A DNA stretch of 64,000 bases from an uncultured Flavobacteriales bacterium (GTDB lineage Bacteria; Bacteroidota; Bacteroidia; Flavobacteriales_D; Parvicellaceae), in contig CAJWDP010000002.1 of NCBI GenBank assembly GCA_913030835.1, positions 1 to 64,000 on the forward strand, written 5' to 3'. The first letter of the stretch is position 1. Each line of letters begins with the position of its first letter. Below the pieces are notes generated by a model. That model was given only the letters and a program-made list of their open reading frames with translations. It was not told the origin of the DNA and did not search any database. The translations under genes and the position numbers were made by a program. This document shows positions 1 to 64,000 of this stretch, one piece after another.

Positions 1-63
1 TCAGTTGGTTAGAGCGCAGGATTCATAACCCTGAGGTCGGGAGTTCAAATCTCCCCCGCGCTA
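1..63 (+). tRNA. tRNA with CAT anticodon (Met, or Ile2), 5' end cut by the window edge
   Basis: The window opens inside the D arm. The 3' half of the D stem, the anticodon arm with loop TTCATAA (anticodon CAT at 24-26), a five-base variable loop, the T arm GGGAG/TTCAAAT/CTCCC and the 3' acceptor strand CCGCGCT plus discriminator A (63) are all visible. CCA is not encoded. The anticodon stem has one A-C mismatch at its loop end and lacks the three G-C pairs of initiator tRNA, so this is not fMet. A CAT anticodon may read Met, or Ile if modified to lysidine; the missing 5' part (about 11 bases) prevents a choice. Confidence 0.9.
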
Positions 64-88
64 CAAGATTGAGGAACTAAACTCAGGA

Positions 89-120
89 AGGTTTCAGTCG
101 ATTAACTGAAACCTTTTTTT
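89..120 (+). terminator. Rho-independent terminator after the tRNA
   Basis: A perfect 10-bp stem (89-98 with 105-114) encloses a 6-base loop and runs into seven T. It follows the tRNA by 25 bases, so it probably ends the tRNA transcript. Confidence 0.85.
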
Positions 121-250
121 ATTCAACTTATTTTTTGTTGTTAGAAATCTACTCGCTTGTTGTATCATTTTCCATGATGCTCATTACACATAGAAAACAG
201 CGCTTATAAGAAATCATTACGCTTACTAATTAATCTTAAAACCTTAAGCT

Positions 251-844
251 ATGTCATTCAATGATTTCAAGTATTGCGCCTGTCTATTTTCTATTGTTAT
301 TATTTTAAGCTCATTCGTACTTGTCCAAAGCGAATTTACCAAAAGGAAAAATGAATTTTTTGGTGTTGCCCATGGTGTTGAAAATGTACCGAGTTCAAAC
401 CTGTCAAAAGAGAGGGGGTTTCTTGTAATTTTGAACAAAGCACGAAGAGATTCATCGATGCAACCTTTGATGATCGACAAAGACCTGACTAGAGCAGCAA
501 GATATCATTCTTACGACATGGCCACACAAAACTATTTTAGCCATGATACATATGACAGGAACCCTTTGACTGATAGCTTGGAATATATCTGCAATGCAAA
601 CGATAGAACACAAAAGTTTGTTGACCATGAAACGGAAAGGAAAATAGCGAAAATATCTGCTTGTTGCTCGGAGAACTGTTGTCATGATGCTACTACCAGC
701 ATGGATGTTTTTAACGCCTATTTGAATTCTCCAGGTCACCGGGAAAATATGTTTGACCCAAGCCATAGATTAATCGGAATTGGGTACATAAACATACCGG
801 GATCAAAAAAGCCTCACTGCTGGACTATGGATTTTGGCAATTAA
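251..844 (+). CDS. Secreted CAP/SCP-domain protein
   Basis: A 197-residue protein with a hydrophobic N-terminal segment (about residues 8-26) that reads as a signal peptide or anchor. The rest is one CAP (SCP/PR-1) domain: the HS-x2-MA-x3-YFSHD block around residues 76-90 and SPGHRENMFDP near 155-165 are family signatures, with His and Glu placed as in the CAP cavity. A run of cysteines (CC, then CC) lies between them, which is unusual for short bacterial CAP proteins and may form disulfides after export. Bacterial CAP proteins have no single established function. The gene stands alone, between the tRNA terminator and the convergent arsenosugar operon. A second CAP gene lies at 21.5 kb. Confidence 0.85.
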   Translation: MSFNDFKYCACLFSIVIILSSFVLVQSEFTKRKNEFFGVAHGVENVPSSNLSKERGFLVILNKARRDSSMQPLMIDKDLTRAARYHSYDMATQNYFSHDTYDRNPLTDSLEYICNANDRTQKFVDHETERKIAKISACCSENCCHDATTSMDVFNAYLNSPGHRENMFDPSHRLIGIGYINIPGSKKPHCWTMDFGN

Positions 845-927
845 CCGATTGTCGGCAAACAAATCTCTGAAGTGGTAGTCTTGTCATCAACAAAGCATTG
901 CTTTTTTGATTAGGAAACTAGCTTATA

Positions 928-1899
928 TTAACAACATCCTCCCCCATCGTAGAAGTAGGTGGACTCGGATACAAAAATATCAGAGCGACCAAGATTACTT
1001 AATGCATTCGCCGTTTTATCGCATACCGACAATGGCTGATTTTGAAGCAAAAGATGCCCTTTTCTATCATCAAACACATCCTCCTCTCCATAATAAATGG
1101 CGGTTTTTCCGGTAAAAATGCAAGGACCATCCGCAGGCATCGGATCTTTAATTGCGCAGACCTCTATACTTTCTATGTAAACCAGCTCATCTGTGGCATA
1201 CTTTTCAGGGTCTAGAACTCGATAAGGCCTTTTTGCTCTAATTTCTACGGTTCCAAAACCAGCTTCAGTGATCATATCAACATATTTACTCAATGGTATG
1301 GCTCCCGTCAGGCACATCGCTCGCAACCGATCATCATTTCGTAACTTATCGGACATCTCTTGATTGCAAATGGGATCTGACATGACAAGTCTCCCATGTG
1401 GTTTCAGCACTCGATAGGATTCAGCAAGAGCTTTTTTCAGATCATCAGTTTTAAATATGTTAAAAACACAATTTTGAGCAGCAACATCTATCGATTCATC
1501 GTCAATCGGCAAATTCAATGCATCTCCCAATCGGAGATCCACAAATTTTGAGCTAAACCAAGGGTTAAGTAATTCAGCTTCCTTGAAATTCTGAGCTGAA
1601 GCTTCCAACATTTCATTCAAAACATCCACACCTATTATCCCCCCGTTGTTCCTATTGAAGTAAGAGAATTGCAGCAATTCCATTCCTCCTCCCACTCCAA
1701 CGTACAACACCTTTGGATTGTTGACCAGGTCTCTCGCATGAACCGTACTTCCACAACCATAATTCATTTCTTTCATTATTCCCGGTATTTCCAGTCCGGG
1801 AAGTTGCCAGATCGGTGTTGTCGTACAACAAAGCCCCACATCCGGAGCTATTGCTGCTTTTCTATACAATTCGTTCGTTGCTTCCAAGTAATTACTCAT
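928..1899 (-). CDS. arsM: Arsenosugar-type arsenite S-adenosylmethionine methyltransferase ArsM
   Basis: A class I methyltransferase of 323 aa. The SAM-binding loop VGVGGGMELLQ and the acidic strand GVDVLNEML are clear, followed by LRLGDALNLP and QNCVFNIF. Arsenic-binding cysteines are expected in this family: CC near residues 24-25, a Cys in NYGCGS, one in QNC and one in MCLTGAIP are candidates. The C-terminus ends GGGCC, adding two more thiols. ArsM turns As(III) into methylated arsenicals in the cytoplasm. It is the last gene of the operon and overlaps the end of the phosphorylase gene by 8 bases. The ATG at 1899 is chosen; a TTG two codons upstream (1905) is possible. The assignment rests on the protein and on the arsS neighbourhood. 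Confidence 0.88.
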   Translation of the reverse strand: MSNYLEATNELYRKAAIAPDVGLCCTTTPIWQLPGLEIPGIMKEMNYGCGSTVHARDLVNNPKVLYVGVGGGMELLQFSYFNRNNGGIIGVDVLNEMLEASAQNFKEAELLNPWFSSKFVDLRLGDALNLPIDDESIDVAAQNCVFNIFKTDDLKKALAESYRVLKPHGRLVMSDPICNQEMSDKLRNDDRLRAMCLTGAIPLSKYVDMITEAGFGTVEIRAKRPYRVLDPEKYATDELVYIESIEVCAIKDPMPADGPCIFTGKTAIYYGEEDVFDDRKGHLLLQNQPLSVCDKTANALSNLGRSDIFVSESTYFYDGGGCC

Positions 1900-2713
1900 T
1901 CCCAATATCTTTTATTAATTCTTCAAATAGTTCTGTCAGTACTTTTTCACTTTTACCTGCGATCTCAATGATCTCATCGATATTGATCGCTTTCAGGTCA
2001 TCTGGATCACATTCGTCGGTTAAAACAGAAATAGCGACAACTTTCATACCTGCATGTTTTGCCGCAATTACCTCAGGGACCGTGCTCATTCCAACCGCAT
2101 CACCTCCAATTCGCTTCAAATATCGATATTCAGCTGGTGTCTCCAACATCGGACCCTGAGCCACCGCATAAACCCCTTCTTGTAAACGTATATTTTTGTT
2201 TGCTGCTATTCTTTTTACCTTATCTCGCAAGTCCCTACTGTATGCATCAGACATATCTGGAAATCGGATTCCAAGTTCGACATGATTCGGCCCAATTAAC
2301 GGATTTCCCGGAAGTATATTGATGTGGTCAGAGATAAGCATCAAATCTCCCTTATTCCAATTCAGATTCATACACCCGGCCGCATTCGAAATCAATAATG
2401 TTTCAACTCCTAACATTTTCATTACCCTTACAGGAAATGCAATCTGTTCTTGTGTATAGCCTTCGTAGAAGTGATAACGACCCTGCATCACCATAACGCT
2501 TACACCACGAATAGTTCCGAAAAGCAACCTTCCTTTATGAAATTCTACAGTTGCTTCGGGGAATCCCGGAATTTGATCATAGCTAAGTTCTACGTCTATG
2601 TTTACTTTGGTGGTAAAGTTGCCCAACCCCGTGCCAAGAACCACACCTATTTTGGGATTTTTCACACCTCTTTGAGATAGAAACGCTGCCGAATCTTTTA
2701 TTTCCTCTATCAT
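1892..2713 (-). CDS. Purine nucleoside phosphorylase of the arsenosugar operon
   Basis: A 273-aa class I (trimeric) purine nucleoside phosphorylase: VVLGTGLGNF (phosphate loop), MQGRYHFYEGY, SNAAGCMN and VGMSTVPEV are family motifs, and the length is normal. The family cleaves purine nucleosides with phosphate to base and pentose-1-phosphate. The base-recognition segment reads LTDEC rather than the TN-x-A of mammalian enzymes, as is common in bacterial relatives. Its ATG overlaps the stop of the glycosyltransferase gene (ATGA), and arsM overlaps its own end, so it is translated with the pathway. In context the likely substrate is a dimethylarsinoyl-deoxyadenosine made by ArsS, with release of adenine; ordinary purine salvage cannot be excluded from sequence. 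Confidence 0.88.
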   Translation of the reverse strand: MIEEIKDSAAFLSQRGVKNPKIGVVLGTGLGNFTTKVNIDVELSYDQIPGFPEATVEFHKGRLLFGTIRGVSVMVMQGRYHFYEGYTQEQIAFPVRVMKMLGVETLLISNAAGCMNLNWNKGDLMLISDHINILPGNPLIGPNHVELGIRFPDMSDAYSRDLRDKVKRIAANKNIRLQEGVYAVAQGPMLETPAEYRYLKRIGGDAVGMSTVPEVIAAKHAGMKVVAISVLTDECDPDDLKAINIDEIIEIAGKSEKVLTELFEELIKDIGNE

Positions 2714-3393
2714 TCTCCCAGCTGTTTTTTATAAAAATTCAATAGCGATTGTTGAGAGAACCCCAAACGATAGCCCATATGCACACATGCATGAATTAGC
2801 TGCAATCGGAAAACCCCATGTGCTTCGTATCTTCGGGCGGAGGTAATCAATTTCCGTTGCACAACAGTAAAATTTCCAATTGATCGTATTCTTGGAATGA
2901 TTTCGTTGTCTTCAAGAATGGTGTACTCTTCATTGAATCCACCAATTTGATTAAACGCTTCCCTTTTAATAAATAACGATTGGTCACCACCCCTGCACCA
3001 ATTGTTGTTGAATCGGGTAAACCAACCAGACGTCCTAAGCACCGGGTGTTTTGAATCAAAACCCATGTAAAAACATCCTGCAATCGTATTCCCGTTGATT
3101 GAACTCTCGATCAGCTGATCAAAATTCTTTGGAGGATAGCTATCTGCGTGGAGAAAATATAGAATGTCATGAGCTGCAATCTTGGCTCCAGCATTCATCT
3201 GCCGCGCTCTTCCTTTTTCAGACACCAAGAATCGGGCATCGTACTGGGCAGCCACTTCCTTAGTAATTCCGCAATTCGTAGCATCAACCACAATTACTTC
3301 AGTATAAATGCCCGTAGAACATTCCTGGATATGACTCAGCAAAACTCCAATATTCTCTGCTTCATTATATGTTGGAATAATGATACTGATCAA
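2710..3393 (-). CDS. TIGR04283-type family 2 glycosyltransferase (arsenosugar biosynthesis)
   Basis: A 227-aa GT-A fold glycosyltransferase: SIIIPTYNEAENIG at the N-terminus, the metal-binding FLHADSYPP around residues 78-86, and GGDQSLFIKREAFNQIGGF in the acceptor half. There is no membrane segment. Short GT2 enzymes of this type are a known companion of ArsS (rSAM/selenodomain-associated family). The start codon is TTG (3393), placed in a TTGA overlap with the stop of the upstream gene; no ATG is available close by, so this start depends on translational coupling. It probably transfers or rearranges the sugar-side group of the arsenosugar; the acceptor is not known from sequence. Confidence 0.85.
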   Translation of the reverse strand: MISIIIPTYNEAENIGVLLSHIQECSTGIYTEVIVVDATNCGITKEVAAQYDARFLVSEKGRARQMNAGAKIAAHDILYFLHADSYPPKNFDQLIESSINGNTIAGCFYMGFDSKHPVLRTSGWFTRFNNNWCRGGDQSLFIKREAFNQIGGFNEEYTILEDNEIIPRIRSIGNFTVVQRKLITSARRYEAHGVFRLQLIHACVHMGYRLGFSQQSLLNFYKKQLGE

Positions 3394-4010
3394 TCCAAAA
3401 TCAATTTGAGTTCATCGGGCAGATCTTCGGCATAATCCACGTCACTCAGTGTTTGAAGCAATCTTATGGTACAACCGGCTTTTTCAACATCCAACAATGT
3501 GTCTACCAATACATTCTCAGTACTCCATTCTTTGTTGGCGAAAATTTCTGAATTCAGTTTTTTCATACCCAGAAGATAATAACCTCCATCATAAGCGGGA
3601 CCAATAACCACATCCGACTCATTCAAACCATCAAAAGCAATTTCAATAGTTTCCGAATCCAATTCCCAGCAGTCTGAGCCAATTATTACTACTTTTTCGA
3701 AACCGACATTGAATGCAGACTCGAATGCATTCTTCATTCGCTCTCCTAAATCATCTCCCATTTGAAGTCTTTTCGAAAAAACTTTCTCAGGAAATTGATC
3801 ATATTCGTCAATGTAATCTGAATAGTAGATCACTTTTTGAGCATTTATCGGTTCAATAATCTCCTTGGTCTTCTCAATCAAAGCTCGGTACACGGTCAAT
3901 GCATTTGTATCCCCAATCGATTGAGCCAATCTGGTTTTTACCCGACCCAATTCAGCATTCTTTACAAAAACAAGTAAAGCATATTTATTTGAATACTTTT
4001 TCACCTGCAA
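3390..4010 (-). CDS. TIGR04282-type nucleotidyl/glycosyltransferase-like protein (arsenosugar biosynthesis)
   Basis: A 206-aa protein of the DUF2064/TIGR04282 family: KNAELGRVKTRLA near residues 16-28 resembles the nucleotide-binding loop of sugar nucleotidyltransferases, and GSDCWEL followed by VVIGPAYDGGYYLLGM is the family hallmark. It is annotated in this context as transferase 1 of the ArsS-associated pair. Its first 26 bases lie inside the end of the rhodanese gene, and its stop overlaps the next start. The family is cytoplasmic; whether it activates a sugar or transfers one is not settled. Confidence 0.85.
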   Translation of the reverse strand: MQVKKYSNKYALLVFVKNAELGRVKTRLAQSIGDTNALTVYRALIEKTKEIIEPINAQKVIYYSDYIDEYDQFPEKVFSKRLQMGDDLGERMKNAFESAFNVGFEKVVIIGSDCWELDSETIEIAFDGLNESDVVIGPAYDGGYYLLGMKKLNSEIFANKEWSTENVLVDTLLDVEKAGCTIRLLQTLSDVDYAEDLPDELKLILD

Positions 4011-4479
4011 TTAACCATTTGCCCCAATTCTTGTCGTAGCCGTGGATCTGATTGGTCTTTCCATTTTCATTGAAAACCGGATATCCCGTGTTCACCCAAT
4101 CGAAAATTCCACCGTATAGATTGTGGACATTTGTATATCCTAACTTTATCAATTTTGCTGCTATTTGATCACTCCGATAACCTACCGAGCAATAGACAAC
4201 AACAGGAGCTGATTTTTTCACTCCCGCTAATGCATCAGCATCAAAACTCTTATAGCCGCAATTCAAAGCATTCTCCAAGTGTGAAACCGTAAATTCCTTG
4301 GGCTCTCTAGCGTCTAAAAGAACAACAACATCACCGTTACTGATGGATTTATTCAACGATTCTACGGTTAGAACAGGAACATCTTTTGAGATAAGTCCTT
4401 TCACCATCTGATCAAAATCCTTTTGACCTAAAAAAGATAAAGAAATGGTCATAATGTATAGGAAAAAGACATATTTCAT
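3985..4479 (-). CDS. Exported single-domain rhodanese
   Basis: A 164-aa protein with an N-terminal signal peptide (MKYVFFLYIMTISLSFLG) and one rhodanese domain. The catalytic Cys is residue 97 in YCSVGYRS, with LLDAREPKEF and LYGGIFDWVNTGYPV as other family marks, so it should be active. I start it at the ATG at 4479, which overlaps the arsS stop as ATGA and gives a clean signal peptide; an ORF extension to 4530 would put the signal peptide inside the protein. Rhodaneses move sulfane sulfur or act as arsenate reductase-like (Cdc25/Acr2-type) enzymes. In an arsenic operon a periplasmic thiol role is attractive, but unproven. Confidence 0.85.
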   Translation of the reverse strand: MKYVFFLYIMTISLSFLGQKDFDQMVKGLISKDVPVLTVESLNKSISNGDVVVLLDAREPKEFTVSHLENALNCGYKSFDADALAGVKKSAPVVVYCSVGYRSDQIAAKLIKLGYTNVHNLYGGIFDWVNTGYPVFNENGKTNQIHGYDKNWGKWLIAGEKVFK

Positions 4480-5525
4480 ATTAGAGCTCCTTGACATCCG
4501 GAACCGGCTCCTGCTGTGCATCCAAAGCAATGCTGATTTGTAATAATCGGACGGTTCATAAGCAATTCACTATCGAACTCTTGTATCGTTTGAGGAGCGT
4601 TTTTCTCCAATCCCAGATTCAACATTTGATTAAAATCACAATCATGAAGGAATCCATTCCAGCCAACTGAAATTGTATTTCGACACATCAACTCATCCAC
4701 TGACTTTGGATTGAATGCATTAACGAGTTTGACCATGTATTGTTCATATTGTCCTGAAATCCATAGGTAATCCAAAAATCTGCTGATCGGAAGATTTGTG
4801 ATTGTATAAAGATTGTTGAATTCAATACCAAAATCGTCCTTTAGCTTTGCTTTATAATCTAGTTCCAAAACCTTTTGATCAGGCGGCAAGGATGCGCCGC
4901 CGGGGTTGAAAACCAAATGAAGCTCCAGCCCTGAATCCAATTTACCATAACCAAGTTCATTTAACTTGATCAACGCACGAATCGAATCTGCAAAGACACC
5001 TTCTCCTCTCTGTTTGTCGACATTTTCCTTGGAATAACAGGGTAATGAAGCTATTACCGTTACATTATGTTTCTTAAAAAAATGAGGGAATTCTTTAAAT
5101 TTCTTATTGGACTCCAGAATGGTTAAATTACTCCTTACAATGACCTTTACCTGGCGTTTCGCCAGCTCTTCTACAAACCACTGGAAGTGCGGATTCATTT
5201 CAGGTGCGCCACCTGTTAGGTCTACGGTGTGTGCGGTAGAGTTCTCAATCGCCTTCAAGCAATAGTTCATCACCTCCTTGGTCATGATCTCTTTTCTATC
5301 CGGGCCTGCGTCTACATGACAATGTTCACAAACCTGATTACACATGTAGCCCAAATTGATCTGCAGAATCTCCAATTCTTTTGGCCGAAGAGGGGATTTC
5401 TTCAACTCATTCAGTTTATCTGCAAACGACCCCAGCGACTGAGCAGAGGAAGACAGTAATTTGATCTGCTCAAGGCTATTGGCTAAATTGTTCCCTCTTT
5501 TCTTTAACGATCTTGTTTCTCCCAT
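4476..5525 (-). CDS. arsS: Arsenosugar biosynthesis radical SAM protein ArsS (Cys form)
   Basis: A 349-aa radical SAM enzyme. The [4Fe-4S] motif CxxxCxxC is at Cys62, Cys66 and Cys69 (CNQVCEHCHVDAGP). The C-terminal Cys-rich domain (DUF3641) includes MCRNTISVGWNGFLHDCDF and ends HCFGCTAGAGSGCQGALI. ArsS joins the 5'-deoxyadenosyl radical of SAM to a methylated arsenical, giving the first arsenic-ribose bond of arsenosugars. Some homologues are selenoproteins; here the tail is all Cys and there is no in-frame TGA before the stop. The start overlaps the DUF547 stop (TAATG) and its end overlaps the rhodanese start, so it is the second gene of the operon. Confidence 0.93.
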   Translation of the reverse strand: MGETRSLKKRGNNLANSLEQIKLLSSSAQSLGSFADKLNELKKSPLRPKELEILQINLGYMCNQVCEHCHVDAGPDRKEIMTKEVMNYCLKAIENSTAHTVDLTGGAPEMNPHFQWFVEELAKRQVKVIVRSNLTILESNKKFKEFPHFFKKHNVTVIASLPCYSKENVDKQRGEGVFADSIRALIKLNELGYGKLDSGLELHLVFNPGGASLPPDQKVLELDYKAKLKDDFGIEFNNLYTITNLPISRFLDYLWISGQYEQYMVKLVNAFNPKSVDELMCRNTISVGWNGFLHDCDFNQMLNLGLEKNAPQTIQEFDSELLMNRPIITNQHCFGCTAGAGSGCQGALI

Positions 5526-6280
5526 TACTTATTCAAATTCCAGTCGTATTCTAAGTAGTTTATTTTCGCATTCGTTTTAACCTTTACTTCGGAATATTTA
5601 TTGATCCAGTCAATCAACCCCCCATTCTGAGTAAAATCATTCTTAAACCAGCTGAATATTTTAGAAATTTTAATCTCATCTGGCCTAATTTGATTTTTGG
5701 ACTTATCTCGTAAAAATTCTCTGGCTAGCAAATCTAAATCCTTATCAACAATTTCAGGGTGGAATGCTCTGTTCAGTAATTTTGGGCAAGAAACAGATGC
5801 ACAATTTATCCCAACATGGATCCTTGGATCTCCCATTTTTCTTAAAATCTCATGTTCGATCGTATTCAAATCATACGTTTTGCCACCGAGTTGTATGAAT
5901 TTAATGCTCCACGGCTTTCCGGAAATATCTTTAATCGAATTGACCGGATACTTATTTAAAATCAGCTTTATCGTGAATGCATTATAAGCATTCATCCAAT
6001 ATGCAAGACGGACGTTTTTAGATGCATTCTTCTGAGGAACATTAGCTGATAATTGTTTTAAATAGGCGTCTAGCTGTTTAATGTCTTTTTTAAAAGCTGC
6101 ATAATCAACATTGCCAGAAGCCGAAACGTACTTTTTAAGTAGCATTCCAAATTTAGAATGATCAATCTGTTGATTCTCTGCTGATACGCTGTCTTTGAAT
6201 GACGAATAGCCCGTCATTCCCCAACTGCATTGCCAGACAAAAGCTACGGCAATAAACACAACTATTTTAACTGCTTTCAT
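5525..6280 (-). CDS. Exported DUF547 protein, first gene of the arsenosugar operon
   Basis: A 251-aa protein with a signal peptide (about residues 1-21) and a DUF547 domain: YWMNAYNAFTIKLIL, the conserved HVGINCASVSCPKL (two Cys) and FSWFKNDF. DUF547 has no established biochemical activity; the Cys/His arrangement resembles a papain-like fold in this family's plant and bacterial members. Genes of this family often sit beside arsS. The operon promoter should lie between 6281 and about 6460; I found no perfect TAnnTTTG element there. Confidence 0.85.
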   Translation of the reverse strand: MKAVKIVVFIAVAFVWQCSWGMTGYSSFKDSVSAENQQIDHSKFGMLLKKYVSASGNVDYAAFKKDIKQLDAYLKQLSANVPQKNASKNVRLAYWMNAYNAFTIKLILNKYPVNSIKDISGKPWSIKFIQLGGKTYDLNTIEHEILRKMGDPRIHVGINCASVSCPKLLNRAFHPEIVDKDLDLLAREFLRDKSKNQIRPDEIKISKIFSWFKNDFTQNGGLIDWINKYSEVKVKTNAKINYLEYDWNLNK

Positions 6281-6462
6281 ACTGTGGTTTTGGCTTATAA
6301 ATTATCCCGCTTACTCAATTAAATTGGAAGTCGTAAAATACAAAAACTACCATTTCATTTGCGGAAAGATACTGACAGAAAAGAATAAAAATTGTGCCAC
6401 TTTCAGAGAGCAGAGGTATTGTAAGCAGGAAGAACTCTTTTAATCGACACGATCAGATGGAA

Positions 6463-6491
6463 ATAGAAAGACTTTTGTAGTCTGAAAAGTC
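6463..6491 (-). terminator. Possible terminator after the ftsY-rimO-lipoprotein genes
   Basis: A 7-bp stem (6470-6476 with 6485-6491) and 8-base loop, followed on the minus strand by a T-rich tail (TCTTTCTATTT). It lies 36 bases past the stop of the minus-strand lipoprotein gene. The tail is interrupted, so this is a moderate candidate. The remainder of 6281-6526 shows no gene. Confidence 0.4.
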
Positions 6492-6526
6492 ATCAAAAAT
6501 AGCAGGAAATTAAGAGGATAGCGGCC

Positions 6527-6895
6527 TTATTCAACAGGGTGAGTTTCCTCGATTACACGAACTTCGTACCCCCCCTCAATAATATCGAGGTAGGCATTCA
6601 AAGCCTCTTTTACCTTTACCGTGTCCGGATCAGACACCTTTATTTCAAAAGTACTCGTTGACTCTCTGTTTTCAATCGTGAATCCCTTACACCCTTCAAA
6701 CGAATTCTCTGCAATCAGCTTTAAAATGTCCAATTTTCCCTGAATTTCTTTCTCATCAAATTCAGAATCAGCTCCAGTATCGAGTGCTTCATACGTACCC
6801 AACCAAATTGTTGCTTGATAGCTAGACTCGTCTTTTTTGTCGCACGAATTGAATACTAGGAAAGCTGCAGCAAGAATAGCAAGTGTTAATCTCAT
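6527..6895 (-). CDS. Small putative lipoprotein of unknown function
   Basis: A 122-aa protein with a short hydrophobic N-terminus ending in FNSC (residues 15-18), a plausible lipobox, followed by charged DKKDE. I do not recognise the family. The mature part is acidic and predicted to be a small alpha/beta domain. Its ATG overlaps the rimO stop as ATGA, so it is the distal gene of the ftsY-rimO transcript, but nothing ties its function to translation. Confidence 0.65.
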   Translation of the reverse strand: MRLTLAILAAAFLVFNSCDKKDESSYQATIWLGTYEALDTGADSEFDEKEIQGKLDILKLIAENSFEGCKGFTIENRESTSTFEIKVSDPDTVKVKEALNAYLDIIEGGYEVRVIEETHPVE

Positions 6896-8211
6896 TTTTG
6901 TGGTATTGGATTTCCAAATAAATCGTAAAAATCGGCTTTTTCAATTTTAACGTCAACGAAATTACCAATTTTCAATTGATTTTTTGAGGCGTTAATAAGA
7001 ACTTCATTATCTACTTCCGGGGAATCAAATTCTGTTCTCCCAACATAGTATCCCCCCTCCTCTTTGTCAATAAGCACTCGATATACCTTCCCAACCATGG
7101 ATTGGTTTTTTCGAAATGATATGTCAGCTTGAATATTCATTATTTCCTCCGCCCTAGCTTTCTTTATTTCAGAAGGCACATCATCTTTCAGATTGAAAGC
7201 ATGGGTATTTTCCTCATGCGAATAGGTAAAGCAGCCCAATCTATCAAATTGACTATCCATCACCCACTCTTTCATTTCCTCAAAATGTTCTTCTTTTTCG
7301 CCAGGGTATCCTGTGATAAGCGTAGTTCTGATCGCAATATTAGGGACTTGTTCCCGAATATCCATCAAAAGTTGAGAAGTTTTTTCACGCGTAATACCTC
7401 GGCGCATCGACTTAAGAATTTCAGTTGATCCATGTTGAAGCGGTATATCTAGGTAATTGCAAATATTTTCTCGATCTGCCATTACCTTCAGTATATCTTT
7501 TGGGAATCCTGAAGGATAAGCATAATGAAGCCGAATCCATTCTAATCCTTTGATGTCTGACAAATGCTTGAGCAATTCTGAAAGATTCCTTTTCCCATAA
7601 AGATCAAGGCCGTAGTACGTCAAATCCTGAGCAATCAAAATGAGCTCCTTCGTTCCTGATTGGACCAATTGCTTCGCGGAGTCGACCAGTTCTTCAATTG
7701 GTTTAGACCTGTGCTTCCCTCTCATCAGAGGAATCGCACAAAAAGAACAAGGACGATCACACCCCTCTGCAATTTTGAAATACGCATAATGGGCCGGAGT
7801 TGTGAGTAATCTTTCGCCCACCAATTCTTTTTTGTAATCGGCCTTTAATGTTTTTAAGAGCTTCGGAAGTTCTCGAGTTCCAAAAAAAGAGTCTACCTCA
7901 GGAATTTCTTTAGACAACTCACTCCCATAACGCTGAGACAAGCATCCAGTCACATATAGTTTTTCCAAACCGCCCGTTTTTTTTGCCTCTGCGTACTCAA
8001 GAATTGCATTAACCGATTCTTCTTTGGCACTTTCAATAAATCCGCACGTATTTATAATTACGATCTCTGCATCCTGACTGGCAGATTCATGCACCACATC
8101 GAAATGATTGGCTTTCAGCTGAGCCATCATAACTTCCGAATCAAATATATTTTTTGAGCACCCTAAGGTGATCACATTGACTCGGTTCTTTCGTAGTGTT
8201 TTTGTTTTCAT
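6892..8211 (-). CDS. rimO: Ribosomal protein S12 methylthiotransferase RimO
   Basis: A 439-aa radical SAM methylthiotransferase that modifies an aspartate of ribosomal protein S12. The N-terminal UPF0004 domain holds the auxiliary cluster cysteines Cys18, Cys56 and Cys90; the radical SAM motif CDRPCSFC gives Cys151, Cys155 and Cys158; a TRAM domain ends the protein. YLDIPLQHGS and MRRGITREKT are typical of RimO rather than of MiaB. The start overlaps the ftsY stop (ATGA), the standard Bacteroidota arrangement. Confidence 0.95.
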   Translation of the reverse strand: MKTKTLRKNRVNVITLGCSKNIFDSEVMMAQLKANHFDVVHESASQDAEIVIINTCGFIESAKEESVNAILEYAEAKKTGGLEKLYVTGCLSQRYGSELSKEIPEVDSFFGTRELPKLLKTLKADYKKELVGERLLTTPAHYAYFKIAEGCDRPCSFCAIPLMRGKHRSKPIEELVDSAKQLVQSGTKELILIAQDLTYYGLDLYGKRNLSELLKHLSDIKGLEWIRLHYAYPSGFPKDILKVMADRENICNYLDIPLQHGSTEILKSMRRGITREKTSQLLMDIREQVPNIAIRTTLITGYPGEKEEHFEEMKEWVMDSQFDRLGCFTYSHEENTHAFNLKDDVPSEIKKARAEEIMNIQADISFRKNQSMVGKVYRVLIDKEEGGYYVGRTEFDSPEVDNEVLINASKNQLKIGNFVDVKIEKADFYDLFGNPIPQK

Positions 8212-9164
8212 TCGCTAAACAAGGAATCTACAAATTCATGTCTATTGAATACCTGAAGATCTGATACTCCTTCACCCACCCCAATAAATTTGACAGGGAT
8301 TTTAAATTGATCTGAAATGCCAATAACAACGCCACCCTTTGCCGTACCATCTAATTTCGTGAGCGCCATTGAATTAACTTCAGTCGCTTTTGTAAACTCT
8401 TTCGCCTGCTCAATAGCGTTTTGCCCTGTAGACCCGTCAAGAACGAGCATTACTTCATGAGGAGAATTAGGGATGACCTTATGCATTACGTTCTTAATTT
8501 TGGTCAGCTCATTCATTAAATTCACCTTATTATGTAAGCGGCCTGCGGTATCAATTATTACTACATCTGCGTTCGATGCTTTTGCTGATTGGCACGTGTC
8601 AAATGCTACAGAGGCCGGGTCAGCGCCCATTCCTTGATGAACAACTGGAACACCTACTCTTTCCGACCAAATCTTTAGTTGATCAACTGCTGCCGCCCGA
8701 AAAGTGTCCGACGCACCCAAAACTACCTTTTTTCCAATGGATTTATATTGATGCGCCAATTTCCCAATTGTTGTGGTTTTGCCCACACCATTAACCCCAA
8801 CCACCATAATCACGTACGGCCCTTCCATTTCAGGTAAAGAAAGCTCACTTCCATCTTCAGCAGAATTATTCTCGTACAATAGCTGGGCAATTTCGTCTCT
8901 GAGTACTTCGTTCAATTCACTGGTCCCAACGTATTTGTCTTTTGCGACTCGACCTTCAATTCGCTCGATTATCTTCAAGGTGGTGCTTACACCCACATCT
9001 GAACTGACAAGTACCTCCTCCAGATCGTCCAAAACTTCATCATCAACCTTTGATTTTCCGGCTACTGATCTCGATAATTTCTGAAAAAAACTATTTTTTG
9101 TTTTCTCCAGTCCCTTATTGAGTGTTTCTTTTTTTTCTCTAGAAAATAAGTTTTTCCAACTCAT
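8208..9164 (-). CDS. ftsY: Signal recognition particle receptor FtsY
   Basis: A 318-aa SRP-family GTPase: N domain, then G1 GVNGVGKTTTIGKLA, DTFRAAAVDQL, G3 DTAGRLHNK and G4 TKLDGTAKGG. The N-terminal acidic A region is very short, as in other Bacteroidota. It docks SRP-ribosome complexes at the inner membrane. A terminator separates it from the ribosomal protein genes upstream, so it probably has its own start of transcription within 9165-9185 or relies on readthrough. Confidence 0.96.
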   Translation of the reverse strand: MSWKNLFSREKKETLNKGLEKTKNSFFQKLSRSVAGKSKVDDEVLDDLEEVLVSSDVGVSTTLKIIERIEGRVAKDKYVGTSELNEVLRDEIAQLLYENNSAEDGSELSLPEMEGPYVIMVVGVNGVGKTTTIGKLAHQYKSIGKKVVLGASDTFRAAAVDQLKIWSERVGVPVVHQGMGADPASVAFDTCQSAKASNADVVIIDTAGRLHNKVNLMNELTKIKNVMHKVIPNSPHEVMLVLDGSTGQNAIEQAKEFTKATEVNSMALTKLDGTAKGGVVIGISDQFKIPVKFIGVGEGVSDLQVFNRHEFVDSLFSE

Positions 9165-9172
9165 TGTGTATA

Positions 9173-9207
9173 CAAAAAATAAAAGCTTCCCCCAACCGGA
9201 AGAAGCT
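9173..9207 (-). terminator. Terminator after rpmG-DUF4295
   Basis: On the minus strand, arm AGCTTCTTCC (9198-9207) pairs with GGAAGCT (9184-9190) with a two-base bulge, followed by TTTATTTTTTG. It lies 25 bases past the DUF4295 stop and just before ftsY. Confidence 0.7.
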
Positions 9208-9231
9208 CAAACATTCAAAACTTGATTTAAG

Positions 9232-9390
9232 TTATTTCGTCTTCTGAAGCCAGTCCTTCACATTATCTTTGTGGACTATTTCCTCTCTGAACATATAAGC
9301 ACCTGTCTTAGGTGATTTTACCATTTTAATCACTTTAGTGTGTTGCTTGCCGCCTCCGGCTTGTAAAGATGCAATTGCCTTTTTTGCCAT
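9232..9390 (-). CDS. DUF4295 family protein, 52 aa
   Basis: A short gene: start ATG at 9390, stop TAA at 9232-9234. The protein begins MAKKAIASLQAGGGKQHTK and ends VKDWLQKTK, with 13 Lys/Arg and a very basic charge. This is the DUF4295 family, which in Bacteroidota sits next to rpmG and is thought to be a small ribosome-associated protein; its role is not established. It starts 7 bases after rpmG ends, so the two are cotranscribed. Confidence 0.9.
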   Translation of the reverse strand: MAKKAIASLQAGGGKQHTKVIKMVKSPKTGAYMFREEIVHKDNVKDWLQKTK

Positions 9391-9397
9391 GACTTAA

Positions 9398-9580
9398 TTA
9401 TTTGATCTCCTTGTGGATGGTATATTTTTTCAATATCGGATTGTACTTTTTCAACTCCATTCTATCGGGCGTATTTTTCCTATTCTTGGTTGTAATATAC
9501 CTCGAAGTTCCAGACACTCCGCTGTTCTTGTGCTCCGTACACTCTAATATTACCTGTACTCTATTTCCTTTCTTTGCCAT
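9398..9580 (-). CDS. rpmG: Large ribosomal subunit protein bL33
   Basis: A 60-aa basic protein, [18 protein letters not shown]..., ending [15 protein letters not shown], the usual bL33 pattern. Only one Cys is present, so this is the zinc-free (C-) form. It is followed at once by the DUF4295 gene. Confidence 0.96.
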
Positions 9581-9638
9581 TCCTCTTAATTCTAATGGGC
9601 TGCGAATTTACGCATTAATTCCTTGTAAGCAAATAAAA

Positions 9639-11066
9639 TTAGTCATTGAATCTGCTTTTTTCTAACATCAATGTCTCGATATCTTCCACCTCACGTGGCA
9701 CACAACCACTCAAATTTACAGGTTTACCATTCGTGATTAAAATATCATCTTCAATTCTTACCCCAATGTTCCACCATTTCTGATCACAAGGAGATCCTTG
9801 AGGAATGTAAATTCCTGGTTCCACTGTAATTACTTGACCAGGCTCTAATTTCCCATATCTACCCACATCATGCACATCAAGACCAAGATAATGAGAAGTA
9901 CCGTGCATGAAATACCTCCGAAGCTCAGACGAGTTTTTAATAATTCCCAGTTCTTTCATCCTTTGTGATAATACGGTAGTTGCTGCAATATTGGGATCCC
10001 AAAAGTTCTTACCTTCCTTACAGACATCAATTCCCGCCTGCTGCGCTTCCAAAACAACTTTGTAAATCGTTTCCTGCTCGTACGAATATTTTCCATTGGC
10101 AGGTAATGTTCTGGTAACATCAGCAGTGTAACCGTGGTATTCCGCCCCAATATCGCAGACAAGCAAATCGTTTTTGTTCATGGGTCTTCTGCTTGCCGTA
10201 TAATGTAATATGCATGAATTCTCTCCACTCCCCAGAATGGAAGGAAATCCCGGATACTCGGCACCATTCGCTTTGAATATGTATTCTACCACCGCTTCTG
10301 CTTGGTATTCTGTCATGGATGGGTTTAATGCGCGCATAATTTCGCGCTGGGCTTCACATGTAATCGTAATTGCCTTTTTAAGCAGATTTAGCTCTTCATC
10401 GGTTTTAATTTCTCTGAGCTCCGCACACCATAGCGATAGCTGTCCATTTTTCTGTTTTGATTTGACCTTGTTCAGCTTGACATCCAATTTTGCCTTCAGA
10501 TCAAAAAGATCACCGTTTTTAAATGGTACATCTCGAATATCATCATGAATGTTTTGGACGTAGATCTCATCAAATTGGTCCAGATCCAGCTCCATTTCGT
10601 GAAACACCTTGTTCTCAAGTGCCATATCCAATCCTAATATCATAGTCGCTCCGCTTGTTCCGTACCGTTTACCGTCCCAAATTTCCGTTTCCGGATCTTT
10701 CTCCTGCATAAAAACCACGTCCTTTATAAAACGACCATTAACCTCTGTAGGCTCTTTGAATATCATGATCATTGCATGGGGCTCATTCAATCCCGTGAAG
10801 TAATAAAAGTTAGGATTCTGATGGTATTCAAAATTGACATCATTTGAACGATTTCTAACCGGCGCCGCAAGAAAAATGGCCACCGAATTGGATTTCATTC
10901 GTTTTCTAAGCTCCTCCCGCCTACCCGAATGAAAATCTGCAGATAAGAGGTCATTATCGTAAATCGAAATGCTATTATTGTCAAGCTGCCTTTCTGCAAC
11001 TTCTTGTGTTTGAGCAACAATCGGCAGCACCAATAAAATCGAAATGATCAAAATCTTATCCAACAT
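9639..11066 (-). CDS. Exported Xaa-Pro aminopeptidase (M24B, aminopeptidase P)
   Basis: A 475-aa metallopeptidase with a signal peptide (residues 1-20). The N-terminal AMP_N domain includes NFYYFTGLNEP. The catalytic M24 domain shows the metal ligands in order: DIGAEYHGYTADVTR (two Asp), HGTSHYLGLDVHD (His), EPGIYIP (Glu) and VRIEDDILIT (Glu). It should remove N-terminal residues next to proline in the periplasm or outside the cell. The gene lies between rpmB and rpmG, which are usually adjacent in this phylum, and rpmB is closed by a terminator before it, so it is likely an insertion into the ribosomal cluster with its own promoter. Confidence 0.92.
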   Translation of the reverse strand: MLDKILIISILLVLPIVAQTQEVAERQLDNNSISIYDNDLLSADFHSGRREELRKRMKSNSVAIFLAAPVRNRSNDVNFEYHQNPNFYYFTGLNEPHAMIMIFKEPTEVNGRFIKDVVFMQEKDPETEIWDGKRYGTSGATMILGLDMALENKVFHEMELDLDQFDEIYVQNIHDDIRDVPFKNGDLFDLKAKLDVKLNKVKSKQKNGQLSLWCAELREIKTDEELNLLKKAITITCEAQREIMRALNPSMTEYQAEAVVEYIFKANGAEYPGFPSILGSGENSCILHYTASRRPMNKNDLLVCDIGAEYHGYTADVTRTLPANGKYSYEQETIYKVVLEAQQAGIDVCKEGKNFWDPNIAATTVLSQRMKELGIIKNSSELRRYFMHGTSHYLGLDVHDVGRYGKLEPGQVITVEPGIYIPQGSPCDQKWWNIGVRIEDDILITNGKPVNLSGCVPREVEDIETLMLEKSRFND

Positions 11067-11132
11067 CTGTATTTGTTTTATCGCAGCTGTAAATAAACAA
11101 TTATTCAGGAATAGAGCACCCGTTTTTAAACA

Positions 11133-11161
11133 AAAAACGCCGTCACTAGGGACGGCGTTTA
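11133..11161 (-). terminator. Terminator of rpmB
   Basis: A perfect 10-bp GC-rich stem (11136-11145 with 11152-11161), 6-base loop, then six T on the minus strand. It starts 19 bases past the rpmB stop. Confidence 0.88.
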
Positions 11162-11179
11162 CAAATATCGTAGTACAAT

Positions 11180-11416
11180 CTACTTCAAGAAGCCTTTTTC
11201 TCTTGCTTCCTTAATCGTTGCAGAAATACCGTTTTTATTGATTGTTCGAAGAGCTGCAGTAGATACTTTGAGCGTAATCCACTTGTCCTCTTCCGGAATG
11301 TAAAATCTCTTCGTCACCAAATTGGGATAAAACTTTCTTTTGGTTCTTCTATTGGAGTGCGATACATTGTTACCGGTTATCACTCTCTTTCCTGTTATTT
11401 GACAAACTCTAGACAT
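11180..11416 (-). CDS. rpmB: Large ribosomal subunit protein bL28
   Basis: A 78-aa basic protein: [21 protein letters not shown] at the start, with [10 protein letters not shown] and [15 protein letters not shown], all typical of bL28. It is transcribed alone, ending at a strong terminator. Confidence 0.97.
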
Positions 11417-11558
11417 CTGTTTAAATATTTAATTTCCCAAACGGGAGCGCAAATTACGTGATTTTTATTCGAACAATCAATAATGATTCACAATTATTTG
11501 ATCAAAGACTATCAACACAGCATTGTTCACCATCACCATGACCACATAAAACGAACAA

Positions 11559-12815
11559 TTATAGCCAATCTTCTCTGTCAATTATGACTTTCCGAAGCAT
11601 TGAAAATGCGGCTATTGCGGTTCGTTGGATATTCAGCTTTCGATCATTTCCGAAATAATGGCGTTTACTTACCACGCCAGACTCACTGGAAATAGCAATC
11701 CAAACTGTACCGACCGGCTTATCCGGCGTACCTCCCCCCGGTCCAGCTATTCCAGAAGTAGCAACGCCATAATCCGTTCCAAATTTTTCCCGAATACCTT
11801 TCGCCATTTCTATGATTACTTTTTCACTTACCGCCCCGTATTTGATTAATAAATCAGGATCTACATTTAACTCGGCGGTCTTTGATTCGTACGAGTAGGC
11901 AATAACGGAGCCCAAATAATACCTGGAACTACCCGGAACAAGCGTAATCTGACTCGCCAAATAGCCAGAGGTACAACTTTCTGCCGTGCTAACCGTCGCA
12001 TTCCTTTCCAAAAGCAATTCGCCAATTACCTCCTGAATAGAAATACCATCATAACCAAAGATGTATCTTTCAATAATTGGCTGAACCTCTTTAACTTTCT
12101 TATAAACGTTTTCCGTGGCGTCTTTTTGATTTTCCGACTGCCCTGTAACCCTCAGCTTTACAATTCCAGGGGACGGAAGGTAAGCCAGACCAAACCCTTC
12201 GCTTCTCAATTTTTTCTCCCAATCTTCGATCATTTCCGCTAGAACAGACTCCGGCAGGTCTACTGTCATTATAGTCTTGAATGCCCTTGGGATAAAATTG
12301 AAATAATGTCGAACCATTGGTAAGACAGATTCTTCCATCATGGCTTTCATTTCGTAAGGCACTCCCGGCATCGACACAAAAACCCTTCCCTCTTTTTCAA
12401 ACCACATACCACTTGCAGTGCCTTGCCAGTTTCTAATCACTTTTGCATCTACCGGAAGCAAAGCCTGATCCCTGTTCATTTGAGAAATATCAATATTTCT
12501 CTCGTAAAAGTATTTTTCAATTTCGCTGAGCACCTCAGGATTGAGGGACAAGGTGGTATTAAAATATTCGCACAATGTGGCCTTTGTTATGTCATCTTTG
12601 GTGGGACCCAATCCTCCAGTAATCAGTATGAGCTGCGACCTGGACTCAGCTTGTTTCAACGTAGAAAGTATGTGTTCTCTTTGATCTGTTATTGAAGTTA
12701 TCTGCTGAACTTTGATGCCCTGTTTTGCCAACTCTGACCCAATCCAAGCCGAGTTAGTATCGACTGTCTGACCGATCAAAAGCTCGTCTCCAATAGTTAT
12801 AATTTCCGCTTGCAT
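11559..12815 (-). CDS. cinA: CinA family nicotinamide-nucleotide amidohydrolase
   Basis: A 418-aa two-domain protein. Residues 1-170 are the MoCF-biosynth-like domain (GDELLIGQTVDTNSAWI, TGGLGPTKDD); residues about 255-415 are the C-terminal amidase domain (STAESCTSGYLASQI, GIAGPGGGTPDKPVGTVW). Full-length CinA proteins recycle NMN to nicotinate mononucleotide, sometimes with ADP-ribose pyrophosphatase activity in the N-domain. It faces the DUF4197 gene divergently across a 60-base gap. Confidence 0.94.
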   Translation of the reverse strand: MQAEIITIGDELLIGQTVDTNSAWIGSELAKQGIKVQQITSITDQREHILSTLKQAESRSQLILITGGLGPTKDDITKATLCEYFNTTLSLNPEVLSEIEKYFYERNIDISQMNRDQALLPVDAKVIRNWQGTASGMWFEKEGRVFVSMPGVPYEMKAMMEESVLPMVRHYFNFIPRAFKTIMTVDLPESVLAEMIEDWEKKLRSEGFGLAYLPSPGIVKLRVTGQSENQKDATENVYKKVKEVQPIIERYIFGYDGISIQEVIGELLLERNATVSTAESCTSGYLASQITLVPGSSRYYLGSVIAYSYESKTAELNVDPDLLIKYGAVSEKVIIEMAKGIREKFGTDYGVATSGIAGPGGGTPDKPVGTVWIAISSESGVVSKRHYFGNDRKLNIQRTAIAAFSMLRKVIIDREDWL

Positions 12816-12875
12816 TTCGTCAATTTTTTTTTGGCAAAATCTTTGTAAGTTTACCCCGAAAGTAAAGACAAGAAT

Positions 12876-13631
12876 ATGAAAAATAAACTATTACTCGGCC
12901 TATTTGGGATTGGATTAACGTTTGTTGCTTGTGACGTATTGAGTGAAGCGGAAAAATTAATCGATTTACCTACTACCACAGCGGGAAATGCAGGTTTAAG
13001 CCAAAGCGAAATTATTGAAGGATTAAAAAATGCCTTGACTGTTGGAGCTGGAAACTCATCAGCATCCGCTAGTAAAACCGATGGATTCCTTAAAAATTCT
13101 AAAATCAAATTACCATTTCCTCCTGAAGCAGAAAAAGTAAGAGAAAAGGTGGTGAAAATACCGGGAGGTCAGGCTAAGGTTGACGAGTTTGTACTCACAT
13201 TAAACAGAGCGGCAGAAGATGCAGCTTTATCGGCAAAACCAATTTTTGTTGATGCAGTCAAATCCATGACTGTATCTGATGGCTTGTCCATACTTCAAGG
13301 CGGTGATAATGCCGCAACCGATTATCTAAAAGAAAAAACTTCGGCAAGTTTGAAAGAAGCATTTATGCCGAAAATCAAGGCGTCTATTAGTAAAGTTCAG
13401 CTTACCAACAAATGGGAGCCTGTGGCGAATGCATACAACAAAGCCATGTTGCTAACTGGAGGTAAAGCTGTGGATCCGGATCTGAACAATTATGTGTGTG
13501 ATCGTGCAATATCCGGTCTTTTTATGTTGATTGCAGATGAAGAAAAAAAGATCAGAAAGGATCCAGTTGCCAGAGTAAATGACATCCTGAAAAAAGTTTT
13601 TGGAAGTCCCGAAGCAAACGGAGGGAACTAA
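12876..13631 (+). CDS. DUF4197 family putative lipoprotein
   Basis: A 251-aa protein with a signal sequence ending in FVAC (Cys19), a likely lipobox. The rest is a DUF4197 domain: LSQSEIIEGLKNAL, IKLPFPPEAEKV and GLSILQGGDNAATDYL are recognisable. The family is widespread in Bacteroidota and Proteobacteria, is helical, and has no known function. A terminator follows 24 bases after the stop. Confidence 0.85.
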   Translation: MKNKLLLGLFGIGLTFVACDVLSEAEKLIDLPTTTAGNAGLSQSEIIEGLKNALTVGAGNSSASASKTDGFLKNSKIKLPFPPEAEKVREKVVKIPGGQAKVDEFVLTLNRAAEDAALSAKPIFVDAVKSMTVSDGLSILQGGDNAATDYLKEKTSASLKEAFMPKIKASISKVQLTNKWEPVANAYNKAMLLTGGKAVDPDLNNYVCDRAISGLFMLIADEEKKIRKDPVARVNDILKKVFGSPEANGGN

Positions 13632-13654
13632 ATTGACCCCATAGTGAAATTGAA

Positions 13655-13680
13655 AAATCCTGCTTATTGCGGGATTTTTT
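13655..13680 (+). terminator. Terminator of the DUF4197 gene
   Basis: A 9-bp stem with one G-T pair (13655-13663 with 13669-13677), 5-base loop and a T tail. Confidence 0.85.
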
Positions 13681-13705
13681 ATTTTACTTTTAACTGAGAA
13701 CTATC

Positions 13706-14629
13706 ATGATACCAAAAACGCGATACCATTCCAACCCTCTTGAACCATCGGAGCTAATTGTTACCGAGCAAGGTGCAATCTACCATCTAAACCTTCGCCC
13801 GCATGAAATAGCGGAAACAATTCTGGTTGTCGGAGATCAAAACAGAGTCGAAAGAGTTTCTCGACACTTTGATACTATTGAACACAAAATTGAGAATCGG
13901 GAATTCGTCACCCACACAGGGAGAATCGGTAAATGTGAACTCACGGTGATGTCGACAGGAATCGGATGCGACAATATCGATATCGTTGTAAATGAGCTAG
14001 ACGCATTGGCCAACATAGACCTTGAATCCAGATTGATAAATAAGGATCCTAAATCACTGAACATTATTAGGTTAGGCACGTCAGGCGCACTCCAAGAGGA
14101 TATACCTGTTGACTCCTTTGTGGTTTCTACGCATGGTTTGGGTTTTGATGGACTGCTCAACTTCTATGAAACTACACCATCGGATCAGGAACTGGCTATT
14201 CAAAATGCTTTTGTGCAACAAACCGGTTGGTCTGATGACCTGAATCCCATATATGTTGCCAAAGGATCGTCAAAATTGATTGAACAGATTGGGGAAGGAA
14301 TGACACCAGGGATTACAGCCACAGCTCACGGTTTTTATGGGCCTCAAGGGAGAAGCCTAAGGATGTCGCCAAAAATCAATGAACTAAACCAAAAGCTCAG
14401 ACAGTTTGAATACTTAGGGCACAGGGTTACCAACTTCGAAATGGAAACTTCAGCCTTGTACGGATTAAGCGGTAGCCTAGGTCATCAAGCCTGTACCGTT
14501 TGCGCTATAATTGCCAATAGATTCAAAAAAGAATACAGCAAAGACTACAAATCAACCGTTGACCTTCTGATCCAAAATGTGTTGGAAAAACTAACCAACA
14601 AACAAGGCTCTGTTGAAAAAAACGTTTGA
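13706..14629 (+). CDS. Nucleoside phosphorylase, uridine phosphorylase-like
   Basis: A 307-aa PNP_UDP_1 family protein. VVGDQNRVERVSRHFD near residues 35-50 is the phosphate-binding N-terminus, MSTGIGCDNIDIVVNEL and IIRLGTSGALQEDIP are core motifs, and FEMETSALYGLSGSLGH carries the ribose-binding MET. It is cytoplasmic and should split uridine or a related nucleoside. It is longer than E. coli Udp (about 250 aa). It belongs to a different fold group from the class I phosphorylase of the arsenosugar operon. Confidence 0.85.
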   Translation: MIPKTRYHSNPLEPSELIVTEQGAIYHLNLRPHEIAETILVVGDQNRVERVSRHFDTIEHKIENREFVTHTGRIGKCELTVMSTGIGCDNIDIVVNELDALANIDLESRLINKDPKSLNIIRLGTSGALQEDIPVDSFVVSTHGLGFDGLLNFYETTPSDQELAIQNAFVQQTGWSDDLNPIYVAKGSSKLIEQIGEGMTPGITATAHGFYGPQGRSLRMSPKINELNQKLRQFEYLGHRVTNFEMETSALYGLSGSLGHQACTVCAIIANRFKKEYSKDYKSTVDLLIQNVLEKLTNKQGSVEKNV

Positions 14630-14679
14630 TTCTCGAAGAAAATGGGTAACAATACCCCCGATCTTTGCGTTCATAGTTT

Positions 14680-15561
14680 ATGGCATTAAAATCAGAAATA
14701 GAGGCGTTAATTCATTTAATCGACGACCCCGACGAAGCCATATTCAATCAAATCCGAAACAAAATCCTTTCCATTGGTGACGAAGTCATTCCTTTTCTAG
14801 AGCAGGCTTGGGAAAATCAAGACCTTGGACTTCTATACCAATCGAGAATCGAAAATATTATTCATAAAATTCAATTCGACTCGGTCTATCACTCTTTATT
14901 CAAATGGGCGAATGGCGGCGGGCAAGATTTGCTGGAAGGTGCGTTGATCGTGAATCGTTACCAATATCCTGATCTCGACACAGAAGACATACGCAATAAA
15001 ATTGGAGCCTTAAGGCAGGATATATGGATTGAACTCAACAACAATTTAACAGCGTTTGAAGAAATTAGAATTTTCAACTATATCTTATTTGACCATCATG
15101 GATTTAGCGGAAACAAAAAAAACTATCATTCGCCGCAAAACTCCTATTTAAATTGCGTATTGGAAAGTAAAAAGGGAAACCCATTATCCCTTTCAATATT
15201 GTATTGCATTATTGCTCAACAACTGGATATACCCATATTCGGTGTCAATCTGCCAAATCATTTTGTACTGGCATATCAGGATAAAAACAATGTGATGAAT
15301 TTTGTTGATCCGGAAAAGGAGAACAGCGATGTTTTGTTTTACATCAATCCATTTAGCAGAGGCACCATATTCAACCGAACTGAGATTGAACAATTTCTTG
15401 AGCAATTGAAACTAGAACCAAAACCTACCTTCTTCGAACCTTGTAGCAACATAGACATTATTAAACGAATGCTTGCCAACTTGGTTTATAGCTACGAAAA
15501 GCTGGGCTATCCGCAAAAAGTTGATGAGCTAAGAGAACTGCACAGCTCCCTGGAAATCTAA
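14680..15561 (+). CDS. SirB1/transglutaminase-like family protein
   Basis: A 293-aa soluble protein. The central block has NYHSPQNSYLNCVLESKKGN followed by PLSLSILYCIIAQQLDIP and GVNLPNHFVLAYQD, the Transglut_core2/SirB1 signature with Cys, His and Asp in order. The C-terminus resembles a short TPR-like helical pair. Members are annotated as putative transglutaminase-like or TPR proteins; activity is not established. It stands 18 bases before the patatin gene, so the two may share a transcript. Confidence 0.8.
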   Translation: MALKSEIEALIHLIDDPDEAIFNQIRNKILSIGDEVIPFLEQAWENQDLGLLYQSRIENIIHKIQFDSVYHSLFKWANGGGQDLLEGALIVNRYQYPDLDTEDIRNKIGALRQDIWIELNNNLTAFEEIRIFNYILFDHHGFSGNKKNYHSPQNSYLNCVLESKKGNPLSLSILYCIIAQQLDIPIFGVNLPNHFVLAYQDKNNVMNFVDPEKENSDVLFYINPFSRGTIFNRTEIEQFLEQLKLEPKPTFFEPCSNIDIIKRMLANLVYSYEKLGYPQKVDELRELHSSLEI

Positions 15562-15579
15562 TAACCGCGAATTAATTGA

Positions 15580-17910
15580 ATGTTTAAAAGGTCGTCTGAA
15601 TACAATCAATCGGATGAACCTGATTCACTTCAGAGTGAGTCAGGCAGAAGAACTGGCAGTGCATTGCATAGAGTCATCTACTTCTTCCCTTTTCAGCTAA
15701 TTCTGGTGCACATAAAACACAATTTCCTCCTTTTGTTTCTTTGGTTTCTACTCTTTAGTTTTCTCTTTGGTTGGATGGGCACCAAATACGGTATGGGATA
15801 TTTATTCCTTTACCCTGAATATCTCGGGGAGGTGAATTTTTGGTCCTTCTCTATCCTTGGGTTTTCCATCGGCGGATTTATTTCAGCGTTCAATATCTAC
15901 AGCTACATAAAGAATGGTCCTGACTTCCCCTTTATCGCAACGCTTGAACGTCCTTTTCACAAATATTCAATCAATAATTTTTTGATCCCCGGAATCTACA
16001 TTGTTTCACTTATTGTTATGTCGGTACAATTTCAATCCGTTAACGAGCTTGTGGATACCTCTGATATTTTACTCAACATCGGAGGATTGGTTTTCGGCAT
16101 GTTGTTTTTCTTAGGAATCAGTGTTTTATATTTCTTCCGAGTAAATAAGAATGTGTATAAACTGACTGGAAAAACCGACTCTGATTTCCAACCCGATCAA
16201 TCGTCAAAAGCTTCCGAAGAAGAGCCTTCTCCAAGAGCGAAGAAATGGTTCGAACGAATGCAAAAACGGCAGAGTAAGCGCTCGGGATGGAGAGTAGAAA
16301 CATATTTGGGTAAATCGTTCAGATTAAAACTAGCCAGGGACTGTCGGCATTACGATAACGAGCTTTTGAAAAAGGTCTTCCTCCAGAACCATTTGAATGC
16401 GTCTATTTTCGAGATCACCCTTTTCATTTCTTTTCTAATGCTAGGTATATTTCGGGAAGTTTCAGCATTCATTATACCGGCAGGAGCAAGTGTAATTCTC
16501 CTTTGCACCATGATCCTTATGCTACTTAGTGCGTTCAGAAGTTGGTTTAGGGGTTGGACCATCCCCATTCTATTCGTTCTCTTTCTAATATTCAACGTAA
16601 TCAGTGGTCAGTTCAACCTATCGAATTACAAGAATTACGCATATGGTCTTGATTATTCAAAGGAGCCTGTAAAATACGAGCTGGGTTCACCGCAACAACA
16701 CAATTCATCATTTGAAAACATCACTAATGATGAGGAACACGGAAGGAAAATTTTAGAGAACTGGAAATTATCAACCGGTCAGGAAAAACCCTACCTAATT
16801 GTGCTCAATTCAAGCGGAGGTGGATTGAGATCTGCTCTATGGACTTTCTCGATATTGAGTCATTTGGATAGCATTACAAATAATGCATTCTATAAACACG
16901 TTCATCTTGCTACCGGTGCTTCAGGCGGCATGATCGGCTCAGCTTACTACAGAGAATTACAGCTACTGCGGGAGAATGGGAAACTGACCAGCGACTCTAT
17001 ACGTAAACTTGGCACTAATGTATGCAAGGATCTTCTTAATCCGGTAGCCTTGAGCATAGCTACAAATGATTTTTTTATACGTCTGAGAAATTGTACAGAT
17101 GGCAAATACATCTACAAAAAAGATCGTGGATTTACTTTTGAGCATCAGCTGAATATCAATACTTCTTTCGCATTGGATAAACGTTTGTCTGATTACCGGA
17201 TTCCTGAACAGACCGGAAAAATACCCATTCTTGTTTTCTCCCCGACAATTGCAAACGACAGCAGACGACTCATCATTTCTGCTCAACCTATGTCGTATAT
17301 GTGTGCTCCGTTTAAATCAGATTCTTATCAGGGGACGATAGAAGACGTAGAATATTTAAGGCTTCTAAAAGATCACGATCCGTTGAATTTAAAGTTTACG
17401 AGTGCCATAAGAATGAATGCGACCTTTCCTTACATCCTTCCTCAGGTTTCCCTCCCTACTCATCCGGAAATAACCGTGATGGACGCAGGGATTCGAGACA
17501 ATGTAGGAACAAAATCTTCGATCAAATTTATAGATGCTTTCTCCGATTGGATAGCAGCCAACACCAAAGGTGTTATCGTCGTTCAAATTAGGGATACGAA
17601 AATGCATTTTGAAAGAATTGGCTCAGCTAACACAAACTTTGCTGAACGCTTAACGTCTCCATTAAAAACTTTTTATGGAAACTTTACGAAAGTTCATGAC
17701 TACAATAATGATCAATTATTGAAACATTTCATATCCAATGCCGGCTTCCCTATTAAAGTGATTACATTCGAATTAGAGCAAGAAGGACATGAAAAGGCGT
17801 CCCTCAGCTTTCACCTAACTGAACTCGAAAAGCAACAGATCAAAAAGGAAATCTATTCTTCAACCAATCAAAAAGAATCAAGAATATTACTAAAATTGTT
17901 GAACGAATAA
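15580..17910 (+). CDS. Membrane-anchored patatin-like phospholipase
   Basis: A 776-aa protein. The first 350 residues hold several hydrophobic segments (around residues 28-65, 85-105, 135-185 and 270-340), with a charged loop between. The C-terminal half is a patatin domain: oxyanion loop LNSSGGGLRSAL near residue 409, nucleophile Ser about 448 in TGASGGMIG, and catalytic Asp about 635 in VMDAGIRDN. So a serine-aspartate lipid acyl hydrolase is tethered to the membrane. The substrate is unknown. It is followed by the DUF389 gene after 18 bases and the two likely form a transcript with the SUI1 gene. Confidence 0.85.
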   Translation: MFKRSSEYNQSDEPDSLQSESGRRTGSALHRVIYFFPFQLILVHIKHNFLLLFLWFLLFSFLFGWMGTKYGMGYLFLYPEYLGEVNFWSFSILGFSIGGFISAFNIYSYIKNGPDFPFIATLERPFHKYSINNFLIPGIYIVSLIVMSVQFQSVNELVDTSDILLNIGGLVFGMLFFLGISVLYFFRVNKNVYKLTGKTDSDFQPDQSSKASEEEPSPRAKKWFERMQKRQSKRSGWRVETYLGKSFRLKLARDCRHYDNELLKKVFLQNHLNASIFEITLFISFLMLGIFREVSAFIIPAGASVILLCTMILMLLSAFRSWFRGWTIPILFVLFLIFNVISGQFNLSNYKNYAYGLDYSKEPVKYELGSPQQHNSSFENITNDEEHGRKILENWKLSTGQEKPYLIVLNSSGGGLRSALWTFSILSHLDSITNNAFYKHVHLATGASGGMIGSAYYRELQLLRENGKLTSDSIRKLGTNVCKDLLNPVALSIATNDFFIRLRNCTDGKYIYKKDRGFTFEHQLNINTSFALDKRLSDYRIPEQTGKIPILVFSPTIANDSRRLIISAQPMSYMCAPFKSDSYQGTIEDVEYLRLLKDHDPLNLKFTSAIRMNATFPYILPQVSLPTHPEITVMDAGIRDNVGTKSSIKFIDAFSDWIAANTKGVIVVQIRDTKMHFERIGSANTNFAERLTSPLKTFYGNFTKVHDYNNDQLLKHFISNAGFPIKVITFELEQEGHEKASLSFHLTELEKQQIKKEIYSSTNQKESRILLKLLNE

Positions 17911-17928
17911 TCCGTACATTCATCACTA

Positions 17929-19389
17929 ATGAGTAATCCTGACAAAGAGGGCACAACGGAAAACAACGATCAAAGGGTGGACTATGACCCTACCAAGATC
18001 GACAAGGACCTGCTAAAAAAGGCTCCGAAAGCATTTTATCGTTTCCTCACTGATATTTTAAGCATTAAGGATGAAGTCAATATAAAAGAAACCATTGAGG
18101 TCGTTAAAGCTAACATCGTTTTTCGAGGTGCCAATGTATGGGTTCTTATTTGCTCTATTGTAGTAGCTTGTATCGGATTGAACAATGACTCAACGGCAGT
18201 CATTATCGGAGCCATGTTAATCTCGCCACTTATGGGTCCTATTCGCGGAATCGGACTAGCCATTGGCACAAATGATTTTAAAACATTAATTACATCGTTG
18301 ATCAATTTTGGCGTGATGGTAGGCATCAGTTTTTTGGTCGCCTATCTGTATTTTCTAATCAGCCCAATAAAAACAGCCACTCCTGAATTGCAATCCAGGG
18401 TGCACCCGCATGCATTAGACGTTCTAATTGGATTTTTTGGTGGGTTAGCTGGCATTATTGCGTCCGCCACTGGCGATCGATCCACTGTGGTTCCCGGTGT
18501 AGCGATAGCAACTGCACTCATGCCCCCTATGTGTACAGCTGGGTACGGACTAGCAGTAGGCCAACCCGCCTTCTTTTTTGGAGCATTGTACCTGTTTTTG
18601 TTGAACTCCGTCTTTATATGTCTTAGCACGGTGCTAACGGTCCGTTATCTAAGCTTTCCACTGATGGAATTTGTCAACTCACGAACAGAGAGGAAAGTAA
18701 AACTGTATTCCTTTGTTATCCTACTCGGAATCGTGGTCCCCAGCATTTGGTTCTTTGTTAAGCTGGTAAAAGAGAATCAGTTCGAAGAAGCAGTAAACAA
18801 TTTTATTGCAAAAGAGATTAGATACGACGAATTTTTCGACAACGTTGAACTAAGTGGTTTTGTATATGACACTGATTCCAGTGTAATTTACCTGAAAGTG
18901 TTGAGTGGATATGTAGAAGAGTTGCAGATCGACTTGTGGGAGACAAAATTAGACCAGTATAAAAAGTTGGAACATACTCGAATCGAAGTTAAAAACAACA
19001 AAAAGCCTTCTTTTGAAAACAGTGATTTCGTAAGCAAAGAAATGTTCAATGCGCAAAAGAAAACAAGACAAGAACTGGAAGCCAATACGATGCGACTACG
19101 GTCTGAACTCCAACAGTATGAAAATGCTGAAATCAGCAGCTTGAAACTGGAAAAGCTGCTTAAAGTGAATTATTCAAAGTTCATCGATAGTATAGAATGT
19201 GGCCCTATGTACCTTAATAATTTAGCAGGCTCCATAGATACCACATCACGATACATCATCTACTGGAAGCCACAAGTCGGAGACAGCACGATCAGCATGA
19301 AAAAGAAATATTTGGAAGAGCACATCAAACTGAATATGGATACAAAAAACTCAAAATTCCTACACGTAAATAGCTATGAGCAAGAATAA
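17929..19389 (+). CDS. DUF389 (TIGR00341) inner-membrane protein
   Basis: A 486-aa membrane protein. The DUF389 domain spans residues about 60-260 with motifs STAVIIGAMLISPLMGPI, ASATGDRSTVVPGVAIATAL and MPPMCTAGYGLAVG. The C-terminal part is soluble, with a coiled-coil stretch (about residues 365-415) after a last membrane segment. The family is of unknown function, often proposed to be a transporter. Its last 14 bases overlap the SUI1 gene. Confidence 0.87.
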   Translation: MSNPDKEGTTENNDQRVDYDPTKIDKDLLKKAPKAFYRFLTDILSIKDEVNIKETIEVVKANIVFRGANVWVLICSIVVACIGLNNDSTAVIIGAMLISPLMGPIRGIGLAIGTNDFKTLITSLINFGVMVGISFLVAYLYFLISPIKTATPELQSRVHPHALDVLIGFFGGLAGIIASATGDRSTVVPGVAIATALMPPMCTAGYGLAVGQPAFFFGALYLFLLNSVFICLSTVLTVRYLSFPLMEFVNSRTERKVKLYSFVILLGIVVPSIWFFVKLVKENQFEEAVNNFIAKEIRYDEFFDNVELSGFVYDTDSSVIYLKVLSGYVEELQIDLWETKLDQYKKLEHTRIEVKNNKKPSFENSDFVSKEMFNAQKKTRQELEANTMRLRSELQQYENAEISSLKLEKLLKVNYSKFIDSIECGPMYLNNLAGSIDTTSRYIIYWKPQVGDSTISMKKKYLEEHIKLNMDTKNSKFLHVNSYEQE

Positions 19390-19720
19390 AAAGAATCGAA
19401 AAAATATCGTCTATTCTACCAACCCCAATCATAGCTATGAATACGAAGAAGAGGAAGACGAAGAAACACTTCTTCCTGGCGAACAAAACCTTACAGCGTA
19501 TATTGACCGAAAATTCAGAAAAGGAAAAGCAGTTACCATTATTGCTGATTTCATCGGCAGCACTGATGATCTAAAAGAGCTTGGAAAAACATTGAAGATC
19601 AAGTGCGCCGTAGGCGGAAATGTTAAGGACGGTATTGTAATTCTTCAGGGAGATGTTCGTGAAAAAGCAGTTAAAATTCTAACCAACCTCGGTTATAACG
19701 TCAAGAAATCGGGCAGCTAA
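19376..19720 (+). CDS. SUI1/YciH family translation factor
   Basis: A 114-aa protein: a basic then acidic N-terminus (residues 1-45), then an eIF1-like SUI1 domain with KGKAVTIIADFIGS, LGKTLKIKCAVGGNVKDG and VILQGDVREKAVKIL. Bacterial YciH-like proteins bind the small subunit and affect start selection. The start lies inside the end of the DUF389 gene. Confidence 0.9.
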   Translation: MSKNKKNRKNIVYSTNPNHSYEYEEEEDEETLLPGEQNLTAYIDRKFRKGKAVTIIADFIGSTDDLKELGKTLKIKCAVGGNVKDGIVILQGDVREKAVKILTNLGYNVKKSGS

Positions 19721-19807
19721 ATCAATTTGACCACCGAACATATATCTAGGATAGTTCCTCACGAAGTATGCTGCAATTGATTCAGATTTTCTAATTTCGC
19801 ACCTCTT

Positions 19808-21409
19808 ATGAGTATCGAAAAAGAGATCGGAAAAAGAAGAACATTCGGAATTATATCCCATCCGGATGCGGGAAAAACAACACTTACTGAAAAGTTATTG
19901 CTTTTTGGAGGTGCCATTCAGACTGCAGGAGCCGTTAAATCCAACAAAATAAAAAAAACGGCTACGTCGGATTTTATGGAAATTGAGAAACAAAGAGGGA
20001 TCTCTGTTGCTACATCAGTAATGGCATTTAATTATCGTGACACACAAATTAATATACTTGATACTCCTGGGCACAAAGACTTTGCAGAAGATACATTTAG
20101 AACCTTAACCGCAGTAGACAGCGTAATCCTTGTGATAGATTGTGCAAATGGAGTCGAGTCCCAAACTGAAAAATTGATGGAGGTATGCAGGATGAGAAAT
20201 ACACCTGTAATTGTTTTTATCAACAAGATGGACCGTGAGGGTCGAGATGCTTTCGACCTTTTAGACGAATTGGAAGAAAAATTAAATATCAAAGTCAGAC
20301 CCCTTTCCTGGCCAATTGGAATTGGAGAGACTTTTCAAGGTGTGTACAATATGCACCGCGGTGAGCTGAATTTATTTGAAGGAAATAAAACCAACATCGC
20401 TAAGGAAAACGTAAAAATTGATGACCTATCTTCAAATCAATTGGACGATTTTGTTGGTGCAGAATCTGCAGCTGAGCTCAGAGAAGAAGTGGATCTGGTA
20501 AATGGTGTGTACGACGAACTGGACACACAAGACTATCTTCAAGGTAACGTTGCTCCTGTCTTTTTTGGATCCGCCCTGAACAATTTTGGAGTACAGGAAT
20601 TGCTGAATACATTTATTGAAATTGCACCAACACCCAGAGGAAGGGAAGCTGATAGCGGTTTGATCTCCCCTACTGATTCTAAATTTTCCGGATTTGTTTT
20701 TAAGATCCATGCCAATCTCGACCCAAAGCATCGAGACAGAATTGCATTCTTACGAATTGTTAGTGGAAAATTCGAAAGAAACAAATTCTATCAGCATTCG
20801 AGAATTTCAAAAAAACTAAAGTTTGCCAATCCAACTAGTTTTATGGCGCAAGACAAAAGCGTTATTGATGAGGCCTTCCCCGGCGATGTGATTGGTCTTT
20901 ATGACACTGGAAACTTTAAAATCGGTGACACCTTAACTGAGGGAGAATCTTTCTTTTTTAAAGGAATCCCCAGCTTTTCACCGGAAATATTCAAGGAATT
21001 ACAAAACGACGATCCGATGAAGGCTAAACAGCTGGATAAGGGAATTCAGCAGTTGACAGATGAAGGCGTGGCGCAATTGTTTATAAAACAACCGGGGAAT
21101 CGGAAAATAGTAGGTACCGTAGGAGAGCTACAATTTGAGGTAATTCAATACCGACTGAAACACGAGTACAGTGCTGCATGTACATTCATATCGAAAAACT
21201 ACCATAAAGCATGCTGGATGACTACGACAGACGAAAACCAGCTGGAGGATTTTTTGAAGAGAAAAGCAAACTATATTGCAAGTGACAAAGATGGCAACCC
21301 GGTATTCTTAGCTGAATCTGCCTGGCTCTTGAGCTCCGCCGAAGAAGATTTCCCTGCGATTACATTCCATAAGACTTCCGAATTTAAGCTCGAACAAGCC
21401 AATAGCTAA
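19808..21409 (+). CDS. prfC: Peptide chain release factor 3 (RF3)
   Basis: A 533-aa translational GTPase: [19 protein letters not shown] (G1), [10 protein letters not shown] (G2), [16 protein letters not shown] (G3) and [10 protein letters not shown] (G4), followed by domains II and III. The switch and family-specific motifs are those of RF3 rather than EF-G. It recycles RF1/RF2 after peptide release. The element TAATTTCG 15 bases before the gene differs from TAnnTTTG at one base. Confidence 0.96.
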
Positions 21410-21452
21410 AGTACTCTGATATTCTGGAAAGATTCTTGTATCTTAAAGGAGC

Positions 21453-22082
21453 ATGAATCGGCACACCAAACATATTATTTTGTCCTTTTTTACTTTTTGC
21501 TTTTCGATAATTGGAACGAGTCAGGTGAATTGGGTGGAAGGATGGAGTGAAAATCAGCTCAAGCAAGCTATTGTGCGCGGCGACTCTCAAATGAATGAAG
21601 CTGAGAAAGAGGTAATCTTTTATTGTAATTTGGTGAGAATTGATCCGAAAAAATTCATGTCTACCGTTCTTCCGAAATACGTCGAATCAAGAGAAATCGA
21701 GAACAGCAGCTATCTTATTTCCTTAAGAAGAGATCTTAAAAAAGCCAATGAACTCCCCCCTTTTATTGCTAATTCAGAACTGTCTCAAGTAGCAAAAAAA
21801 CATGCAACAAACAGTGGAAACAAAGGTACCATAGGTCATCACAATTACACCCAACGATTTAAACATCTGAATGATATTTTTTCAGTGGATGGGGAAAACT
21901 GTGATTATGGAAACGGGGAAGCCATAGATATAGTCTTTAGCTGGCTGATCGACGAGGGAATCGCTGATTTGGGGCACAGAAAAAACATTTTGGATCCTGA
22001 CTTCACCCACACTGGAGTGGGTATTTCTCCTCACAAGGAGTACGGTGTGAATGCCGTAATGGCGTACGGAAAAATGGAGTGA
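21453..22082 (+). CDS. Secreted CAP-domain protein
   Basis: A 209-aa protein with a signal peptide (about residues 1-23). The CAP domain shows EVIFYCNLVRIDPKKF, HATNSGNKGTIGHHNY and GIADLGHRKNILDPDFTHTGVGI. The pattern is closer to the Bacteroidota CAP subgroup than to the Cys-rich protein at 251-844, and it has only a few Cys. AAAGGAG sits directly upstream of the start, an unusual purine-rich site here. It converges on the next gene with a 2-base gap. Confidence 0.85.
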   Translation: MNRHTKHIILSFFTFCFSIIGTSQVNWVEGWSENQLKQAIVRGDSQMNEAEKEVIFYCNLVRIDPKKFMSTVLPKYVESREIENSSYLISLRRDLKKANELPPFIANSELSQVAKKHATNSGNKGTIGHHNYTQRFKHLNDIFSVDGENCDYGNGEAIDIVFSWLIDEGIADLGHRKNILDPDFTHTGVGISPHKEYGVNAVMAYGKME

Positions 22083-22084
22083 AA

Positions 22085-23053
22085 TCACCAGTCTTGCTCA
22101 AAGAAATAGTTGACTAATCCATTGATTTGACTCACTTTAAGTGTGCTATCCTCTTCAAAAAATGAATTGACAGCCTCATCTATTTCTCCTTTGGTTATTT
22201 CCCCATTGTTGTCCAAATCAAATACCAGATATTCAGCAGGAACAGCAGACATATTGGCTTGAACATCCACCTCCGTTGATGATTTCTCCGCAAGCAACTC
22301 TTTAACCAGTTGGTCGTATTGATATACAAGCTCAGACAATTTTGTGCCCGTCTCATTGTAGGTTACAAAAATTCCATGGTTGCAATACGTATTGGTTATC
22401 GGATCGTAAAGATATCGTCCAATTTTTTTCAATGTTCCATCAGGATACATTTCAGCAATCTCATATTTCAAGGAATCTACGTCCTTTAATTCAACGTATT
22501 TAAGTGGAAACCCCTCGTCGTTATTCCATTGCTCTATCTTCAGATATCCTATTTCTGAAATCTCCATTAGATAGCTGAGTTTTCCACTGTACAGGTATTT
22601 TTCGTGAGACATTAGAATACCATCATCAAACACTTTTCTTTCTCTGATCTCCCCAAATAGATAATAACTTTCAAAAGATTTAGGTTTTCCTTTTTTAACC
22701 TTCAGCTCGCGCTCCAATTGATCGTTCGGATAATAATTCTTGAATTTGATTAACGATCCATCCTCATAAATACCTTTGTGAAGAACCTTGCCGTTGTTGT
22801 AATAATCGACATGCTCTTTGTGCGCCAAATGTTTAAAGATGTCCTTCCTGAGCTTGTACTTGTTGGTTAATCCTGGACAATACTGATCGTAAATTACAAT
22901 TCCCTCTTCAGGATCCTCTAATTCTTCTAGATCATATTGGAAAAGGAAGTCTAATTCTAAACTGGATCGCACAGAATCTTGCGCAATTGAACCACTGAAT
23001 ATCAGAGCGAAGACCAAAGTTGTAAACAATCTGATATTTTGCTTAGGATACAC
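22085..23053 (-). CDS. Exported protein with MORN-like repeats and a C-terminal EF-hand
   Basis: A 322-aa protein with a signal peptide (about residues 1-24). Residues about 80-240 hold several MORN_2-like units (YNNGKVLHKGIYEDG, YYPNDQLERELKVKKG, FDDGILMSHEKYLYSG, MYPDGTLKKIGRY), as in YwqK-type proteins. Near residues 277-289 a full EF-hand loop, DLDNNGEITKGE, has ligands at 1, 3, 5, 7, 9 and 12, so the protein should bind calcium. Function is unknown. It has no operon partner; the 23054-23318 spacer contains the promoter of the next gene. Confidence 0.7.
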   Translation of the reverse strand: MYPKQNIRLFTTLVFALIFSGSIAQDSVRSSLELDFLFQYDLEELEDPEEGIVIYDQYCPGLTNKYKLRKDIFKHLAHKEHVDYYNNGKVLHKGIYEDGSLIKFKNYYPNDQLERELKVKKGKPKSFESYYLFGEIRERKVFDDGILMSHEKYLYSGKLSYLMEISEIGYLKIEQWNNDEGFPLKYVELKDVDSLKYEIAEMYPDGTLKKIGRYLYDPITNTYCNHGIFVTYNETGTKLSELVYQYDQLVKELLAEKSSTEVDVQANMSAVPAEYLVFDLDNNGEITKGEIDEAVNSFFEEDSTLKVSQINGLVNYFFEQDW

Positions 23054-23293
23054 GGATAGGTTCGTTTTATATCATCATGGCGCTAAATAGCAATAATTTC
23101 CCATTGTACTCAGACCGAAAATGTTTACGCCAGAAAGTGGCAAAGGTTTCCTGATAAAACAAGAGCACGCGATCAAGACAGACAATCACTTAGAACGCAA
23201 ATTTGATGACCTTAAAGGATGGGGAAAGAACCGATGAATTAAAAATAATTGACAAAGTCTTGCGTTAGCTCCTGATATAATGAAAGGTTATTC

Positions 23294-23301
23294 TATTTTT
23301 G
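23294..23301 (+). promoter_or_regulatory. Bacteroidota -7 element TATTTTTG
   Basis: An exact match to TAnnTTTG, 18 bases before the ATG at 23319. It lies inside the longest ORF (from 23280), so the shorter start is favoured. No well-spaced -33 TTG is seen. Confidence 0.5.
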
Positions 23302-23318
23302 AAGATCAAAATACGATT

Positions 23319-24134
23319 ATGCTCAAACTTATTCATTTGTCTTTTGCAGTGCTTGTTTGCTCTTTGGCTTTTGGCCAGCCAACTACACTATTATTTGAAG
23401 ATTTTGAGGGCCCTTTTCCGGCTGGATGGACCACAATAAACAACGATGGACTTACTCCCGATACATCTGTAGGATTCATCTCCGATGCCTGGGTGATTAC
23501 TCCTGACTTAGATGATCCAACCTCAGGCGATTCAGTTGCTACCAGTACTTCATGGTATAGTCCTGCAGGAACTGCCGATGATTGGCTAATAAGTCCTTCA
23601 GTTTCCCTGGGGACCTTTGGCAATAAATTATCGTTCAAAGCAAAGTCATATGACGGTAGTTTTCCGGACGGGTTTCAAGTTTTTGCCTCAACTCATAATG
23701 TGATCGATAGTTTTATCCAACAAGACACGTTACTCACGGTCACTGCACAATCGCCCTATTGGACCCGATATTTTGTTTCCCTTGACTCATTTGATCTTAC
23801 GGGCCAAACCATTTATTTGGCGTTTAGAAACAATTCCGAGGATCAATATTTATTGAGTCTCGACAGCATCTATGTGGGGATGGAACACCCTGTAAATTCA
23901 GAGGAGCTAAGCCACGTACCTGAGGTAAGAATTTTCCCAAATCCGGCAAGTCAACAACTCAATATTGTAACTGGTGAAACAATACAGAAAATTGAAATTT
24001 TGACCATAGGAGGGCAACTTATTCTGTCATCAAAATCTGATGTCGTTGATGTATCTCAACTTCCTCAAGGAGTGTATTTTATAAAGATATATACACCTGT
24101 AGGATTCGCGGTACGAAAGTTCCAAAAGAGCTGA
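23319..24134 (+). CDS. T9SS-secreted protein with choice-of-anchor J-like domain
   Basis: A 271-aa protein: signal peptide MLKLIHLSFAVLVCSLAFGQ, then a jelly-roll domain with LFEDFEGPFPAGWTTINNDG, ADDWLISPSVSLG and FRNNSEDQYLLSLDSIYVG, which are typical of the cleaved-adhesin/MAM-like (choice-of-anchor J) group. The last 75 residues are a T9SS type A sorting domain (RIFPNPASQQLNI...LPQGVYFIKIY...VRKFQKS). It is exported and cleaved or anchored at the cell surface. The start at 23319 is chosen by signal peptide and promoter. Confidence 0.88.
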   Translation: MLKLIHLSFAVLVCSLAFGQPTTLLFEDFEGPFPAGWTTINNDGLTPDTSVGFISDAWVITPDLDDPTSGDSVATSTSWYSPAGTADDWLISPSVSLGTFGNKLSFKAKSYDGSFPDGFQVFASTHNVIDSFIQQDTLLTVTAQSPYWTRYFVSLDSFDLTGQTIYLAFRNNSEDQYLLSLDSIYVGMEHPVNSEELSHVPEVRIFPNPASQQLNIVTGETIQKIEILTIGGQLILSSKSDVVDVSQLPQGVYFIKIYTPVGFAVRKFQKS

Positions 24135-24167
24135 ATATTGAATCATCTAAACAGTTAATGAAATGAA

Positions 24168-24554
24168 ATGAAATCAATTGAACCGTCAGATCTTGTAGAG
24201 ATTATTGATTGGCATAAAGATCAACCCATAGTATTATTCTCTGAAATAGAACAGCCTACGACTGAAAGTATTCAAGAATCGTGGCAGCTTTTAAGGAACT
24301 TAACTGAGGGGAAGCAATTCCACCTCATTGCGAATTTAACCAAAGTATCGCCTCCCCCTGCTTTCGTTAGGAAAGGGATCAAACGAGAGTACTTAAGAGT
24401 AAAACCGAATATTTTGTCAACACAAATGTTTGTCGGGAAGAATGGTCTGTTAAAAATTGCATTAAAATTCGTTGCAGCATCCATGTCAATGAATAACTTT
24501 GAGATTACCAATTCGATCGAATCAGCCGTTGAAAGAATCAAAAATGAACATTAA
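24168..24554 (+). CDS. Small soluble protein, STAS/SpoIIAA-like, unknown function
   Basis: A 128-aa protein with no signal peptide. The layout, an N-terminal acidic strand-helix followed by LIANLTKVSPPPAFVRKGIKREYLR and an amphipathic helical end, resembles the SpoIIAA-like/STAS domain proteins of Bacteroidota, but I cannot place it firmly. No partner gene (kinase or sigma factor) is adjacent. The 177-base gap that follows contains a short hairpin (24563-24578) without a T tail. Confidence 0.6.
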   Translation: MKSIEPSDLVEIIDWHKDQPIVLFSEIEQPTTESIQESWQLLRNLTEGKQFHLIANLTKVSPPPAFVRKGIKREYLRVKPNILSTQMFVGKNGLLKIALKFVAASMSMNNFEITNSIESAVERIKNEH

Positions 24555-24731
24555 GTATCCCCGGAGCATCAAAATGCTCAGAGGAAGAACTAAATTCTCA
24601 TTCTTATATTTTTCTAGGATCTCGATGAGCTGTAGTATATTCTAAAATCCCCTTGCTATCCAATAATAGTTTTTGATTTTATTCCAATATGCATACTTAT
24701 TGTGTAACTTTCTTTTTAGAAATTAGAAGCT

Positions 24732-25646
24732 ATGAAAAACGAAATTATACTCTACTCAATCGAAGGATTTGTAGCGATGATCCTATTGATCAAATCGATC
24801 ATGGTTATTCCCGAGAGACAGTCTTGGGTCATTCAACGACTGGGAAAATACAATCGAATCTGTTCCCCGGGTTTAAAACTTAAAATTCCTTTCATTGAGT
24901 CCATAGCTTCCAAAGAGAACTTGAAAATTCAACAGTTGGACGTTAACGTAGAGACCAAAACACTCGACGATGTATTTGTTGACCTGAAAATATCGGTTCA
25001 ATACAGGATCATCAGAACAAAAGTTTACGAGGCGTTCTATGAACTAGAAGACCCCCATGGACAGGTTGCGTCCTATATATTTGATGAGGTGCGTGCTGAA
25101 GTTCCTAAATTAAAACTCGATGATGTTTTTTCTAAAAAGGAGGATATCGCTATCGCCGTTAGGGATAACATATCAGAACAAATGGAGCAATACGGATACA
25201 AGATCGTGAAAACGCTGATCACTGACATCACCCCTGATGAAATGGTGAAAGTATCGATGAACAGAATCAATGCCGCCATGAGAGATAAAGAGGCCGCCGT
25301 ACAGGAAGCAGAAGCTGAAAAAATTACGATTGTAAAACGTGCCGAAGCTGAGGCAGATAGTAAGCGTCTTTCTGGAGAAGGTATTGCTCAGCAACGGCTT
25401 GAGATCGTGCGAGGATTCAAAGAATCGGTAGAGGACTTTCAAAAAGCACTGCAGGATGTAGACCCTCAGGAAATCATGCAATTCGTTCTGATGACCCAGT
25501 ATTTCGACACGTTAACGGCAATTGGATCGAACAGTACAAATAATACAATCATGGTTCCACATACACCCGGAGGAATGAAAGACTTTCAGCAACAAATAAT
25601 TGACGGAACCATTATTGGCAAAAAAATGACAGAGGATAAAAAGTAA
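24732..25646 (+). CDS. SPFH/Band 7 membrane protein (stomatin-like)
   Basis: A 304-aa protein with an N-terminal membrane segment (about residues 9-27) and then a Band 7 domain: VIPERQSWVIQRLGKYNRI, PGLKLKIPFIESIASKENLK, TLDDVFVDLKISVQYRI. A helical segment with EAAVQEAEAEKITIVKRAEAEA follows. The sequence pattern resembles the plant HIR/stomatin subgroup. SPFH proteins form ring scaffolds in membranes. No NfeD or protease partner gene is adjacent. Confidence 0.88.
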   Translation: MKNEIILYSIEGFVAMILLIKSIMVIPERQSWVIQRLGKYNRICSPGLKLKIPFIESIASKENLKIQQLDVNVETKTLDDVFVDLKISVQYRIIRTKVYEAFYELEDPHGQVASYIFDEVRAEVPKLKLDDVFSKKEDIAIAVRDNISEQMEQYGYKIVKTLITDITPDEMVKVSMNRINAAMRDKEAAVQEAEAEKITIVKRAEAEADSKRLSGEGIAQQRLEIVRGFKESVEDFQKALQDVDPQEIMQFVLMTQYFDTLTAIGSNSTNNTIMVPHTPGGMKDFQQQIIDGTIIGKKMTEDKK

Positions 25647-25653
25647 GGGGAAG

Positions 25654-25821
25654 AAAAAAACCCACACGGAATAGAAGTTTAAAACCTCTAAAGACACTTA
25701 TGAGGGCGCAGCTTGAGTTCTGTAATCCGCCCGGATTCCAAAGGAAACAGCGGCACGCCATAGTTCAAACAATTAACCCCCAATAATAAAACTGTTAGGT
25801 TTAAATACTGGCCATGTGGGT
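25654..25821 (-). ncRNA. ssrS: 6S-like structured RNA (6S-Flavo type candidate)
   Basis: This 320-base gap holds one long nested hairpin. On the minus strand the closing stem (25812-25821 with 25660-25669) is nine pairs with one mismatch, followed at the 3' end by TTTTTTT (25654-25660), so the closing stem also serves as terminator. Further pairs: 25797-25805 with 25678-25687; then a wide unpaired bubble (25760-25796 opposite 25688-25704); then an apical arm with 25756-25759/25705-25708, 25747-25750/25720-25723 and 25733-25737/25724-25728. A closing stem, a central bubble and a long irregular apical arm are the architecture of 6S RNA, which binds RNA polymerase. A TAnnTTTG-like element (TAATTTAG) is upstream near 25871-25878. 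The rest of the gap, 25822-25968, shows no further gene. Confidence 0.55.
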
Positions 25822-25968
25822 CGGCTTTCGCCTCGATTCCGCGTATGGACATAGCCATCCGAATCGTACATCTAAATTACCATTTATTAACGGATCTGAC
25901 AACCATATTTCGCACATATTTATTACATTCGAAACTCAAATTTTTTTAACTCGAAAAAACTAAAGAAT

Positions 25969-26562
25969 ATGGCTAATCGACACGACGTAAGTTCAGCAGA
26001 TGCGATGCAACGGCTAATTGATGGAAATAAAAGATATATGGAAGATTCTTTATCGGATCCAAAAATAAAATCTGTTCAGCGTTACGAATTTACCGAAGGA
26101 CAAAGTCCATTTGCGATCATTTTGAACTGTGCCGATTCACGCGTTGTTCCAGAAATGGTGTTTGATAAAGGAATCGGAGAGTTGTTCGTAATCCGAGTAG
26201 CAGGTAACATCGCTAACCCATCCTCCATTGCAAGCATCGAGTATGCAGTTGAGCACATAGGATGCAATTTGATTGTTGTTCTCGGCCATGAGGCATGCGG
26301 AGCAGTTGGAGCAGCAATAGCTAGTTACCCTGATGCGGATAATGGTCCAAACTTAAATCATTTGATCAGCTACATTACTCCGGCGGTGGAAGCGAAACAA
26401 GGAGCAGAAATTAGCGAAGTGGTAAAGTGCAATGCGGAAATCAATGGCAAAAAGCTTGTAGAGGATTCAGCGATCGTAAGAAAATATGTTGAATCAGGAG
26501 ACTTGAAAATTGTACCGGCGTACTATGAGTTCAAGTCCGGATCAGTAGATTTCCTCCAATAA
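25969..26562 (+). CDS. Beta-class carbonic anhydrase
   Basis: A 197-aa cytoplasmic enzyme with zinc ligands Cys54, His107 and Cys110 (CADSR; GHEACG) and the Asp56-Arg58 dyad, and RVAGNIANPSSIASIEYAV in between. It interconverts CO2 and bicarbonate. It stands alone; no bicarbonate transporter is adjacent. Confidence 0.93.
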   Translation: MANRHDVSSADAMQRLIDGNKRYMEDSLSDPKIKSVQRYEFTEGQSPFAIILNCADSRVVPEMVFDKGIGELFVIRVAGNIANPSSIASIEYAVEHIGCNLIVVLGHEACGAVGAAIASYPDADNGPNLNHLISYITPAVEAKQGAEISEVVKCNAEINGKKLVEDSAIVRKYVESGDLKIVPAYYEFKSGSVDFLQ

Positions 26563-26574
26563 ACCTGCGTTTGT

Positions 26575-27216
26575 TTGTTTATTGGGTTTGATAATGTAAC
26601 ACCGCACCCCTTAAGGGGTAAAAATTTCGATGAAAGCAGTGCGTGGGGCTCAAAGTTGAGTATTGATGGCTCCAACAAACATTTGCTGATTTCTGATAGC
26701 GGCAAAGGAAAAACTACATTCCTGTCTTTCGTATATGGCTCAAGAACTGATTTCGATGGTGTGATTACCATTGATGATAAACCGTGGAATGAATTCAGTC
26801 TGGAGCATCGAGCTGAATTCAGAAGACGGAAGATTTCCTTTCTACCTCAGGATATTCGTCTTTTCCCGAAATTGTCAGCAATTGAGAATCTTAAAATCAA
26901 AAACGGTCTTACAGCTCACAGAACGATAGATGAGCTGGAAGACCTTTTGGCATTATTTGGACTAAAAGAGCAAATAAACCAATCAGCGCAAACGCTTTCC
27001 TACGGACAACAGCAAAGGGTTGGTATCATCAGAGCCTTGATCCAACCGTTTGAATTATTGCTATTGGATGAACCATTCAGCCATTTGGATGAAAAGAACA
27101 TAAGTATTGGTGTTGATCTGATCACTCAATTTTGCGCTCTCAATAACGCGGGTTATATCATTTCATCCCTTGGGCCTGAATATGGACTTTCGCCGGATGA
27201 AAAAATCGTGCTATAA
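26575..27216 (+). CDS. ABC transporter ATP-binding protein
   Basis: A 213-aa ATPase: Walker A ISDSGKGKTTFLS near residues 41-53, Q-loop SFLPQDIRLFP, signature TLSYGQQQRVGIIRAL and Walker B LLLLDEPFSHLD. It resembles LolD/MacB-type ATPases. No in-frame ATG precedes the nucleotide-binding domain, so the start is given as the TTG at 26575, 12 bases after the carbonic anhydrase stop; coupling to that gene would explain the weak start. The stop and the permease start share an A (TAATG). Confidence 0.85.
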   Translation: MFIGFDNVTPHPLRGKNFDESSAWGSKLSIDGSNKHLLISDSGKGKTTFLSFVYGSRTDFDGVITIDDKPWNEFSLEHRAEFRRRKISFLPQDIRLFPKLSAIENLKIKNGLTAHRTIDELEDLLALFGLKEQINQSAQTLSYGQQQRVGIIRALIQPFELLLLDEPFSHLDEKNISIGVDLITQFCALNNAGYIISSLGPEYGLSPDEKIVL

Positions 27217-28382
27217 TGGAGCATTCTGTTTTTTCCTACAGCAAAAAATCTCAGCTGGCATTTTCAGTCACAGGAGCGGTGATTGGACTTATGATGATCA
27301 TTCTTTCCGTTCAGATTTACGTAGACATTACAACCGTTTTAAGTGCTCCGTCCATTATTGGAAAGGATTTCTTAGTGCTGAGCAAGGAAGTTAGTATGCT
27401 TTCCGACGGTAATTTTTCGGAAGACGAAATCGTTGAACTCAAATCTCAGGAATTCATATTGGACGTTGCACCTGTTGAAGGAAATCGTTTTGAATCTTTT
27501 GTTGTAGCAGACATGGGGACCAACGCACGATTCAACACATTAATGCCACTCATTTCAATCCCGGATAATTTTATTGACAATCTGTCCGATGATTTTAGCT
27601 GGACACCGGGACAAACAGAATTACCGGTGATCATTCCCACCTCATTTTTTAATTCATATAATTTCGGCATTGCGGAAGCCTCAAAATCTCCTAAGGTCAC
27701 AAAGGAATTGATGGCTACAATAAGACCGAAATTGCGAATTGGAAAAACAGAATGGTATAACATCCGAATTGTAGCGTTCTCAGATCGTTTTTCGGATGGA
27801 GTGATTGTTCCTGACTCGTTTCTCAATTATGGCAATGAGCATTTCGCATCAATCGAAAACAAAAAGATGAATCGGATCGTCATTAGTGCACTGAACATAA
27901 AAAGCCCATTGTTACAAGAATTTATTGAATCACATGCCTACGTCGCAAATCAAGATAAATTAAAGGGTGGGAAAATTACAGAGTTCATGAACGTTTTACT
28001 CCCTGTGGTCCTTTCCATTGCGGCCGTTATTGTTCTATTGTCCCTGCTCACCTTTATTCAAAATGCACAATTGATGCTGGCAGGTTCAGACTATGAAGTT
28101 GGCTTGCTGGGATTTCTTGGTTATGCCCCTTTAAGCGTAAGTAAACTAGTGATGAAAAAATTCAATCGCTTGTTCTTGTTGATCCTAATTTTGGCTTTAC
28201 CTCTCTGCTTTATATTGAAATGGTTCATAAACGGCCAATTCGAGTACAATCTAGGGATAAATATGGGGCTCAGTATTAGCTGGGCAACCATTCTTACCGG
28301 CTCTGCTGTGTACTTTATTTTTTATGTGGCCCAATTCTACATGATCAGAATCGCGGTTAAAAAGAAGATTGCTGCTAGTTAG
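27216..28382 (+). CDS. ABC transporter permease, FtsX/MacB-like
   Basis: A 388-aa membrane protein with one N-terminal TM helix (about residues 15-38), a 220-residue extracytoplasmic domain, and three C-terminal TM helices (about residues 262-285, 315-335 and 350-375). This four-helix plan is the FtsX/MacB permease fold. It pairs with the preceding ATPase to form a type VII ABC (mechanotransmission) system. The substrate is unknown. Confidence 0.75.
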   Translation: MEHSVFSYSKKSQLAFSVTGAVIGLMMIILSVQIYVDITTVLSAPSIIGKDFLVLSKEVSMLSDGNFSEDEIVELKSQEFILDVAPVEGNRFESFVVADMGTNARFNTLMPLISIPDNFIDNLSDDFSWTPGQTELPVIIPTSFFNSYNFGIAEASKSPKVTKELMATIRPKLRIGKTEWYNIRIVAFSDRFSDGVIVPDSFLNYGNEHFASIENKKMNRIVISALNIKSPLLQEFIESHAYVANQDKLKGGKITEFMNVLLPVVLSIAAVIVLLSLLTFIQNAQLMLAGSDYEVGLLGFLGYAPLSVSKLVMKKFNRLFLLILILALPLCFILKWFINGQFEYNLGINMGLSISWATILTGSAVYFIFYVAQFYMIRIAVKKKIAAS

Positions 28383-28496
28383 CAATGAAATGCTTAATTT
28401 TTTGTTAAAAATGAACGAATTACAACTGTGAGTGGCCGCTTTATTAAATTTGGACCGTTATTTGGAACAACAATGCTATTCTTAAAGTAGTACAAT

Positions 28497-30149
28497 ATGA
28501 ATACAAAACCTTTATTCGTTCTGCTCATTCTTATTTCCTCCGCTCTTGGAGCGTTTGGGCAGAATTTCAACTACACATTCAAAATAAAAGGTCTTCCCGC
28601 AGAGCAAGACGTTTATTTGGCTAACTATTTCGGAGACAGGCTCTATTATTATGATACTGCGCGATCCACTGCCGGCCAAGTCCAATTCAACCGAGAGGAG
28701 GTAAAAGGAGGCGTATATGCAGTTGTTTTGCCGGGACCAAAGACATTTGAAATCATTCTAACCGAAAATGAAAATAAAATAGTGCTGGAAACCGACACGA
28801 CAGACTTCGTTAAAAACATGAAAGTCATAAAGTCAGATGAAAACAAGGCATTTTATGCTTACTTCGATTATCTCAGCTCTATGCAAAAGAAGGCTGCACC
28901 GCTTCGCGGGAAGAAAGATGAACCATCAAAAGACAAGCTCAAGGCAATTGACAAGGAAGTAAAGGATTACCAGAAGCAGTTGGCTACAGATAACCAGAAG
29001 AATTTATTCGGAGCCATCATCGCAATGAGCCTTGAACCATCAGTGCCCAGTGAGTTAGTTGGAGACACTTCCAAGCAGATGGAGCGCTACCAGTATTTTA
29101 AGAATCACTTTTTTGACGATTACCATCTCAATGATGTTAGAATTGTGCGGACCCCTATTTTCGCTAAGAAGCTGAAATATTTTTTTGAAAAGGTTTGCAT
29201 TCAGCATCCTGATTCCGTGTTAACAGAAGCTTTTAAATTGATCGATCAGCTACCAGAGGGATCTGATCTGTTTAAATACGTCGTGCATACACTGACCTAC
29301 AAATACGAAACCAGTAAAATTATGGGTATGGATGCCGTTTTTGTGGGTATTGCGCTGAAATACTATTGCAGAGGAACGGATGGTCAAACCAAAGCATTCT
29401 GGCTGGAGGAGCAATACCTGAAATCCATCCGTGATGCAGAAAAAGCGTTAGCAAAGGCAAAAAAGGAATTGGAAATAGCAGAATCGGGAAGCAACAGAGA
29501 AGAACTGGATAAAGCAAAAACAGAATACGAAAACAGAGAAAAGAAGCTGAAAGAGGCAACTAAGAATGACAAATTGAAGGAGATCTGTGATCGAGCAACA
29601 ACATTGAACAGACTCAAACTTTTTGGTCCGGCACCCGATCTGATTCTTCAAGATACCAGTGAAACAAAGTGGGTTGACATTACAAAGCTACCGAATGAAT
29701 ATAAAGTGCTGGTTTTTTGGGATCCCGGATGCGGTCATTGCAAGAAGGAAATCCCTAAGCTGAAAAAACTGTATGATGAAATTAAGTCCAGAAAAATGGA
29801 CATTGAGATCATAGGAGTCAATACTGAGCTGGAAAATAAGGCCTGGAAAAAATACATCCGTGAAAACAAATTGGACTGGATCAACATTTCAGACAATCCT
29901 GAAGTAAACGGAAACCCTAGAAAGTACATTGTAGAACAGCGAAAAACCACCTTAAATAGCCTGAATTTCAGGGATATTTACGATATTTTCTCTACTCCTC
30001 AGATCTTTTTACTGGACTCAGAAAACAAGATAATTGCAAAGAAAATTGGCGTTTTTAATTTAGTGGATATTCTCGAAAGAAAGCTGAAGGTCGATTTCAA
30101 TTACCAACCGCCAAAACCGGAGAAAGGAAAAGACGGAGAGAGCCATTAA
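28497..30149 (+). CDS. Exported DUF5106/thioredoxin-fold protein
   Basis: A 550-aa protein with a signal peptide (residues 1-22). Residues about 23-110 match a DUF4369-type N-terminal domain, and 110-350 a DUF5106-like helical region with a predicted coiled coil (about residues 305-360, rich in Lys, Glu and Ala). The C-terminal 180 residues are a TlpA-like thioredoxin domain with active site CGHC (about residues 411-414) in VFWDPGCGHCKKEIP. Such proteins act in thiol-disulfide exchange in the periplasm. Confidence 0.85.
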   Translation: MNTKPLFVLLILISSALGAFGQNFNYTFKIKGLPAEQDVYLANYFGDRLYYYDTARSTAGQVQFNREEVKGGVYAVVLPGPKTFEIILTENENKIVLETDTTDFVKNMKVIKSDENKAFYAYFDYLSSMQKKAAPLRGKKDEPSKDKLKAIDKEVKDYQKQLATDNQKNLFGAIIAMSLEPSVPSELVGDTSKQMERYQYFKNHFFDDYHLNDVRIVRTPIFAKKLKYFFEKVCIQHPDSVLTEAFKLIDQLPEGSDLFKYVVHTLTYKYETSKIMGMDAVFVGIALKYYCRGTDGQTKAFWLEEQYLKSIRDAEKALAKAKKELEIAESGSNREELDKAKTEYENREKKLKEATKNDKLKEICDRATTLNRLKLFGPAPDLILQDTSETKWVDITKLPNEYKVLVFWDPGCGHCKKEIPKLKKLYDEIKSRKMDIEIIGVNTELENKAWKKYIRENKLDWINISDNPEVNGNPRKYIVEQRKTTLNSLNFRDIYDIFSTPQIFLLDSENKIIAKKIGVFNLVDILERKLKVDFNYQPPKPEKGKDGESH

Positions 30150-30159
30150 TTATCCGGGG

Positions 30160-31110
30160 CTAATCTTCGAATTCCATTAAACTGTTGTTGTCAAAGGTCC
30201 ACTCGGGCGTAAACACACTTCCCTGCCCTATTTCCGAGATACTATACCATGGACTTAGCATTCCGTTTTCAGGGTTTTTCAATATGTGTGATTGTTGCGC
30301 CGGCATATAGCTTTGTGCAATCAAAAATACTTTATCACCTGTTGTGACATTTTGAGCTACATCCAAAACCAGAACGGCATGGCCCGGCGACCCTCCTTTG
30401 ATAATCACATCTCCCGCACTTACATCGTTCCATGATTTTGAGTTCAGCTCTTTTTCAAGAGAAGCTGTACCGGCATAGTTGAAAATACTCAGCATGTATT
30501 TCCTGAAACTATCGTATGAATCATCGCAACTCGAGCACGTTCTCCAGACTACGTCTCTTCCGGAAACCACCGGTTTTTTACCCGATGCCCATTTACTATA
30601 CGGCACATTATCCCCACTTGTATAATTGAAATGAATCCGATCAAACTGGTTATTCTGGTAATGATACTCTGCTTTTAACCGCATTACGGCATCTGCACAT
30701 TGCTGCAAGTCCCTGTTGTCCAGATCAAGATCAACAACAGCATGATGTGCATCCTGATTCCATTTTGTCTCTCCATTGTACAATAAAACATCGGGGACAC
30801 CTTCTTTTAAAGGCAGGTGCCTGAGCCAGTCAGCAAATGATCCTGTTTCGTAATCCATGCGCTCGAAACCATCCGGAACATCAATTCTGTTCACCAACGT
30901 ATTGACAAGCTCAAAATCTTCCAGCCAGCTGTAATTTAATCGTGTTGAGTCAAATGATTGCTCTTCAACAACTTCTATTGGATCTGAAAATTCATGAATA
31001 GAATCCGTAAGCGCATCCTCTGATGTTCTCTCCGTTTTATCATTCGTTGGTTGAGAACACCCATTCAGCACAATAGTCAAACTTGACAAAAAAAGTATTT
31101 TCTTTACCAT
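30160..31110 (-). CDS. DUF4846 lipoprotein
   Basis: A 316-aa protein with lipobox LNGC (Cys18) and an acidic linker. The main domain has YETGSFADWLRHLPL, LYNGETKWNQDAHHAVVDLD and RDLQQCADAVMRLKAEYHY, the DUF4846 signature, and KGGSPGHAVLVLDVA near the C-terminus. The family is of unknown function, placed at the outer membrane or periplasm. It converges on the thioredoxin-fold gene. Confidence 0.85.
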   Translation of the reverse strand: MVKKILFLSSLTIVLNGCSQPTNDKTERTSEDALTDSIHEFSDPIEVVEEQSFDSTRLNYSWLEDFELVNTLVNRIDVPDGFERMDYETGSFADWLRHLPLKEGVPDVLLYNGETKWNQDAHHAVVDLDLDNRDLQQCADAVMRLKAEYHYQNNQFDRIHFNYTSGDNVPYSKWASGKKPVVSGRDVVWRTCSSCDDSYDSFRKYMLSIFNYAGTASLEKELNSKSWNDVSAGDVIIKGGSPGHAVLVLDVAQNVTTGDKVFLIAQSYMPAQQSHILKNPENGMLSPWYSISEIGQGSVFTPEWTFDNNSLMEFED

Positions 31111-31144
31111 ATATCGTTAATGCAATTCACCGAAAAAGATACAA

Positions 31145-31579
31145 TTGAAAAATAAAATAGCCACTGTTTTTGTAACGATTCTGCTCTCAGGATGTGGAAT
31201 GCCAAACGATCTCGGAGTTTCGTCTGACGGTCAGCTGAAGCTCCCCCCGTCCACTCCAAACTGCATATCAAGCCAGGCTTCTATAGAAGACAAAGAGCAC
31301 TACATGCAGCCTTGGACCTATGACGACCCAAAGGAAACAATGCAAAAACTAGTACAGTGTATTGATGAATTCGGAGACACAGAAATTATTTTATCCGAAG
31401 ACAACTACATTCAAGCAGTTTTTACCACCGGTTGGATGCGGTGGAAAGACGACGTCGAATTCTACCTTGACTCTACAAACAAGCTGGTTCATTTCAGATC
31501 AGCTTCCAGAATCGGATATGGAGATCACGGGGTCAATCGAAAAAGAATGGAACGTCTGAAAGAATTGTACAATAATTAA
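31145..31579 (+). CDS. DUF1499 lipoprotein
   Basis: A 144-aa protein, lipobox LLSGC (Cys18), then a DUF1499 domain with PNCISSQA and VQAVF-like FTTGWMRWKDDVEFYLD, RSASRIGYGDHGVNRKRME. The start codon is TTG, since no ATG or GTG is in frame upstream. DUF1499 has no established function. It is divergent from the DUF4846 gene across 34 bases. Confidence 0.8.
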   Translation: MKNKIATVFVTILLSGCGMPNDLGVSSDGQLKLPPSTPNCISSQASIEDKEHYMQPWTYDDPKETMQKLVQCIDEFGDTEIILSEDNYIQAVFTTGWMRWKDDVEFYLDSTNKLVHFRSASRIGYGDHGVNRKRMERLKELYNN

Positions 31580-31613
31580 GTGTGGTTATTACCTTTACAC
31601 CAAACAATGAATT

Positions 31614-32477
31614 ATGACTGATATCACTTGGCAAAAAGCACTTCCAATTTCGAGAAATGGCAACGAATTCAAAGACATTACTTATACAAAATGCAATGGT
31701 GTAGCTAGAATTGCGTTCAACCGACCGGATGTCCGTAACGCATTCCGACCCAACACAACCAGCGAATTGTACCAAGCTTTTTATGATGCTCAGGAGGATA
31801 CGTCCATTGGTGTTGTTCTTTTATCTGCAGAAGGCCCATCTTCTAAGGATGGTGTTTATTCATTTTGCAGCGGAGGAGATCAAAGTGCACGAGGGCACCA
31901 GGGATATGTTGGTGAAGACGGCATGCACCGATTAAATATTCTGGAAGTGCAAAGACTTATTCGCTTTATGCCAAAAGTGGTAATTGCGGTAGTTCCGGGA
32001 TGGGCCGTTGGTGGAGGTCACAGTTTACACGTAGTTTGTGATATGACTCTTGCCAGCAAAGAGCATGCAATCTTTAAACAAACGGATGCCGACGTAACCA
32101 GTTTTGACGGAGGGTACGGCTCCGCTTACCTAGCCAAAATGGTCGGTCAAAAGAAAGCTAGAGAGATCTTTTTTCTCGGCAGGAACTACTCTGCACAGGA
32201 GGCCTACGAAATGGGTATGGTGAACGCTGTAGTCCCTCACGATGAGCTGGAGGACACGGCGTACGATTGGGCCCAGGAAATTCTGAAGAAATCCCCTACT
32301 TCCATTAAGATGTTGAAGTTTGCCATGAACCTCACGGACGATGGCATGGTCGGTCAGCAAGTGTTTGCGGGAGAAGCCACCCGATTAGCATATATGACAG
32401 ATGAAGCCAAAGAGGGTCGAAATGCCTTTTTGGAGAAGAGGAAACCCGACTTTTCAAAGATCAAGTGGATACCGTAA
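31614..32477 (+). CDS. menB: 1,4-dihydroxy-2-naphthoyl-CoA synthase
   Basis: A 287-aa crotonase-fold enzyme of menaquinone synthesis: FNRPDVRNAFRPNTTSELY, the oxyanion loop FCSGGDQSARG, and WAVGGGHSLHVVCDMTLAS are MenB motifs. DVTSFDGGYGSAYLAKMVG matches the active-site loop of the bicarbonate-independent class, which has Asp here. It stands apart from other men genes in this window. TACCTTTA upstream is a one-base variant of the -7 element. Confidence 0.94.
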   Translation: MTDITWQKALPISRNGNEFKDITYTKCNGVARIAFNRPDVRNAFRPNTTSELYQAFYDAQEDTSIGVVLLSAEGPSSKDGVYSFCSGGDQSARGHQGYVGEDGMHRLNILEVQRLIRFMPKVVIAVVPGWAVGGGHSLHVVCDMTLASKEHAIFKQTDADVTSFDGGYGSAYLAKMVGQKKAREIFFLGRNYSAQEAYEMGMVNAVVPHDELEDTAYDWAQEILKKSPTSIKMLKFAMNLTDDGMVGQQVFAGEATRLAYMTDEAKEGRNAFLEKRKPDFSKIKWIP

Positions 32478-32492
32478 CTATATTCACGGCAG

Positions 32493-35400
32493 TCAGTCGG
32501 TAATTACCACTTTTCCCTTGTAAAAATAATTCGCGGTCTGGATCGAATAATAATACATTCCGTCGGCAAGATTCAATGGCTCCAGAGCCACCGGTTTCTC
32601 TGTTGATTGAATCAACTGGGTCTTCAATTTTCCTTCTGAATTAAAAAGACTAAACTTCATATTACCTACGTCCGATGTGGCTATATATAAATAATTTGAT
32701 CGATTAGCAGGATTCGGATAAACAGAAAAATACGGCTGTTCATCTTTCTCCAGTTCAACCGGCATCCCACCAAGATTGATGTTGTCTACGTATAGCGCCT
32801 GACCATAGCCACCATAATTTCTAAAAGAGATCCGCAGATTATTGTTACCTGAGTACAATGAGAGATCAATCGAATCTCTTCTCCATTGTGACGAAGTAGG
32901 AACAAATTGTCCGCCGGAATAATCTGGTGCTGTAGGCAGATCTGAGTCAGCTTTAAAGTAAACGGTAGTCCAGGAGAGTCCGCAATCATCAGAAACTAAG
33001 ATCTCCAGAGAATCCTTATTTACAGAGGAATACCGTGCATATGCAACGTCAAAGGTTAACCATCCACTACCGGCACTGCTAAAATCCAAAGGAGCAATAA
33101 TCTCACAATACTCGCCCCATGCGTAAACGTTGTAATTGTCTACCATCATAGAATTGGGGCTCAAACCGAACCCACCTGCCAATGAAGTCTGCTCCCATGT
33201 GATATTTCCTTGGGAAGATCCCGACCATTCTTCAGGTGGAAAAATGGTTTCAAAGTCTTCCTGAATCATACTGGCCACAGGTGTTTCAATTGTAATGTAT
33301 AATGAGTCCTGATCTGATTGGCCACCAGCATCCACGACTGATAAGGTGACTAAAAATGTGCCTACACCATTAAACGTTACTTTAGGATTTCGTAACGAAG
33401 AGCTTGAAATGTTCGCGTTTTCAAATGTCCAGCTCCACGAAGCCCCGGCATGATTCAGCATAGAATGATCGTCGAAGTAAAACGTATCTGCCTCACACAA
33501 TGCGGTTAGTGAATTCACCATAATTTCTGCGACAGGACCGTCAGGTGCTTCATACAAAGGACTCTCCCACAATCCTTTTCCGTAGCTCGCCATACGGATC
33601 TTTCCGTCCCGATAAAACGGCCTCAGAATGTCCGTATTGATCTTTGCGGGCAGACCTACATCATCGATCGCCCAATTGCTCATCGAATTGTTCTTATAGA
33701 ATACCGTTGAGTTTGACCCGAGATAAATCCCACCATCTGTTCCACCGATCATGGCCATAGAGTGTATATTGTTTCCGTCCAATTCACTGCTTGTAATGTT
33801 GGCCCAGCTGACACCACCATTCATCGACTTAAACACTTTGTTTCCGTTTGGACCATTGGGAAATGCGATCCAAATCGTTGCATCGTTCTCAGGATCAATC
33901 GCAATTAAAGCTTTTGAAGAAGATATTGGCGTAGACAACGAAGTAGAGGTGGCCCATTCATCATCTGTTTTTATAAGTAAAGAAGTTCCTGACGATCGTA
34001 CAATAGCATATTGAACTTCAGGTCGATCCCTTGAAACTTCTATATAAGTGACCGTTCCACCTGTAACCCCTGTATAAATGGCAGTGAACAATGCTCCTCC
34101 GTCGACGCTCTTGAAAATTTGGTTGTCTTTACCCAAATAGATGGTATTGTAACAATTCGGGTGAAATTCCATTTCCGATGATGCTGCAGCCCAATAACTT
34201 TCATTTGGAGCCATTCCCATGGAGGCTCCAATGATCGGATCTCCAATGTTTTCCGGAACGATCTTACCTCCAACGTCAGAGAAATACACGCGCCTCTCCT
34301 GACCCGGGTTAACATATCCTGTAGGAGCTTCACCCCCTCCCAAATTCAGGAAATCCCCTGGGGTATAATCCTGATAGTAGGCTGCATTTCCATTGTGGTA
34401 AAGTCCCCCAACTAACAGATCAACATTCCAGCCGGAACCGAATCCCCAATAATCTGATCCGTGTATTCCGCGCATGAAAACATCCGGTTGTGTATTAAAA
34501 AAATCTGTTGACTTGTAGATGCCACCATCCGTAGAAGCCCAATATTCAGAACCGAACTGACGGAAGTCCTGCATATCCACGTGCATACTATAGTTCCAGC
34601 ACTGATAACCATTTACACAATCAAACGTAAGTCCTCCATCATTCGAACGCCACATATTCAATCCTCCAATAACAATCTGATCCGCATCCGCTGCATTTGC
34701 CATTATCGCGCAATTGTAAAACCCCTGGTGATAATCCCACGTATCTGATCCTCTTGCCAGATTGGGAAAGGCGGCAGAATAAGGTCCTCCAACCTGGCCG
34801 ATAGGATTGATCCAGCTGTAACCACCATCATCACTTCTAAATAAACCGATGTACCCAATATCCCCGGGCTTTGAATCGCCGATCAGGTAAGCATAAACCC
34901 GTGACGTGTCTGCTTCTGTAACGGCAATTCTAGCACCATGACAATACCTATCAGGATCGGTAGAATTGTACCAACCTGTGGATTGTTGTGCCCAATTCAA
35001 ACCTGCATCGGTTGACACATAGAAATCAACAACTTCATCCCCAAGGCCATCCATAACCAAAAACAATTTGTCAGGATTGAGTGGATTTGCTTTAATATCA
35101 TAAGCCGGATCGTTTAACACGGTAGTCCATGTGCTCCCACCATCTGTGCTTCTATGAACCCCCGCATCCCCAGCAACAAGAACAATATTTGGGTTGGTGC
35201 TGTGAATGTGAATTTCATTTGGGTCGAGAGCTGAAGTATTCAAAGAGACACCCCAAGACGCCCCTCCATCGACAGTTTGGTACAATAGGTTCCCACCCCC
35301 GGCAAATGCAATATCCGGATTGGTTGGATCGACTGCCACCGAAGTAATGCCCCAATTGGTCGCTAGACCGTAAGAAACGTTGGTCCAGTTTACTCCTCCA

Positions 35401-35906
35401 TCGATTGATTTGTAGATTTCTCCCGGTTCTGTACCACAGTACATAACATTGGAAGATGAAGTACATTGATCCAGAGAATAAACATTGGTTTGATTTGCTT
35501 TATAATCTCCCGACTCTGCGTACACCTGAAACGGGCCCAAGACAGACCAAGAACCACTTTTGGCTGAAACCGCTGTTTCATTCTTGAATGCAAACGTGTT
35601 CAGTTGATTTTCTAGCATGACCCAATCAACAAATCCATCATCATCAATAAAATCATCGATCTTCCTCCTCCACCTTTTGTAATACTGAGTGTGGTAGTTT
35701 TTCACAAAATTGTGATGGTTATAGTATGCCCGATACAATTCATCCACCTCAAAAACATTTGGATTGTCTTCGTACATTTTCTTTACCCATATCGGTGCGT
35801 TCTTTTGATCGAGTGTAGACGCCTTATTCAATTTCTGCGCATTAACATAGACCGACGAAAATCCTGTTATAAACGCTAATACGAGAAAAATCTGGATTAC
35901 TTTCAT
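32493..35906 (-). CDS. Large T9SS-secreted protein with Asp-box repeats and PKD-like domain
   Basis: A 1137-aa protein. A signal peptide (about residues 1-24) is followed by a region rich in Asp-box/BNR motifs (SIDGGVNWT, TVDGGASWG, STDGGSTWT, SNDGGLTFD, SVDGGALFT, SMNGGVSWA), as in sialidase and VPS10/sortilin propellers (about residues 90-790). A PKD-like segment follows (SLRNPKVTFNGVGTFLVTLSVVD), then a jelly-roll with DNINLGG, and a T9SS type A domain (FSVYPNPAN...LADGMYYYSIQ...GKVVITD). No sialidase catalytic arginines are obvious. The ATG at 35906 is chosen because it puts the signal peptide at the start. It is probably a surface adhesin or glycan-binding protein. Confidence 0.85.
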   Translation of the reverse strand: MKVIQIFLVLAFITGFSSVYVNAQKLNKASTLDQKNAPIWVKKMYEDNPNVFEVDELYRAYYNHHNFVKNYHTQYYKRWRRKIDDFIDDDGFVDWVMLENQLNTFAFKNETAVSAKSGSWSVLGPFQVYAESGDYKANQTNVYSLDQCTSSSNVMYCGTEPGEIYKSIDGGVNWTNVSYGLATNWGITSVAVDPTNPDIAFAGGGNLLYQTVDGGASWGVSLNTSALDPNEIHIHSTNPNIVLVAGDAGVHRSTDGGSTWTTVLNDPAYDIKANPLNPDKLFLVMDGLGDEVVDFYVSTDAGLNWAQQSTGWYNSTDPDRYCHGARIAVTEADTSRVYAYLIGDSKPGDIGYIGLFRSDDGGYSWINPIGQVGGPYSAAFPNLARGSDTWDYHQGFYNCAIMANAADADQIVIGGLNMWRSNDGGLTFDCVNGYQCWNYSMHVDMQDFRQFGSEYWASTDGGIYKSTDFFNTQPDVFMRGIHGSDYWGFGSGWNVDLLVGGLYHNGNAAYYQDYTPGDFLNLGGGEAPTGYVNPGQERRVYFSDVGGKIVPENIGDPIIGASMGMAPNESYWAAASSEMEFHPNCYNTIYLGKDNQIFKSVDGGALFTAIYTGVTGGTVTYIEVSRDRPEVQYAIVRSSGTSLLIKTDDEWATSTSLSTPISSSKALIAIDPENDATIWIAFPNGPNGNKVFKSMNGGVSWANITSSELDGNNIHSMAMIGGTDGGIYLGSNSTVFYKNNSMSNWAIDDVGLPAKINTDILRPFYRDGKIRMASYGKGLWESPLYEAPDGPVAEIMVNSLTALCEADTFYFDDHSMLNHAGASWSWTFENANISSSSLRNPKVTFNGVGTFLVTLSVVDAGGQSDQDSLYITIETPVASMIQEDFETIFPPEEWSGSSQGNITWEQTSLAGGFGLSPNSMMVDNYNVYAWGEYCEIIAPLDFSSAGSGWLTFDVAYARYSSVNKDSLEILVSDDCGLSWTTVYFKADSDLPTAPDYSGGQFVPTSSQWRRDSIDLSLYSGNNNLRISFRNYGGYGQALYVDNINLGGMPVELEKDEQPYFSVYPNPANRSNYLYIATSDVGNMKFSLFNSEGKLKTQLIQSTEKPVALEPLNLADGMYYYSIQTANYFYKGKVVITD

Positions 35907-36013
35907 TGTCACGATTAGTTGATTTTCCCTAAAGGTAATAATATTGACAATCGGATGGATTCCGGTACAAGACAATCTATTCGCGAAGTGAAATCGTATC
36001 GCTACTTGTCAAG

Positions 36014-37189
36014 CTATTTTTTAATTAGCTTTTTGAATAGCTGATTGCCGTCAGACAGATCTATTCGAGCCAGATACGTACCGGAGGAAACGTCAGACAT
36101 ATTAATGGTGTTTGATCTACTGCCATTTCTATTTCTCAATTCCCAGACATCTATTAGTTGACCTGTTAAGGTAAAAAGAGTGACTTTAATTGGTACTTGA
36201 ATTTCCGTTTCGATCTCTATATTGATTTCGTCCAAGAACGGGTTAGGAAACAAAGAAATAGTATTGGACACTTCCAGTGAGACAGCAACAGGATTATAGA
36301 AATATTCATTACCATCAAAATCAACTTGGGACAGTTGATAATAAGATGTTCCTTGGAGTGGAAAGTAATCTTCATAATCATAATGATTTACGATCGTACT
36401 TGTACCGACCCCTTCAAATTCTTGAACAAGGTTATAATCCAAACCGTTACTACTTTTCCAAAGACGAAACTTTTCATTGTTGGATTCAGTTATCGTTGAC
36501 CAATTCACACTAATTTTATCGTTAACATGTTCTGCTGAAAAACTTAGTAATTCTATCGGAAGTGAAACCGAACAAAACGTCACGGTGGCAGAATCAATGG
36601 ATCCATCATCTAAATGAACTTCAGGCTCTGTCCCATCTGTGCAGCAAACGTTTGATTCGGATAAGAACGGCAATATACCACCATTCTCGTGCATATCGAT
36701 CGTACAAGCAATCAATGTTCCACCGCACTCAACAGTGCAACCATGGCAGTCGTATTCTTCGTCAGCATTGACCTCGATCGTACCCGTATTACACGTATAT
36801 CCATCATCGTGCACCTTTTCAGCTCCTAAATAGCCATTATTGTACACTTCACCATCGTTGTGAAACTCTTTGGTGATGTCAATGTTACCAAAATTGAACA
36901 TTTTACCCGTTTCCAGTATCTTAATTTTGCTGTTACCTGAATAAGTGCCTGATGCACTTACGTATAAAACCCCGGAAACATTTAAGTTCCCGGTAGAAGC
37001 AACATCGTGATTAATGAAAACCGTGTCCCCGAATGCCACATTGAGCCCGGGGCAATTGTCCCACACGGTACAATTACTGTAAATACCCGAAACCAACGTT
37101 GTACTATTTATCTGAGCCTGATAATAATACGTTTGGCTAAAGAATAGTGATAAAAACAGAATGTATTTTTTTCGACGAAATAAAAACAT
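36014..37189 (-). CDS. T9SS-secreted Cys-rich protein
   Basis: A 391-aa protein with signal peptide (about residues 1-26) and an N-terminal beta-rich region with many Asn/Gly and cysteines (CHGCTVECGG, NVCCTDG) suggesting a right-handed parallel beta-helix. A fibronectin-like segment (LPIELLSFSAEHVNDKISV) is followed by a T9SS type A domain (ISLFPNPFLDEINIEI...SSGTYLARIDLSDGNQLFKK). Function unknown; surface location is likely. It is transcribed divergently from rluF. Confidence 0.82.
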   Translation of the reverse strand: MFLFRRKKYILFLSLFFSQTYYYQAQINSTTLVSGIYSNCTVWDNCPGLNVAFGDTVFINHDVASTGNLNVSGVLYVSASGTYSGNSKIKILETGKMFNFGNIDITKEFHNDGEVYNNGYLGAEKVHDDGYTCNTGTIEVNADEEYDCHGCTVECGGTLIACTIDMHENGGILPFLSESNVCCTDGTEPEVHLDDGSIDSATVTFCSVSLPIELLSFSAEHVNDKISVNWSTITESNNEKFRLWKSSNGLDYNLVQEFEGVGTSTIVNHYDYEDYFPLQGTSYYQLSQVDFDGNEYFYNPVAVSLEVSNTISLFPNPFLDEINIEIETEIQVPIKVTLFTLTGQLIDVWELRNRNGSRSNTINMSDVSSGTYLARIDLSDGNQLFKKLIKK

Positions 37190-37243
37190 AGTGGGTTAAA
37201 CGCACAGCTAATATAGACAAATTTTATACGGTATATTTGTTTT

Positions 37244-37323
37244 TAGCAGTATTTTATTTTGTTTATGTCTGTATTTCGACATATAATACTGCTAGTGATT
37301 TATCATCTAGGATCACTATTTTT
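37244..37323. repeat. Two overlapping inverted repeats upstream of rluF
   Basis: A 10-bp inverted repeat (37244-37253 with 37285-37294) encloses a second 6-bp stem (37264-37269 with 37278-37283). A further 7-bp repeat (37293-37299 with 37312-37318) is followed by five T. The two structures share bases 37293-37294, so they are mutually exclusive, as in an attenuator. Function not established. Confidence 0.6.
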
Positions 37324-37381
37324 ACCCCGATAATTCCACGATAGATCCTAACGGCTATCAGTTATTTTTATTCAAAATTCC

Positions 37382-38113
37382 ATGGATCAATCCAAGAAAA
37401 GAATCAACAAATATTTAAGTGAAGCCGGATACTGTTCACGTCGAGCTGCGGACAAATTGATTCTGGCGGGACGCGTTACCATCAACGGTACAACAGCAGA
37501 ATTAGGCTCAAAAGTTGATTTGAATGATCTTGTATTGGTTGATGGAAAGAGTATTATCAAAAAGGACGATAATTATGTCTATATCGCTTTTAATAAACCC
37601 ATTGGAATCGTTTGTACCACAGATACGAAAGCAGAAAAAGACAACATTATTGATTACATTAATTTTCCCATCCGAATATTTCCGATCGGCCGTTTAGACA
37701 AACCAAGTGAGGGCCTGATTCTTCTTACCAATGATGGGGATATCGTCAATAAAATACTACGCGCAAGAAACAATCATCAAAAGGAATATGTGGTTCGTGT
37801 AAATCGGCCTATCAGTCAGGACTTTGTTCGTAAAATGAGCTCAGGCATTCCCATTTTGGACACGGTAACACAACCTTGCACTGTAGAAAAAGTGAATAAA
37901 TTTACATTCCGGATCATTCTAACGCAGGGATTGAACCGTCAGATCAGAAGGATGTGTGAATACCTGGGGTATGACGTAACCAAACTGAAACGAATTCGAA
38001 TCATGAATATACATCTGGATCTTCCGGTAGGTAAGTGGAGAAACCTTACGGCAACAGAATTAAATAAGCTAAATGCACTTCTCGCCGACTCATCGAAAAT
38101 AAACGAATCGTAA
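37382..38113 (+). CDS. rluF: 23S rRNA pseudouridine synthase RluF
   Basis: A 243-aa enzyme: S4 domain (residues about 8-55, KYLSEAGYCSRRAADKLI), then the RsuA-type catalytic domain with FPIGRLDKPSEGLILLT (Asp106) and GLNRQIRRMCEYLGYDVTKLKRIRI. This subgroup modifies U2604 of 23S rRNA. It is cytoplasmic. The next gene starts 13 bases after its stop. Confidence 0.93.
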   Translation: MDQSKKRINKYLSEAGYCSRRAADKLILAGRVTINGTTAELGSKVDLNDLVLVDGKSIIKKDDNYVYIAFNKPIGIVCTTDTKAEKDNIIDYINFPIRIFPIGRLDKPSEGLILLTNDGDIVNKILRARNNHQKEYVVRVNRPISQDFVRKMSSGIPILDTVTQPCTVEKVNKFTFRIILTQGLNRQIRRMCEYLGYDVTKLKRIRIMNIHLDLPVGKWRNLTATELNKLNALLADSSKINES

Positions 38114-38125
38114 TTTATCAGACTG

Positions 38126-38932
38126 ATGAAACCGATTTACATTTCCATACTCCTTATCATCATGTTTGCCAAGAGTACTCTGTCTCAGGGCAGAACCGAC
38201 GGATTCTTCAAGGGTAAAGGAAATACAGAAATAGTGTTGGGTGGAGGTGCAGAATTTGCAAAATGGTACTACGCCGGAAACAATAGAATATTCGTTCCAA
38301 GAACCATATACAATGCCAATTTATTCATCGCTGCCGGTTTATTTAACAAAGTCGACTTTTACCTGTCTGCTCCATATGTGAGCATCAACGGAGCCGGTTC
38401 CATACAAGATGGAAGTGCCTATCTCAAGCTTGAGGCGTTGAATAAGAAATTCAATAGTGGCAGTTTGTCAATAAGCATGGCTATTGGATGCTCAGGCAAT
38501 TTGGCCAACTACCAAACTGAAGGACTAAATGCAATTGGTCAGCAAGCCAAAGTGCTGGATTTCAGACCTGTCGTTCATTATTTCTCAAATGACGGTTGGT
38601 TTGGCACATTCCAATTCGGATATGGGCTTAAGTCAGCTCCGGTGCCTGATTGTATAAATACTGCCCTAAAATTTGGTAAGGCCACAGCAAAATTATATTT
38701 CGATATTTGGTACGATTATCAATTGGGTCTCGGGGGGTTGGATTATAGAGGAACGCCGGCTCCCAACACTTTCCGAGAGCTGCGAGTAGATTATCATAAA
38801 ATAGGCGCAACTATTTATACTCCTGTTTGGAGCAGACTGGGCGTATTTGCCGGCCCTGCTTATGTGATCACCGGGCGCAACATTAGTCAAGGTTTGGCAA
38901 TAAACGCTGGTTTAGTGCTAAAAAGCGATTGA
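38126..38932 (+). CDS. Outer-membrane beta-barrel protein, unknown function
   Basis: A 268-aa protein with signal peptide (residues 1-20) and alternating-hydrophobic strands (IVLGGGAEFAKWYYAG, LFIAAGLFNKVDFYLSAPYVS, GTFQFGYGLKS, LGVFAGPAYVITGRN). The pattern fits a transmembrane beta-barrel of the transporter/porin type seen in Bacteroidota. It follows rluF closely but the link is probably incidental. Confidence 0.75.
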   Translation: MKPIYISILLIIMFAKSTLSQGRTDGFFKGKGNTEIVLGGGAEFAKWYYAGNNRIFVPRTIYNANLFIAAGLFNKVDFYLSAPYVSINGAGSIQDGSAYLKLEALNKKFNSGSLSISMAIGCSGNLANYQTEGLNAIGQQAKVLDFRPVVHYFSNDGWFGTFQFGYGLKSAPVPDCINTALKFGKATAKLYFDIWYDYQLGLGGLDYRGTPAPNTFRELRVDYHKIGATIYTPVWSRLGVFAGPAYVITGRNISQGLAINAGLVLKSD

Positions 38933-38977
38933 TTTGACATGTACTGATTTGAAAGGGGAATTGAGTACTCGGATCTG

Positions 38978-39613
38978 CTAAGTCAAATAATAATGCAGCA
39001 ATTTGATGTATTCCATAAACACCATGACGGTTCCTCTTTCGTCTTTCCAGAACTCTTTCTCATCGTATTTATCATTTTCAACTCCAATGATAACGATCTC
39101 AATTCCATTTTCCCTGAATTTATCTCTGAAAATGGTGTTAATTCTTCGCGTATGAAACAGATCTGAAATGATTCCGATCTTATTCCAATCCTTTTTTATG
39201 CATTCCTCAAGAATATAATCTGCCTCCTCGCGCGTGCTTGTGCCCGAACGCATTACCTCCACATTTTGTTTTGGAACGCCCATCTGACATAAAAACCCCT
39301 TAGACAAGGCAGCCTCAGACTCCGGAACTTCAAAGTAATCCGCTAAATCATTGTGATGCTCCCCTGTACAAATAAAATGATCAGAGATGCTTAGGTCATA
39401 CACCTCCGCAGCTTTTTCAGCACGAATCTGAGAATTTCCACCGAGAATAAATGCCACTTGCACTTTCTGCAATTCATCCTCACAGACCAAATAGTTACCG
39501 ATTAAACCTAGAAACTGAAACCTAAACCAAAACAAAACCAATAAGAAAAGAAATAGCAATACAATCTTTGCCTTCCATTTCCTCCAGTAATATTTTAGAT
39601 CGTATATCCACAT
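38978..39613 (-). CDS. YdcF/SanA-like DUF218 membrane protein
   Basis: A 211-aa protein with one N-terminal TM helix (about residues 16-35) and a DUF218 domain: QVAFILGGNSQIRAEKAAEVY, GTSTREEADYIL and IGIISDLFHTRR. DUF218 proteins such as SanA and ElyC act in cell-envelope integrity. It is the third gene of a fabG-VWA-ydcF-like unit, 7 bases after the VWA gene. Confidence 0.85.
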   Translation of the reverse strand: MWIYDLKYYWRKWKAKIVLLFLFLLVLFWFRFQFLGLIGNYLVCEDELQKVQVAFILGGNSQIRAEKAAEVYDLSISDHFICTGEHHNDLADYFEVPESEAALSKGFLCQMGVPKQNVEVMRSGTSTREEADYILEECIKKDWNKIGIISDLFHTRRINTIFRDKFRENGIEIVIIGVENDKYDEKEFWKDERGTVMVFMEYIKLLHYYLT

Positions 39614-39620
39614 AATATGG

Positions 39621-41705
39621 TCAATAAGCCCCTTTATATTTTCGAATGAACCATTCTACACCCAATAAAGCAAACAATAAAAAGCAAATCCACCGCCAGT
39701 TGATCAGGTCTGTTAGTTTCTTCTCAGAATAGGATACATCCACAATTTCTTTTTTACTCAGTATTGCTTCTTCCAATTCATCCAAGCCATCTAGATAGAA
39801 CATCCTTCCCCCACTCTTTTCAGACAAAGCATACAGTGATTGATGATTCGCGGTTACATTGGACATTTCAATTTTAAGCTCTGACACGCTAAATTCACCA
39901 ACTTGTTCAAACACTTCGTCTTGCCGTTTCGCTCTTGCTGTATACTGGTATTTCCCTTTCGGGAGCTCGTTACAGTTCAATCGATACGCATTTGTTGTTT
40001 TAGAAAAGGAATATTCGAATTCCTCTCCTTCATCATTCACGATGGAAAGACTCACATCAGAATCATTCACCAGCTCATAGCTTCTGTTGTACAATTCAGC
40101 ATCTATAATGACTTCTTCATCTTCTCTGTAATCTGAGGATGAAAACACCCGGAAGAAACTTTTATCTTCTTTGGAAGCAAGGTAAGTGATTAGTTTTCCA
40201 ATAAAATTGTCAAATTGATCATGGCTTCTGTTTTCCTGATACTCTGCCATCCTCCATCGCCAAATTCCTTCTCCCAGAATAAAGCCAAATTTATTCTTCT
40301 CTACCTTATTGAACAGCAATAAAGGAAAAGTAGTTTTCGAATTGCCAATCTTTTGGTAAAACAAAATGTCTGAGGATGCACTGGTTTGGTAATCACTGGC
40401 GAATGGCAAGGATAAAGGCGGGTATTTCTCAATTTGCCGAGCAAAATCATCATTTAGCGTAAACAACGAGAAAGATTGATTCACAAGTACTTGCGCCTCC
40501 GTTAAACCTCTGGCATCAACAATCTTTAGCCCATTGTTTCTGGTGTTGAATTCCGGGAAATTGGTTTGGGCGCCCAAAATATATAGAAGAGGCACCTCAG
40601 CGTCAATAATTTTAGAGTACAAGTTGGATACGTCTGACATAAACGGCAACTGGTGAGCTACAATCAAGCTGTATGCCTCTGGCTCGCCTTTAAATTCACT
40701 GACCAGCTGTACGTCAACCATGTAGTTCTTATTTCTTTCTATGGCAGCTTTTAGGGCTGCAATATCCGGATTAGGAGCGCCCGCTAAAATCAATACACTT
40801 TGCTTACTGTCCAGCACATCCACATAGAAATCGCGCTGGTTATTGGACACTGTCAGCTCCCCATCAAGCGGTTGAACTGAAACAGTATATTTTTGGATAC
40901 CCGTCTTTTTTGCTTCCAGAACAAATGGAATTACGGTGAAAAAGTCGTCTTTATCGATTACTATTTCTTGGCTAGCAATCTTACTTCCTCCATGCACAAT
41001 TGAAACAACCGTTCTCTGACCAAGGAAATCCTTTGACTTTAACGCCACTTCTACAGGAAAATCATTACCCAAGTATGCCAAACGATTGTGCACAACCTCT
41101 GATAGAATTTGATCTTTATGAGCATTCGTATCTCCTAGTGCGATCGAGTAGATGGGTACTTTCTTAATTTTCTCAGCTGAATAAATCGGTTCCGATCCGT
41201 TATTATAGATACCGTCGGAAACAAGAACAATAGCTCCCAGATTTCGATTGTAGAGTCTCGTAAAAGTCTGATCAAACAATTCTGAAATATTGGTTGATTT
41301 ATCACTGAAATCAATAGACAATCCTTCGGCTACCTTACTGCCAAATGTGTAACATTGAACATCGAACTTTTCACCTAATCTTTCTTTTAAGCTTAGGAAT
41401 TCATTTTTATATTCCTCTTTTAAATAGGTCGAATCTTTCGACATCAATAGCGATTCCGAATTATCCTGAGCCATCACAATAATGGGCTTTTCTAGTTTAC
41501 TTGATATGGATTCAAGTATCGGTTCTAAAAGCAACAAGGCTAGAATTGTAATTGAAGAAAAGCGAAAAACAAACAGAACCCATTTCCATAGCCGATGGAT
41601 TTCCTCAAGAAGCACATCTTTTCGATACAACACAAAAGCATATAGAAGACCCAGCGCTACACAAAGAAAAACGTACCAAACCGGAAAACTAAAGCTTATG
41701 TTCAT
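39621..41705 (-). CDS. Membrane protein with VWA-like domain
   Basis: A 694-aa protein. Two TM helices open it (about residues 7-25 and 42-62), and a VWA-like segment follows: IVMAQDNSESLLMSK (the DxSxS MIDAS pattern with N in the second place) and GAIVLVSDGIYNNGSEPI. A middle region has a glutamine amidotransferase-like or Ig-like character, and a C-terminal TM helix is near residue 670. The start at 41705 is 5 bases after the fabG stop; an ORF extension upstream has no matching signal. Such proteins are related to BatA/DUF4159-like families in Bacteroidota. Function unknown. Confidence 0.75.
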   Translation of the reverse strand: MNISFSFPVWYVFLCVALGLLYAFVLYRKDVLLEEIHRLWKWVLFVFRFSSITILALLLLEPILESISSKLEKPIIVMAQDNSESLLMSKDSTYLKEEYKNEFLSLKERLGEKFDVQCYTFGSKVAEGLSIDFSDKSTNISELFDQTFTRLYNRNLGAIVLVSDGIYNNGSEPIYSAEKIKKVPIYSIALGDTNAHKDQILSEVVHNRLAYLGNDFPVEVALKSKDFLGQRTVVSIVHGGSKIASQEIVIDKDDFFTVIPFVLEAKKTGIQKYTVSVQPLDGELTVSNNQRDFYVDVLDSKQSVLILAGAPNPDIAALKAAIERNKNYMVDVQLVSEFKGEPEAYSLIVAHQLPFMSDVSNLYSKIIDAEVPLLYILGAQTNFPEFNTRNNGLKIVDARGLTEAQVLVNQSFSLFTLNDDFARQIEKYPPLSLPFASDYQTSASSDILFYQKIGNSKTTFPLLLFNKVEKNKFGFILGEGIWRWRMAEYQENRSHDQFDNFIGKLITYLASKEDKSFFRVFSSSDYREDEEVIIDAELYNRSYELVNDSDVSLSIVNDEGEEFEYSFSKTTNAYRLNCNELPKGKYQYTARAKRQDEVFEQVGEFSVSELKIEMSNVTANHQSLYALSEKSGGRMFYLDGLDELEEAILSKKEIVDVSYSEKKLTDLINWRWICFLLFALLGVEWFIRKYKGAY

Positions 41706-41710
41706 ATAGC

Positions 41711-42457
41711 TTAGGTTAGCATTCCACCACAAACATGAATTATCTGCCCCGTGATGTATGCTGACGCATCGGAAGCTAGAAAAAGAGTTGCATTGGCCAC
41801 ATCCTCCGGAGTACCTCCTCGCTTCAATGGAATAGCATCTCTCCATTCCTGAACTACCTTCTCATCAAGCGAAGCGGTCATTTCCGTTTCAATAAAACCG
41901 GGGGCAATCGCATTACATCGAATATTTCTCGATCCAAGCTCCTGGGCAACCGACTTTGTGAATCCATTAATTCCTGCTTTTGATGCAGCATAATTCGCTT
42001 GTCCGGCATTCCCTTTTACCCCTACCACCGAACTGATGTTGACGATGGAACCTGACCGTTGCTTAAGCATCGTCCGCTGTACTGCTTTAGTCATATTGAA
42101 AACTGATTTCAAATTCGTATCGATCACCTCATCCCAGTTTTCCTCACTCATTCTCATTAATAATCCATCGCGTGTAATTCCAGCATTGTTCACAACAATA
42201 TCTATTGTTTCGAATTGTTCCAAAGTCATTTTCACGAGGTCTTCACAAGCCGAATAATCCGCAGCATTCGATTTCAAAGCCAATGCTTTTACTCCTTTGC
42301 TATTCAGATCCGCCTCTATTGCTTTTGCTTTTTCCTCGGATGAAGCATAAGTGAATACTACATTGGCACCTTCCTCTGCAAATCGCTCTGCTATTCCCTT
42401 ACCAATTCCTCTCGTTGCGCCCGTAATTATTGCCGTTTTACCCTTTAAAATGCCCAT
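41711..42457 (-). CDS. fabG: 3-oxoacyl-[ACP] reductase FabG
   Basis: A 248-aa short-chain dehydrogenase: TGATRGIGKGIA binds NADPH, and the Ser-Tyr-Lys triad lies in NISSVVGVKGNAGQANYAASKAG. ECNAIAPGF-like RCNAIAPGFIETEMTASL and the final VCGGMLT match FabG. It performs the first reduction of fatty acid chain elongation. Its stop is followed by the VWA gene after 5 bases. Confidence 0.93.
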   Translation of the reverse strand: MGILKGKTAIITGATRGIGKGIAERFAEEGANVVFTYASSEEKAKAIEADLNSKGVKALALKSNAADYSACEDLVKMTLEQFETIDIVVNNAGITRDGLLMRMSEENWDEVIDTNLKSVFNMTKAVQRTMLKQRSGSIVNISSVVGVKGNAGQANYAASKAGINGFTKSVAQELGSRNIRCNAIAPGFIETEMTASLDEKVVQEWRDAIPLKRGGTPEDVANATLFLASDASAYITGQIIHVCGGMLT

Positions 42458-42524
42458 TTCGTTTATTGTTAATTCTGTTTACATATTTATTTCCTAGCTT
42501 CGCGACATGGAAAAGCCAAATATA

Positions 42525-43256
42525 ATGAGAAAAACCATTCTGACTTTCTTATCCACCTTGTTAATAACGACGTCTTTTGGGCAAAATTGGCTGGATGTTG
42601 GAGTTAAAGGAGGATATGGCCTTACCCTGCTTTTCAATCAGAATATTTTTGATGATGCGTCATACAACCATCAACTCTCTACTGGGTATACTTTCGGTGG
42701 TAAATTCGGGTATAATTTTGGAGAGTTTCACGAAGTTACTTTCGATGTAATGAGCTCAAGCTTTAATCAAAAATTCAAATTTAACGTAATGGATTCCCTA
42801 TCGGGAGCAACACCGGAGTATCAATCCTCCGTTGCATATCGTGCATTGGATCTTTTTCTTATGTACAGAAATAACAACTCAGGCCGGTATTTTGAAATCG
42901 GACCAATGATTTCATTAATACGAAATGCCACGCATACCAATGAATTTCTAGAGGTTAGCAATTCGGATGCCTCACCCAACTGGGCAAAAAATGGATATGG
43001 AATCAGTATGGGCTTTGGGGCGTATATGATCGGGACTGAAAATTTCGGGGTTACCTTTGGAGCAAGATTCAACTACATGATCTCGGACGCTTTGAGTGCT
43101 ACAGGACAATACTACAATTACCCTACGAACAAAACATATGATTCGTATAAAGCATCCCACCCTTTCAGTGCCATGGTAGTCATGGAAATGAACTATGACC
43201 TGGGATATCTGGCTCAGGGAAAATGCTCTAAACGAAGAAAGATTTTGCTGTTTTAA
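42525..43256 (+). CDS. Outer-membrane beta-barrel protein (PorT-like)
   Basis: A 243-aa protein with a signal peptide (MRKTILTFLSTLLITTSFG) and beta-barrel strands (DVGVKGGYGLTLLF, TFGGKFGYNFGEFHEVTFDVM, FEIGPMISLIRN, GVTFGARFNYMI). The ATG at 42525 is chosen; an ATG 18 bases earlier (42507) puts six extra residues in front. Family is PorT-like or OprF-like; function unknown. Confidence 0.75.
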   Translation: MRKTILTFLSTLLITTSFGQNWLDVGVKGGYGLTLLFNQNIFDDASYNHQLSTGYTFGGKFGYNFGEFHEVTFDVMSSSFNQKFKFNVMDSLSGATPEYQSSVAYRALDLFLMYRNNNSGRYFEIGPMISLIRNATHTNEFLEVSNSDASPNWAKNGYGISMGFGAYMIGTENFGVTFGARFNYMISDALSATGQYYNYPTNKTYDSYKASHPFSAMVVMEMNYDLGYLAQGKCSKRRKILLF

Positions 43257-43321
43257 GGTCGCTCTTTCAGCGCATCTTCAAATTTGATAAGATACAATAC
43301 AACAAGTTCTTGAAGTCTTGT

Positions 43322-44419
43322 TTATTTATCAGACGAACCCGTGTTCGTTTTAAACTTCATCCAAATGGGTCTGTGGTCGCTGTATAAATACTTGATTTCT
43401 TTTGAAGACAAATCCTCAGCACCGGGTAGATAAGCATTGCCATCAGCCTCGTCAAAAACAAGGACTCCAAAATCAATATTCCATTTATTTCTCTCCCAAT
43501 TGTACTCCTCTAACACATCGGTGGTTATCCACATCATATCGTATACCATAGTGTTCGCCGAAACGGTGGTGGAATATTGCTGAGGATGCATAATTCCAGA
43601 GTTTTCAGCAACTTCTTTTAAGTTTGAAATGGAAGGGTCAAAACATTCTACGTGTGGTACCCGAAACTTAGAAGAATCAAAATTGAGTTGTTGAATACCA
43701 TATTCATTGTTTTCCTTTTTGCAATACCTGCCTCCGAAGCGATTGAAATCACCCACAACTATGATATCCGGGTCTGATGAAAATTTGTCAGGATTGTTCA
43801 GTATATCACTTAGCAATACATAATCGGCCTGGCGACGTTTGCAATCTTTCTCGTTCCACGCGAAATGGCAGCTAAACAAGGTGAAATCAAAATCGCCTGA
43901 TTGCCACGTTGTTTTGACAAATTTTCTGTTTTTTGGTTCCTGCGTGGACAATAGCGAAGACTTACTTCCTTTACGATCAATCAATTTGATTTTGGCTTTA
44001 TCGTAAATGAAAGCCATGGATTCCATCCTCATCCCCTTTCCAATTCGATCTGAAGTAAACCAGCACAAGTCTTTTCCTGAATTGCGAATCAGTTCATTGC
44101 ATAGGTCTCGAACGGCCGAGTCGCCTCTTATACCGTCAACCACTTCTTGCAAAACCATCAGGTCAAAATTTCCACGAGAAAGAAGATCGGCACAATTTGA
44201 AATGCGATCGGGAATTGTAAAGCTGGTATCCGACCTTGTGTAGTTTGGATCTTTGTGTTGCTGATTAATTTCCTTGTATTTCGGAGAAACTCCTCCTAAC
44301 AGATAAACATTAAAACTACAAATGGTTATGTGTGATGAATCACTTTTAGGAAGCTGACAAAAAGATGTAATGCAGAAGAAAAAGACGGTAACGAATACAG
44401 TAACCTCTTTTATCATCAT
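43322..44419 (-). CDS. Exported endonuclease/exonuclease/phosphatase family protein
   Basis: A 365-aa EEP-fold protein with a signal peptide (residues 1-21). ICSFNVYLLGG near the start, VLQEVVDG (Glu), VVGDFNRFGG (Asp, Asn) and SDHRPIWMKF (Asp-His) are the metal and catalytic motifs, so it should be an active nuclease or phosphodiesterase. Its ATG overlaps the phosphohexomutase stop (ATGA). Confidence 0.87.
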   Translation of the reverse strand: MMIKEVTVFVTVFFFCITSFCQLPKSDSSHITICSFNVYLLGGVSPKYKEINQQHKDPNYTRSDTSFTIPDRISNCADLLSRGNFDLMVLQEVVDGIRGDSAVRDLCNELIRNSGKDLCWFTSDRIGKGMRMESMAFIYDKAKIKLIDRKGSKSSLLSTQEPKNRKFVKTTWQSGDFDFTLFSCHFAWNEKDCKRRQADYVLLSDILNNPDKFSSDPDIIVVGDFNRFGGRYCKKENNEYGIQQLNFDSSKFRVPHVECFDPSISNLKEVAENSGIMHPQQYSTTVSANTMVYDMMWITTDVLEEYNWERNKWNIDFGVLVFDEADGNAYLPGAEDLSSKEIKYLYSDHRPIWMKFKTNTGSSDK

Positions 44420-45822
44420 GCACCAATTGTATTTTTACAAGCCTCAAGAATTCGAAGGGCACCATCTAAATCACTGCTTTCTGCGTAACACCTTAAAACA
44501 GGCTCCGTTCCTGACGGACGGATCATTAACCACTGATTCTGATCCAAAAAGAATTTATACCCGTCTGTAGTATCCACTCGCTGCACTTCATAATCACCAA
44601 ATGTTGAATACCTGTTCTCCTTGCAATTTTCTACGATCTGCTGCTTTAGAGACTCACTAATGTGAAGGTCATCTCTCCAATACTTGAACTCACCAACCAA
44701 CGCATAGATCTCATCAATCAACTCTTCCAGTGTCTTGCCGGATTTAGCCATATACTCCCAAATCACAAGGCCCATCCATATCCCATCTCGTTCGGGTATA
44801 TGCCCTTTTATCGCAATACCTCCTGATTCTTCACCCCCAATCAACACATCTTCAGTAATCATTTGCTTAGCAATGTATTTAAACCCGATTTTAACCGTAT
44901 CGTGTTCCAAACCCCATTTTTCTGCAAGCTGTGTTACTCGCGGTGTAGTTGATGCTGCAACACAAACCTTGCCACTTAAACCCTTGTATTTGTGAAGGTA
45001 ATTGAGCAGCAAAAGTATGATGTGATGCGAATCAATGAATTCTCCCTTACTGTTGTACAAGCCAATTCGATCTGCATCACCGTCAGTAGCCAGACCGCAT
45101 GCAATATTCCCATGTGATTTTATCAATTCTGAAAACTCTATCAGATTTTTATGGATTGGCTCAGGAGCCTGTCCCATAAATGATGGATTGTACTCGCAGT
45201 GCAAAAAAGTCATGTCAGGAAAAATGCGTTTTAATACATTCTGACCGGACCCATACATGGCATCATAAGCAAAGTTCAATCCTGAATTTCGAATTGCATC
45301 GAGATCGAAATTGTTTTTAACTGCATCAATATACATGGATTCCAAATCGACAATTTCAACTTTACCCTGCTCAATGAATTCTTCAAGCACCATTGATTCC
45401 AGGTCTAATCCATGCTCATCCGGAATTAGGGCCTCTACCTCCTTTACCTTCTCCTCAATTAAAGGCCCTCCGTGTTCGCTTTTTAATTTATATCCATTAT
45501 ACGAAGGAGGATTGTGACTGGCAGTAAGCACGACTCCTAACGAAGCTCCATACTGTTTTGCTCCGAAGCTTACCATTGGTGTTGAGACAAACCCTTTTGC
45601 TAATTTTACATTGATCCCAAAAGAAACAAATACACCGGCCGTTACTGATGCAAAAAGCTCCCCACCAAAACGACAATCATGACCTAAAATAATTGTAGGG
45701 TTTTCATAATTTTTAGTTACCCATTTGGCCGTCGCTACTGACACTCGAGCTACATTATCAACAGTATATTCTTTAGCAATGATCGCTCTCCAACCATCTG
45801 TTCCGAATTTAATACTTACCAT
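44416..45822 (-). CDS. Phosphohexomutase (phosphoglucomutase/phosphomannomutase family)
   Basis: A 468-aa alpha-D-phosphohexomutase: the phosphoserine loop TASHNPPSYNGYK near residues 98-110, the metal loop DGDADRIGLY near residue 240, the sugar loop GGEESGGIAIKG and the phosphate loop RPSGTEPVLRC. It interconverts hexose-1- and -6-phosphates in the cytoplasm for envelope glycans. Cotranscribed with the EEP gene. Confidence 0.92.
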   Translation of the reverse strand: MVSIKFGTDGWRAIIAKEYTVDNVARVSVATAKWVTKNYENPTIILGHDCRFGGELFASVTAGVFVSFGINVKLAKGFVSTPMVSFGAKQYGASLGVVLTASHNPPSYNGYKLKSEHGGPLIEEKVKEVEALIPDEHGLDLESMVLEEFIEQGKVEIVDLESMYIDAVKNNFDLDAIRNSGLNFAYDAMYGSGQNVLKRIFPDMTFLHCEYNPSFMGQAPEPIHKNLIEFSELIKSHGNIACGLATDGDADRIGLYNSKGEFIDSHHIILLLLNYLHKYKGLSGKVCVAASTTPRVTQLAEKWGLEHDTVKIGFKYIAKQMITEDVLIGGEESGGIAIKGHIPERDGIWMGLVIWEYMAKSGKTLEELIDEIYALVGEFKYWRDDLHISESLKQQIVENCKENRYSTFGDYEVQRVDTTDGYKFFLDQNQWLMIRPSGTEPVLRCYAESSDLDGALRILEACKNTIGA

Positions 45823-45916
45823 ATTGAAATCAATTAAAGTTTACCATTTTGAGACGTCGAAAATACATAAAAATGGCAACCTATTTCGACACCTAACTAT
45901 TAGTAGCTAAAAACGA

Positions 45917-46732
45917 TTAATGATCTCGCAGAAACCGCGCAGTATCATCCAAGACTTCAATGAAATGATCAGGGAGATCAGAACCCTCCCAAGGCTGTTT
46001 AGTACCAAAAGTATGACCCGCACCTTTTATCAACTGAAGCGTAGCGTTTTTGCTCCACTTTTTTAGATTATACGCCTCGTTTACATTCACTGCCTCATCC
46101 TCTGTTCCATGCACAATCAATTGGGGGATGTCTAATGAAGTAACTGCTCGCTTAATGCTAAGTTGACTTTTGTTCTTTTCAAAATCCTCATAAAACTGAT
46201 AATAATGCGGCATTTCCTGACCCGTCCGGCCGTTTTTTATGTAATAAACCCCTTTTTCCTGCCAATATTTTAATTTTTCGTCCTGTGGAAATCTGGAAGC
46301 ATAATCAGAAACTCCTGCCCACGTAACCACCTTATCTATCCGGGGGTCAGATTCCGCTACAAGTAAGACAATCCCTCCTCCCCTGCTATGACCAACAAGA
46401 AAAATGGAGGTAGCATGAAACTCCTGCTCTACCGCATTCACCACATCGGTAAGATCTTGTACTTCTTTGGAGTAATTATTACTTCCAAACGCCTCTAAGT
46501 CGGGAAAGTCGATGGGATTCGACATCGTTCCTCCGTTGCAGGAGAAATTGAATTTAACAACACAAAATCCATTTTCAGCAAAGAAATTAGCCATCAAATT
46601 CCAGCAGCCCCAATCTTTGTACCCTTTGTATCCATGACAAAAAATAATCGTTTTGCCTCCACGGTCCCCCCTCACATCCATGATAATCGACCGATTGTTT
46701 TCTCGATCTAAAATTATTTCTTCAACACTCAT
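45917..46732 (-). CDS. Alpha/beta hydrolase (esterase-like)
   Basis: A 271-aa alpha/beta hydrolase. Nucleophile Ser in LVGHSRGGGIVLL, Asp in HGTEDEAVNVNEAY and His in KGAGHTFGTK make the triad; FCHGYKGYKDWG is the oxyanion region. Family members act as peptidases, feruloyl-type esterases or dienelactone hydrolases. It has no signal peptide. It faces kdsD divergently. Confidence 0.87.
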   Translation of the reverse strand: MSVEEIILDRENNRSIIMDVRGDRGGKTIIFCHGYKGYKDWGCWNLMANFFAENGFCVVKFNFSCNGGTMSNPIDFPDLEAFGSNNYSKEVQDLTDVVNAVEQEFHATSIFLVGHSRGGGIVLLVAESDPRIDKVVTWAGVSDYASRFPQDEKLKYWQEKGVYYIKNGRTGQEMPHYYQFYEDFEKNKSQLSIKRAVTSLDIPQLIVHGTEDEAVNVNEAYNLKKWSKNATLQLIKGAGHTFGTKQPWEGSDLPDHFIEVLDDTARFLRDH

Positions 46733-46806
46733 TATTGCAATATAACAGATATACTAGTTAAAGAGTGGTTGACTTTCATTAATTTCACCAATGAAAATCA
46801 AGACAA

Positions 46807-47409
46807 GTGAGAACAAAAATCAGTAACATCATTAAACAGGAAGTTGAAGCCATCAACAATATGCCTATTGATGGAATTTCTCAAGTTGCCATAGAAATGA
46901 TTTATAAGGCTGTTCATCAGGACAATGGGAAAATAATTGTAAGCGGAATGGGTAAAGCCGGACAGATAGGCTTAAATATCGCAACTACATTTAGTTCTAC
47001 AGGAACACCTGCAGTTTTTTTACATCCATCTGAAGCGCAGCACGGTGACTTGGGAATTTTACAAAAAAACGACATTCTGCTCGTTGTATCCAATTCTGGT
47101 AAAACAAGAGAGTTAATTGAACTAACAGAGTTGTCCAGAAGATTGAATCCGAAAGTAAAGATCATCTGTCTGTCAGGAAAGTCTGAAAGTGAATTGTCTG
47201 CTCTATCCGATTTGACTCTATCTACCGGTGAACCACAGGAGGTTTGCCCGTTGGGGTTAACACCAACTACGTCGACAACTTGCATGACTATTGTAGGCGA
47301 CATTCTTGTTGTACTCATGATGGAGAAAATAGGTTTTACTAAAGAAGAATACGCCAAAAGACACCACAGTGGTTATCTTGGCCAAAAAGCGAAAAATGAA
47401 AACGGATAG
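46807..47409 (+). CDS. kdsD: Arabinose-5-phosphate isomerase, SIS-domain-only form
   Basis: A 200-aa KpsF/GutQ-type isomerase that turns ribulose-5-phosphate into arabinose-5-phosphate, the first step of Kdo synthesis. GMGKAGQIGLNIATTFSSTG, HPSEAQHGDLG, SNSGKTREL and PLGLTPTTSTTCM are typical. It lacks the two C-terminal CBS domains of E. coli KdsD (328 aa); such SIS-only enzymes are known from other Bacteroidota. The start codon is GTG. It opens the operon, and its end overlaps kdsA by 14 bases. Confidence 0.9.
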   Translation: MRTKISNIIKQEVEAINNMPIDGISQVAIEMIYKAVHQDNGKIIVSGMGKAGQIGLNIATTFSSTGTPAVFLHPSEAQHGDLGILQKNDILLVVSNSGKTRELIELTELSRRLNPKVKIICLSGKSESELSALSDLTLSTGEPQEVCPLGLTPTTSTTCMTIVGDILVVLMMEKIGFTKEEYAKRHHSGYLGQKAKNENG

Positions 47410-48181
47410 TCCATTTTTTTTAATTGCCGGTCCATGTGCGGTTGAAGATGAATCTACAGCATTTGCTATTGCAGAGCACACAAAATCAGTGTGCGAAAGA
47501 CTCAATATTGATCTTATTTTTAAAGGCAGCTACCGAAAAGCCAATAGAAGTAAGCTGTCCAGCTTTACAGGCATTGGAGATGAAAAAGCACTTAAAATTT
47601 TGGCAAAGATTGGTGCAGACTTTGAACTTGAAACCATAACGGATGTCCACGAAAGCCATGAGCCTGAAATGGTCGCAAATTTCGTTTCTCATCTGCAGAT
47701 TCCTGCTTTTTTATGCAGACAAACAGACTTGCTCCTCTCGGCCGGCAAAACGGGCTGCACAATTAACTTGAAAAAGGGGCAATTCATTTCTCCCGAGTCC
47801 ATTTCTTTTGGACTGGAAAAAATCAGGTCTACCGGAAACGAAAAAGTCTGGTTGTGTGAAAGGGGAACAACATTCGGTTATTCAGATCTTGTTGTCGATG
47901 CGACTTCAATTGTTCGTATGAAAGCTCATGGACAGCCTGTTGTTATGGATTGTACCCATGCGGTTCAGAAACCCAATACAACCAGCGGTGTTACAGGTGG
48001 AGACCCCAGGATGATCGAAACCTTAGCGCTTCACGCTATTGCTACCGGTGCAGATGGATTGTTTATGGAAGTTCATCCGGATCCGAAAAGTGCTCAAAGT
48101 GACCCCATGACAATGTTACAAATGGACCTGCTCGAAGATATTCTTGTAAAATGTATTCAGGTTAAAACCGCTTTGCAATGA
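47396..48181 (+). CDS. kdsA: 3-deoxy-8-phosphooctulonate synthase
   Basis: A 261-aa enzyme that condenses PEP with arabinose-5-phosphate. AGPCAVEDE, KGSYRKANRSKLSSFTG, CRQTDLLLSAG, NLKKGQFISP and MDCTHAVQKPN are KdsA signatures. The ATG at 47396 inside the end of kdsD fits family length; the longer ORF from 47369 adds nine unsupported residues. It overlaps kdsB by ATGA. Confidence 0.95.
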   Translation: MKTDSPFFLIAGPCAVEDESTAFAIAEHTKSVCERLNIDLIFKGSYRKANRSKLSSFTGIGDEKALKILAKIGADFELETITDVHESHEPEMVANFVSHLQIPAFLCRQTDLLLSAGKTGCTINLKKGQFISPESISFGLEKIRSTGNEKVWLCERGTTFGYSDLVVDATSIVRMKAHGQPVVMDCTHAVQKPNTTSGVTGGDPRMIETLALHAIATGADGLFMEVHPDPKSAQSDPMTMLQMDLLEDILVKCIQVKTALQ

Positions 48182-48921
48182 AAGCCGTAGGCATTATCCC
48201 TGCACGATACGGCAGCACAAGATTTGAGGGCAAACCCTTGGTTGACATTTGTGGGAAAAGCATGATCCGTCGCGTATATGAGCAAGCCTCTCAGGCAATC
48301 GATGTCGTTTATGTAGCTACAGATGATCAAAGGATTGTTGATGAGGTACTGTCATTTAATGGAAAAGTAGTGATGACGTCAATTGATCACGAAACGGGAA
48401 GTAATCGATGTTTGGAAGCATCAAAGATGATACAAAAAGAGTTTGACCACGATATCATCATCAACATCCAAGGAGATGAACCATTGCTTGAACCTGAGAA
48501 TCTCAAAACTTTGGTTGGATTATTTCAGGAGATCGATGTGGACTTCGCAACATTAATCCGTAAAATGCATTCAGATGAACCATTGAAAAGCGGAAACGGA
48601 GTATATGTTACAATGAATGAACGAAATGAAGCGATGTACTTCAGCCGATCGGTCATACCCTTTATTCGAGATTTTGCTCAAGAAGACTGGGAAGCTCAGC
48701 ATCGATATTACAAACACATTGGTGTCTACGGATATACTACTACAGCACTGGAAAGATTCTCATCAATGAGTAAATCCAATCTTGAAATCGCTGAAAACCT
48801 GGAACAATTGAGATGGATTGAAAATGGAGGCAAAATCAAATTGGCCGAGGTCGAGGATAATGGCATGGCTGTTGATACAAGGGAAGATCTAGAAAAAGTA
48901 ATAAAGCACTTCACAGGATGA
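48178..48921 (+). CDS. kdsB: CMP-Kdo synthetase
   Basis: A 247-aa 3-deoxy-manno-octulosonate cytidylyltransferase: IIPARYGSTRFEGKPL (CTP loop), NIQGDEPLLEP (metal Asp) and KHIGVYGYT are diagnostic. It activates Kdo for lipid A core assembly. It starts in the kdsA stop and its own stop overlaps aroF. Confidence 0.96.
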   Translation: MKAVGIIPARYGSTRFEGKPLVDICGKSMIRRVYEQASQAIDVVYVATDDQRIVDEVLSFNGKVVMTSIDHETGSNRCLEASKMIQKEFDHDIIINIQGDEPLLEPENLKTLVGLFQEIDVDFATLIRKMHSDEPLKSGNGVYVTMNERNEAMYFSRSVIPFIRDFAQEDWEAQHRYYKHIGVYGYTTTALERFSSMSKSNLEIAENLEQLRWIENGGKIKLAEVEDNGMAVDTREDLEKVIKHFTG

Positions 48922-49910
48922 TATTGCAACTGAAAAAATCCACTCCGGAAGAAACCATCAACCGGCTGAAGAAAGATCATTTTGCCCGAATTGTAACTAA
49001 GCAGGACCACATTCAAGCAGTTACAACTAAATCTACAGAATGCGTACCTGAATATGTTGAGAATTATCTCATTAAATCGTGGCATTTTGACACGGATATT
49101 CAGCTGGCCAGTAAGTCATTTGAGGAAAAACGCGTTACCTCTATCGGAACAGTTGAGATCGGCAACCCAAACACCATGAATTTCATTGCAGGTCCTTGCT
49201 CCGTGGAAAGTGAAGAACAAATTTTCACTGTGGCCCATAGCCTGGTAAAACTAGGGATTAGATCCTTACGAGCAGGATGTTACAAACCAAGAACAAGTCC
49301 ATACTCATTCATGGGCATGGGAAAAGACGGCTTGAAGCTTTTAGATCAGGTTAGAAAAGAAACCAATCTAAACATCGTAACGGAAGTAAGAGATGCAACC
49401 CATGTCGATGATGTGCTGGACGTTGCGGATGTTGTTCAGATCGGTGCAAAATCCATGTATGATCATGGAATATTGAATGCCTGTGGGACAACCGACAAAA
49501 CTGTAATGATTAAACGAGGGTTCGGAACAACATTAAAAGAGTTTGTACAAGCGGCAGAATTTGTTTTAAGTGCCGGGAATAGCAATGTAATTCTCTGTGA
49601 GCGTGGAATTAGAACGTTCGAGACAGAAACAAGGTTCACTTTGGATTTATGTGGTGTTGCATTCTTAAAAGAGAATTGTAATCTTCCCATAGTAGTTGAT
49701 CCAAGTCATGCACTGGGATTTCGATACGGTATTTCAGATCTTTCAAAAGCAGCTACGGCAATGGGCGTAGATGGATTACTCATTGAAGCACATCCTGAAC
49801 CGGATAAGGCATTAAGTGACTCAGCCCAACAAATCGATTTGCAACAACTCTCAAAATTACATTCAGAAATTAATCAATTAGGACTTGCAGTTAAGTTGAA
49901 ACTAATTTAA
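48918..49910 (+). CDS. aroF: 3-deoxy-7-phosphoheptulonate (DAHP) synthase, type I-beta
   Basis: A 330-aa enzyme that condenses PEP and erythrose-4-phosphate, the first step of aromatic amino acid synthesis. A ferredoxin-like N-domain (about residues 1-75, MILQLKKSTPEETINRLKK) precedes the barrel: IAGPCSVESEEQ, RAGCYKPRTSPYSFMGMG, IQIGAKSM-like VVQIGAKSMYD and VVDPSHALGFR. No chorismate mutase domain is attached. It overlaps kdsB (ATGA), placing a shikimate enzyme in the Kdo operon. Confidence 0.93.
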   Translation: MILQLKKSTPEETINRLKKDHFARIVTKQDHIQAVTTKSTECVPEYVENYLIKSWHFDTDIQLASKSFEEKRVTSIGTVEIGNPNTMNFIAGPCSVESEEQIFTVAHSLVKLGIRSLRAGCYKPRTSPYSFMGMGKDGLKLLDQVRKETNLNIVTEVRDATHVDDVLDVADVVQIGAKSMYDHGILNACGTTDKTVMIKRGFGTTLKEFVQAAEFVLSAGNSNVILCERGIRTFETETRFTLDLCGVAFLKENCNLPIVVDPSHALGFRYGISDLSKAATAMGVDGLLIEAHPEPDKALSDSAQQIDLQQLSKLHSEINQLGLAVKLKLI

Positions 49911-49964
49911 GCCCAACTTTCAACAGATTTTACTATTTTGCGATACAGGGAAAACCATACGATT

Positions 49965-50597
49965 ATGAAATACATGATATTATTACTACTCTCAATTATG
50001 TGTAGCACTGGCCATACACAACTGACGATCAAAGATGGCGAGCAATGGGCGAAAGAGCACGGAATCATGTTGTCCCCAAAATTTGAAGTAGATATGGGTG
50101 TTGCGGGTCATGCTGCACCTATTGTCAGATCGAGAGATGGAGGGCTTGTCATCATCGGAGATTACAAAGAGGTGAATACCGAAGGCGTTAAAATTGTAAT
50201 GTTGGATGATAAAGGCAACATTGTCTTTACTCACTTTTTCGGTCCGTTTCTAGACAACTTGGAAGCGCAGGCGGTTATTGAAGATCGTACGGGTCATTTC
50301 TACGCCATTATGGAAACCCACGACAAAAAGGTAGACAGTGATACGCGAGAGCGAGTTGTTAAATTTGATCACAGCGGTAAAATTTCTTGGGATATTGCCC
50401 TTGAGCAGAAAGAAAACCATTACCACCGCCACTGCAATACGATCACGCTTGCTGAAGACGGCAAACACTTGAACATGACGGGCACCGTTCAGCCTGACAA
50501 AACGGCTATTGCCAACAAAGAACATTACAAGTGGACTGCTACACTAGATGATCGGGGAATACTGAAGCAAACCGTTGGAGCCAAACTGGGCAGGTAG
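49965..50597 (+). CDS. Exported protein with beta-propeller-like repeats, unknown function
   Basis: A 210-aa protein with signal peptide MKYMILLLLSIMCSTGHTQ. Repeated strands such as IVRSRDGGLVIIGDY, IEDRTGHFYAIMETH and LAEDGKHLNMTGTV recall beta-propeller blades, here only about three to four. The ATG at 49965 is chosen over the TTG at 49938. The next gene starts directly after its stop. Confidence 0.65.
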   Translation: MKYMILLLLSIMCSTGHTQLTIKDGEQWAKEHGIMLSPKFEVDMGVAGHAAPIVRSRDGGLVIIGDYKEVNTEGVKIVMLDDKGNIVFTHFFGPFLDNLEAQAVIEDRTGHFYAIMETHDKKVDSDTRERVVKFDHSGKISWDIALEQKENHYHRHCNTITLAEDGKHLNMTGTVQPDKTAIANKEHYKWTATLDDRGILKQTVGAKLGR

Positions 50598-50978
50598 TTG
50601 AAGTTGCGTGTAGCGAGGCATACCAATCAGCTAAGCACTATCGTAGATTTTTATGAGCAGATTCTTGGAATGTGCAATTTGGGTTCTTTTCGGAACCACT
50701 CCAATTATGATGGAACCATATTAGCATTTGATAATCACGACTGGCAATTAGAGTTTACACAATCGGATGAAAAAGCAAACCACACTTTTGACCCTGATGA
50801 TCTACTTGTCTTTTACCCGGGAAATCAAAGATATGATGGTCTTGTGCAAGATCTTATTCGACAAGGCATAGTGGGAATAGAACCAAAAAATCCCTACTGG
50901 GAAAAAAATGGTTTTTGTTTTTCGGATCCGGATGGATTCACAATTGTAATTGCAAAACATCCCGTAGCTAGAAATTGA
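50598..50978 (+). CDS. VOC (glyoxalase/dioxygenase) superfamily protein
   Basis: A 126-aa protein of the VOC fold: RHTNQLSTIVDFYEQILGM at the start, GTILAFDNHDWQLEFTQS, and GFCFSDPDGFTIVIAKHP at the end. Metal ligand positions (His8, Glu at LEF, C-terminal end) are only partly evident. The start codon is TTG immediately after the previous TAG stop. Substrate unknown. Confidence 0.8.
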   Translation: MKLRVARHTNQLSTIVDFYEQILGMCNLGSFRNHSNYDGTILAFDNHDWQLEFTQSDEKANHTFDPDDLLVFYPGNQRYDGLVQDLIRQGIVGIEPKNPYWEKNGFCFSDPDGFTIVIAKHPVARN

Positions 50979-50994
50979 CAATCAACTTAAGCCG

Positions 50995-51615
50995 ATGAAT
51001 ATCCGCACCTTTCAAATCATAGCTTCCCTTATAATCATTCTTTGCTGTAGCCCAATTGCAGCACAATCTGATTATGTGCAAGCAGAGCTCGAGCGGAGGA
51101 TTAAAACAGACAGCTCATTTACCGATCTGGAAAATTCACCATTGAACAAAGATTCTATTCCTAACTTCAGCGGGTTAAACTACTTTGAGCCGGATGAATC
51201 CTACTGCTTATTCGTGAAGGTGAAAAAAAATACTGGCCCAACATTTCTTATGCCTACAAGCTCCGGTGCATTAAAAGAATTTAGACAATACGCTATTTTA
51301 AAATTTAAGTTGAATGGAAAAAAGCACAAGCTTCCGATTTACCAGAATATAAGATTAATGGCCATTCCACATTACAAAGATTATCTGTTTATTCCTTTTA
51401 CCGATCTAACAAACCACATTGAGACGTATGGTGGAGGCAGGTACATCGAAGCAAGGATTCCACAAAAAGGAGAGCTGTTAAAGTTGGATTTCAATCAATG
51501 CTTCAATCCTTACTGTCATTATTCTACTGGGTACAATTGTCCGGTTCCTCCAAAGGAGAATTTCATAGACACCCGAATTGAAGCGGGAGAAAAAATATTG
51601 TACGCTGATCATTAG
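50995..51615 (+). CDS. Exported DUF1684 protein
   Basis: A 206-aa protein with a signal peptide (about residues 1-24) and a DUF1684 domain: LFIPFTDLTNHIETYGGGRYIEARI and CFNPYCHYSTGYNCPVPPKENF are hallmark blocks, with conserved cysteines. Function is not established. The gene converges on the two lipoprotein genes. Confidence 0.87.
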   Translation: MNIRTFQIIASLIIILCCSPIAAQSDYVQAELERRIKTDSSFTDLENSPLNKDSIPNFSGLNYFEPDESYCLFVKVKKNTGPTFLMPTSSGALKEFRQYAILKFKLNGKKHKLPIYQNIRLMAIPHYKDYLFIPFTDLTNHIETYGGGRYIEARIPQKGELLKLDFNQCFNPYCHYSTGYNCPVPPKENFIDTRIEAGEKILYADH

Positions 51616-51616
51616 A

Positions 51617-52156
51617 TCAGTGAGAGCCAATTGAATGCTCTAAAAAGTAAAATGCAGTAACTGAATCGGGATAGGATCCGCTTTGCCCACAAGTTGCATA
51701 ATACACATCATACAATGTCGCGCCCCGACCAAACTTCACGAAATAATAAAACCCTGATAATTCGGAATAAGCCTGATAGACGGAATCATTTACAACTGCA
51801 ATATCTAAAGGTTGTATTTCAGATATCATGTAAGACTCCTTGAATTCAGTGATTGCCGCTTTTATGTCGTCTTCATTATATCCTGATATGGTGATATTGC
51901 AAACAAGGTACATCAGACTATCGTTCTGTTCAGATAAATAGGTTCGCTTTATCCCTGTGCCGTTTCCAAAAAAAACATCCTCTATGGGTAACATCTCGGG
52001 AAGTTCGGGGAAGGTGGATTCTATTTTGTCGTCTTTGAATCTCTGAAATTTACTTGTAGAATCATTGATTTGCTCAGAAGGTCCGCAAGCTACTAAAACA
52101 AGAATCAGGTTAAATACGATGACATATTTTAACGGGATATTAATTCTGCTCTTCAT
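51617..52156 (-). CDS. Lipoprotein, diverged paralogue of the next gene
   Basis: A 179-aa protein with signal sequence ending LVAC (lipobox). Its mature domain runs from TFPELPEMLP through SGFYYFVKFGRGATLYDVYYATCG to a C-terminal helix, a layout shared with the preceding-in-transcription gene (52140-52748), to which it is only distantly similar. Overlaps that gene's end by 17 bases. Function unknown. Confidence 0.65.
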   Translation of the reverse strand: MKSRINIPLKYVIVFNLILVLVACGPSEQINDSTSKFQRFKDDKIESTFPELPEMLPIEDVFFGNGTGIKRTYLSEQNDSLMYLVCNITISGYNEDDIKAAITEFKESYMISEIQPLDIAVVNDSVYQAYSELSGFYYFVKFGRGATLYDVYYATCGQSGSYPDSVTAFYFLEHSIGSH

Positions 52157-52748
52157 TACCTAATACCTTAAAAGACTTTACAAAGGAATCGATCTCTTCT
52201 TGGCTCAATTCTGCCGACAAGGCAGAAATCAGAACCTGATACAATCGATTATCAGCCAAAATATGCCAACAGGCGATTCCTCTATTCGTGTCAGCAATCT
52301 GATAATAATAGCCCATATGTTCCCCTAGAGTCATTTCCATTTCAATACTGGCGTCACTGATCGAATGCCTTAACTTTGTTTCCCTGATGCCATTCTGAAG
52401 AAGCTCTTTTCTAAATTCTACCGGCTGGTCCAAAAGAAGGTCTGCAGGATATTCCGTGGATTTTACCAAATACACTTTTTGCTCACCAACGGTGCAAAGG
52501 TCTGTGACCGTATTCAACGAGCCATAAGGTGTATCTAAAACTTCTGTCAACTGAGTGACACTATCCGGAAATTGAATCTTATAATTGCCCAGATAAGAAT
52601 AATAAAGACTCTCGTCTATCGTGTCCATCACTTCCATAGAATCGAAAGCTAAATTTTCTGTAGCGGAAGCTTCCAAAATATCGGAGCTGCTTTCAGAGCA
52701 ACCAAACACCACAAAAACGGACAATATAAGTGCAGTAATTTCTTTCAT
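52140..52748 (-). CDS. Lipoprotein downstream of pqiA
   Basis: A 202-aa protein; signal sequence MKEITALILSVFVVFGC is a lipobox. Mature region holds IQFPDSVTQLTEVLDTPYG, MGYYYQIADTNRGIACWHILAD and a C-terminal SQEEIDSFVKSFKVLG, a pattern seen in small envelope lipoproteins. The ATG at 52748 overlaps the pqiA stop (ATGA), so the longer ORF to 52826 is not used. Confidence 0.65.
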   Translation of the reverse strand: MKEITALILSVFVVFGCSESSSDILEASATENLAFDSMEVMDTIDESLYYSYLGNYKIQFPDSVTQLTEVLDTPYGSLNTVTDLCTVGEQKVYLVKSTEYPADLLLDQPVEFRKELLQNGIRETKLRHSISDASIEMEMTLGEHMGYYYQIADTNRGIACWHILADNRLYQVLISALSAELSQEEIDSFVKSFKVLGNEEQN

Positions 52749-53680
52749 GCCGACTCTCGTTTGATACGCGAACGGTAAACAAAATGCGTCGTTAATATGG
52801 ACAGTAGCACATACGAACCAAAACAATAAAGCCCGATCAAAGCCTCTGTTTGTGTTTCTATCCCCACACTCATATTGGAAAAAGAAAAATAACCTAGGAA
52901 CAAAGCCACAACAAAAACATCAGCCATACTCCATTTGCCCATATAGTTTGTGATAAAATTCACCACTTTATTCCGTGCTAATTTGGGCGAAAACAGTTGA
53001 CCAAACGTGCACAGCAACTTTGTCACAGGAAGAATAATTGAAAATATAAGTATCGCCAATCCTACTAAGTAGTTTCCCTGATCAAACAACAACCGGATCA
53101 ATCCAAGAATAGATTTGCTCTGATAATAGTAGTACATCCTTCCGTCAAACGTAACTTCAAAGTTCAAAAACTCTAGCATTCCTTCAAAAGCAGGGATAGA
53201 CTCCGATGCCTCTGAAAAGTTAAATGGAATGGTCAAGTCGGTATTGAAAGCAGCCAATTCCATCATGGGGGTGCTGATCCCTACAATAAGCGCTATCACT
53301 GATATGATCAGTAACGAGATTGATAAGTTCTTCCAAAGAATCGGTTGATTGTAAAACAGCAATACCGTAATTAAAACAACCAGCAGTGCTCCTAATCCTA
53401 GCGCCCAACCATTTTCTACAATCACTTGGTGAGAATGATTTGACCTCTTTTTAAATACTTCAGCCCTTTCCAGCTTTTCCTCCCAGCTTCCAACTGGCAG
53501 CCAGCTCAATGGGGAAAGCAGGCCCTCTGTAAAAAGCACAGCCTCGGTGTATTTTTTTCTATTCTTTTCAAATTCAGCTGATTCCGAAAGAATCTTAAAA
53601 GTGGAAAGAAAACTACCAACAATAAAAGTACAAACCACCACTATGAAGATTGATTTACGAACTTTCATGTTTCTTTTCAA
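52745..53680 (-). CDS. PqiA-like (paraquat-inducible protein A) membrane protein
   Basis: A 311-aa protein with about six TM helices (residues about 9-27, 91-110, 115-137, 207-228, 245-270 and 285-302). The central domain with ILGLIRLLFDQGNYLVGLAILIFSI-type helices and MADVFVVALFLGYF is the PqiA signature. PqiA partners with MCE proteins in lipid transport, but no mce gene is adjacent; two lipoproteins follow instead. Confidence 0.8.
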   Translation of the reverse strand: MKRNMKVRKSIFIVVVCTFIVGSFLSTFKILSESAEFEKNRKKYTEAVLFTEGLLSPLSWLPVGSWEEKLERAEVFKKRSNHSHQVIVENGWALGLGALLVVLITVLLFYNQPILWKNLSISLLIISVIALIVGISTPMMELAAFNTDLTIPFNFSEASESIPAFEGMLEFLNFEVTFDGRMYYYYQSKSILGLIRLLFDQGNYLVGLAILIFSIILPVTKLLCTFGQLFSPKLARNKVVNFITNYMGKWSMADVFVVALFLGYFSFSNMSVGIETQTEALIGLYCFGSYVLLSILTTHFVYRSRIKRESA

Positions 53681-53722
53681 TTGGTATTGAACAAGTTTAC
53701 ATATTTCATTGCAGGTATGAAA

Positions 53723-54187
53723 TTACTTTGTTAATGTTTTCAAAATGTGGGTCAATTCACTTTTTTTGAGGTAAGAATTGTACTGAGCTCGAACGACGAG
53801 ATTGGTATCCAGAAAAACGCAAGTAGGAAACGTAAGTTTACCATCGACCTCTCCTATTTGTTTTGCTAGCCGATTGATCATTTTACCATTGGGTTGGACA
53901 TCCGGTGGGTAAAGCACTCCTCGATACATTAAGGTATCGCTATTTTCAGCGTCTATTGAAATGCTGTAATAATCCTGATTGATACCTCTTCCAACTTCTC
54001 CATCTGTAAAAACATTTTTTTCCATCATTCGGCAATAGCCGCACCACGGAGCATGGATAAAAACAAAAACCGGTTTTGGATTTCCTTCCATACGATCGGA
54101 CAGCTCATCCAAGGAAATCCATTCAACCTGAGCTCGAGCTGTAAAGGCAAAACAACACGCGAAAAGAATAAAGCAAAAGCGAATCAT
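53723..54187 (-). CDS. Exported thioredoxin-like protein
   Basis: A 154-aa protein with a signal peptide (residues 1-19) and a thioredoxin fold with WCGYC (Cys49, Cys52) in IHAPWCGYCRMM. cis-Pro lies in FPTCVFLD. It should act on periplasmic thiols. It overlaps the end of the TonB-dependent receptor gene (ATGA), so it is cotranscribed with it and may serve metal uptake. Confidence 0.87.
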   Translation of the reverse strand: MIRFCFILFACCFAFTARAQVEWISLDELSDRMEGNPKPVFVFIHAPWCGYCRMMEKNVFTDGEVGRGINQDYYSISIDAENSDTLMYRGVLYPPDVQPNGKMINRLAKQIGEVDGKLTFPTCVFLDTNLVVRAQYNSYLKKSELTHILKTLTK

Positions 54188-56367
54188 TTTAATTTCACGT
54201 TAATACCAAAATAGCCTCGAACTCCCTGATTGGGAGCATAAACGTACGAAGGATCAAACGTGTAACCGTTCGGATTGCTAACCGGGTCATCCACATCTTG
54301 ATCGAAGGGGTCAAATGAACGCATAATTGAATTGGAGGGTGGCATAAAATTAAATATGTTCTTTACTCCCAGGTATAGATCAATATGTTGACCTATTGTC
54401 TTCGTAAACTTAATGTTATGAATCGCAAACGGTTGAGAATTAGGCGGTCGAAAATCATTTTCCAGCACCGGTAAACGCATTGCACCATAACCTGTTGCGC
54501 TATAGTCAACAGAACCTTTTATCCTGGAAAAGTTGTAGCCAATAGATAGAGTCCCTGACAACTTTTCCGTCAGCATTGGAGTTTCTTTGTTTAGCTGTCC
54601 ATAAGTCGTTCGGTTCATCTGGAATGCATCAAGAAATGTCATTCCCGCATGAATGGTTAATGGAAATTCAAACTTAAATCGTGTATCCAGATTCATTCCT
54701 CTGTAAATCGCATATCCATCTAAATTCTCGTAAATGATGGCGTTATCATTTTCCTCATAATCCGGATTGATTTTGTTGTCAAAATACGTATAGAACAAAT
54801 TGGCATCAATAGTAAACATACCTTTTGATGCATAGAACCTGCGCGTCAGATTTACTGAAGCATTGTAGCTAGTCTCAGGTGCTAGCCTTTCTTTCACAAT
54901 TACTTCTCTGGCTCCGGTGAGTGCGGCATGCTCTTCTGCAAATAGGTTCACTACGCGAAACCCATTGCCTAATGCAAATCGGAGATCAAACTTCTCGGTA
55001 GGTGATAGTTTAAAATTGGCTCTTGGGGAAAACACATTTCCGTGTTGTGGATGAAGATCCAATCTTGCCCCAAGTAAAAGCTGACTTTTCTCAGAGAAAA
55101 TCAATAGATCCTGTAAAAACAGACCCGGCAAACCTACCCGGTATGGGTTGTTGGAAACAATCGTGTCATTTTCCTGCATTGTAGCAACCGTGTTGTCATC
55201 AAAGTATGTAAACCGGTGAGCCATGCCGGCAGTAATGTTGTTTATTCCAACTTCTTTTATCCATTTGATCTGATTGAATGCAATGGTTTGATCTGCTATA
55301 TAGGATATATTCCCATAAACCGAATTTTGGTAATGCTTCGAAGCTGACGCCTGATATATTATGGTTTCTTTAACCGGTAGCTGATAATTTCCAATCAGCT
55401 CGCAACGATTTGTCCATATCGATTCACCATAAATCTCATCTCCTCCCCTAAAACTTGGGGTCCATTGCATCTCCCCTCCCCACCTGTCTTCATACACATA
55501 TCGGAATGCAATATTCGCAATACGATTGTACTTTCTTTTCAAACTCCATTTATTGAATACCGATATTCTATCCTGCAGCGTAACGTCAGTAAAATTATCT
55601 CCATTAAGATCTACAGGGTTACCGTATTTAAAGTAGTTCAATCCGAGAAGAACACTTAATTTACCTAGGGTAGTTGTATACCCCAAGTCTAGATTTCCTT
55701 CACGATAAGTTGAATAGCTGGCATTGACGCTTAGATTATTTCCCTTACCCGGGTTTTTAGTAATCACATTGATCAGGCCTCCGACCGCTTCAGAACCATA
55801 TAGTGTAGATGCAGGTCCTTTAATTACTTCAACACGGTCAATCAAAGAGTTAGGTATACCCTGAAGCCCATAAACGGTAGATAAACCACCAACAATTGGC
55901 ATACCGTCAATAGTAATCATAGTATACGCCCCTTCCATTCCGTTGATATGGATATCGCCCGTGTTGCACACGTTACAGTTCAGCTGGGATCGAATTCCGT
56001 TGACTTGATCGATCATTCCATAAATACTCGGCTCAGGGTTTTTGGAGAAAAATTTTGGTGTCAGAACTGTAATTGCTACCGGTGATTTGGATTTTGAAAT
56101 TTCTGCGAGAGTTCCGGAAACCACAACTTCGTCTAAGTCATCAAGGGTCTCAAATAGAATAATTTGTTCCTTCGTTTTTTCAGATACAGTAAACTCATAT
56201 GTTTCCTGTTTGAATCCTATTGATTCAATTCGTACTACATGATTGCCCAGAGATAAATTTACAGGTACCACCCCATCCTCACGAGTAATTATTTGGATTG
56301 AATCATCCAATTGTAAGTCGGCATAAGGCACTGAGAAACCATACTGGTCATGAGCAACCAAGTTCAC
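54184..56367 (-). CDS. TonB-dependent receptor, probable metal or metallophore uptake
   Basis: At least 727 aa. An N-terminal carboxypeptidase-regulatory-like domain (about residues 1-85, VVRIESIGFKQETYEF) precedes the plug (LDEVVVSGTLAEISKSK; NCNVCNTGDIHINGMEG; GPASTLYGSEAVGGLINVITK) and a 22-strand barrel ending GVRGYFGINVKLK. The plug's CNVC pair is often seen in metal-related receptors. The GTG at 56367 is the only usual start codon but leaves out an apparent in-frame signal peptide (56368-56442, ending ICLFPIICFSQ) that has no ATG, GTG or TTG; the true start may be a rare codon. Divergent from a DtxR-type regulator with an operator between. Confidence 0.87.
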   Translation of the reverse strand: MNLVAHDQYGFSVPYADLQLDDSIQIITREDGVVPVNLSLGNHVVRIESIGFKQETYEFTVSEKTKEQIILFETLDDLDEVVVSGTLAEISKSKSPVAITVLTPKFFSKNPEPSIYGMIDQVNGIRSQLNCNVCNTGDIHINGMEGAYTMITIDGMPIVGGLSTVYGLQGIPNSLIDRVEVIKGPASTLYGSEAVGGLINVITKNPGKGNNLSVNASYSTYREGNLDLGYTTTLGKLSVLLGLNYFKYGNPVDLNGDNFTDVTLQDRISVFNKWSLKRKYNRIANIAFRYVYEDRWGGEMQWTPSFRGGDEIYGESIWTNRCELIGNYQLPVKETIIYQASASKHYQNSVYGNISYIADQTIAFNQIKWIKEVGINNITAGMAHRFTYFDDNTVATMQENDTIVSNNPYRVGLPGLFLQDLLIFSEKSQLLLGARLDLHPQHGNVFSPRANFKLSPTEKFDLRFALGNGFRVVNLFAEEHAALTGAREVIVKERLAPETSYNASVNLTRRFYASKGMFTIDANLFYTYFDNKINPDYEENDNAIIYENLDGYAIYRGMNLDTRFKFEFPLTIHAGMTFLDAFQMNRTTYGQLNKETPMLTEKLSGTLSIGYNFSRIKGSVDYSATGYGAMRLPVLENDFRPPNSQPFAIHNIKFTKTIGQHIDLYLGVKNIFNFMPPSNSIMRSFDPFDQDVDDPVSNPNGYTFDPSYVYAPNQGVRGYFGINVKLK

Positions 56368-56440
56368 ACGAACCTGAGAAAAACAGATGATCGGGAAAAG
56401 ACAAATTATAAAACTGACAATTCTGATCGTAAAAAATAAT

Positions 56441-56458
56441 TTTTAGGCTAATCTAAAA
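56441..56458. promoter_or_regulatory. DtxR/MntR-type operator (inverted repeat)
   Basis: The 18-base sequence TTTTAGGCTAATCTAAAA has perfect 6-base arms (TTTTAG/CTAAAA) around a near-symmetric GCTAAT core, close to the TTAGG-TA-CCTAA pattern of metal-responsive DtxR/MntR regulators. It lies 24 bases before the regulator start and just upstream of the receptor's coding frame, so one site could control both divergent units. Confidence 0.65.
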
Positions 56459-56482
56459 AATATTTAAACGAATTCTAAATAA

Positions 56483-57172
56483 ATGAGTAAATTTGATCAC
56501 GTCATGAGACATTTCATCAACCATACTGAAGAAAATTACCTGAAAGCCATCTACGCACTCACGGAACAATCTGAAAAGGGCGTTAGCACTAATTCAATCG
56601 CTAAAATACTGAATACCAAGGCTTCAAGCGTAACTGAAATGATGAAGAAATTGTCAGACAAAGAATTAGTATCCTATAAAAAATATTACGGCGTAGAGCT
56701 AACAAACAAAGGCAGAACTATTGCCTTGACTACAATTAGAAAACATCGATTGTGGGAAGTATTTCTTGTTGACCAGCTAAGTTTTAACTGGGATGAAGTG
56801 CATGAAATTGCCGAACAACTGGAACATATTCAATCGGAAGAGCTGACCAATCGGTTAGATGATTTTTTGGGTAATCCAAAATTTGATCCGCATGGAGACC
56901 CCATCCCCAATAGCAAAGGAAAAATAGAAGATCATAGGAAAAAGACAACGTTATCAGAGCTAAATGATGGTGCTGTAAGCACTTTGGTCGGTGTATCCGA
57001 TTCCTCGAGCCTATTTCTTCAGCATTTGGAAAAAAGGAATCTGAAATTAGGCACAACTATTGAAATCGTTAATCATTTCGAATTTGACCGTTCGTTGAGC
57101 ATTTTGGTTAATGGATCGGAACAAAACATATCACAGCGTGTGGCCGACAACTTAATTGTTCAACCCAAATGA
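56483..57172 (+). CDS. DtxR/MntR-family metal-dependent regulator
   Basis: A 229-aa regulator. An HTH domain (about residues 12-70: TEENYLKAIYALTEQ, TNSIAKILNTKASSVTEMMKKL) is followed by the metal-binding dimerisation domain (RKHRLWEVFLVDQL, EIAEQLEHIQSEEL, with HGDPIP) and a C-terminal FeoA-like SH3 domain. It should sense Fe(II) or Mn(II) and repress its divergent targets. An ATG at 56504 is an alternative start, and TAAATTTG (56488-56495) just before it matches the -7 element. Its stop overlaps the ZIP start (ATGA). Confidence 0.92.
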   Translation: MSKFDHVMRHFINHTEENYLKAIYALTEQSEKGVSTNSIAKILNTKASSVTEMMKKLSDKELVSYKKYYGVELTNKGRTIALTTIRKHRLWEVFLVDQLSFNWDEVHEIAEQLEHIQSEELTNRLDDFLGNPKFDPHGDPIPNSKGKIEDHRKKTTLSELNDGAVSTLVGVSDSSSLFLQHLEKRNLKLGTTIEIVNHFEFDRSLSILVNGSEQNISQRVADNLIVQPK

Positions 57173-57996
57173 TCGAATCCGTTTACAAATGGTTTTCGGG
57201 AATCGATCCTGTGCTTGCCGCCTTGATCGCAACGACCTTTACGTGGCTGCTTACTGCCTTCGGAGCCGCTACTGTATTCTTTTTTAAGGAATTAAGGCGA
57301 TCAGTTTTAGACGGACTATTGGGTTTCACAGGAGGTGTTATGGTTGCAGCAAGTTGTTTTGGTTTGCTGATTCCTTCGATAGATCAGGCCTCCGAAATGG
57401 GAATGTCGGGAGGATGGGAAGTAATGCCCGCATCCGTTGGTTTCTTATTGGGTGCACTTTTTCTATTCATATTGGACAAATTTCTGCCTCATTTGCACAT
57501 CAATTTCTCCAAAGATGAAAAAGAAGGAATTCAAACCGACTGGCACAGCACAACATTATTGGTACTGGCGATTACCTTGCACAATATTCCTGAAGGACTT
57601 GCCGTAGGTGTGATATTTGGTGCTGCAGGCGGAGATCTTGAGCTCATTTCAGCCGCCGTAGTCATCGCTATTGGAATCGGAATTCAAAATTTCCCCGAAG
57701 GTATCGCCGTTGCCATGCCATTGAGAAGACAAGGTGTATCCAGAAGAAAAAGTTTCTGGTACGGACAATTATCGGCAATAGTTGAGCCCATTGCAGGCGT
57801 TTGCGGCGCCTGGGCAGTAACCTCTTTCGAGCCCATACTCCCCTATGCCCTTGCGTTTGCAGCCGGCGCAATGATCTATGTAGTTGTGGAAGAGGTAATC
57901 CCTGAAACTCAGAGAGATAAGTACACAGACATTGCAACGCTGGGCTTTATAATTGGCTTTGTAATTATGATGGTTCTGGATGTTGTTCTCGGCTAA
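57169..57996 (+). CDS. ZIP family metal transporter
   Basis: A 275-aa inner-membrane protein with about eight TM helices. TM4 TLHNIPEGLAVG and TM5 QNFPEGIAVAM carry the metal-site His, Asn and Glu of ZIP transporters (GufA-like). It imports divalent metals such as Zn, Fe or Mn. Coupled to the DtxR-type regulator gene. Confidence 0.9.
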   Translation: MIESVYKWFSGIDPVLAALIATTFTWLLTAFGAATVFFFKELRRSVLDGLLGFTGGVMVAASCFGLLIPSIDQASEMGMSGGWEVMPASVGFLLGALFLFILDKFLPHLHINFSKDEKEGIQTDWHSTTLLVLAITLHNIPEGLAVGVIFGAAGGDLELISAAVVIAIGIGIQNFPEGIAVAMPLRRQGVSRRKSFWYGQLSAIVEPIAGVCGAWAVTSFEPILPYALAFAAGAMIYVVVEEVIPETQRDKYTDIATLGFIIGFVIMMVLDVVLG

Positions 57997-58009
57997 TGAT
58001 CGAGTTTAT

Positions 58010-58017
58010 TACCTTTG
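58010..58017 (+). promoter_or_regulatory. Bacteroidota -7 element TACCTTTG before smpB
   Basis: An exact TAnnTTTG match 5 bases before the ATG at 58023. A TTG at 57983-57985 is at a slightly long -33 spacing. Confidence 0.4.
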
Positions 58018-58022
58018 AATTC

Positions 58023-58481
58023 ATGTCTTCCCAAAACATCAACATAAAAAACAAAAAGGCTCGATTCGAGTATGAGATCGTCGACGAGTTTATTGCGGGC
58101 ATCCGTTTATTGGGAACGGAGATCAAATCAATACGAGAAAGCAAAGCAAGTATTGCAGAAGCCTTCGCAGTAATTCAACAGAACGAGGTTTTTTTGCGAA
58201 ATGCATACATTGAAGAATACAGCAATGGTGGACACTTCAATCACGAAGTACGAAGAGATCGAAAATTATTGTTGAATCGTGCAGAAATCACCAAAATTCA
58301 CAAGAAATTGAAAACTAAGGGGTTCACCCTGGTTCCCCTCAATCTGTTTGTGAATGATAAAGGTTTGGCAAAAGTCAGAATCGGATTGGCGAAGGGAAAA
58401 AAGATACACGATAAACGCGACAGCATTAAAGACCGGGACAACAAAAGAGCCTTGGACCGGATTAAGAAAAATTTCGGGTAA
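58023..58481 (+). CDS. smpB: SsrA-binding protein SmpB
   Basis: A 152-aa protein that delivers tmRNA to stalled ribosomes: NKKARFEYEIVDEFIAGI, LLGTEIKSIRESKAS, FVNDKGLAKVRIGLAKGKKIHDKRDSIKDRD and the C-terminal KRALDR are diagnostic. The start at 58023 (MSSQNINIKNKKARF) is chosen over the ATG at 57996 because the first puts the TAnnTTTG element inside the coding region. Confidence 0.93.
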   Translation: MSSQNINIKNKKARFEYEIVDEFIAGIRLLGTEIKSIRESKASIAEAFAVIQQNEVFLRNAYIEEYSNGGHFNHEVRRDRKLLLNRAEITKIHKKLKTKGFTLVPLNLFVNDKGLAKVRIGLAKGKKIHDKRDSIKDRDNKRALDRIKKNFG

Positions 58482-58506
58482 CAATTTACTCTCAATAGTA
58501 AGGAAT

Positions 58507-58533
58507 AAAAAAAGCCTTCCCGAGGGAAGGCTT
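58507..58533 (-). terminator. Terminator of the OMP gene (bidirectional with smpB)
   Basis: A GC-rich 9-10-bp stem (58512-58521 with 58524-58533) whose minus-strand 3' side runs into seven T. It lies 22 bases past the stop of the minus-strand gene and 30 bases past smpB, so it may serve both. Confidence 0.8.
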
Positions 58534-58554
58534 CTCCTAAAAATAAATCTTCTT

Positions 58555-59388
58555 TTAGAAGTGGAAAGTAGCTACCAAAGATGCAGTACCTAAATTGTTA
58601 CCACCATTGATATCTGCACCGATTCCAAATGCACTCATCCCAGCAGATTCTGAAGTATAATCTTCTAGAGCTGTTCCCGCAGAATTCACTTGCTTAACAG
58701 TTTGAGAACCATTTCCTGTGCTTGACAATCCAAGGCCCCAACCGTATTCAGCACCGATGGAGATCTTTGCTGCAACGAAATATTCGCAACCAACAAAACC
58801 TCTAACACCCAAGCCAATGGTTGAACCTGACTTAACTTCTAATACATCACTGCTTCCATCTGTACCATGAGTTTGTGAAGGAAGATTCGTAAAATCATAC
58901 GCGTTACCGTAGGTATACGTTGTTTTCGTGCTTCCCATCATAAACATCAGCTCTGCTCCGTAAAAACCTTGCAGTCTTCCATTTCCTCGACGCATTTCCA
59001 TACCTGCTCCGATCGTCACATTGGTATAACCATCTTTCCTAGAATCCTCTACCATTGGAACTGGAGTAGCTGTGGAAGTAGCATCAGGAACAAGAGCCTT
59101 ATCCGTCATGGAGCCCATTCCAATATTCAATTTCACTCGATAAGCGGTAGATGCATCTTTAAAATACTTCCCCGCAATCGCCCCAGCATTTACGAAATCA
59201 GCACCAGGTGCGGTAGCACCGGCATTGAATAAATTTCCTGCGTAGTTTAAGAATGGCGCAGCATCAAACTGAACTGCCCAATCTCCTGCTTCAGGAAGCA
59301 TTGTTTCTCCTTTTTTGGAGGTCAAATCCTGAGCATACGCACTTACTCCAACAAACATTGCAGCAAGTAAAATCACTTTCTTTTTCAT
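58555..59388 (-). CDS. Outer-membrane beta-barrel protein
   Basis: A 277-aa protein with a classic signal peptide (MKKKVILLAAMFVGVSAYAQ) and Gly/aromatic strands (AVQFDAAPFLNYAGNLF, YTNVTIGAGMEMRRGN, IGLGVRGFVGCEYFVAAKISIGAEYGWGLGL...ASLVATFHF). The terminal Phe is the usual barrel end. Its strong -7 element, leader of about 45 bases and clean terminator suggest high, monocistronic expression. Confidence 0.82.
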   Translation of the reverse strand: MKKKVILLAAMFVGVSAYAQDLTSKKGETMLPEAGDWAVQFDAAPFLNYAGNLFNAGATAPGADFVNAGAIAGKYFKDASTAYRVKLNIGMGSMTDKALVPDATSTATPVPMVEDSRKDGYTNVTIGAGMEMRRGNGRLQGFYGAELMFMMGSTKTTYTYGNAYDFTNLPSQTHGTDGSSDVLEVKSGSTIGLGVRGFVGCEYFVAAKISIGAEYGWGLGLSSTGNGSQTVKQVNSAGTALEDYTSESAGMSAFGIGADINGGNNLGTASLVATFHF

Positions 59389-59434
59389 AACTTAAGTATT
59401 TAATTTAGTGTAGTTTATTTATTTAAACTTCGAT

Positions 59435-59442
59435 CAAAAATA
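59435..59442 (-). promoter_or_regulatory. Bacteroidota -7 element TATTTTTG before the OMP gene
   Basis: Exact match to TAnnTTTG on the minus strand, 46 bases upstream of the ATG at 59388. A -33 TTG at the usual distance is not clear. The rest of 59389-59617 shows no gene. Confidence 0.5.
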
Positions 59443-59617
59443 GCTCAATTTCAAGGGTGTTTTGTGCTTATCCTATTGTGATTCTCAACACAAACATGTT
59501 CACAATCCTACCTTTCTATATCACTTCACTGATCATCTAACAAACGGTGCAAAGTACGAGCCGTGAGCGAAAAGGTTTCAAAATTAGCATCCCTTTGCCA
59601 GTACATTTCAATGAATT

Positions 59618-60265
59618 TCACAATAGACCATCACGATCAGGCAGCATGGGTACAAAAGAAAAATCACCACATTCTTGTATGTCATATTCATCCTCACCCC
59701 GTTTCTCTATAAGCATCATAGTTTGTGTTCCTTCTCCAACAGGAACAACCATAACTCCACCGACAACCAGCTGGGCGAGCAAATCTTCAGGTATTTTTGG
59801 AGCCCCACAAGTAACGATCACCTTATCATAAGGAGCCCACTGAGGGATTCCTTTGTATCCATCTCCATAATACAAATGTGCCCGATATCCCATTTCGGGC
59901 AGAAGCCTTTTAGTCTTCATATACAGCTCCCGTTGTCTTTCGATCGTATATACCTTCGCTTTCAGCTCACACAAAACAGCAGTTTGAAAACCACAGCCAG
60001 TTCCAATCTCCAGCACCCTTTCCCCCTTTTTAACATTCAGCAAGCTGGTTTGCCAAGCGACAGTTGAAGGATGGGAAATGGTTTGTCCTGCTCCTATAGG
60101 AAAAGCGGCATCCTGATAAGCAAACTCCAAAAACGCACTACTGTCAATAAATAAATGCCTAGGGACCAGATTCATAGCATCCAAAACCTGCTCCTCATAC
60201 AACTCTTTATTCCGAAGCGCATTGATCAAATTCTTGCGCATCCCCTGGTGTTTAATCGTATCCAT
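59618..60265 (-). CDS. pcm: Protein-L-isoaspartate O-methyltransferase
   Basis: A 215-aa repair methyltransferase: FAYQDAAFPIGAGQTISHP, VLEIGTGCGFQTAVL (SAM loop) and YDKVIVTCGAPKIPE are diagnostic of Pcm. It methylates isoaspartate in aged proteins. The start at 60265 is chosen because a TAnnTTTG element sits just upstream (60273-60280) and the extra 30 residues of the longer ORF look unlike the family. Confidence 0.93.
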   Translation of the reverse strand: MDTIKHQGMRKNLINALRNKELYEEQVLDAMNLVPRHLFIDSSAFLEFAYQDAAFPIGAGQTISHPSTVAWQTSLLNVKKGERVLEIGTGCGFQTAVLCELKAKVYTIERQRELYMKTKRLLPEMGYRAHLYYGDGYKGIPQWAPYDKVIVTCGAPKIPEDLLAQLVVGGVMVVPVGEGTQTMMLIEKRGEDEYDIQECGDFSFVPMLPDRDGLL

Positions 60266-60272
60266 CACAATA

Positions 60273-60280
60273 CAAAAATA
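60273..60280 (-). promoter_or_regulatory. Bacteroidota -7 element TATTTTTG before pcm
   Basis: Exact TAnnTTTG on the minus strand, ending 7 bases before the pcm ATG, so the leader would be almost absent. Confidence 0.5.
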
Positions 60281-60380
60281 AGGTGGAGCTAATGGTAATT
60301 TTATCTGACATGAAAGAGATATGCGAGTAACACTGTTAATAATTAAATTTTGCAATCTTTAATATCTTCATTACCTCCTC

Positions 60381-60388
60381 TATTTTTG
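60381..60388 (+). promoter_or_regulatory. Bacteroidota -7 element TATTTTTG before the oxidoreductase
   Basis: Exact TAnnTTTG, 23 bases before the ATG at 60412. The nearest TTG upstream is spaced at 28 bases. Confidence 0.5.
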
Positions 60389-60411
60389 TAGCAAACAATT
60401 ACGGTTGTACT

Positions 60412-61389
60412 ATGAAAATCGGAGTAGCAGGGGCTGGACATCTTGGCAAAATTCACATCAAATTAATCTCAGAAATTCCCGAATTGGAATTAGTTGGAAT
60501 ATTTGATGTTAACCAAGAAAATTGCAGAAACGTAGCGAATGAGTACAACGTGCAATCATTTACCAGCTATGATGAAATGATCGAACAAGTGGAAGCGGTG
60601 GACATTGTAACTCCAACTCTATCCCATTACGAGCTTGCTATTAAGGCGCTAAAGTCATTCAAACACATATTTATAGAAAAGCCGATAACCAATACTGTCC
60701 AGGAGGCCAAGTCATTGCTTGAAATCACGCATGAGGCCAACGTTAAAGCTCAGGTTGGTCACGTTGAGCGGTTCAACCCTGCATTTAAAGCTGCTGAAAG
60801 CTACTTTGAGCACCCCATGTTTATTGAAACCCATCGTTTAGCACAATTTAACCCTCGAGGAACCGATGTTCCGGTGGTCTTGGACTTGATGATTCATGAT
60901 CTCGACATAGTACTTAAAGTCGTTAAATCAAACATCCGAAAAGTTTCAGCAAGCGGAGTGGCCGTGGTAAGTGACACCCACGACATAGCCAACGCAAGAA
61001 TAGAATTCGATAACGGATGTGTGGCGAATTTAACTGCCAGCAGAATTTCCTTGAAGAACATGAGAAAATCAAGGTTTTTTCAAAAAGATGCGTACATCTC
61101 AGTTGATTTCCTTGAAAAGAAAACAGAGATTATTCAAATGGAAGAATTGAATGGCGAACCTGGTCCGTTTGATTTAATTTTAGATTTAAATGACAATCAA
61201 AGAAAAAAGATTTTAATCAATCAACCGGAAATCAGCATGACCAATGCAATCAAAGAAGAGCTTCAAACTTTCCATAGCTCAATAGTTAACGATACAACCC
61301 CTATTGTCCCACTTGAAGATGGATACAATGCATTAAAAATAGCCAATGAAATATTGGACAAGCTGGGAACAGTTAGTGTAATAAGTTAA
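60412..61389 (+). CDS. Gfo/Idh/MocA family oxidoreductase
   Basis: A 325-aa NAD(P)-dependent enzyme: GVAGAGHLGKIHIKL (Rossmann loop), HIFIEKPITNTVQEA (the EKP motif) and HDLDIVLKVV. Family members act on sugars or inositols; the substrate is not identifiable. It heads a set leading to an envelope sugar transferase and may be linked with it. Confidence 0.87.
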   Translation: MKIGVAGAGHLGKIHIKLISEIPELELVGIFDVNQENCRNVANEYNVQSFTSYDEMIEQVEAVDIVTPTLSHYELAIKALKSFKHIFIEKPITNTVQEAKSLLEITHEANVKAQVGHVERFNPAFKAAESYFEHPMFIETHRLAQFNPRGTDVPVVLDLMIHDLDIVLKVVKSNIRKVSASGVAVVSDTHDIANARIEFDNGCVANLTASRISLKNMRKSRFFQKDAYISVDFLEKKTEIIQMEELNGEPGPFDLILDLNDNQRKKILINQPEISMTNAIKEELQTFHSSIVNDTTPIVPLEDGYNALKIANEILDKLGTVSVIS

Positions 61390-61415
61390 TTCCATCATTC
61401 GAATAATATTTGTAA

Positions 61416-61423
61416 TAACTTTG
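61416..61423 (+). promoter_or_regulatory. Bacteroidota -7 element TAACTTTG
   Basis: Exact TAnnTTTG 24 bases before the lipoprotein gene start (61448), followed by a T-rich stretch. Confidence 0.45.
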
Positions 61424-61447
61424 CGTTTTTTTTAAAACGTACTTGAA

Positions 61448-62317
61448 ATGCGTTTGATTAGAAAACTAACCTATTTATCGATATTGAGCTTATTCATCAC
61501 CTTTTTGGGCGGATGTACCAAGACGGATTCTGCGAATTCCATACCATCATACATAGAGGTCGAGGAGTTTTATTTATCTACATCAAGTATTGAGGGAACA
61601 GACAGCCACCGGATATCCGATGCGTGGGTATTTGTAAATGACAACTTGATGGGTGTGTTTGAGTTACCTGCAAGGGTTCCAACATTGGCAACAGGAGCGC
61701 AAAACGTTAAAATATTTGCGGGAATTAAAAGAAACGGACAAAGCGACGACAGAATCCGTTATCCATTTTATACTCATTTTGAAGGAACCGTTGATTTAAT
61801 TCCTGACAGCACTGTTCTAATTAATCCGACCATTGGATACATTGATGACCTTGACATTTGGGAAGAAAATTTTGAAGATGGCGGAATTTCATTTACCAAA
61901 ACAGTACTGAGCGACACTAATTTTGCTCAGGATAACTCCGATCCTTTTGAAGGCTCTAAAAGTGGTGTGGTTTCTTTTGGACCCGATGATCTGTTTTTTG
62001 AAGCAAGAACCAACGAGCCGTCATTCGATAATTTTCCAAAGGTAGGACAGCCGGTATATCTTGAACTAGACTACAGATCTAACAATTCTTTTGTATTTGG
62101 AATTTACAATAATGACGGAAGTCTTCCAGCCGATGCGCAATTGGCGATATTCACGTTTTCTCCGAAGGAATACTGGAACAAAACATACATCAATCTTACC
62201 GATGCAGTCAGTGGACTGAGCTCCGCGAATGAATTCGATATTTATTTTTCTGCTTTCAACAACGGAGAAACAGCCATCCCAAAAATCGAAATGGATAACA
62301 TAAAAATCGTGTTCTAA
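61448..62317 (+). CDS. Putative surface lipoprotein, unknown function
   Basis: A 289-aa protein; lipobox LGGC (Cys23). The mature part has an Ig-like/carboxypeptidase-type segment (AWVFVNDNLMGVFELPA, FAGIKRNGQSD) and a jelly-roll end (YLELDYRSNNSFVFGIYN...EMDNIKIVF), which suggests glycan binding. The next gene starts 4 bases after its stop, so both are probably cotranscribed. Confidence 0.75.
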   Translation: MRLIRKLTYLSILSLFITFLGGCTKTDSANSIPSYIEVEEFYLSTSSIEGTDSHRISDAWVFVNDNLMGVFELPARVPTLATGAQNVKIFAGIKRNGQSDDRIRYPFYTHFEGTVDLIPDSTVLINPTIGYIDDLDIWEENFEDGGISFTKTVLSDTNFAQDNSDPFEGSKSGVVSFGPDDLFFEARTNEPSFDNFPKVGQPVYLELDYRSNNSFVFGIYNNDGSLPADAQLAIFTFSPKEYWNKTYINLTDAVSGLSSANEFDIYFSAFNNGETAIPKIEMDNIKIVF

Positions 62318-62321
62318 ACCT

Positions 62322-63737
62322 ATGAGTAAAAAACTATTGATCTTCACGTATGTACTGTTGGATTTTCTTGCGGCATCTGTTGTTTGGGTCATGTTTTATT
62401 ATTTCAGGAAAGAGTACATCGAGGCTGTGGAATTTGTGCCGGACGAAAAGCTGTTTATTGGACTGTCTTCTATCCCTTTTTTCTGGATTATTCTTTATGC
62501 AGCTGTAGGGTCTTACAAAAACGTATATCGAAAATACAGACTGAAAGAATTTGGTCAGACGCTTTTCATTTCAATTTTAGGAACGCTTTTCCTGTTTTTC
62601 TTTCTAATCCTTGACGATGAAATTGGGAGCCTCAACGATACCGACAGCTACAAAAATTATTACCGAAGTGTTTTCACACTTTTTTCATTACACTTTTCAA
62701 TAACAGTAATCCTGCGCTTGATTATTACTACCAGAACAGTAAAGAAAATACATCGGAGAGAAATTGGATTCAACACACTTCTCATTGGTGGTAATGAAAG
62801 AGCGATGAACGTTTATCGAGAAATCGAAGGAATAAAAAATTCTCCGGGTTATATTTTCAAGGGCTTTATAAGCACCAATGGTGTCGATAGGCAATTGCTT
62901 GATACACCGATCAACTACTACGGAAAATACGAGCAACTGGGAAAAGCAATTGAAGAAAATGATATTACGGAAGTCATTATTGCCATCGAATCCAGCGAGC
63001 ATCAGTACCTCAAAAAAATCATAGACGATTTAGAACAGTATGCAGTTAAGGTTAAAATAATCCCAGACATGTACGACATACTTACCGGTCAGGTAAAGAT
63101 GAACAGTATTTTCGGTACGCCATTAATTGAAGTCAACAAACAAATAATGCCGGCCTGGCAATTATCGCTCAAACGAGCCTTAGACATTGTTTACTCGTTA
63201 CTTGCATTAGTAATTTTTGCACCTGTATATTTATTCTTAATGGTCGCTATTAAAACAACTTCGAAAGGGCCCATATTTTTCAAACAAGAACGAATAGGAT
63301 GGCATGGAAAGCCATTTATGATCTACAAGTTCCGCTCCATGTATATGGATGCGGAAAAGTCCGGGCCACAGCTGTCCAGCTCGCACGACAAACGAATCAC
63401 AAACATTGGTCGTTTTATGCGTAAAAGCAGACTGGATGAGCTACCCCAATTCTGGAATGTGATTAAAGGAGATATGTCCGTAGTTGGACCAAGACCTGAA
63501 AGGCAATTCTACATCGACAAGATCACCGAACAAGCGGAGCACTACAAACATCTTCACAAAGTAAGACCCGGAATAACGTCCTGGGGCCAGGTAAAATTCG
63601 GATATGCGGAAAATGTAGATCAAATGATTCAACGCCTGAAATTCGATGTGCTGTATATTGAAAATATGAGCATTGCTCTTGATTTTAAAATTCTTATTTA
63701 CACACTTCTGATTGTCATAAAAGGATCGGGAAAATAG
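62322..63737 (+). CDS. Polyprenyl-phosphate sugar-1-phosphate transferase (exopolysaccharide/capsule initiation)
   Basis: A 471-aa membrane enzyme. Four or five N-terminal TM helices and a CoA-binding-like domain (TLLIGGNERAMNVYREI) are followed by the catalytic bacterial sugar transferase domain: KRALDIVYSLLALVIFAPVYL, FKQERIGWHGKPFMIYKFRSM, RKSRLDELPQFWNVIKGDMS and VGPRPERQFY. It attaches the first sugar phosphate to a lipid carrier for exopolysaccharide or O-antigen. The sugar is unknown. Confidence 0.92.
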   Translation: MSKKLLIFTYVLLDFLAASVVWVMFYYFRKEYIEAVEFVPDEKLFIGLSSIPFFWIILYAAVGSYKNVYRKYRLKEFGQTLFISILGTLFLFFFLILDDEIGSLNDTDSYKNYYRSVFTLFSLHFSITVILRLIITTRTVKKIHRREIGFNTLLIGGNERAMNVYREIEGIKNSPGYIFKGFISTNGVDRQLLDTPINYYGKYEQLGKAIEENDITEVIIAIESSEHQYLKKIIDDLEQYAVKVKIIPDMYDILTGQVKMNSIFGTPLIEVNKQIMPAWQLSLKRALDIVYSLLALVIFAPVYLFLMVAIKTTSKGPIFFKQERIGWHGKPFMIYKFRSMYMDAEKSGPQLSSSHDKRITNIGRFMRKSRLDELPQFWNVIKGDMSVVGPRPERQFYIDKITEQAEHYKHLHKVRPGITSWGQVKFGYAENVDQMIQRLKFDVLYIENMSIALDFKILIYTLLIVIKGSGK

Positions 63738-63738
63738 T

Positions 63739-63769
63739 TTGCTCAACCCCAACACCTTTTCTATCTTTA
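63739..63769 (+). promoter_or_regulatory. Possible promoter of the dehydrogenase gene
   Basis: TTG (63739-63741) and TATCTTTA (63762-63769, one base off TAnnTTTG) are separated by 20 bases, the right spacing for -33/-7. Confidence 0.4.
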
Positions 63770-63791
63770 GCCCCTTTAATTTACAATCCAA

Positions 63792-64000
63792 ATGAAGAAT
63801 ATTGCAGTAATTGGAGCAGGAACTATGGGGAATGGAATTGCTCACGTCTTTGCTCAGACCAATCATAAAGTGAACTTAATCGATGTATCCGAAGAAGCTC
63901 TGGAAAAAGCTAAAGCGACCATTGCAAAAAATTTGGATCGCATGATTAAAAAGGAGAAGATTTCGGAAACAGACAAGGAGAATACGCTGAACAACATTCA
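63792..64000 (+). CDS. 3-hydroxyacyl-CoA (3-hydroxybutyryl-CoA) dehydrogenase, 3' end cut off
   Basis: The first 69 codons are present: MKNIAVIGAGTMGNGIAHVF is the NAD-binding loop, and NLIDVSEEALEKAKATI follows. The start fits the family. The enzyme oxidises or reduces 3-hydroxyacyl-CoA; the window ends before the catalytic His-Glu pair. Confidence 0.9.
   Translation, partial: MKNIAVIGAGTMGNGIAHVFAQTNHKVNLIDVSEEALEKAKATIAKNLDRMIKKEKISETDKENTLNNI

Follow-up and report, generated by a model that had tools for sequence, protein, structure and literature searches.

A conserved palindrome between a DtxR/MntR-family regulator and a CxxC TonB receptor: a candidate shared operator for metal uptake in Bacteroidota

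Organization of the locus

In the window (the whole stretch of 64,000 nucleotides from an uncultured Flavobacteriales bacterium that was analyzed), the palindrome TTTTAGGCTAATCTAAAA separates two divergent gene pairs, a TonB receptor and a thioredoxin-fold protein on the minus strand and a DtxR-family regulator and a ZIP importer on the plus strand (Table 1). Both the sequence and its coordinates between the divergent pairs, as claimed in the initial annotation, were confirmed, and seven of the nine base pairs are symmetric.

Table 1. Positions of the operator, the genes and the motifs in the window
Feature	Position	Strand	Remarks
Periplasmic thioredoxin-fold protein, CGYC motif	53723..54187	-	PF13098, PF13899
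TonB-dependent receptor	54184..56430	-	PF00593, PF07715; in-frame signal peptide
CNVC motif, residues 152-155, receptor plug domain	55966..55977	-	C152, C155 invariant
Operator palindrome TTTTAGGCTAATCTAAAA	56441..56458	none	Conserved core TTAG-N6-CTAA at 56443-56456
TAAATTTG, TAnnTTTG match, likely regulator promoter	56488..56495	+	30 bp from operator; spacing histogram
DtxR/MntR-family regulator	56504..57172	+	PF01325, PF02742, PF04023 above Pfam cut-offs
Recognition-helix residue T51 (numbered from 56483)	56633-56635	+	
ZIP-family metal importer	57169..57996	+	PF02535, 97.5 bits (cut-off 35.1)

The regulator has the three domains of the DtxR/MntR family. The winged helix-turn-helix (HTH; PF01325) scored 64.6 bits (cut-off 26), the metal-binding and dimerization domain (PF02742) 110.1 bits (27), and the C-terminal FeoA/SH3-like domain (PF04023) 34.6 bits (23). 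It stays below all NCBIfam equivalog cut-offs for MntR, the best score being 157.2 bits against 350 (NF047407). ScaR and SloR (PDB 3hrs, 5cvi), which are among the closest solved structures by sequence, have the same domain layout over the full length, whereas they are Mn-dependent streptococcal regulators from Gram-positive hosts with Asp at the position of Asn18 of the window regulator. Translation most likely starts at the ATG at 56504. An in-frame ATG further upstream, at 56483, gives a 229-aa ORF, and in one sister species a stop codon lies immediately before the ATG equivalent to 56504. The ZIP gene overlaps the stop codon of the regulator and belongs to the same operon; its product scored 144.6 against the ZupT equivalog cut-off of 252.

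The signal peptide of the receptor frame is good, but no ATG, GTG or TTG lies upstream of it. An ACG at 56430-56428 (minus strand) aligns with the GTG of the receptor of a sister species, and is either a rare ACG start or a sequencing or strain variant. The thioredoxin-fold gene overlaps the 3′ end of the receptor gene by 4 bp. It is followed by a gene for a PqiA-like membrane protein (52745-53680), which is kept in two sister species at about 60% identity.

The palindrome and the DtxR box

Ten similar 18-mers were found in the window against 9-21 under a Markov null, so that significance of the palindrome by itself was rejected; its significance lies in position and conservation rather than in the repeat. 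The sole other match to TTTTAGGCTAATCTAAAA at three or fewer mismatches is a weaker palindromic copy (56864-56881, three mismatches) inside the regulator gene, with no sign of importance.

The initial annotation described the site as resembling the DtxR box. The resemblance is to a 14-bp single-dimer form, TTAG-N6-CTAA, rather than to the 19-bp DtxR box TTAGGTTAGSCTAACCTAA, of which the window site has a single TTAG-N6-CTAA unit. IdeR and DtxR operators share the TTAG...CTAA arms, and TTAGGCTAATCTAA of the window differs from TTAGGNNNNCCTAA, the 14-bp single-dimer site proposed for IdeR, by one mismatch, C to T at position 10 (PMC8464063). Unlike the window site, the IdeR/DtxR operator is a 19-bp box for two dimers, and the regulators are actinobacterial and iron-sensing (PMC8464063).

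Conservation upstream of the regulator genes

Of 132 homologous DtxR/MntR-family genes, 99 have the core TTAG-N6-CTAA in the 150 bp upstream, while in 200 shuffles the mean was 0.94 and the maximum 5. Some loci of this sample are near-identical and a few were entered twice (e.g. L027/L105, L026/L104), so that 99 is slightly inflated, although the contrast with the shuffles is unaffected. A quarter of the homologues (33/132) have no such site. The exact motif TTTAGnCTnnTCTAAA gave 45 matches in 60 relatives, approximately 19 of them in the DtxR upstream region and one preceding a TroA-type operon (L061). Nearly all the remaining matches that were inspected are intragenic, which is consistent with the approximately 25 hits of the reversed control. 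Other metal genes of relatives thus also carry the site, the TroA-type operon among them.

A chance AT-rich palindrome without function would agree with the lack of enrichment, both of comparable palindromes in the window and of TTTAG-N6-CTAAA genome-wide, where the latter occurs at six places in 3.14 Mb, fewer than the reversed control pattern. Against this stands the conservation of the site at the 99 regulator loci and at 64 of 80 receptor loci (see below), in similar placement and far above the shuffles, and we regard a chance origin as extremely improbable.

Further matches near metal genes, for which the initial annotation had suggested a genome search, were essentially absent from this genome; no convincing second site was found there, and the regulon in this genome therefore looks local. 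A wider regulon in it was rejected, as most of the other sites and of the near-matches that were examined (L002) are intragenic. Of the other five TTTAG-N6-CTAAA sites, three fall inside genes or at gene ends, and these genes have no metal role (L035, L037, L219). A fourth, 16 bp upstream of a gene for a family-5 solute-binding protein, has no counterpart in the sister species. The fifth is a dyad 11 bp upstream of metK (G000:C12:28153-28168; L036 1501-1516). In one sister species it reads TTTAGCGCACGCTAAA, at the same distance and with similar arms and different inner bases; another sister species has a damaged version and other genera have none, so that this dyad is kept within the genus only.

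Importers next to the regulator

At the 99 site-bearing loci, the gene that follows the regulator encodes a ZIP protein in 42, an NRAMP protein in 26, FeoA-FeoB in 3, and a TroA/ZnuA-type binding protein or its ABC partner in 7-8. A metal importer was the next gene in about 79 of 99 loci with the site compared with 7 of 33 loci without it (Fisher p about 2e-9, a value that overstates independence because the loci are related). The interchange of unrelated importer families in one slot argues for a common substrate class, Mn(II)/Fe(II). On the divergent side of the same 99 loci, a TonB receptor was found in 46, and a di-haem cytochrome c peroxidase-like protein (PF06537) is the partner in about 10 (L138, L164, L183, L192, L193, L202 and others). 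L027/L105 and L156 encode, between the regulator and a FeoB-like gene, another DtxR-FeoA protein, whose N-terminal HTH match is weak.

The site upstream of the receptors

In the plug domain, C152 and C155 do not vary among the 13 receptors that were aligned, which had been chosen for the motif NCxVCNTGDIHING. A collection-wide search with the alignment of these 13 receptors yielded 80 loci across Bacteroidota, and the core TTAG-N6-CTAA was found within 300 bp upstream of the receptor in 64 of them (shuffle, 1.35%). Moreover, the core is also present upstream of 28 of the 41 relatives that have no DtxR gene closer than about 4.5 kb, which indicates that the receptor itself is a probable target. 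This count is the strongest evidence that the site serves the receptor as well as the regulator. The proposal that one site is shared by the regulator-transporter and receptor-thioredoxin pairs is thus supported by phylogenetic footprinting, the site being conserved upstream of both. A thioredoxin-fold gene directly follows the receptor in 25 of the 80 relatives; for a link restricted to CxxC receptors, the counts of 8/24 versus 0/6 are no more than suggestive.

Position relative to the promoters

Bacteroidota promoters have TAnnTTTG as their -7 element. Across the loci, its distance from the operator toward DtxR showed modes at 6-10 and 22-31 bp, and toward the receptor exact matches were found 4-8 bp from the operator in many loci. 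In the window, TAAATTTG fits a regulator start at the ATG at 56504, and no exact TAnnTTTG was found on the receptor side. A scan for sigma-70-type promoters was uninformative. The likely start codons are only about 73 bp apart, so that a bound repressor would touch both.

A predicted switch for outer- and inner-membrane uptake

From this arrangement and its conservation, the palindrome very probably serves an MntR-like repressor of Bacteroidota as the operator through which it controls its own gene, the ZIP importer and the CxxC TonB receptor-thioredoxin pair. A dimer of the metal-bound repressor, carrying most likely Mn(II) and possibly also Fe(II), would bind TTAG-N6-CTAA. The operator is predicted to overlap or abut both divergent promoters, and the bound repressor would shut off its own operon with the ZIP gene as well as the operon of the receptor and the thioredoxin. 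When the metal is scarce, the repressor would leave, and the putative uptake proteins of the outer and inner membranes would be made together. The thioredoxin would probably maintain the cysteines of the receptor in the reduced state in which they could handle metal.

Alternatively, the site might be the operator of the regulator-importer operon only, with the receptor governed otherwise, for example by Fur. Many TonB receptors are controlled by Fur, the genome encodes one Fur homologue separate from the regulator, and loci such as L023 and L101 have the site and a ZIP gene without a divergent receptor. This separation is improbable in view of the operator upstream of the 28 receptors that have no DtxR gene nearby and of the exact TAnnTTTG matches close to the operator on the receptor side.

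The metal sensed by the regulator

His88, Glu111, Glu114 and His115 of the regulator fit the DtxR/MntR metal site. Glu111 occupies the position that separates MntR (Glu99) from DtxR (Cys102). Residue 18, at the position of Asp8 of Bacillus subtilis MntR, is Asn here and Asp or Asn in relatives, so that specificity for Mn is uncertain. Considering the metal-site residues, with Glu at the MntR/DtxR position, and the NRAMP and TroA-type partners, Mn is probably the metal, and Fe is possible as a co-effector.

A published parallel comes from Porphyromonas gingivalis, where PgMntR (PG1044) binds at the promoter of the Mn-transporter operon that includes its own gene (PMC4805248). Both it and the window regulator are Bacteroidota DtxR-family proteins with a FeoA domain, and binding to the promoter of an operon shared with a transporter gene, observed for PgMntR (PMC4805248), is predicted for the window regulator. 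PgMntR differs in having two FeoA domains, Asp19 and Cys108 as ligands, and FeoB2 instead of ZIP as the transporter; its operator was not mapped, and neither a palindrome nor TonB is mentioned in that report (PMC4805248).

If the regulator answered to iron, as DtxR and IdeR do, and not to manganese, the same operator logic would form an iron-uptake switch. The three loci with FeoA-FeoB after the regulator and Asn18 in place of the Asp of MntR are in line with this, and the closest characterized Bacteroidota protein binds both Mn and Fe (PMC4805248). We nevertheless consider an iron switch unlikely, as loci that lack ZIP mostly have NRAMP or TroA-type importers, Glu111 replaces the Cys of DtxR, the genome has a separate Fur, and PgMntR binds DNA more strongly with Mn and more weakly with Fe (PMC4805248).

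Comparison with a known receptor-thioredoxin module

To our knowledge, dedicated outer-membrane uptake of Mn has rarely been documented. In Stenotrophomonas maltophilia, MntR represses an operon of a CxxC TonB receptor and a periplasmic thioredoxin-fold protein (2026; PMC13217887), and this module is induced by low Mn combined with low Fe (PMC13217887). As in the window, a TonB receptor with a CxxC in the plug domain is followed by a periplasmic thioredoxin-fold gene, next to mntR and an importer (PMC13217887). In contrast, the S. maltophilia module is gammaproteobacterial and has the motifs CQNC and CAPC, a 25-bp MntR box and an NRAMP importer (PMC13217887). The window receptor has CNVC instead of the plug-domain CQNC, and the adjacent thioredoxin-fold gene has a CxxC that reads CGYC and not CAPC. 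The parallel suggests that the pairing of receptor and thioredoxin under MntR control may occur in distant phyla.

Each part of the system belongs to a known kind, namely a DtxR-family repressor, an operator amounting to half a DtxR box, a ZIP importer, a TonB receptor and a thioredoxin. A search of the open-access literature yielded neither the operator nor its regulon across Bacteroidota, regulon databases and subscription sources lying outside that search. A defined site of 14-16 bp makes regulons predictable across Bacteroidota, and it points to roles in Mn/Fe import for the ZIP, NRAMP and ABC genes and for the conserved CxxC TonB receptor.

Correlation of the outer base pair with a recognition-helix residue

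Distant regulators have GTTAG-N6-CTAAC or ATTAG-N6-CTAAT upstream. When residue 51 of the recognition helix was compared with the outermost base pair, Thr or Ser occurred with T..A in 88 of 98 cases, Asn with G as the first base in 27 of 27, and Val or Leu with A..T in 5 of 5; exceptions include L112, L193 and L286. A sign test of this covariation was not significant and the tree holds about 2-4 independent changes, so that the correlation is suggestive, and not proof, that the outermost operator base pair follows residue 51. In our alignment with the DtxR sequence, residue 51 corresponds to Ser42 of IdeR. In the IdeR complex, Ser42 contacts the DNA backbone (PMC8464063), and the rule may therefore act by indirect readout. 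The residue-to-base correlation provides a simple, testable specificity rule.

A broader reading is more tentative, and we hold it to be possible rather than probable: a phylum-wide Mn-uptake regulon of Bacteroidota, in which the receptor with CxxC in the plug, kept reduced in some species by a dedicated periplasmic thioredoxin, would carry Mn(II) or an Mn chelate through the outer membrane, and in which an MntR-like repressor would have evolved at least three operator specificities (TTTAG, GTTAG and ATTAG arms) through one recognition-helix residue.

At loci L121-L126 of relatives, DtxR-like domains were found in frames of 426-480 aa. In three of these cases smpB is the next gene, as it is after the ZIP gene of the window, and in one a TroA-type gene is nearby; these frames are probably ABC permease-DtxR fusions in a similar neighbourhood.
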